Virus record (IMG/VR): IMGVR_UViG_3300017759_001293
Coordinates: 1-24,634 of that record
Origin: a virus
Reading direction: 5' to 3' (one strand)
Length of the DNA: 24,634 bases
Program-made: the position numbers and the translations under genes
Notes under the pieces: generated by a model
Told to the model about the DNA's origin: nothing
What the model saw: the letters and a program-made list of their open reading frames with translations, nothing else
Databases searched by the model: none
Shown: positions 1 to 24,634 of the stretch, one piece after another
Layout of the letters: each line of letters opens with the position of its first letter
How positions within the stretch are numbered: the stretch's first letter is position 1

Positions 1-1
1 G

Positions 2-979
2 ACTACAACACTATCAAGTCGTAAAGAGGAACATACTGCTGTTATTGTTATAGGTTCAAGACAACACTCTGATGACTTATATCATCACTTGTTAGGTAAT
101 GAAAGTTTTGATTCAATAGTTGAAACAGCACATGATATGGCATGTCAGATACCAGACCACTTTACAGAAGAACATTATGACTGCATGTTATGGCCAGGTA
201 AAAGAACTTACAAATGGTTAATGTCTCGTATGCATGCAGCAGAGACAACAGGTGGTAGAAAAATTTATGAAATGGTTTATTACAACCAAGCATATGTAGA
301 AGGTACACAAATATTTACTATGGATATGATTGATGGTTGTATGCGTGATGATTTAATTATTGGGCAGATACCAGGTAGCTTACATTTAGTTGCTGGACTT
401 GACCCTGCTTCTTCGGGATATCAAGCTGCTGTACTATGGGGAATAAACTCCTATAAAGGTGAATTATTTCTTATTGATATAGAAAACAGACAAGGTGGGG
501 GAGTGAAACATGCTTTACAAATTATGTCTGATTGGTATAACAAATATGATTTACAACATTGGGTTATTGAAGAAAATGGTTTCCAGACTGCTATTAGACA
601 AGATGATAAAATTAAAGAATTTGTTTTAAGAGCAGGTATAACTATGCAAGGCCATGTTACTGGAAAAAATAAACATGACCCTATGTATGGTGTAGGTTCA
701 ATGGCTGGTTTATTTGAAAATAATAAAATACATTTACCTATTGGAGATTCAGCTAGTTCATCTAAAGTACAAGCTTATAGACAACAGTTATTATATTTTG
801 ATGGAAAACCTGTTAGTAATAGAAACAAAGAAAAGACAGATATTGTAATGGCAGGGTGGTTTCCAATGAAAGTATTTAGAAGAATGAATAAAGAACAGTT
901 AGCTAGTATGGGATTAGATTATACTGCAAGTTACACAGAATTTGGATTTACCGACTATAATGAGGCACCATGGGAATAG
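2..979 (+). CDS. Terminase large subunit, 3' part (nuclease domain); 5' end outside window
   Basis: This is the motor subunit that cuts concatemeric phage DNA and pumps it through the portal. The reading frame is open from base 2, so the gene starts upstream; the TTG at 89 is not its true start. The visible part begins at the end of the ATPase domain, with a typical IGSRQHSDDLY segment at about 50-88. The RNase H-fold nuclease domain follows. Candidate metal-binding acids are the Asp in GLDP (401-403), the Glu pair in IEENG (569-574) and the Asp in KTDIVMAGW (839-841), in the order and spacing usual for TerL. The Walker A and B motifs are missing because of the window edge. It overlaps the portal start by 10 nt. 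The family call is firm; the subtype and packaging mode (cos, pac or terminal repeat) cannot be told. Confidence 0.92.
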   Translation, partial: TTTLSSRKEEHTAVIVIGSRQHSDDLYHHLLGNESFDSIVETAHDMACQIPDHFTEEHYDCMLWPGKRTYKWLMSRMHAAETTGGRKIYEMVYYNQAYVEGTQIFTMDMIDGCMRDDLIIGQIPGSLHLVAGLDPASSGYQAAVLWGINSYKGELFLIDIENRQGGGVKHALQIMSDWYNKYDLQHWVIEENGFQTAIRQDDKIKEFVLRAGITMQGHVTGKNKHDPMYGVGSMAGLFENNKIHLPIGDSASSSKVQAYRQQLLYFDGKPVSNRNKEKTDIVMAGWFPMKVFRRMNKEQLASMGLDYTASYTEFGFTDYNEAPWE

Positions 980-2766
980 AAAATACGAATATTAAAAATT
1001 ATCAAGAAATTGTAGATAATGCAACAATACTAGTAACAGGTAAACCTAGTAAACATAGACAAGTACAGAAAGCTAGAATCAAAGCAATTCTTAATGGTGG
1101 TGCTGAAGGTATGAAAGCATTACTAGGAAACAAAATGGAAACATCAGATATTGATTTGTTACCTGCACCTAATATGCTTCAATCAGGTATTGACCGACTT
1201 GCACAAAAAATATCAGGAATACCTCAAGTTAGAATAGATATATTAAATCATAATACTTCTGATAGAGCTAAAAGAAGAGCTGAGAAATTAGAGAGAATTG
1301 TAACTTCTTATGATGAAAAACAAAATTTAAATTTACAGTTAAATCAGGCAGCTAGATGGTTGCCAGGTTACGGTTATTGTGCGTGGGTAATAACGACAAG
1401 AGTAGATAAAAATGGTTATATTTATCCCACTGCCGAACTCCGTGACCCTTATGATACTTTCCCTGGGAACTTTGGTCCTAACCAAGAACCTAGAGAATTA
1501 GCTGTATTAAGAAGAATACCTAGATATAAACTTGCACAGTTGTATCCTGAGTTTGCTAAAGAGATTCTAAATCCTGCAGAGGAAGAACAACAAGAAGCTG
1601 CTTTTGGAAAAAATGCTGTTGGTACTCAATATGAAAATGATAAAGAAAATAACTGGGAAGATAACAGTGGCCAAGGTGTAAGAATAATTGAATACTATGA
1701 CCAAGGCGGTACTTATGTTGTATTTCCTGAAAAGAGAATGATACTTGATTTTGTACCTAACTATTTAAGTACTCCACCTTTTGTATTTGCTAAAAGAACT
1801 TCTTTTGATGAATTAAAAGGCCAGTATGACCATGTAATAGGATTAATGGGAATGATGGCTAAGATAAATATTATGTCAGCCATTGCTATGGAAGACTCTG
1901 TATTTACAGAAACAAATATTTCTGGTGAATTAGAATCAGGCCAATATAGAAAAGGTAGATTTGCAATTAACTATCTTGCTCCTGGAACACAAGTTTCTAA
2001 ACCACAAAATAATATTCCTTATCAATTGTTTCAACAAGTAGATAGATTAGAAAGACAATTAAGACTAGTAGGTGGTTATCCAGTTACTGATGATGCACAG
2101 TCACCTAACTCTTTTGTTACTGGTGCTGGGTTACAAGAACTTAATGGAACTATGTCATTAATGATTAATGAATATAGAGAAATTATTAGACATGCTTTAG
2201 AATCTATGGATGAAAAAAGATTAGAACTAGATACTTTGTTATCTGCACAATTTGAAGAGTTAAGAAAAAAACCAATACAAGGTTATTATGCTGGAACTGC
2301 TTTCTCAGAGAACTATGCTCCTATAGCAGATATTGGTGGAGATTTCAGAACTAGAAGAGTTTATGGAGTAATGGCTGGTTTTGATGAACCACAGAAAATT
2401 GTAACTGGTTTGCAATTACTTCAAGCAGGTGTTATAGACGTAGAAACACTACAAGACAATATTGATGGCCTTGATAATATAGCTAAGGTACAAGAACGTA
2501 TTAGAAAAAATAAAGCTGAAAATGTTTTATTTGAATCTGTACTTGCTAGAAGTGCTCAAGGAGACCCACAGGCTACAATGGCAGTTATTGCTATTTATGA
2601 ATACCCTGGTGAAATGACTGATATATTAAAATTATTTTATACTCCACAAGAGCCACAAATGAGTCCTGAAGAGGAAGCGTACATACAACAACAAATGGCT
2701 CAACAACAACAAATGATGGGGCCAGGAGCTCCTCCAAGTGTTGCAGGTGCATTAGGTGGTGTATAG
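970..2766 (+). CDS. Portal protein
   Basis: The portal is the dodecameric ring at one capsid vertex through which DNA enters and leaves. The protein has 598 residues, in the range of podoviral portals. The start ATG at 970 has GAGG at 961-964 and overlaps the end of the terminase gene, the usual neighbour. The protein is mixed alpha/beta, with an N-terminal region containing SGIDRLAQKISG, a central wing-like region (WLPGYGYCAW), a long helical stretch (VIGLMGMMAKINIMSAIAMED) and a helical segment with TGAGLQELNG and EYREIIRHALESMD, as expected for clip, stem and crown parts. The C-terminus is Gln/Met/Pro-rich (QQQMAQQQQMMGPG), probably disordered. The call rests on position after TerL, length and overall pattern; no catalytic motif exists for this family. 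Confidence 0.85.
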   Translation: MGIENTNIKNYQEIVDNATILVTGKPSKHRQVQKARIKAILNGGAEGMKALLGNKMETSDIDLLPAPNMLQSGIDRLAQKISGIPQVRIDILNHNTSDRAKRRAEKLERIVTSYDEKQNLNLQLNQAARWLPGYGYCAWVITTRVDKNGYIYPTAELRDPYDTFPGNFGPNQEPRELAVLRRIPRYKLAQLYPEFAKEILNPAEEEQQEAAFGKNAVGTQYENDKENNWEDNSGQGVRIIEYYDQGGTYVVFPEKRMILDFVPNYLSTPPFVFAKRTSFDELKGQYDHVIGLMGMMAKINIMSAIAMEDSVFTETNISGELESGQYRKGRFAINYLAPGTQVSKPQNNIPYQLFQQVDRLERQLRLVGGYPVTDDAQSPNSFVTGAGLQELNGTMSLMINEYREIIRHALESMDEKRLELDTLLSAQFEELRKKPIQGYYAGTAFSENYAPIADIGGDFRTRRVYGVMAGFDEPQKIVTGLQLLQAGVIDVETLQDNIDGLDNIAKVQERIRKNKAENVLFESVLARSAQGDPQATMAVIAIYEYPGEMTDILKLFYTPQEPQMSPEEEAYIQQQMAQQQQMMGPGAPPSVAGALGGV

Positions 2767-2927
2767 TGGAAGAATCAGATAATATGTTTTGGGATATTAT
2801 TGATAATGAATTTGGAGAAGGACCTTACGGTGATGATTTTTTTCCTACATTACCTAATTTTACAATTTTAAAACCTGCACCAAATATAATAATAATGATT
2901 ACGGAGGAATATTATGGCCAAGAGTAG
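2766..2927 (+). CDS. Small acidic hypothetical protein (53 aa)
   Basis: This short frame fills the gap between the portal and the next gene. It starts with GTG at 2766, sharing one base with the portal stop codon, and AGGTGG at 2753-2758 is a possible ribosome-binding site. An internal ATG at 2784 is an alternative start. The product begins VEESDNMFWDIIDNEFGEG and is rich in Asp, Glu, Phe and Pro. It ends 14 nt inside the next gene in another frame. Translational coupling at both ends fits the packing seen elsewhere in the window. No family is recognised. It may be a small virion or assembly factor, or a chance open frame; lack of any other use for these 150 bases favours a gene. Confidence 0.55.
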   Translation: MEESDNMFWDIIDNEFGEGPYGDDFFPTLPNFTILKPAPNIIIMITEEYYGQE

Positions 2928-3321
2928 AAGAGGTGGTTACAGAAGACCTACTCCTAATAGCAAAAATGCAGTTAGTGGTCCAGGTGCTTTAAGTCAAAGA
3001 ACTGATGGAACACAACCTATTATGCGTGGACAAGACATGCCTTATGGAGAAAGTCAAGCATATCAAAATTTACAACAATCTGCACCTATGGGAGATTCAG
3101 GTGGAGCTAATATGGGAGTTCCTCAAGAGTCTGTTCAAGCACCAGATGTTTTTGCACCCACAGAAATACCAGGAGAACCAATTACAGCAGGAGTACCAGT
3201 CGGAGATGGAATGGGACCACAAAGACAAATTGCTGAAGATGTAGATATATTATTATCTGCAATGTATTCAGTTAATCCTCATCCTGTAATAGCGGATTTA
3301 ATAAATAACAGAAGTCAATAA
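2914..3321 (+). CDS. Pro/Gly-rich hypothetical structural protein (135 aa)
   Basis: The start ATG at 2914 has a strong GGAGG at 2903-2907, six bases upstream. The N-terminus is basic (MAKSRRGGYRRPTP). The middle, about residues 15-105, is low-complexity and rich in Gly, Pro, Gln and Ser, so probably disordered. The last 30 residues (EDVDILLSAMYSVNPHPVIADLINN) look helical and could be a binding segment. The basic head, disordered middle and helical tail would fit a DNA- or portal-associated linker protein, but this is inference and no family is recognised. It abuts the giant gene downstream without a gap. Confidence 0.75.
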   Translation: MAKSRRGGYRRPTPNSKNAVSGPGALSQRTDGTQPIMRGQDMPYGESQAYQNLQQSAPMGDSGGANMGVPQESVQAPDVFAPTEIPGEPITAGVPVGDGMGPQRQIAEDVDILLSAMYSVNPHPVIADLINNRSQ

Positions 3322-6300
3322 ATGTGGATTGACCCAATACAGGAATCTGAATTTCATAAAGTCGTTGCAATTGACAAACAAAGATTCAAACAAGCACAAG
3401 AAATAGTAAAAGCAAATCCCTTAATAACTGATTTAACTATTGCTCATACACAACAGAATCCTATTTTATCAAAGAGTATAGTTACAACTTTAGCTATGAT
3501 GAATGTTCCACCTGATGACCCTTCTGTTCAAACATTAGTAGATGAAGCTCAAGCTAATTGGGTTGTACAAGAAACTGAAAAATGGCAAGAGATTAATGAA
3601 AAGTATAGAGATGATAAAGTAACAGATGATATGCACCTTAGCATTGTTGATATTCTTACTGGTGGATATGCACCTGGAGGTAGAACTCCTAAAGAAGTAG
3701 GAGGTTGGTCACCAGCTATATGGCTTATTGGAACACTAGATGCAATTAGAGAAACTTGGAATAAATGGAATCCATTACCAACTTCTGATGTATTGCAATT
3801 TGGTGGTGGAGGTGTTCCCTATAGAGCACAAGGTCGTATATGGAGATATTATCAAGACCTTAATAGATATGATGAATTATTAGAAAAAGGATACTCTCCT
3901 AAACAAGCTCAAGCTAATATAGCTTCTTTAGTAAATATATCTGAAGTACCTAATTTAGGTAGAGATATGGGAGCTGGAGAATTTGAACAGAATTTAGATT
4001 TCTTACAAGAAGCAATTAAATTTTCAGGAGAAAGTTATATTTGGGCAGCAGCTAAAAAAGTATTTAAAGGTGAAGCTGTCAATATGGATAGAAGTAAAAA
4101 ATTCTTTTTTGAATCTGTACATCATGATAAAGACCCTAAGTATCATGAATTATTACAAAAAATGAATGGAGATGAAGAGAAAGCTAAACAGTTATATTAT
4201 TTACAAATTGGTACCCCAATTAAAAAATTAGATGGAAATGGTGAAATAAATTATTTAAGTATTGAAAATCCAAATAAAATTCAAATCTTTGCTGATAGAA
4301 GAACTAATTACAATGATATGAATGTTACTGAATATGCTGCAAGAGAACAAATGAAAGATGCTCAGTTAACAGATTATTCTTGGGGAAGATATGAGACTGG
4401 ACAATTGTTTACACCTGGAGATACACCATACAAAGTAATGTCTGGTTTACTAGACTTTGCATCTGCTTTGCCAGCAGAGTATGCAACAGGTGGTTTATTA
4501 AATCTTTATAAAATCAAAGCTGCTTCTAAAAGTGTTAATGTAGTTAATCAGGCAAAAAAAGTAATAGATAAAACTGGAGATATCAGATGGCTTGATACTA
4601 AATTAGAAGCTAAAGAATTAACTGAGTTAATTAATGTAGCTAAAGATAGGACTACTAAAGCAGGTAAGCAAGCTTTTGATAAATTAACTAAAAGAGAAAA
4701 AGCATTTATTACTGATAAAGCAGAAGCTTCAGCTTGGGCTCTCAATATGGCTAAAGCTGATAAATACAATGGAGTAAATCCACTCATACAAAAAGTATTA
4801 AAATCTCAAAGAACTTTAAAAAGAAAACATGGAATGTTTAATGGAAGATTACAAGGTGTATTCTCTTCAACAGCTGATAGATTAATAAATACTCCTGAAG
4901 CAAGAATACTAATAAAACATTTTGCAGATTCTAGGTCAGCTGATTTAATGTCAGACCCTACATTAAGAAATTGGATTAACAATGATGATTATTGGGAATG
5001 GGTAGGAAGACAAACCGATGAAGGAATAATTTCAGATTCATTAAAAAGTATGATGCATGATGGTTTTACTTATAAGAAATTATCACCAAAAGGTACAGTT
5101 ATAAGCGAAGAACTATTGACAATACCAGGATTACCTAAAGGTTTTTCATATTTAACTAACAAAGCAGTACGTGCAGTAACAGGCAATCAAGATTTTGCAA
5201 TGAGAAGTCTTGGAGGTGTGTTAGGAAAAAATATTAGAACTCCATATCAAGTTTCAAGAAACACTTTAAGACTATTAACACATAAAACTACTAGACAAAA
5301 CGCTGTAAGAAATGCTACAAAGAAAGTAGAAGGGTTAGTTGATGGCCAAGCAGATAGTTGGGATATATTAAAAGAAATATATAAATCGGGAATTAATCCA
5401 AATAAAATATCATTTAAAAAATATCTAGGTTTTAGTGCTAATTTTAGTGATGGAATATCTCCAAGGATGAAAGCTTTGATGTCTGAGTTACCTGGAAGCT
5501 CTATGAATTTAAGTAATCCAAGAATTGCAGCTAGACAATTAGTTAATCATATGAAAGTTAATAAATATACTGCTGATGAATTTGAAACAACTTATAGGTT
5601 ATTTCAAACATCATTAGAAGGTGGATATCAAAAACAAGTTCAATTTACTATGGATTTAATGGAAAATGATTACAACAGAATTAAAAGAAGTCTTCAAGAA
5701 AAGAAAGCTGCAGGTTTAATAAATGATTCACAAGCTAGAGGTCATGAAGTTATTGCTGCTCATATTAAAAAAGTAACAGCTGAATGGAATAAAAAAGAAA
5801 GAGCTTACTGGAAAAGCAATGGTGTAGATACTAATGGTGTATCAAATAACATTCATTCACCTGGTGGAAATACTCCTGAACAAACATTTAAGCTTCTTAT
5901 TGATGGAGATGAAATAGAAATTGTTGTACCACACGCACATGTATTAGCAGAGATGAGTGAAAACGTTATGCCATTTATTAATCAAGATATGGTAGATAGA
6001 GTTAATAGCAAATTGTTTTATCATGTAGATGTTGATGATATTGGTGCTTGGGAAGTTACAGGTGCTGCTAAACAAAATCTTAAAAACTTTTTTGGTAATT
6101 GGAAAGCTGATGGATTAAAAGTTGCTAAATCAGAATATCCAGGTTGGATACCTACTAACAATACAATGGATGATGCAATGACTAAACTATTAGATTTTTA
6201 CACAAGAAAAGTTTTTAAACCAATTGTGTTAATGAGACCAGCTTTTTTTACAAGAATATTTATGGAAGAACAGTTTAGGATATATGCAGCTGGTTTAGAT

Positions 6301-9129
6301 AGTGCTTGGAATAATCCATTGCAATATTTATCATGGGTATTTTCACATACAGAAAAACATCAAGCAGAAGCATTCAAATCTTTATCTACTTGGGACAATA
6401 TTATGAGAAGTCCTGAACATAGAGCATTAACGCATGAACAATGGACTATTAATCTTTTATCTGGTGGAGTAAGTAAAAATAAATATTTAGCTAATTACGA
6501 ACAAGTTGCTTTTGGTCAAAATACTTATAACAAAGGATTAAGAGAAACATTGTTTAAATTAAGAAATGACCCTGTAGCTAGACACTTAGCTAGAGAAGGT
6601 GGAGTTAATGAAGACACTATTAGGTGGTTTCTTGAAGGTAGTGGAAATAGATTTAGACAAGAACTAGCTGAAAAAAGTGATAATTTTAAAAATGTTCGTG
6701 ATATAGATGAACATGCAATAGCGTATCTACATTCAGTAGAAAATAGAATTAGACAAGCAACTGGTCATAATTTAAAAGCTGGTAGAGATTACATGCCATT
6801 TGACCCTAAAGCAATAAACAATCCTAATGCAACTAGTGATTTAATAACTGCACAATTAAGTCACACTACTGATGGAATAGCTGACGAAGGATTTATAGTA
6901 TTAAGAGACATTATTGCTAATGGTGAAATAAAACATATAAAAGGAAATAAATCAACTTTACCTTTCTTGTCAGAAATATCTGATGGAAAATTAAAAGTTA
7001 TTAGTAAATCAGAACAAAAAGAAATAGATAAAGTTTTAAATGATATGATTGATTTCTATGGTCCTGAAAAAATGGATGTAGGTAATTTATTTTATGATAA
7101 CCCTAAAAGAATCGCAGAAGGTAGTGCATGGAAAGGTGAAGAAGTATACGATAAAGCTGTTAATTTTTTGTTTGATAAATTAATGGAAAAACCTTTAAAT
7201 TATTTAAACAGAAGTTCTACATTTAAACAATACCGTTGGGCTTATATAACTAATAATTTTCATAAATATGACGGTGCTTTACAAGTACACTTTATAGATG
7301 AAGCTAAAGCAATGGGTGTACCTAGAAAAGTTATAAAACAATTAGAAAATTTACAATCAGTAGCAGGAGGGAGATATGGTATGGATGCTTATCAAACTAT
7401 AAGTGATGCTAGTAAAGCTTTCGGATTGCAAGCTTCACAAGATTTATTGTATGACATAACTAAACGACATAACATATCTCATAAAACTAGAAACATATTC
7501 CCATTCCCTGAAGTTTGGTTTGAAATGCTTACTACCTGGCCAAAATTATTAGCAGGAAATCCTAAGATATTAAGAAAAGTACAATTGGGACTTAAAGGCG
7601 GTAGGGGTGCATCAGGTCTAGGATTTACAGGAGATGGTTTCTTTGCTGAAGACCCTAATGGTTCAGGTGAACAAATGTTTGTTTATCCATTTGGTGGCTT
7701 TATGGGTAATTTAATATTTGGTGAAGATTCAAATATAGAAATGTCACCTAGAGCATATGTAACAGGAGTTAACTTATTAGGCCAAGGTTTTGTACCTGGT
7801 CCTACACCGTTAGCAGGATTTGCTTTAGATAAAGTTTTACCTGAAACTAGTACAGGAGATGAAGTTAGAAGTGTATTCTTTGGAGACTTTGGACCTCCAA
7901 CAGGTAGAGGTTTCTGGGATGCAATAATTCCTACATCACCATCAATTCAAAAGTTTATGGCTGCATCAAATTGGAACCCTGTAGGTAGTCAAAGTGAAGT
8001 AGAATCTATGAGAGCTAGTACTTCTATTGAAATATATAAGTTATTAAAAATGGAAGGTGGAGAACAAAGGTTATTAGCACAAGGAGCACTTGACCCATAC
8101 TTAGCAAAGATGGAATGGAAAGGTACAACTGCTGATAAACTAGCTGATGAAGATTTAACTCCTGATATAATTGATTCTGCTTTAATTAGTTATTCTAATG
8201 ATAAAGCTAAAACTACTTTCTTATTTAGAGCTATAGCTCAATTCGTAGCACCTACTGGATTTACACCTAGATATTATGCTAAAGATGTAAATGGAAAAAT
8301 GTGGGGTACACAATTGTTAGCTAAAGAATATCAAAACATGGTACAAGAACATAACAATGACCATATAGCTGCTTATGAAACATTTGTAAGAGAATATGGT
8401 TATGAACATGGTTGGTTAACTACTGCTAAAAGTGCTAGTAAATCAGGAAAGAAAGCATATACAAATAGAGTATTAGATTGGCAAAGAGATAATAAAGAAA
8501 TATTAGAACAATTACCATTGTCATCTTTCTATTTATTACCTGATTCAATTTATGAAGAAAGAAGTTATCAAGAAATAATCCAACAATATAATATTGGAGA
8601 AAGAGAAACACTATCTACTGAAGAATTTGCTAAAGCTGCAAATGATACTGTAGGTTATTTTAGATATACAGCTTACAAAAGAAAATTAGAAGTTAATAGA
8701 TTACCAGAACAACAAAAAAATATGTTACTAAGAATATATAGAACTGCATTAATACAAGAATTACCAGGATTTGAAGCAACTGGTGGTTTAAGACAACCTG
8801 CAACATCTAAAGAGATATTAAATGAAATGATAAACAAATGGCCTGAGTTATCTGTATCTTATGAAACAGAAGCAGGTAAAGCTTTTGTAGAAGAGTTTTT
8901 ACCTAAATGGCAACAAAATCAATTAGCTTCTACTTATCGTTCTCCTTCACAAAATCCTGACTGGTGGTTAAGCAGTACAAACCCTACAGCTGTATGGATG
9001 AGAGCTGACTTTCAAGCATGGGCAAATGATTTAATAAGAATATCACCTGATTTTGCACCTATATGGACTAATATAGTTAGCAGAATGTTTAGGAACGACT
9101 TAGAATATTATAATGTACAGGATGTGTAA
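3322..9129 (+). CDS. Giant virion protein (1935 aa), probable internal/ejection-type protein
   Basis: This single open frame of 1935 codons takes up nearly a quarter of the window. The ATG at 3322 directly follows the preceding stop codon and has only a weak AGAAG upstream, so translation is probably coupled. The predicted protein is mostly helical and rich in Lys, Trp and Tyr, with no signal peptide and no clear long coiled coil, which argues against an ordinary tape measure. A motif NIFPFPEVWFEMLTTWPKLL at residues 1391-1410 is followed by a Gly-rich stretch (LKGGRGASGLGFTGDG), which looks like a conserved core. No polymerase, lysozyme or protease active site was recognised. By size and company it resembles the large internal head proteins ejected by podoviruses (for example T7 gp16). 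That role is inferred from context, not from recognised homology. Confidence 0.6.
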   Translation: MWIDPIQESEFHKVVAIDKQRFKQAQEIVKANPLITDLTIAHTQQNPILSKSIVTTLAMMNVPPDDPSVQTLVDEAQANWVVQETEKWQEINEKYRDDKVTDDMHLSIVDILTGGYAPGGRTPKEVGGWSPAIWLIGTLDAIRETWNKWNPLPTSDVLQFGGGGVPYRAQGRIWRYYQDLNRYDELLEKGYSPKQAQANIASLVNISEVPNLGRDMGAGEFEQNLDFLQEAIKFSGESYIWAAAKKVFKGEAVNMDRSKKFFFESVHHDKDPKYHELLQKMNGDEEKAKQLYYLQIGTPIKKLDGNGEINYLSIENPNKIQIFADRRTNYNDMNVTEYAAREQMKDAQLTDYSWGRYETGQLFTPGDTPYKVMSGLLDFASALPAEYATGGLLNLYKIKAASKSVNVVNQAKKVIDKTGDIRWLDTKLEAKELTELINVAKDRTTKAGKQAFDKLTKREKAFITDKAEASAWALNMAKADKYNGVNPLIQKVLKSQRTLKRKHGMFNGRLQGVFSSTADRLINTPEARILIKHFADSRSADLMSDPTLRNWINNDDYWEWVGRQTDEGIISDSLKSMMHDGFTYKKLSPKGTVISEELLTIPGLPKGFSYLTNKAVRAVTGNQDFAMRSLGGVLGKNIRTPYQVSRNTLRLLTHKTTRQNAVRNATKKVEGLVDGQADSWDILKEIYKSGINPNKISFKKYLGFSANFSDGISPRMKALMSELPGSSMNLSNPRIAARQLVNHMKVNKYTADEFETTYRLFQTSLEGGYQKQVQFTMDLMENDYNRIKRSLQEKKAAGLINDSQARGHEVIAAHIKKVTAEWNKKERAYWKSNGVDTNGVSNNIHSPGGNTPEQTFKLLIDGDEIEIVVPHAHVLAEMSENVMPFINQDMVDRVNSKLFYHVDVDDIGAWEVTGAAKQNLKNFFGNWKADGLKVAKSEYPGWIPTNNTMDDAMTKLLDFYTRKVFKPIVLMRPAFFTRIFMEEQFRIYAAGLDSAWNNPLQYLSWVFSHTEKHQAEAFKSLSTWDNIMRSPEHRALTHEQWTINLLSGGVSKNKYLANYEQVAFGQNTYNKGLRETLFKLRNDPVARHLAREGGVNEDTIRWFLEGSGNRFRQELAEKSDNFKNVRDIDEHAIAYLHSVENRIRQATGHNLKAGRDYMPFDPKAINNPNATSDLITAQLSHTTDGIADEGFIVLRDIIANGEIKHIKGNKSTLPFLSEISDGKLKVISKSEQKEIDKVLNDMIDFYGPEKMDVGNLFYDNPKRIAEGSAWKGEEVYDKAVNFLFDKLMEKPLNYLNRSSTFKQYRWAYITNNFHKYDGALQVHFIDEAKAMGVPRKVIKQLENLQSVAGGRYGMDAYQTISDASKAFGLQASQDLLYDITKRHNISHKTRNIFPFPEVWFEMLTTWPKLLAGNPKILRKVQLGLKGGRGASGLGFTGDGFFAEDPNGSGEQMFVYPFGGFMGNLIFGEDSNIEMSPRAYVTGVNLLGQGFVPGPTPLAGFALDKVLPETSTGDEVRSVFFGDFGPPTGRGFWDAIIPTSPSIQKFMAASNWNPVGSQSEVESMRASTSIEIYKLLKMEGGEQRLLAQGALDPYLAKMEWKGTTADKLADEDLTPDIIDSALISYSNDKAKTTFLFRAIAQFVAPTGFTPRYYAKDVNGKMWGTQLLAKEYQNMVQEHNNDHIAAYETFVREYGYEHGWLTTAKSASKSGKKAYTNRVLDWQRDNKEILEQLPLSSFYLLPDSIYEERSYQEIIQQYNIGERETLSTEEFAKAANDTVGYFRYTAYKRKLEVNRLPEQQKNMLLRIYRTALIQELPGFEATGGLRQPATSKEILNEMINKWPELSVSYETEAGKAFVEEFLPKWQQNQLASTYRSPSQNPDWWLSSTNPTAVWMRADFQAWANDLIRISPDFAPIWTNIVSRMFRNDLEYYNVQDV

Positions 9130-10691
9130 TGGCAAATAAAAAAAGTTTTTGGTATAAATTAGGTAAAGCTTGGTCAAAAAGAGATGAAATTTGGGCAGAA
9201 GTATTTGAAGACCCTAGTTTAATAGGTGTAACTCCTGAAGCTCAATTAGGATTACTTTTAGGTGAAAAGTTTAATAATGTTGTTCAATGGATAGCAGATA
9301 ATTGGTCAGCAGAAGAAATTAATGAATTCTTTGGTGATGTACCAATCGGCCAAACTCCTGAAGCTTACATAGGAATTAAAATGGGCGAAGGCCTAGCTGG
9401 AGCAACAGATAACTGGTCTGCAGGTGTAGAAGAAGGTGAGTATGAAAATTTATCTCCAGATGAGAAAGATGCATTAAGAGAAGAGAAAGCTGAATTTACT
9501 GAAAGTAAAGGTATTGATACAGAAACTCAAGGACCATCTGCTTTAGAAATTCAATCTCAAATGGGTAAAGCTTTTGATGAAGATGAAAGTGTACAGGATG
9601 CTATTGGAGCACCAGAAGTAACAAATCAAGATATATTAAAGCGTACTCCTATTGGTGGATTATCTGGCCCACTATTAGAGCAATATTTACAGATGGTATC
9701 AGAGGGAGAATATAGTCCAGAAGATGCATATAAAAGTATTACTGGTAGAGATTTAGCTTCATTCGTTACTGATGATGATGGAAAAATTCAATTTGAAGAA
9801 GTAACTAATAAAGAAGGTAAGAAATTATTTATACCTATTCCAGTACAAGTACAACCTGAATCTTTGTTTATGAATGGTTTTGTAAATCATATTAGAAGAC
9901 AAAACTCAGGAGCTATTGAAGAACTAAAACAATTCTTAGTATTAAGTGGTATAGCTGAAGAAGATGATTTTGATGATAGTGGTGAAATGGACGGAGCATT
10001 AGAAGGAGTTATTAATACATTAATGACTAATGCTAATTACAAATATTCACATGTAACTTTTGGTAGCCACGAATGGAATGAGTTAGTTGATTCAGTTCCT
10101 AGAAACTTTGGGTGGGTTCTTGAAAGTGATATGGATAGAGAGAAAGCATCATGGGCCTTACTTGGTAAAGCTATTATTGATTACAAAGATGATATGGCTT
10201 TTGTTGAAAAAGCAGATTTAAAAGCAAAAGCAAAAGAATATGAAGCAATTATGGATGTTCCACATGTAGGTGAAATGTCACTTAGAATAAATAATTTTTT
10301 TGAAGATGCATTAGGAAGACCTCCAACTACAGAAGAAAGAAATAGATTTCTTAATGAATGGAATACAGGATATGATACTTATGTTCAAAAGAATATCGCT
10401 GCATATAAAGCAGCTGAATACGGTGCTGATATGGAGAGATATTTAATTGAAAATGGTGAATCAATTACTGCTGAAGAAGAAGAAGCTTTAAAAGGTGACA
10501 TACAAGCTGGTGGTGATGTATTAACTGGTATTGTTGGTGAAAGAGAAGTTGAAACAGATTTCGTTACTGATGAAGATATATACTACAATACATATTGGAA
10601 TATGACTCAATATACTGATAAAGTACAAGCTGGTAAAGATAAGAGGGAGCATCAATCAAATCTTATGAAATTAATAACAGGTAAAATATAA
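9129..10691 (+). CDS. Acidic structural-type protein (520 aa) with N-terminal duplicated motif
   Basis: The ATG at 9129 sits in TAATG with the end of the giant gene, and AGGA lies just upstream. The protein is acidic and mostly helical. Its N-terminus carries a short duplication: GVTPEAQLGLLLGE (33-46) and GQTPEAYIGIKMGE (74-87), each followed by DNWSA. A segment near residues 393-405 (ALGRPPTTEERNRF) resembles the start of DUF4214-type helical units, but this is only a look-alike. The C-terminal part is rich in Glu (EEEEALKG). No enzyme motif was found. It lies inside a run of five tightly spaced genes and is probably a partner of the giant virion protein. Function is not recognised. Confidence 0.65.
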   Translation: MANKKSFWYKLGKAWSKRDEIWAEVFEDPSLIGVTPEAQLGLLLGEKFNNVVQWIADNWSAEEINEFFGDVPIGQTPEAYIGIKMGEGLAGATDNWSAGVEEGEYENLSPDEKDALREEKAEFTESKGIDTETQGPSALEIQSQMGKAFDEDESVQDAIGAPEVTNQDILKRTPIGGLSGPLLEQYLQMVSEGEYSPEDAYKSITGRDLASFVTDDDGKIQFEEVTNKEGKKLFIPIPVQVQPESLFMNGFVNHIRRQNSGAIEELKQFLVLSGIAEEDDFDDSGEMDGALEGVINTLMTNANYKYSHVTFGSHEWNELVDSVPRNFGWVLESDMDREKASWALLGKAIIDYKDDMAFVEKADLKAKAKEYEAIMDVPHVGEMSLRINNFFEDALGRPPTTEERNRFLNEWNTGYDTYVQKNIAAYKAAEYGADMERYLIENGESITAEEEEALKGDIQAGGDVLTGIVGEREVETDFVTDEDIYYNTYWNMTQYTDKVQAGKDKREHQSNLMKLITGKI

Positions 10692-13234
10692 TGGATAAAA
10701 AAGAAGTTCAACAATTAATAGATAATGTAACAGCAGCTCTTAAAAAAGTAGATTTAACTCAAGTTCAAAGAAACCAAATATTAGAAAGATGGTACAACAC
10801 CATTGAATCTTTAGGGACAGACATAGTAAAAGAGTTAAAGACTGAACAATTAATTGATAATTTATTAGATTCAATGGAAAGTGATGGTATATCTAAAACA
10901 ATTATAAATAAATTGAAGGAAGAAATATCAAATGAAATTTCAATGGAAACAAAAAATGTACCTAAAGATGTACCTCAAGATATACCTGATGATATACCTG
11001 TATCAGAATATGAAATGGACGAAAGATTAATTCAAGCAGAAGCTGAGGAAATGAGAAGACAAGCTTTAAATGAGCCTCCTATTGTTCCTGAATCAAGAGG
11101 TCCAGCAATACATAAAATAGAAGAATCAGTTATTAGAGGTATTATTAAAGATATTAAAACTCTAGGTGGAGATAAACAGGCAGCACAAAATGTTGTAGCT
11201 AATCTTCCTTCAGATTTACAAAAAATTTGGGAAAAACATAAAGAAGTATTCGCTAAAGAAGCATGGAAAGAAACATCAGCTAAACCTGCACCATCTGCTC
11301 AATCAGCAAAAACTCCTAATGCACCTGTAGAACCTAAGCCTAAAGAAAAAGTAGTATCTGCTAAAAATAAATACACTCATAATAGAAAAGTACAAGGTGA
11401 CCCTACAAGAGGTATGCCAGATTATGGAGGCTTATTACCACCAGGAGGAGAACCTGGCAGTGGAAACTATGTTAGGCCTCTTACATTATCTGATTGGATT
11501 CAACAATCTGAATTAGATACAACTAAAATAATAAACGGTAAATTTGCTGCTGCAGGATATGAAGCTAATTTAATTGCTGAAGGATTTCAAACTGGATATC
11601 TTGTCAAATCTAAAAACCTGAACACAACACCTTATCAAATGGTTGGTCCACCTGAAGATAGAGTTAAATCAGAAATACCAGGAGCGTCTGATAAACCTCC
11701 AGTTAAAGGTGATATTGTTTTAATTGGCCATAATAGTCATGATTTAATTAAACATGGAACTTCTCGTGATAAAATACCAGGAGTTTTTGTACAGTTAGAA
11801 GATGTTATAGAGTTAGGAGATAACTGGTGGTCAGAAGGTAATATTCCTAACTATGCGAAATTAGAGGAAATGGCTAAACAATTAGGATGGACAACAGAAA
11901 AATTAGTTAAAAAAATATATGGTGCAGGTACTGATTACACTGCTATGACTTCAAAACAATCAGATGCTTTATTAGATAACTGGAATGGTGCTACTTTTTG
12001 GAAATTAAAAGTTATACAACCTAAAGAAATGAATGACACTTGGGTTAAAGGACAATCGGTTGAAAGTAAACAACCATTTGGTATAAATGCTTTTGGAAAA
12101 CAAGGAGCTTCTTACCGACACGGTCCTGGTGGTATGGCTCCTTTAGATAATGTTAGTCCAGCTGAAGAAATAACTAAAGCAGCAGAAAGAGCTGAAGGTG
12201 ATTATAAATTTGAAACTCAAACTCCACATGCAATTGCTGAATCTTGGGGATTTAATTTTGATAAAATAAATGAGTTAAGTGATTTACTACCTAAGTTAGC
12301 TAAACAGATAGGACCTGCTGCAATGTTAGCTGGAGGTAAAGCATTAAGATTATTAGATTATGGTGAAATGGTTTATGGAACTTTAGCTACTGGTATTAAT
12401 CCTTTACTTAAAAAATTAGGAACTCCTGGAAAAGCAGCAGCAGATATTGTAGGGGTTAGTAGTAAAGTTGGTAAAGGTCCTGCATTAGCTGGTCCTCAAG
12501 TAAAAGGAGCTCCTGGAAAAGTATTAAGAGCAGGACAAAGAGCATCAACTGGTTCTGTATCTAAGATGGCTGCGTATGAAAAATATAATTTCTTATACGG
12601 TATAGCTTCTGGTTTAATACTTTCAGTAATGGAAACAATAGGAATTGTTGCACAAGATTCATTTGGTCAGAACTCAATTAGAGAAGCATTAGGTACTGAA
12701 TATTTTGATTGGGCTGCAGATAATGGAGTTATTGATATGATAGGCCCTTATCCTTTAATGGATAGTTTAAGACAAGCTGAGGCAGAAGGTATATTGTCAG
12801 ATGGTTTTGTTGAAGAGTATCAAGATTGGACTAATGACAAATGGGTAAATGTTTTGTATGAGTTTTTAGGTACTGAAGGATATCAAGATATGGAATCAGT
12901 TAATGTTGTATGGAGAGATAAAAGATTACCTAAGAATTGGTTAGGTAGTATGAATGATGTCTTTGGATTGCAAAGTAATAGTAAAGCTATGAATGCTAGT
13001 TTTATTCCAGAAACTGGATTAATGCCAGCTATTAAAAGGTCTCCGATTATTTCTGGTGTTGAAATACCATTTGAAAACTGGTTCTTACCTAAAGTAGGAT
13101 TAGAAGAATGGGTTACACCTATGGAGGAATACATTTACGGAAGTAGTGTATATGATGAAATGGAAGAATTTGCTAATCTACCAAGTGTAGATAATACTGC
13201 TTGGTTAGGTAATGCTATGAATGCAGGAGGATAA
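10691..13234 (+). CDS. Modular structural-type protein (847 aa) with disordered linker and one membrane-like helix
   Basis: The start ATG at 10691 shares a base with the preceding stop codon; AGGT lies at 10679-10682. Residues 1-85 are charged and helical. A short tandem VPKD-VPQD-IPDD-IP repeat follows at about 90-103, and a Pro/Ala/Lys-rich linker lies around 195-230. The middle, about 250-470, is a globular alpha/beta region ending in PFGINAFGKQG near residue 463, a motif shared with two other genes here. The C-terminal half contains amphipathic or hydrophobic helices, including a membrane-like span near residues 632-655 (FLYGIASGLILSVMETIGIV). A membrane-active segment would fit an ejected virion protein, though this is inference. 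No catalytic site was recognised. Confidence 0.65.
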   Translation: MDKKEVQQLIDNVTAALKKVDLTQVQRNQILERWYNTIESLGTDIVKELKTEQLIDNLLDSMESDGISKTIINKLKEEISNEISMETKNVPKDVPQDIPDDIPVSEYEMDERLIQAEAEEMRRQALNEPPIVPESRGPAIHKIEESVIRGIIKDIKTLGGDKQAAQNVVANLPSDLQKIWEKHKEVFAKEAWKETSAKPAPSAQSAKTPNAPVEPKPKEKVVSAKNKYTHNRKVQGDPTRGMPDYGGLLPPGGEPGSGNYVRPLTLSDWIQQSELDTTKIINGKFAAAGYEANLIAEGFQTGYLVKSKNLNTTPYQMVGPPEDRVKSEIPGASDKPPVKGDIVLIGHNSHDLIKHGTSRDKIPGVFVQLEDVIELGDNWWSEGNIPNYAKLEEMAKQLGWTTEKLVKKIYGAGTDYTAMTSKQSDALLDNWNGATFWKLKVIQPKEMNDTWVKGQSVESKQPFGINAFGKQGASYRHGPGGMAPLDNVSPAEEITKAAERAEGDYKFETQTPHAIAESWGFNFDKINELSDLLPKLAKQIGPAAMLAGGKALRLLDYGEMVYGTLATGINPLLKKLGTPGKAAADIVGVSSKVGKGPALAGPQVKGAPGKVLRAGQRASTGSVSKMAAYEKYNFLYGIASGLILSVMETIGIVAQDSFGQNSIREALGTEYFDWAADNGVIDMIGPYPLMDSLRQAEAEGILSDGFVEEYQDWTNDKWVNVLYEFLGTEGYQDMESVNVVWRDKRLPKNWLGSMNDVFGLQSNSKAMNASFIPETGLMPAIKRSPIISGVEIPFENWFLPKVGLEEWVTPMEEYIYGSSVYDEMEEFANLPSVDNTAWLGNAMNAGG
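10958..10999 (+). repeat. 12-bp tandem repeat coding VPxD/IPxD
   Basis: Three and a half copies of a 12-base unit (GTACCTaaaGAT type) encode VPKD-VPQD-IPDD-IP at residues 90-103 of the 847-aa protein. The repeat is in frame and could change length by slippage without breaking the gene. It lies at the border between the N-terminal helical region and the rest. Confidence 0.8.
13226..13230 (+). promoter_or_regulatory. Ribosome-binding site fixing the start at 13236
   Basis: GGAGG lies five bases before the ATG at 13236 and overlaps the last codons of the preceding gene. It shows that the in-frame ATG at 13221, which lies upstream of this site, is not the start. Confidence 0.85.
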
Positions 13235-13235
13235 G

Positions 13236-14447
13236 ATGGAAAATGCTGTAATTGTACAAGTAGAAGATACAAATGAATATTACATAAGAGTAGATAAAGG
13301 TGGAGTAAGTTTCTTTTTTAAACCAAATGAACAAAATATAAATACCTTGCTAAAAGATTTAGGCAGTGAAGACCCAGCTCAAATGAAAAAAGCAATTGAA
13401 ACTGTTAGTGAAGAAGACTTTGAAAGTTCTTTTATTGATGATGACTTTCTTGTTTATATGGGTGACTACGATAGTGTCTCTGAAGATTTTACAACTATAT
13501 TAAATAACCTAAGTGATATATCTGCTACTGAGACTTGGTGGGGTAATGCAGATTTTAGAAAAATATACGAAAAAGAATACATGCTTAATGTTAGTAATAA
13601 TGATGGTGTATTTAACTCAGACGAATTTTTTGCTTCATTAAAAACTAATAGTGACCTTGATAATGCTTTAGGGCCTGATGTTAAAAGAAGTCAATTTAAC
13701 AGAGCTGTAGATTATCGTTTAGATGGTTCTGCTTATGAAGAAAGTTTAGAAGTAAAAATAGGTACTATATTATCTACAGCTGCAAGAGCTGGTTTAAATC
13801 CAGATACACTTAAAAATAATCCTCAACTAGATAATTCTTTAAGATTAATTGCTAAGAACTTTAATGATGGTGTTTATGGTGACCCTGCAATACAAGGCAC
13901 TATGACTAAAGTTGTACAGCAGATTAATGCTTTAATTGACCCTCAAGGTGCAGGTCAATTTTATACTTTAGATAATGATATTAAAGCTGTATCTGAAGGT
14001 ATGCAAAATGTAAATATACTTACTAAACAAGATGAAGTTAAAGAATTATTAAGTAATTGGGTACCAGAAACAATGTGGGGTACTTTTAATATAGGACAAG
14101 AATCAGCTAAGTTAAGAGCTAATCCAGAGTATGAAACAGAGTTAATTGAAAAGATGAAAGATGCTAGGTTTGCAGAATACTCTATGTATGATAGAGAAAC
14201 AAACTGGGCAACTATACTAGCTAACAAAAAACAATCTGTTAAAAATACTTGGGGTATAGAGATTGGATATGATAGTCCTATACTAAATGAAGTTATTAAA
14301 TTAAATGATTCTTCTAAAGAAGGAGAATATTTAAGAAGTAAAGGTTTAGAATTAGGAATAGATAAAGTAGTAAACGATATGACATTAGGTCAAATGCAAG
14401 CTTATGGTGAAGGTATTGTTTCATCAGCAGGATATACGGAGGGATAA
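13236..14447 (+). CDS. Hypothetical structural-type protein (403 aa)
   Basis: The start at 13236 is chosen over the upstream in-frame ATG at 13221 because a clean GGAGG (13226-13230) lies between them. The N-terminus (MENAVIVQVEDTNEYYIRVD) looks like a small beta domain; the rest is helical. The C-terminal third has the pattern YDRETNWATILANKKQSVKN followed by WGIEIGYDSPILNEVI, a helical pattern I would expect in a structural or packing role, but no family can be named. It overlaps the next gene by one base and belongs to the same tight cluster as the giant virion protein. No enzymatic motif is visible. Confidence 0.65.
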   Translation: MENAVIVQVEDTNEYYIRVDKGGVSFFFKPNEQNINTLLKDLGSEDPAQMKKAIETVSEEDFESSFIDDDFLVYMGDYDSVSEDFTTILNNLSDISATETWWGNADFRKIYEKEYMLNVSNNDGVFNSDEFFASLKTNSDLDNALGPDVKRSQFNRAVDYRLDGSAYEESLEVKIGTILSTAARAGLNPDTLKNNPQLDNSLRLIAKNFNDGVYGDPAIQGTMTKVVQQINALIDPQGAGQFYTLDNDIKAVSEGMQNVNILTKQDEVKELLSNWVPETMWGTFNIGQESAKLRANPEYETELIEKMKDARFAEYSMYDRETNWATILANKKQSVKNTWGIEIGYDSPILNEVIKLNDSSKEGEYLRSKGLELGIDKVVNDMTLGQMQAYGEGIVSSAGYTEG

Positions 14448-15457
14448 TGGCAGCATTTTTAGATTCAGCAGCTGGAGTAGCAGGAACACAAGTAAAGATA
14501 TATCATTCATCTGGTTCTACTACTACGGCTCAAAAATGGAAAAGAGAAGGAGAAGAAAAATTAGGTTCTGAATTAGATAGAATGTTATCTACTGGTGAAT
14601 GGAGTACTTCTCCCTGGAAAGATACTGGAGATAATAAAGGTTATGCAGGTACTGATTCAAGAAATATTTCTGCTGGATTAGATACTGCAAAAGTTTTATT
14701 ACAACATATGCCTGAAAAAATACAACAAGAGTTTGCTAAATCATGGGTTAAATTTGGAGATACTAATATAGCTAAACAAGCAGTAAGACAAACACCTGCA
14801 TGGGAAAATGAATTTGGTTATTTAAAAAGAGATGACGGTAGTTTAATTATGGATGAGTTATCTGCATTAGCTACAAAAGCTACATATAGAGAATCTTTAG
14901 CTGAAGTTGGTATTGCTGATTCTTCAGCATTTGAAAGTCAATTTGAACAATTAATAAAAGGAGCAGTATCTGGTGCAGAGTTTCAACAAAGAATAGATAC
15001 TGTTTGGGGTTCTGTTAAAAATAATATACCTCAAGTAGAATCAATGTTTAGAGAACAATATAATATTGATTCAGATACACCTACTATATTTGCTGCTTTA
15101 ATTAATCCAGAGATACAAGATAAATTATTAAAAGGTGAGTTAACTAGTTTAACTATTGGTGCAGAAGCTAAAGCTGCTGGATTTAATAGAAGCTTTAGTA
15201 GATTTGAATCATTAAGAAAAGCTGGTATGACTCAAGATAAAGCTAGAGAAGTGTATCAATCAGCTAATACTTATCAAACATTAGGAACTCAAACTGGTAC
15301 TGGTTTTGATGTAGGTACTGCAGAAGCAGCTGCTGTAGGTGATGCTCAAGCACAAAAACAATTAGGTTTACTTGGAGCTCAAGCAGATAGTATGTCTAGC
15401 ATGCAAACAGGAGCTACAAAAAAAGATGACAAATTCACTGGACTTTTAGAAAGTTAG
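14447..15457 (+). CDS. Hypothetical helical structural-type protein (336 aa)
   Basis: The ATG at 14447 overlaps the preceding stop codon by one base and follows a strong GGAGGG at 14438-14443. The protein is helical with a repeated helix-turn feel (for example ATYRESLAEVGIAD, then AGFNRSFSRFESLRKAGMT). The C-terminal 50 residues are Ala/Gln/Gly/Thr-rich and probably flexible. All 12 Arg codons I checked are AGA, unlike the capsid gene downstream. It is the last gene of the five-gene block, and the next coding start is 208 bases away behind a structured RNA. Function is not recognised; a minor virion protein is the likeliest role. Confidence 0.65.
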   Translation: MAAFLDSAAGVAGTQVKIYHSSGSTTTAQKWKREGEEKLGSELDRMLSTGEWSTSPWKDTGDNKGYAGTDSRNISAGLDTAKVLLQHMPEKIQQEFAKSWVKFGDTNIAKQAVRQTPAWENEFGYLKRDDGSLIMDELSALATKATYRESLAEVGIADSSAFESQFEQLIKGAVSGAEFQQRIDTVWGSVKNNIPQVESMFREQYNIDSDTPTIFAALINPEIQDKLLKGELTSLTIGAEAKAAGFNRSFSRFESLRKAGMTQDKAREVYQSANTYQTLGTQTGTGFDVGTAEAAAVGDAQAQKQLGLLGAQADSMSSMQTGATKKDDKFTGLLES

Positions 15458-15459
15458 TG

Positions 15460-15465
15460 TATAAT
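15460..15465 (+). promoter_or_regulatory. Candidate -10 box for the scaffold/capsid transcript
   Basis: A perfect TATAAT follows immediately after the stop codon of the upstream gene. It would start transcription near 15472, just before the first hairpin of the structured leader. The -35 region at 17-bp spacing (ACTGGA) is a poor match, so this rests on the -10 box and its placement. TATAAT is expected by chance many times in DNA this A+T-rich. Confidence 0.45.
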
Positions 15466-15606
15466 AGATATTAAGCGTTGCAAGGTCCGCTGTAAATAGA
15501 CCAGCAAACAGCTTTCAGAGCCTGCGTAGAAAGCTTGTACAAAAACCGCAGAGTAAGGGCTTAAGGTAAAAGCTACCAAATCTTAAGTCAAGTGTTAAAG
15601 GTGGCA

Positions 15607-15632
15607 CCACGGCTAGTTGCCACGGGACTAGT
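15607..15632 (+). repeat. Imperfect direct repeat CCACGG-(GA)-CTAGT in the leader
   Basis: CCACGGCTAGT (15607-15617) is repeated two bases later as CCACGGGACTAGT (15620-15632), with a two-base GA insertion. Both copies can pair with the same downstream CCGTG (15648-15652), and the CTAGT parts can pair with each other. The repeat therefore provides alternative, mutually exclusive partners next to the ribosome-binding site. Confidence 0.7.
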
Positions 15633-15653
15633 CTGTATAGGTATAGACCGTGT

Positions 15654-15658
15654 GGAGG
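15654..15658 (+). promoter_or_regulatory. Ribosome-binding site of scaffold gene, at the edge of the structured leader
   Basis: GGAGG lies six bases before the ATG at 15665. It shows that the in-frame GTG at 15650, located upstream of it, is not the start. Its first bases belong to CCGTGTGG, which can pair with CCACGG copies in the leader, so access to it could be controlled by RNA folding. Confidence 0.8.
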
Positions 15659-15664
15659 TACGAT

Positions 15665-16129
15665 ATGAGTGAATTTGACGGTGTAGATAACACTGGCGTA
15701 AAAGCAATGCGTGAAACCATTGATAGAAAAAATGAAGAAATCGCTAAATTACAAGGTGAACTTCATGAGCATAATGATGAAAAGTTAAATATAGCTTTGA
15801 CTCAGATTGGTTTAAATCCATCAGCTGGTTTCGGTAAGGCATTAAAACAAGTGTATGATGGCCCTGTAAATACAGAAGCTATCGCAGAGTTTGCCAAGAC
15901 TGAGTATAGTTATGAGCCAACAGCTGCTAATCAGGATATAACACAACCTGAACAGCAACCTGTAGTTCAAGATGATGCTAGGTCTAGAGTAGCTTCGCTT
16001 GATGCAAATTCAGTTTCAGATGTACCAGGAGATATTCTTGACGAACTTCAGGATATTATTAAAAAGGGTGCTCCTAAAGACAGCATCCGTGCAAAACTTA
16101 CTCTGATGGAAAACGAAAAGAATAAATAA
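15665..16129 (+). CDS. Capsid scaffolding protein (154 aa)
   Basis: Scaffolding proteins line the inside of the procapsid and leave before or during packaging. The start is ATG 15665 with GGAGG at 15654-15658. The product is small, acidic and helical. Residues 10-45 (AMRETIDRKNEEIAKLQGELHEHNDE) form a likely coiled coil. A Gln/Pro/Asp-rich flexible centre follows, and the C-terminus (DELQDIIKKGAPKDSIRAKLTLMENEKNK) is a charged helical segment of the kind that docks on capsid protein. Position directly before the major capsid gene supports the call. It is shorter than many scaffolds. Two of its five Arg codons are CGT, as in the capsid gene and unlike the gene upstream. Confidence 0.8.
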   Translation: MSEFDGVDNTGVKAMRETIDRKNEEIAKLQGELHEHNDEKLNIALTQIGLNPSAGFGKALKQVYDGPVNTEAIAEFAKTEYSYEPTAANQDITQPEQQPVVQDDARSRVASLDANSVSDVPGDILDELQDIIKKGAPKDSIRAKLTLMENEKNK

Positions 16130-16167
16130 ATAAAGTACAAGCTAAATAAACTTAACGGAGGTTAAAA

Positions 16168-17289
16168 ATGGCAGCAATTTCGCTGACGAATAGCACTATT
16201 TACTCCCAGAATGTTAACAACTTTACTGGTGAGTTATTTCGTGTTGGTGGGCAAAGAACACCATTTCTCTCCGCAACAGGTGGCTTGAACGGTGGTAAGG
16301 TATTACAATCAACTTTCTGGCAAATCCAGGCAGCTGACAGTGCAGTAGTTTCTTCTGAACCTACAAAGGCTCAAGAAGGTGCTCAACCTACAGAATACTT
16401 AGGTAGAGACAGAGTTGCATTTACAGGTGTTACACAGATTTTCCATAAAGGTGTGAAAATGACTTACACTGGAATGGCTACATTTCAACATCAAAATCCA
16501 TTTGATTTGAGTGCAAATATTATTAACTCATCAGATGGCGATGGAACAGTTACAGCAGCTGATAAATTATCATTAGCTGGAGGTAACCCAATTGTCGATG
16601 AGTTCTCAGAACAAATGACATTGGCTCTTGAAAAAGTTGCAAGAGAAGTAGAATGGTTCGCATTTAATGGAACATTTGCTGATGGAGCAAATACAACTCC
16701 AGGTTCAGGTACTCGTGAAATGCGGGGACTTAAACAATGGATTGGATTAAATGCTAATGCTAATAATACAGTAGCCCCAACAGGCACAGGTGGAAACATC
16801 CACTATTGTGACTCTGATGGTGATGCTACTTCTGCAGCTCGTGATTTAACATGGGATGCAATAGCTGAAGGTATGAAGCGTCTTTATGATGCTCATGCAC
16901 CAATGATACAACCAGTATTATGTGTTACACCTAAGCAATTACTAGCTCTTAACAAAGAATTACTTGCTGGTACCATTGGTACTGCAACAGCAATTCTTCC
17001 TAGAGATAGAAATCTTGCTGGTGTTGACATTGATACTATTGTTACACCATTCGGTGCAATTGGTATGATGGTCATAGACCCTAATATCATGCCTGCAGGC
17101 ACAGCATACATTCTTGACTTTGCTTTCATACAACCAGTATTTACCAATATCCCAGGATTTGGTACTGTGTTTGTAAGAGACTTAGACCAAGACGACTATG
17201 CAAGAGTTGGAAAAGCTATCTATATGGAAATGGGTTATGACTTCGGTCCTTCCTCATACCATTTGCTTTTTGAACAAACAAATAGTTAA
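16168..17289 (+). CDS. Major capsid protein, HK97 fold, SU10/DUF5309-like
   Basis: This protein forms the icosahedral shell. The ATG at 16168 has a strong GGAGG about seven bases upstream. The 373-residue sequence shows a pattern I associate with the SU10-type (DUF5309) capsid family: an N-terminal YSQNVNNFTGELFRVGGQRT region, a central TQIFHKGVKMTYTGMA strand region, the spine-helix-like EQMTLALEKVAREVEWFAFNG, then GTREMRGLKQWI, and a C-terminal beta part with IPGFGTVFVRDLDQDDYARVGK. No protease-cleaved delta domain is evident, fitting the separate scaffold gene. Arg codon use is mixed (5 of 13 are CGN), unlike the nearly pure AGA of surrounding genes, consistent with high expression. A hairpin follows the gene. 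Confidence 0.9.
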   Translation: MAAISLTNSTIYSQNVNNFTGELFRVGGQRTPFLSATGGLNGGKVLQSTFWQIQAADSAVVSSEPTKAQEGAQPTEYLGRDRVAFTGVTQIFHKGVKMTYTGMATFQHQNPFDLSANIINSSDGDGTVTAADKLSLAGGNPIVDEFSEQMTLALEKVAREVEWFAFNGTFADGANTTPGSGTREMRGLKQWIGLNANANNTVAPTGTGGNIHYCDSDGDATSAARDLTWDAIAEGMKRLYDAHAPMIQPVLCVTPKQLLALNKELLAGTIGTATAILPRDRNLAGVDIDTIVTPFGAIGMMVIDPNIMPAGTAYILDFAFIQPVFTNIPGFGTVFVRDLDQDDYARVGKAIYMEMGYDFGPSSYHLLFEQTNS

Positions 17290-17306
17290 ATATAATTAAA
17301 GAACTT

Positions 17307-17340
17307 TGGGAGTTGCTCCACCAGCTCCCATTGTTCTGCT
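17307..17340 (+). terminator. Hairpin after capsid gene: probable attenuator or weak intrinsic terminator
   Basis: TGGGAGTTG (17307-17315) pairs with CAGCTCCCA (17322-17330) over nine base pairs, one of them G-T, with a six-base loop. The following TTGTTCTGCT is T-rich but interrupted. A strong GC stem here, in otherwise A+T-rich DNA and just after the capsid gene, fits partial termination or 3'-end protection of the capsid message. Confidence 0.65.
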
Positions 17341-17373
17341 ATAGTAATAAAAGAGATTACAAGGAAAATATTT

Positions 17374-17706
17374 ATGGCACAGAAATTAATAAGCGTTACC
17401 TACACTGGTAGTGTTACTCAAAGTCCTCCAATTGCAACAGAAGGTTTGTTGATTGCAGGGTTTTGGCCTAATACTGCTTTCAACGGTACATCTATTTCTA
17501 TACAATGGTCACCAACAAATGGTGGTACATTTTATGATGTAAAAGAAACAGATGGTTCTGCAGTTTCATATACAGTAGCTGCAGATAAAATTACAAGAGT
17601 TGACCCTTCAGGTTGGGCATTTGCTTCAACAGGTTGGATTAGAGTAGTATCAGGTTCAACAGAAGATACCAGTTCAGCAGTAACAATATTATTAAGAAGT
17701 AGTTAG
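17374..17706 (+). CDS. Small beta-rich protein, candidate capsid decoration/minor head protein (110 aa)
   Basis: The ATG at 17374 has AAGGA upstream and lies just after the capsid hairpin. The sequence is almost wholly beta-strand with Thr/Ser-rich turns: FNGTSISIQWSPTNGGTFYDV, then ADKITRVDPSGWAFASTGWIRVVSG, then SSAVTILLR. This layout resembles small beta-sandwich proteins often encoded next to phage capsid genes. Position between MCP and tail adaptor supports a head-surface role such as decoration or cementing, but the family is not certain. There is no signal peptide or membrane span. Confidence 0.65.
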   Translation: MAQKLISVTYTGSVTQSPPIATEGLLIAGFWPNTAFNGTSISIQWSPTNGGTFYDVKETDGSAVSYTVAADKITRVDPSGWAFASTGWIRVVSGSTEDTSSAVTILLRSS

Positions 17707-17714
17707 GTACTTTT

Positions 17715-17885
17715 ATGAGTATGCTAACAATGCTCAAAGAAGGTAGATATATAGATATCGATTCTAAATCAGATATCGAACCTTCTTATGAAATAGTAGA
17801 TGACCAAATAAAAGCTAATGGTGGTTTTGGTATAGCATCATTTGGTATAACACCATTTGCTAAAGAACAAGATAGAGCTGCCTAA
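17715..17885 (+). CDS. Small protein (56 aa) ending in an FGI-x-x-FG motif
   Basis: This short frame fills the gap between the decoration candidate and the adaptor. It starts at ATG 17715, with a weak AGG upstream, and its TAA overlaps the next ATG (TAATG). The product begins MSMLTMLKEGRYIDIDSKSD, is acidic, and ends with GGFGIASFGITPFAKEQDRAA. The FGIASFGI motif (residues 38-45) echoes FGINAFG in two larger structural genes of this window. The clean coupling at the 3' end and the motif support a real gene. Function is not recognised; a head-tail joining peptide is possible. Confidence 0.7.
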   Translation: MSMLTMLKEGRYIDIDSKSDIEPSYEIVDDQIKANGGFGIASFGITPFAKEQDRAA

Positions 17886-18892
17886 TGAGTACAAATGTTA
17901 AAGGATTAATTGATAGAGTATATAGAGAATATCTAGAACCAGCAGATGATATAAACTCTTATACAACTGTTCATACAACTATAAACTCTTCCATCACAAC
18001 AGTTAAATATGTAGATAGCTTATTAACTTCTGAAGAAGAAGATGTATTAGATGCAGGTACAGTAATTGAAATTGACCAAGAACTTTTACATTGTACTGCA
18101 GTAGATACTGTTAATAATGAAATAACAGTAATTAGAGCGGTAAGAGGAACTACTGCTGATTCACATGATGCTGGTGCAGTAATTAAAATAGCTCCTGCTT
18201 TTACAAGGAAAGCTGTATTCGATGCAATAGGAGACCAAATAGCTAACTTGTACCCAACACTATATGCAGTAGAAACAAAAACATTAACTAGTGGTACTGG
18301 TTATTCTCTTATAGGAACTTATGGTAGTGATGTAGATGATAGTAATTATTTAGTAACACCTATAAAAGCTATATCACAATATACAGATTGGAGTTCTGGT
18401 AGTGACCAAACAGGTTTAACTTTTAAAGGTGTTGCTGTTGAAATGGTAGATTTACCTAATCCTTTTGTTTGGACTGATGATACTTCAACTGAAAGAACTA
18501 AAACATATACAACTGGCCCAGATGTAGTACATGCTTTACAATGGGTAGGTATAGCTGCAGGACATACTGCTTATGTAACATTTAAAAAGAAATTCAAACA
18601 ACCAATATTAGAAAGTGAAACATTAGTATCAATAGGATTAGAAGATGAATATGAAGCAATTGTTATGGCTGGTGCTGCTGCACATTTACTTTCTGGCAGG
18701 GATATACCTGCTGCTACAGCTGATTTTGTAACAGACCAATTAGCAGTTGCAACATACCCTGTTGGTTCTTCATCAAATATTAGAAATGGTTTATTGTCAT
18801 ATCAAAGATATTTAATAGAACAAGCTAAGAAAGATTTGAAAGCTAGATACCCTGAGCCAGTAGCTCTAAATCAAATAACTTATCCAACCTAA
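17885..18892 (+). CDS. Tail adaptor / head-tail connector (tail tubular protein A-like)
   Basis: This protein probably sits under the portal and links it to the nozzle. The ATG at 17885 lies in TAATG with the preceding gene, without a strong ribosome-binding site, so translation is probably coupled. The N-terminal helix (NVKGLIDRVYREYLEPADDI) is followed by a beta insert (residues 30-95) and a long middle region. The C-terminal helices (EDEYEAIVMAGAAAHLLSG, then GLLSYQRYLIEQAKKDLKARY) resemble the helical bundle of podoviral adaptors. Position just before the propeller-type nozzle candidate matches the T7 gp11-gp12 order. The fold assignment is by pattern and context only. Confidence 0.65.
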   Translation: MSTNVKGLIDRVYREYLEPADDINSYTTVHTTINSSITTVKYVDSLLTSEEEDVLDAGTVIEIDQELLHCTAVDTVNNEITVIRAVRGTTADSHDAGAVIKIAPAFTRKAVFDAIGDQIANLYPTLYAVETKTLTSGTGYSLIGTYGSDVDDSNYLVTPIKAISQYTDWSSGSDQTGLTFKGVAVEMVDLPNPFVWTDDTSTERTKTYTTGPDVVHALQWVGIAAGHTAYVTFKKKFKQPILESETLVSIGLEDEYEAIVMAGAAAHLLSGRDIPAATADFVTDQLAVATYPVGSSSNIRNGLLSYQRYLIEQAKKDLKARYPEPVALNQITYPT

Positions 18893-20817
18893 TGCCAAGA
18901 ATAGCACACGCTGGAGTTGTCAATAATCCTAGAAGACAAGGGTATGACTTTAGGGTTGATGACTATTTACTTAGAGCAGCAACTACTAGAGAACAACCAA
19001 TGACTATACAATCTTCGGATGTACAAGCACAAGAAATAAATGTTAAACAAAATCCAGAAGACTTCACAAGAAACATTGGCCAAATATATTCAAGAAATAA
19101 TTTTTCTGGTGGTAGTAATTTAGACTTTGCACATAAAAGAGGAATGTCAGAATCAGACATTAATAAATTTTGGGATAGTTCTGGAATAAGTATATTTAAT
19201 ATTAATAAAGGTAATCCTTATGATATACAATTATTACATTCTACTGAATTAAAACAAGCATTAGATTCATCAGATGGTGACAATGATTTAGCTGTTGTTG
19301 GTACTACTGTTTATGTATCTAATGATAATGTACTATATAAATCAATAAATGGAGGAGACACATGGAGTACGGAAAGTCATGGACTTACAGCTGGATACCA
19401 TATAAAAGGATTAGCAGCTCACGGAAATTTGCTATATATAGCAGCAAACAATGGAAGTGCAGGGGAATTAGAAACTTGGGACGGTAGTACATCTACACAA
19501 AAAGTATCTGCTGCAATTTATGATGGCATATGGTCTGTTAAAGGTTTAATGCTTGTATCTACTGGTACTACTTTACATCAATATGATGGTGCTACAACAG
19601 TAGGTTCGGCCATTGAAACATTACCAGTAGGACAAACTTGGACTGATGTTGTAGATGCTGGTGCAGTTATATTAGCTGTTGCTAGTGATGGAAGAATATA
19701 TTCAATTAAAGATAATGCTGGTACATTTGCATCTAAAGGTACAACTGAACTTAAAGATGAAATACCTACTTGTATTACTGAAGCACAAGGTAAAATATTT
19801 TATGGAACTAAAGTACCAAGAACTGATTCTAAAGTTATTGGAAGATTATATAGTGCTGATTTAGTTGCAGCTGATGACCTTTATGTATTATCTAACCAAC
19901 AATTAATTAAAGAATGGAACATTGATGGTGTTGATGCTAGTCCCAATGCTTTGTTTTCAACAAGAGATTCTGTCTATACGGGTATAAAAGAATCAGGTAG
20001 TAATTCTTATTTATGGAGATTTTACTTACCTACTGCAGGTATAGCCAGAGACTTAAAGTGTGGTGCTAGTGGTGTAATAAAAGGTATTGGTAGTATAGAT
20101 GAAGCTATACTATCTACTGTTCAAGCTAGTGGTGTGTACAAAGAAACAGATAACTATGAAGAAGAAGGTTATATAATAACACCTTTAGCAGATTTTTTTA
20201 CTGCTGAACAAAAACAATGGGTTGAAGCTTTATTAGAAACAGGTAGTGTTTTAGCAGGAGAAGAAGTAGAACTATATGTATCTACAGAAATAGCATCTAT
20301 TAATGATTCTACACATAGTAGTTGGGATAAAGTTGTATTTGACCAAGAAGGTAATTCATTAAAAACAGCACAGATGGATAAAATATCTAGATATGTTACT
20401 GCAAAACTTGTACTTAAATCACAAGGTAATGTAACTACACCTGTAGTAAATTCTATACAAATTAGAGCATTAGCAAGACCTGAATTAGTTGTAGTACAAA
20501 TACCTGTAAATATTTCTGATAGAGTTGAAAGACCATTTAGAAAACCATTTACTGTTAAAAATTTAGGTGAAACAATTTATCAATCATTAAAACAAAAAGA
20601 AGGTTCTCCTGTTACATTAGAAATTTATGACCCTGCTGAAGTTATTAGAGGAGTAGTTGAATCTATTCAATACCCAATTGACAATAACGCAAATATTGGT
20701 AGTGTTACTAGAGTAGCAATTTTAACAATAAGGGGGACAAGACAAACTGTTTCTGCTACAGTAACATCAGGAGATACATTTGGAATAAATGCATTTGGTA
20801 TTATGAGATTTGGATAA
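18892..20817 (+). CDS. Tail nozzle candidate with beta-propeller repeats (tail tubular protein B-like)
   Basis: The ATG at 18892 overlaps the adaptor stop codon (TAATG) and has no ribosome-binding site. After about 125 residues of N-terminal region come propeller-like blades: TVYVSNDNVLYKSINGGDTW with a near-canonical Asp-box (S151-W158), then LLYIAANNGSAGELETWDGS, then LVSTGTTLHQYDGAT, then ILAVASDGRIYSIKD, then KIFYGTKV. Nozzle proteins of short-tailed phages such as T7 gp12 contain a beta-propeller, so fold and position agree. The C-terminal part (from about 410) is a different beta domain that ends in FGINAFGIMRFG (630-641). A sialidase-type enzyme is less likely because no catalytic set is visible. 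Confidence 0.65.
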   Translation: MPRIAHAGVVNNPRRQGYDFRVDDYLLRAATTREQPMTIQSSDVQAQEINVKQNPEDFTRNIGQIYSRNNFSGGSNLDFAHKRGMSESDINKFWDSSGISIFNINKGNPYDIQLLHSTELKQALDSSDGDNDLAVVGTTVYVSNDNVLYKSINGGDTWSTESHGLTAGYHIKGLAAHGNLLYIAANNGSAGELETWDGSTSTQKVSAAIYDGIWSVKGLMLVSTGTTLHQYDGATTVGSAIETLPVGQTWTDVVDAGAVILAVASDGRIYSIKDNAGTFASKGTTELKDEIPTCITEAQGKIFYGTKVPRTDSKVIGRLYSADLVAADDLYVLSNQQLIKEWNIDGVDASPNALFSTRDSVYTGIKESGSNSYLWRFYLPTAGIARDLKCGASGVIKGIGSIDEAILSTVQASGVYKETDNYEEEGYIITPLADFFTAEQKQWVEALLETGSVLAGEEVELYVSTEIASINDSTHSSWDKVVFDQEGNSLKTAQMDKISRYVTAKLVLKSQGNVTTPVVNSIQIRALARPELVVVQIPVNISDRVERPFRKPFTVKNLGETIYQSLKQKEGSPVTLEIYDPAEVIRGVVESIQYPIDNNANIGSVTRVAILTIRGTRQTVSATVTSGDTFGINAFGIMRFG

Positions 20818-20823
20818 ATGAGG

Positions 20824-20829
20824 TATAAT
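20824..20829 (+). promoter_or_regulatory. Candidate -10 box giving a nearly leaderless tail-fibre message
   Basis: TATAAT ends eight bases before the fibre ATG at 20838, so transcription would begin at or next to the start codon. GAGG at 20820-20823 is 14 bases from the ATG, too far for a good ribosome-binding site. The -35 match at 17-bp spacing (TTATGA) is weak. Confidence 0.45.
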
Positions 20830-20837
20830 AGAAAAAT

Positions 20838-21902
20838 ATGACAGCGTTAGAATCAAACATAGGTAATGCAGTTGAGGTAACACTTGACGCACAATTAAAC
20901 TCAGGCAGTGGTAATACTACACTTGATATGGCATCAGACCCTGGTATAGCTGCTCCTGCTTATTTAGTTTTAAATCCAGATAACGATAGTAAAAGAGAAG
21001 TTGTTAAATGGACAAGCGGTGCTTTTGGTTCCGCAACAATAGAAAGAGATAAAGATAATAAAAACAGTGGTAATGGTTATACACATGCTGCTGGAGATAC
21101 AGTAAGACAAGCTGTAGTTAAACAACATTTTGAAGATGTACATGATGCTATTCAACAAGGTTTTATATTAGAAGATGGAGATGGAACAGAAGTAGAGATT
21201 AAACCTGCTGTTGCTTCAGGTGCTTATACGGCAAGAGAAGTAAAATTTGTTGAAGGTGCAGGTATTGATATTAACTGGAGTGATGTTACAGATGGTACTG
21301 ATGCAGACCCATACGATTTAACATTCACAGTTGGTGGATTAACTACATCAGAAATTGCTGCAGGTAGTTTAGTAATAGAATCAGAAACAATTACATCAAA
21401 TGATAATGATACAACTATACCTACATCAGCAGCAGTTAAGAATTATGCAGATGCAGAAACAGCTACCCTAACAAATAAAACATTAGGTGCTGTTACTTTA
21501 TCAGGTGCTGTGACAGGTGGCGACCAAACAATATCAGCAGCAGTATTAAAAGATTATAATGAAACAACAGCAGCTATTACATCAGCAGAAGATATGTCCA
21601 TAGACTTAGCAAATGGTAATACAGGTACAGTAACATTAGCACACAATGTTGATGACTTACATTTTTTAAATGTACCAGCAACAGGAGTAACAACATTTAC
21701 TTTAGTAGCAACACAAGATGGAACTGGTTCAAGAACAATGGACATAGATGCAGTAAGTGTTAATGGTGGAGGAGATGTCGCAGCTAAAACTGCAGGTGGT
21801 GCAGGACTAACGCTATCAACAGCAGCTAATGCTATAGACATACTTACATTTGTATTCGTAGGTACAACACCATATTTATTTAGCCAACTAGCGTTTGCGT
21901 AA
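20838..21902 (+). CDS. Tail fibre / appendage protein (354 aa)
   Basis: The ATG at 20838 is the only good start; a TATAAT box lies eight bases upstream. The N-terminal domain (about 1-100; VTLDAQLNSGSGNTTLDM, REVVKWTSGAFGSATIERD, GYTHAAGDTVRQAVVKQHF) has the form of fibre N-terminal attachment domains common in marine phages. A fibrous centre contains NDNDTTIPTSAAVKNYADA and TATLTNKTLGAVTLSGAVTGG, typical low-complexity shaft repeats. The C-terminal region from about 225 is a beta-rich tip rich in Thr, Gly and Ala. It overlaps the first of three small beta proteins by one base, which suggests that these complete the receptor-binding apparatus. Confidence 0.8.
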   Translation: MTALESNIGNAVEVTLDAQLNSGSGNTTLDMASDPGIAAPAYLVLNPDNDSKREVVKWTSGAFGSATIERDKDNKNSGNGYTHAAGDTVRQAVVKQHFEDVHDAIQQGFILEDGDGTEVEIKPAVASGAYTAREVKFVEGAGIDINWSDVTDGTDADPYDLTFTVGGLTTSEIAAGSLVIESETITSNDNDTTIPTSAAVKNYADAETATLTNKTLGAVTLSGAVTGGDQTISAAVLKDYNETTAAITSAEDMSIDLANGNTGTVTLAHNVDDLHFLNVPATGVTTFTLVATQDGTGSRTMDIDAVSVNGGGDVAAKTAGGAGLTLSTAANAIDILTFVFVGTTPYLFSQLAFA

Positions 21903-22483
21903 TGGCTCCATTAGGTGTAGCTAGAGCCATAATCACAATGGGTGGAGACCTAGGTGTGTATCAACTTATTCAATCACAAACTGTTAGTGGTGTATCAGCA
22001 ATCAATTTTACATCTATTAAAGAAAGTCAATATGGAACACATGTAGTGTTTTATCAATTAGATAATGCTACTGATAATGCAATAGCAAGTATTAGATTAT
22101 TTGAAAGTGGTACATTAGAGGACCAAGGTGTTTATAAAGAACATTGGTTTGAAAGTGTTGCAGATGGTTCTAGTGAAAATTCAGGAGCTCAAACATCTAC
22201 AGCAAGTACAAGTCGTAATCATATTAGAGTTGGAGAAAATCAAGGTAATGCTAGTTTAGAATTTAGCACAGGATATTTTTATATTTACAACGCAGGTAAT
22301 TCTTCTTTTCACACAACTGTGAATGGTCACAATCATGCACTAGGTACAGGAAATGAAGTTATACAAGGATTTGGTGGTGGAGTATTACCACAAGCATCTA
22401 CTGTAGATGGGTTCAGAGTATTTGATAGTAACAATGGTGGTAACTATACAGGCACTGTAAGCTTATATGGATTGGAACAATGA
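21902..22483 (+). CDS. Beta-rich tail-tip / receptor-binding module 1 (193 aa)
   Basis: The start ATG at 21902 lies in TAATG with the fibre gene and has no ribosome-binding site. The N-terminus (MAPLGVARAIITMGGDLG) is followed by a beta-sandwich-like body: INFTSIKESQYGTHVVFYQL, IRLFESGTLEDQG, TGYFYIYNAGNSSFHTTVNG, ending TVDGFRVFDSNNGGNYTGTVSLYGLEQ. The ending GNYTGTVSLYGLE, Gly-rich strand plus YG(L/V), recurs in the next two genes and resembles domains at the tips of marine phage fibres. It is probably a receptor-binding or chaperoned tip subunit; this role is inferred from position and pattern. Confidence 0.65.
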   Translation: MAPLGVARAIITMGGDLGVYQLIQSQTVSGVSAINFTSIKESQYGTHVVFYQLDNATDNAIASIRLFESGTLEDQGVYKEHWFESVADGSSENSGAQTSTASTSRNHIRVGENQGNASLEFSTGYFYIYNAGNSSFHTTVNGHNHALGTGNEVIQGFGGGVLPQASTVDGFRVFDSNNGGNYTGTVSLYGLEQ

Positions 22484-22998
22484 AATTAATTAAAGCAGAA
22501 ACACTAAGCACAGGAGTAAACTTCGATAAAATATCTGATGTATTTTCTGCTGATTATAAAGTATACAAGATAGTCGTATCAGGATTAGTAGGTAATGAAA
22601 GTACAGCTACAGGTGCAAATGCTAGGTTAGTAAAGGCATCTGATGATAGTGTAGAAAGTGGTACTGTTTATGAATATGGATTATATTCTTTAAAAGCTGA
22701 AGCATCTAACACAGTTAGTAGAGATACAGATGACACTAGGTGGTTTAATGCTTTTGGTGGTATAGATGATGGAGCACAAGCAAGTGGTGGTGCATTGTAT
22801 GTATTTAATCCATTTGATAGTGCTAATACTTTTGCTATATGGCAAGGTACAAATCATGCAGGTGGTCCAAACTTTAGAAGTTATTGGGGTAAAGGTGTTA
22901 TACTAAACACAACTTCTTATGATGGTATTGTAATAGATTTAAATGAAAGTGATGCAAGAATTGGTGGAGGCATTGTGTCAATATATGGTGTTTGTTAA
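22480..22998 (+). CDS. Beta-rich tail-tip / receptor-binding module 2 (172 aa)
   Basis: The ATG at 22480 overlaps the preceding TGA (ATGA). The core pattern is FSADYKVYKIVVSGLVG, ARLVKASDDSVESGTVYEYG, GGALYVFNPFDSANTFAIWQG and a C-terminal SYDGIVIDLNESDARIGGGIVSIYGVC. The YDxYKIVVSxL type strand and the closing YGV strand are typical of jelly-roll-like fibre tip domains. It shares layout and the closing motif with the genes before and after, so the three look like diverged paralogues. No signal peptide or membrane span is present. Confidence 0.65.
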   Translation: MKLIKAETLSTGVNFDKISDVFSADYKVYKIVVSGLVGNESTATGANARLVKASDDSVESGTVYEYGLYSLKAEASNTVSRDTDDTRWFNAFGGIDDGAQASGGALYVFNPFDSANTFAIWQGTNHAGGPNFRSYWGKGVILNTTSYDGIVIDLNESDARIGGGIVSIYGVC

Positions 22999-23531
22999 TG
23001 AGTAAATATACACAATTAAGTACAGCTACAGCTAGTAATACAGGTTCAGTAACATTAACAGGAATTACTTCAGAGTACCCTGTTGCAATACTTTATTATG
23101 ATAGTGCTCTTCCTGCTACTGATGGTGCAGATTTAATGTTTAGATTGCGTGAGAGTGGTGGTTCTGATAATTCTAATTCTAATTATAATTCGGTTATAGC
23201 GTATCAGAGAAGCGATAGAGATTTCGATGACGAGGACGGCGATAACTTAGGACTAGGAGATAAAGATAAAGTTAACTTAACAGGCTCTACTCATGATGGT
23301 GCTAATCAAGGTTATGGAGGTATCTTATATATACATAATGCTGCTAATGGTAGTGAAGCAACTTATGTTCAATCTGATACAGTTTATTTAACAAATGGTA
23401 GTCCATTTATGTTAGGACAAATAGGTGGAACAGTTCTAAGAGAAGCTACAACAGTTACAGGTATAACTTTATTTTATGACACAGGCAATATAGCAACAGG
23501 TAATTTTACATTAGTTGGTATTAAAAATTAA
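22998..23531 (+). CDS. Beta-rich tail-tip / receptor-binding module 3 (177 aa)
   Basis: The start is ATG 22998, in TAATG with the preceding gene; the TTG at 22992 lies inside the upstream gene and is not needed. The body follows the same order as module 2: EYPVAILYYDSALPATDGADLMFRLRESGG, then a charged loop (SDRDFDDEDGDNLGLGDKDK), then GGILYIHNAANGSEATYVQS, and a closing VTGITLFYDTGNIATGNFTLVGIKN. The Asp-rich loop at about residues 75-95 could bind calcium, though this is speculation. It is a probable paralogue of the two proteins upstream. Confidence 0.65.
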   Translation: MSKYTQLSTATASNTGSVTLTGITSEYPVAILYYDSALPATDGADLMFRLRESGGSDNSNSNYNSVIAYQRSDRDFDDEDGDNLGLGDKDKVNLTGSTHDGANQGYGGILYIHNAANGSEATYVQSDTVYLTNGSPFMLGQIGGTVLREATTVTGITLFYDTGNIATGNFTLVGIKN

Positions 23532-23554
23532 AAATATGGTAACATAGGAGAACA

Positions 23555-23857
23555 ATGGCAACAAGAGATGAACTAGAAGTACAAGCTACATCAGAGATTG
23601 AAGCAGCTAAACCGATTAATAAATCGGAGAATGGTGTTGTATCTGAATTTTCTGATGCAGATTATGCACAGGCAATAACAGACCTTACCAATAGTAAATG
23701 GGATAACCAAGAAAATGGTTGGCTCTATGCAAGAAAAGCTGCTTATCCATCTATAGGTGACCAACTAGATATGCAGTATCATGATGCTGTTGATGGTACA
23801 ACTACTTGGAAAGATGCAGTAGCTAAAGTTAAATCAGATAATCCTAAACCTTCCTAA
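23555..23857 (+). CDS. Conserved tail-region protein (100 aa), YPSIGDQLDMxYHD type
   Basis: The ATG at 23555 follows AGGAG with good spacing. The protein is helical with a short signature, ARKAAYPSIGDQLDMQYHDAVDG, followed by TTTWKDAVAKVKSDNPKPS. This C-terminal pattern is familiar from many marine tailed phages, where such genes sit next to fibre genes. The role in those phages is not established; fibre assembly or attachment is a common guess. It closes the tail-fibre block; an extended -10 box follows at once. Confidence 0.75.
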   Translation: MATRDELEVQATSEIEAAKPINKSENGVVSEFSDADYAQAITDLTNSKWDNQENGWLYARKAAYPSIGDQLDMQYHDAVDGTTTWKDAVAKVKSDNPKPS

Positions 23858-23863
23858 CTAATA

Positions 23864-23872
23864 TGATATAAT
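23864..23872 (+). promoter_or_regulatory. Extended -10 promoter with leaderless start at 23880
   Basis: TGATATAAT is an extended -10 element. TATAAT (23867-23872) ends seven bases before the ATG at 23880, so the transcript should start at the A of the start codon. No purine-rich ribosome-binding site precedes this ATG, which agrees with a leaderless message. It would drive the membrane/lysis genes separately from the tail genes. Confidence 0.55.
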
Positions 23873-23879
23873 CCAATTT

Positions 23880-24011
23880 ATGGATTATGTAATAGGTTTT
23901 ATTTTCGGTTATTTTTTAAAAGATTTTAGTTTCTATCTTAAAAGAATAGCTAACAATCGTTACGATTGGGATACTGAATTTGAAGAATGGAACTCTGATG
24001 ACCTCCCATAA
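23880..24011 (+). CDS. Small single-span membrane protein (43 aa)
   Basis: The frame starts at ATG 23880, just downstream of an extended -10 box and without a ribosome-binding site. The first 20 residues (MDYVIGFIFGYFLKDFSFYL) form a short hydrophobic, aromatic segment that could span or dip into the membrane. They are followed by basic KRIANNR and an acidic tail (DWDTEFEEWNSDD). It overlaps the next gene by 14 nt. Size, membrane segment and neighbour suggest a holin-like or lysis-accessory protein, but no family is recognised and a chance frame cannot be excluded. Confidence 0.55.
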   Translation: MDYVIGFIFGYFLKDFSFYLKRIANNRYDWDTEFEEWNSDDLP

Positions 24012-24189
24012 CGGCAATGGATTTACACAAAAAGAAATGCTTCAACTTATACTGGAAGGGCAACAAGATATAAACAAACGCATAGATGAATTACATGAAA
24101 AGGTTAATCAGAAAATATCAAGACAAGAATTATCTGGATGGTTAGTTGCAATTTCTGCACTGGTGGTGTTAATCAATAACTTAATGTGA
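23998..24189 (+). CDS. Holin/XhlA-like membrane protein (63 aa)
   Basis: The ATG at 23998 is preferred over an upstream TTG at 23980. The product has a polar N-terminus (MTSHNGNGFTQKEM), a charged helix likely to form a coiled coil (LQLILEGQQDINKRIDELHE) and one C-terminal transmembrane helix (LSGWLVAISALVVLINNLM, about 45-63). Coiled coil plus C-terminal anchor is the layout of XhlA-type haemolysin/holin-associated proteins. It sits after the tail genes, a usual place for lysis genes, and overlaps both neighbours. No endolysin is visible in the window, so the lysis role is inferred. Confidence 0.6.
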   Translation: MTSHNGNGFTQKEMLQLILEGQQDINKRIDELHEKVNQKISRQELSGWLVAISALVVLINNLM

Positions 24190-24634
24190 AAAAGTTATTA
24201 GCTGTTGTAGCTTCAGTATTATTAATAGCTACTCCTGTATATGCATATCATACTGAAACACAGACACCTTATGGTATAAACATATCTGTTGATAATGAAA
24301 CAGGAGAGATAGAACTTACTTGGCAAGAAAGTGATGCGTTAGAAGTTAATCCACCTGAGTACTATAGGTTATTTTTTGGTGATGATGACCAAGCAGCAGA
24401 CTTCTCTATAGATACTAGCTTTGGTTTCAATGAAGCATTGTCCTGGAGAACTTATTACTTTACTCCTGCATTTATAGATGAGAAATTTGAAACAACAACA
24501 CTTACATTCTATGCAAAGATACAAGCAAGGAATGACACAGGTGGTACAGTTAGTGACTTAACTGCAGTAGTTAGTGTAGAATATGATTATGATTATGTAC
24601 CTACTTCAACGACATCTAGTACGACAACAAGCTC
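24186..24634 (+). CDS. Secreted beta-sandwich protein with Ser/Thr-rich linker, 3' end outside window
   Basis: The frame starts with GTG at 24186, overlapping the preceding TGA by three bases, and stays open to the window end (149 codons seen). Residues 1-20 (MKKLLAVVASVLLIATPVYA) form a classical Sec signal peptide with an AYA-type cleavage site. Next comes a beta-sandwich-like domain (about 25-135; INISVDNETGEIELTWQESD, YYRLFFGDDD, VVSVEYDYDYV) with a fibronectin-III-like feel. The visible end is a Ser/Thr-rich linker (TSTTSSTTTS). Signal plus domain plus linker implies export and a further domain beyond the window. A cell-wall-acting enzyme could follow, but this cannot be seen. Confidence 0.75.
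   Translation, partial: MKKLLAVVASVLLIATPVYAYHTETQTPYGINISVDNETGEIELTWQESDALEVNPPEYYRLFFGDDDQAADFSIDTSFGFNEALSWRTYYFTPAFIDEKFETTTLTFYAKIQARNDTGGTVSDLTAVVSVEYDYDYVPTSTTSSTTTS

Follow-up and report, generated by a model that had tools for sequence, protein, structure and literature searches.

Ordered trios of homologous beta-sandwich proteins at a phage fibre locus and their candidate role as an exchangeable heterotrimeric receptor-binding head

Introduction

Tailed phages are generally regarded as binding their receptors through tips that are homotrimers or single adhesin chains. At the locus analysed here, a fibre-like gene is followed by three small genes in tandem, which raises the question of whether their products act as three independent proteins or as parts of one structure. 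A preliminary description of this DNA had taken the products for diverged copies of a fibre-tip domain that could give either several receptor specificities or a hetero-oligomeric tip.

Results

Layout of the locus

The window, that is, the whole stretch of DNA analysed, is an IMG/VR record taken whole (24,634 bases; G+C content, 33.8%). Its genes are arranged in the order capsid gene, G, F, A, B, C and T, with the following features.

16168..17289, + strand: major capsid protein (PF17236, SU10_MCP), given for context
18892..20817, + strand: G, a conserved protein of 641 aa, used as the anchor in finding relatives
20838..21902, + strand: F, a fibre/adaptor-like protein of 354 aa 5' of A; its C-terminal class (..LFSQLAFA) pairs with the alpha plug, and its junction with A is TAATG
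21902..22483, + strand: A, type 1 (t1), 193 aa, plug and beta-sandwich domain (assigned from the t1 clade of the tree and from AlphaFold2)
21902..21949, + strand: coding region of the A plug (residues 1-16, MAPLGVARAIITMGGD), a putative anchor of the alpha class
22480..22998, + strand: B, type 2 (t2), 172 aa, domain alone without a plug; ATGA overlap with A
22998..23531, + strand: C, type 3 (t3), 177 aa, domain alone without a plug; TAATG overlap with B
23555..23857, + strand: T, 100 aa, the small gene 3' of trio arrays (PHROG 9114)

The three consecutive related reading frames of the preliminary description were confirmed at these positions, with the closing motifs as quoted there (YTGTVSLYGLE, IGGGIVSIYGV and ATGNFTLVGIK), and so were the overlaps between them, ATGA for A/B and TAATG for B/C. 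The likely start of C is the ATG at 22998 within TAATG, rather than the TTG at 22992 given in the ORF listing.

Homology and predicted fold of A, B and C

A, B and C are full-length homologues. In pairwise alignments (BLOSUM62, -11/-1, 1000 shuffles), local z-scores were 12.8 for A-C, 6.1 for A-B and 3.0 for B-C (global, 3.7), and seven control pairs with the neighbouring proteins F, H and T gave values from -1.3 to 2.7. The B-C score is weak, ranging from 1.5 (p 0.08) to 4.6 under other settings. Despite this, we accept the homology of B and C because profile comparisons including their orthologues settle it: all three type-versus-type comparisons gave probabilities of 99.8-99.9% over about 170 columns, which correspond to the full domain. 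The shuffle scores and the profile comparisons together rule out a chance similarity among the three proteins.

The AlphaFold2 model of A is confident (pLDDT 89.9, pTM 0.84) and all-beta, apart from a short helix at the N-terminus. A 12-strand beta sandwich was predicted for A and for each of the t1, t2 and t3 proteins of a related locus, L125. The models of A and of the orthologues of B and C thus suggest one beta-sandwich fold for all three types, and no difference among the predicted folds was found that would contradict diverged copies of one domain. This fold is widespread. A search of BFVD with A yielded 135 matches at E <= 0.001 (best, 1.3e-16) with TM-scores (query) up to 0.83, covering the whole domain. 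The domains matched (A0A516KYD7/KYE7/KYE9, A0A6J5NEP3 and others from marine and other phages) share the predicted fold of the trio; unlike the trio proteins, some of them are parts of longer chains annotated as tail fibre, Stf repeat or collagen repeat. Matches in the PDB indicate a generic beta sandwich, with the best Z value of 8.4 for the C-terminal sandwich of GH32, followed by 7.2 for galectin-8 and 6.0 for 5hkj, which we take to be a single-chain C1q head structure. Foldseek rows that name clostridial proteins had TM-scores of at most 0.32.

Sequence searches were less productive. The A1 query retrieved only 11S globulin from the PDB sequences at E 0.1, the A6 query retrieved nothing at E up to 10, and no Pfam family was matched by A, B or C at E values of 1 or below. 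PHROG 14820 matched C weakly (E 0.12) and A and B not at all; among 64 trio rows, 14 matched this family (best, 2e-17). A also matched PHROG 240, a 'head protein', weakly (E 0.11). The glycine contents of A, B and C are 12-13%; by sequence, they lack a Pfam match to glycine-rich families and are not PF21722/gp38-like.

Relatives occur as ordered trios, single or double

When A and C were used as queries, they retrieved only one other contig, which comes from a nearly identical phage. Five queries (A, C, t3 of L048, and t1 and t2 of L020) had no match in 50,697 phage records, so that sequenced isolates pointed to no host. We collected relatives with G as the anchor, ignoring the array in the selection, and obtained 57 loci. 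Complete arrays of three genes were found in L010 (the twin of the window), L016, L030, L048 and L062, and complete arrays of six genes in L004, L018, L019, L020, L024, L040, L042 and L056. Contig ends truncate the arrays of L013 and L014, L039 is atypical, and no array was found in the remaining loci, some of which have little or no sequence beyond G. The rule that the genes come as ordered trios, single or double, holds in 13 of the 14 G-anchored loci with a complete array, L010 being counted with the window. Variation in copy number had been proposed as a check on the array; the relatives carry zero, three or six copies rather than a uniform number. Copy number is thus quantised in threes, which goes beyond the preliminary description.

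Three further scans, in which t1 or t3 queries were used and arrays without those types would consequently be missed, gave 25, 80 and 80 loci, the latter two being the best 80 of 287 and the best 80 of 138 relatives. All loci, including these two best-80 sets, contained at least 862 domain ORFs (overlapping loci being counted repeatedly) in 198 runs, 116 of which were kept after deduplication. Among the 68 deduplicated runs with both termini inside a contig, again with the best 80 of 287 and of 138 included, 36 read 123123, 26 read 123 and six differ; the runs cut by a contig end in the same collection are substrings of 123123 in 48 of 48 cases, one of which (L061) is a match to the plug of a glycine-rich protein. 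The rule holds in 50 of the 56 arrays outside the profile-building set (same collection, including the best 80 of 287 and of 138).

The six non-fitting runs are cut, broken, diverged or spurious. L026 is a plug-only match within a glycine-rich protein, and the t1 gene of L095 is cut at the contig end. In L160, apparently unrelated DNA occupies the place of t1, and the contig has no t1. L197, which is counted twice, has an internally deleted second t2. L039 has recognisable t1 and t2 genes, followed by an unrecognised third gene of 210 aa.

Junctions within trios are tight. In complete runs, the t1-t2 spacing is -4 in 41, -1 in 38 and +3 in 15 of the 100 junctions listed, and the t2-t3 spacing is -1 in 88 of 101. 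Unlike these, consecutive trios are mostly separated, by 0 to +7 in 32 of 38 cases. A, B and C therefore represent not a loose array but an ordered trio that occurs singly or doubly.

Three orthologous types that diverge between conserved flanks

In a tree of 66 copies (L010, L013 and L039 excluded), the proteins group by their position in the trio and not by genome, with 4 label changes compared with 31.8 in shuffles. The misfits with long branches are copy 3 of L056, which was entered with a wrong ORF start, and copy 6 of L024. Copies 4, 5 and 6 of the six-gene arrays are types 1, 2 and 3 again. The type margin of held-out ORFs had a median of 93 bits and a minimum of 0. The trio positions thus correspond to three types that are orthologous across phages.

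The trio proteins differ strongly even where their neighbours are nearly identical. L062 and L069 have 99% identical G proteins, whereas their trio proteins are 36-40% identical; the corresponding values for L019 and L020 are 98% and 36-50%. The suggestion that this region is a hotspot is borne out by these two pairs. The same pattern was seen in ten pairs with G proteins at least 85% identical, with one partial exception (L030 and L144; t2, 79%). In 135 deduplicated pairs whose small upstream proteins are at least 90% identical, the median identities of t1, t2 and t3 are 50, 45 and 48%, and all three types fall below 70% in 96% of these pairs.

The distances of t1, t2 and t3 correlate over 19 trios (Spearman 0.53-0.62, p 0.0005-0.0015), a set that excludes L014 and any trio with a member missing from alignment A6. 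Within a trio, the three proteins often have their closest relatives in different phages, and L004 and L062 have t1 and t2 in common (85% and 80% identity) but not t3 (only 36%). Single members of the trio therefore recombine as well.

A plug common to trios and glycine-rich proteins

An N-terminal extension, which we designate the plug, is present on t1 and absent from t2 and t3. Many loci without a trio have glycine-rich proteins at the same site, and these start with the same kinds of extension; the one of L016 matches PF21722. A plug profile was built from 103 long plugs, none of which came from glycine-rich proteins. It matched 12 of 27 distinct glycine-rich N-termini, and none of 99 other cassette ORFs or of 416 t2/t3 N-termini. 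Of the 15 unmatched glycine-rich N-termini, eight have a beta plug, one has an alpha plug and six have neither; one of these six, that of L052, resembles the matched N-terminus of L047. The alpha plug occurs on the trios of the window, L014, L030, L048 and others, and on the glycine-rich protein of L027 only, which has the MPLGAARFG form at its start. Among trios, the beta plug was found in L144 and L152 only. Three plug classes are therefore common to trios and single glycine-rich adhesin-like proteins at the same locus.

The plug class tracks the protein encoded ahead of the first t1. The alpha plug follows an F protein ending like ..LAFA or LxDF, a strict pattern in 8 of 20 cases; of the 12 other endings, the six listed are mostly similar. 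The F C-terminus may thus serve as a socket for the alpha plug. A beta plug after an F protein ending in DDVHEA was seen in L144. In 59 of 64 cases, the gene upstream of a long plug encodes a small protein (about 110 aa); the five exceptions are L111, L061 and L161, with no upstream gene in view, L026, which like L061 is a glycine-rich protein, and L103, where the plug comes after the end of a t3 gene.

Both trios of a six-gene array carry a separate plug. The same two positions hold two trios in L004, a trio and a glycine-rich protein in L016 and L062, and two glycine-rich proteins in L026, L031 and L032 (the last two look alike). Because plug classes and positions are common to both, a trio with one plug occupies the place of a glycine-rich chain with one plug.

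Modelling of the assembled trio

The three genes of the L125 trio lie in one frame, and we folded them as a single chain by reading the stops as glycine, with an alignment of 32 fused rows in which every type occupied the third belonging to it. In an alternative alignment of fused and single rows (A11), single t1 rows shifted to the third domain, and this alignment was therefore dropped. The model contains three 12-strand sandwiches and has a pTM of 0.72, which by the pTM formula corresponds to inter-domain errors near 5 Å; for independently placed domains, about 0.32-0.37 would be expected, a value also taken from the formula rather than from a folded control. The predicted score supports, rather than proves, mutual packing of the three domains, as the chains were artificially linked.

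Host and genomic context

The only match among genome contigs was a single-cell contig of Candidatus Actinomarina AG-919-G14, which carries T and a 123123 array preceded by a tape-measure-like gene (PHROG 31409, E 5.5e-6) and by three genes whose PHROGs have no functional annotation. In the accessible part of the report on this cell, its 29-kb viral sequence is described as a genuine phage of that host, with a variable part that the authors annotate as sialic-acid removal (PMC7771536). Two Actinomarina phages have genomes of 40.5 and 46.6 kb with G+C contents of 34.6 and 34.0%, according to the accessible text of PMC5628999. The relatives of the major capsid protein (24 records) come mostly from Mycobacterium and Propionibacterium phages, with 24-31% identity. 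On the basis of cassette kinship and base composition only, the host of the window phage is probably Candidatus Actinomarina or a related marine actinobacterium.

Comparison with known systems

Acadian (L245), which is presumably a cluster relative of the mycobacteriophage Mysterious, encodes gp35, gp36 and gp37 with 4-base overlaps. The first two of these are paralogous (local z 15.8); gp37 shows a weak similarity to gp35 (local 1.5, global 3.8) and a still weaker one to gp36 (local -0.8, global 2.3). In Mysterious itself, the adjacent gp35, gp36 and gp37 genes encode beta-sandwich chains that form a heterotrimer by cryo-EM, and six such heterotrimers build the baseplate bowl, as described in the accessible part of a preprint (PMC13252515). 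The window trio resembles that system in that its three genes are paralogues, lie side by side and overlap at their ends. In contrast, it has no detectable homology to gp35-37 as represented by Acadian (no match by hmmsearch; hhalign probability of at most 0.3%), and neither trio duplication nor adhesin exchange is described in the accessible text (PMC13252515). The Mysterious heterotrimer is the closest experimental precedent, an analogue to which no kinship was detected.

A second comparison concerns the T2/S16-type phages, in which, according to the accessible part of PMC12892980, the trimeric fibre ends in the glycine-rich adhesin gp38, a variable part that binds the receptor. This adhesin is a single chain with a polyglycine-II core (PMC12892980), whereas the trio consists of three beta-sandwich chains. 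The local glycine-rich proteins, including the PF21722 match in L016, are set beside gp38 by description; what they share with the trio is the plug and the position. No description of trios of this kind appeared among the open-licence PMC papers listed by literature searches.

The globular head of C1q is a heterotrimer of homologous A, B and C beta-sandwich chains. It may serve as an analogy for how the trio would work; 5hkj matched one domain only, possibly through a common arrangement of strands.

Discussion

We consider it probable that A, B and C form an obligate 1:1:1 heterotrimeric receptor-binding head that is exchanged as a cassette. Each of the three distinct chains would contribute one beta-sandwich domain to a head at the tip of the attachment fibre. 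The plug of A would dock the entire head onto the upstream fibre/adaptor protein, and B and C, which lack the extension, would join through A. The stop/start overlaps may balance the synthesis of the three products, so that each is made in the same amount, in line with the coupled translation that had been proposed. The assembled head would most likely bind a variable host surface receptor. Phages could exchange the complete cassette, receiving in its place either another trio or one glycine-rich adhesin with the same kind of plug, and many phages would carry two heads. It seems an even chance that the three differently evolving faces would provide a combinatorial specificity and that the head is plug-compatible with glycine-rich adhesins, so that two kinds of head could fit one socket.

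Of the two possibilities in the preliminary description, the hetero-oligomeric tip is favoured and several independent specificities are less favoured, because the trios are ordered, only the first member has an anchor, and one trio stands in place of one glycine-rich protein. Three separate receptor-binding proteins, homotrimers or monomers with their own specificities, would also account for a common fold with strong divergence, for phages that differ in copy number and for some recombination within trios. We regard this as unlikely, since separate proteins would not be expected to keep to ordered trios in 62 of 68 runs (including the best 80 of 287 and the best 80 of 138 relatives), to lack the plug on every t2 and t3 (0/416), to stay distinct as three types across phages or to replace one glycine-rich protein as a set.

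A hetero-oligomer away from the tip, such as a baseplate or collar ring with the receptor bound elsewhere, has a precedent in the gp35/36/37 heterotrimers of the baseplate bowl of Mysterious (accessible part of PMC13252515), and six-gene arrays might form a ring. The strong divergence between conserved flanks, and the site and plug in common with glycine-rich proteins, fit an exposed head better, and the trios of six-gene arrays have separate plugs; we therefore consider a location away from the tip rather improbable. Capsid decoration or neck proteins, to which the weak match of A to PHROG 240 could point, appear very improbable from the position in the gene order and from L244, where a tape-measure-like gene precedes the array.

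If the heterotrimeric head is correct, obligate co-assembly, one plug per head and interchangeable heads are predicted. A head whose three different chains diverge separately and share one anchor would then recognise hosts in a distinct way, and it could account for a hypervariable island in the phages that infect widespread ocean actinobacteria not yet in culture.

A possible structural relative and irregular loci

The BFVD entry A0A516MP80 (391 aa) was aligned over 393 columns (TM-scores of 0.28 and 0.40, rmsd of 13.4) with the linked-trio model, the predicted single-chain fold of t1-t2-t3 from the related locus L125 with the stops read as Gly. In this model-based alignment, A0A516MP80 appears as if two trio-type domains were naturally fused in a single chain.

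In the second trio of L197 (6164-7596), t2 carries an internal deletion and a frame change, whereas the flanking t1 and t3 are intact. Either this head has degenerated or the contig was misassembled at this point. L046 and L047 belong to one contig, IMGVR_UViG_3300020468_000009 (52,898 bases), which contains two copies of the relative of G, the conserved 641-aa anchor protein, and the following genes, towards both ends. This doubling is probably due to terminal redundancy or an assembly repeat.

Other genes of the window and of related loci

Two further coding regions of the window are listed here.

3322-9129: 1935-aa ORF, then 520, 847, 408, and 336 aa ORFs; large proteins encoded ahead of the capsid gene
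24186-24632, open towards the window end: Glu-rich protein; 567 aa in the near-identical L010 (7224-8927)

The 567-aa protein has a signal-peptide-like sequence and an extremely Glu-rich C-terminal part, and its relatives lie downstream of the head cassette (trio or single Gly-rich protein) in many loci.

ORFs of 360-380 aa were also observed near the cassette in five loci.

Distance of the 360-380 aa ORFs past the G end (bases)
L021: 4785
L023: 4192
L035: 4296
L050: 3307
L063: 2783

Those whose N-termini were examined start with an IxGKGTAG...VGEGT-like pattern, which we take to be reminiscent of flavin-dependent tryptophan halogenases.

In L046, L047, L051, L052, L058, and L064, two to three adjacent ORFs of 230-255 aa, flanked by the Gly-rich head and k69, share a QPAxNFIPxWYK-like motif. 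They possibly constitute a further tandem gene family in trio-less phages.
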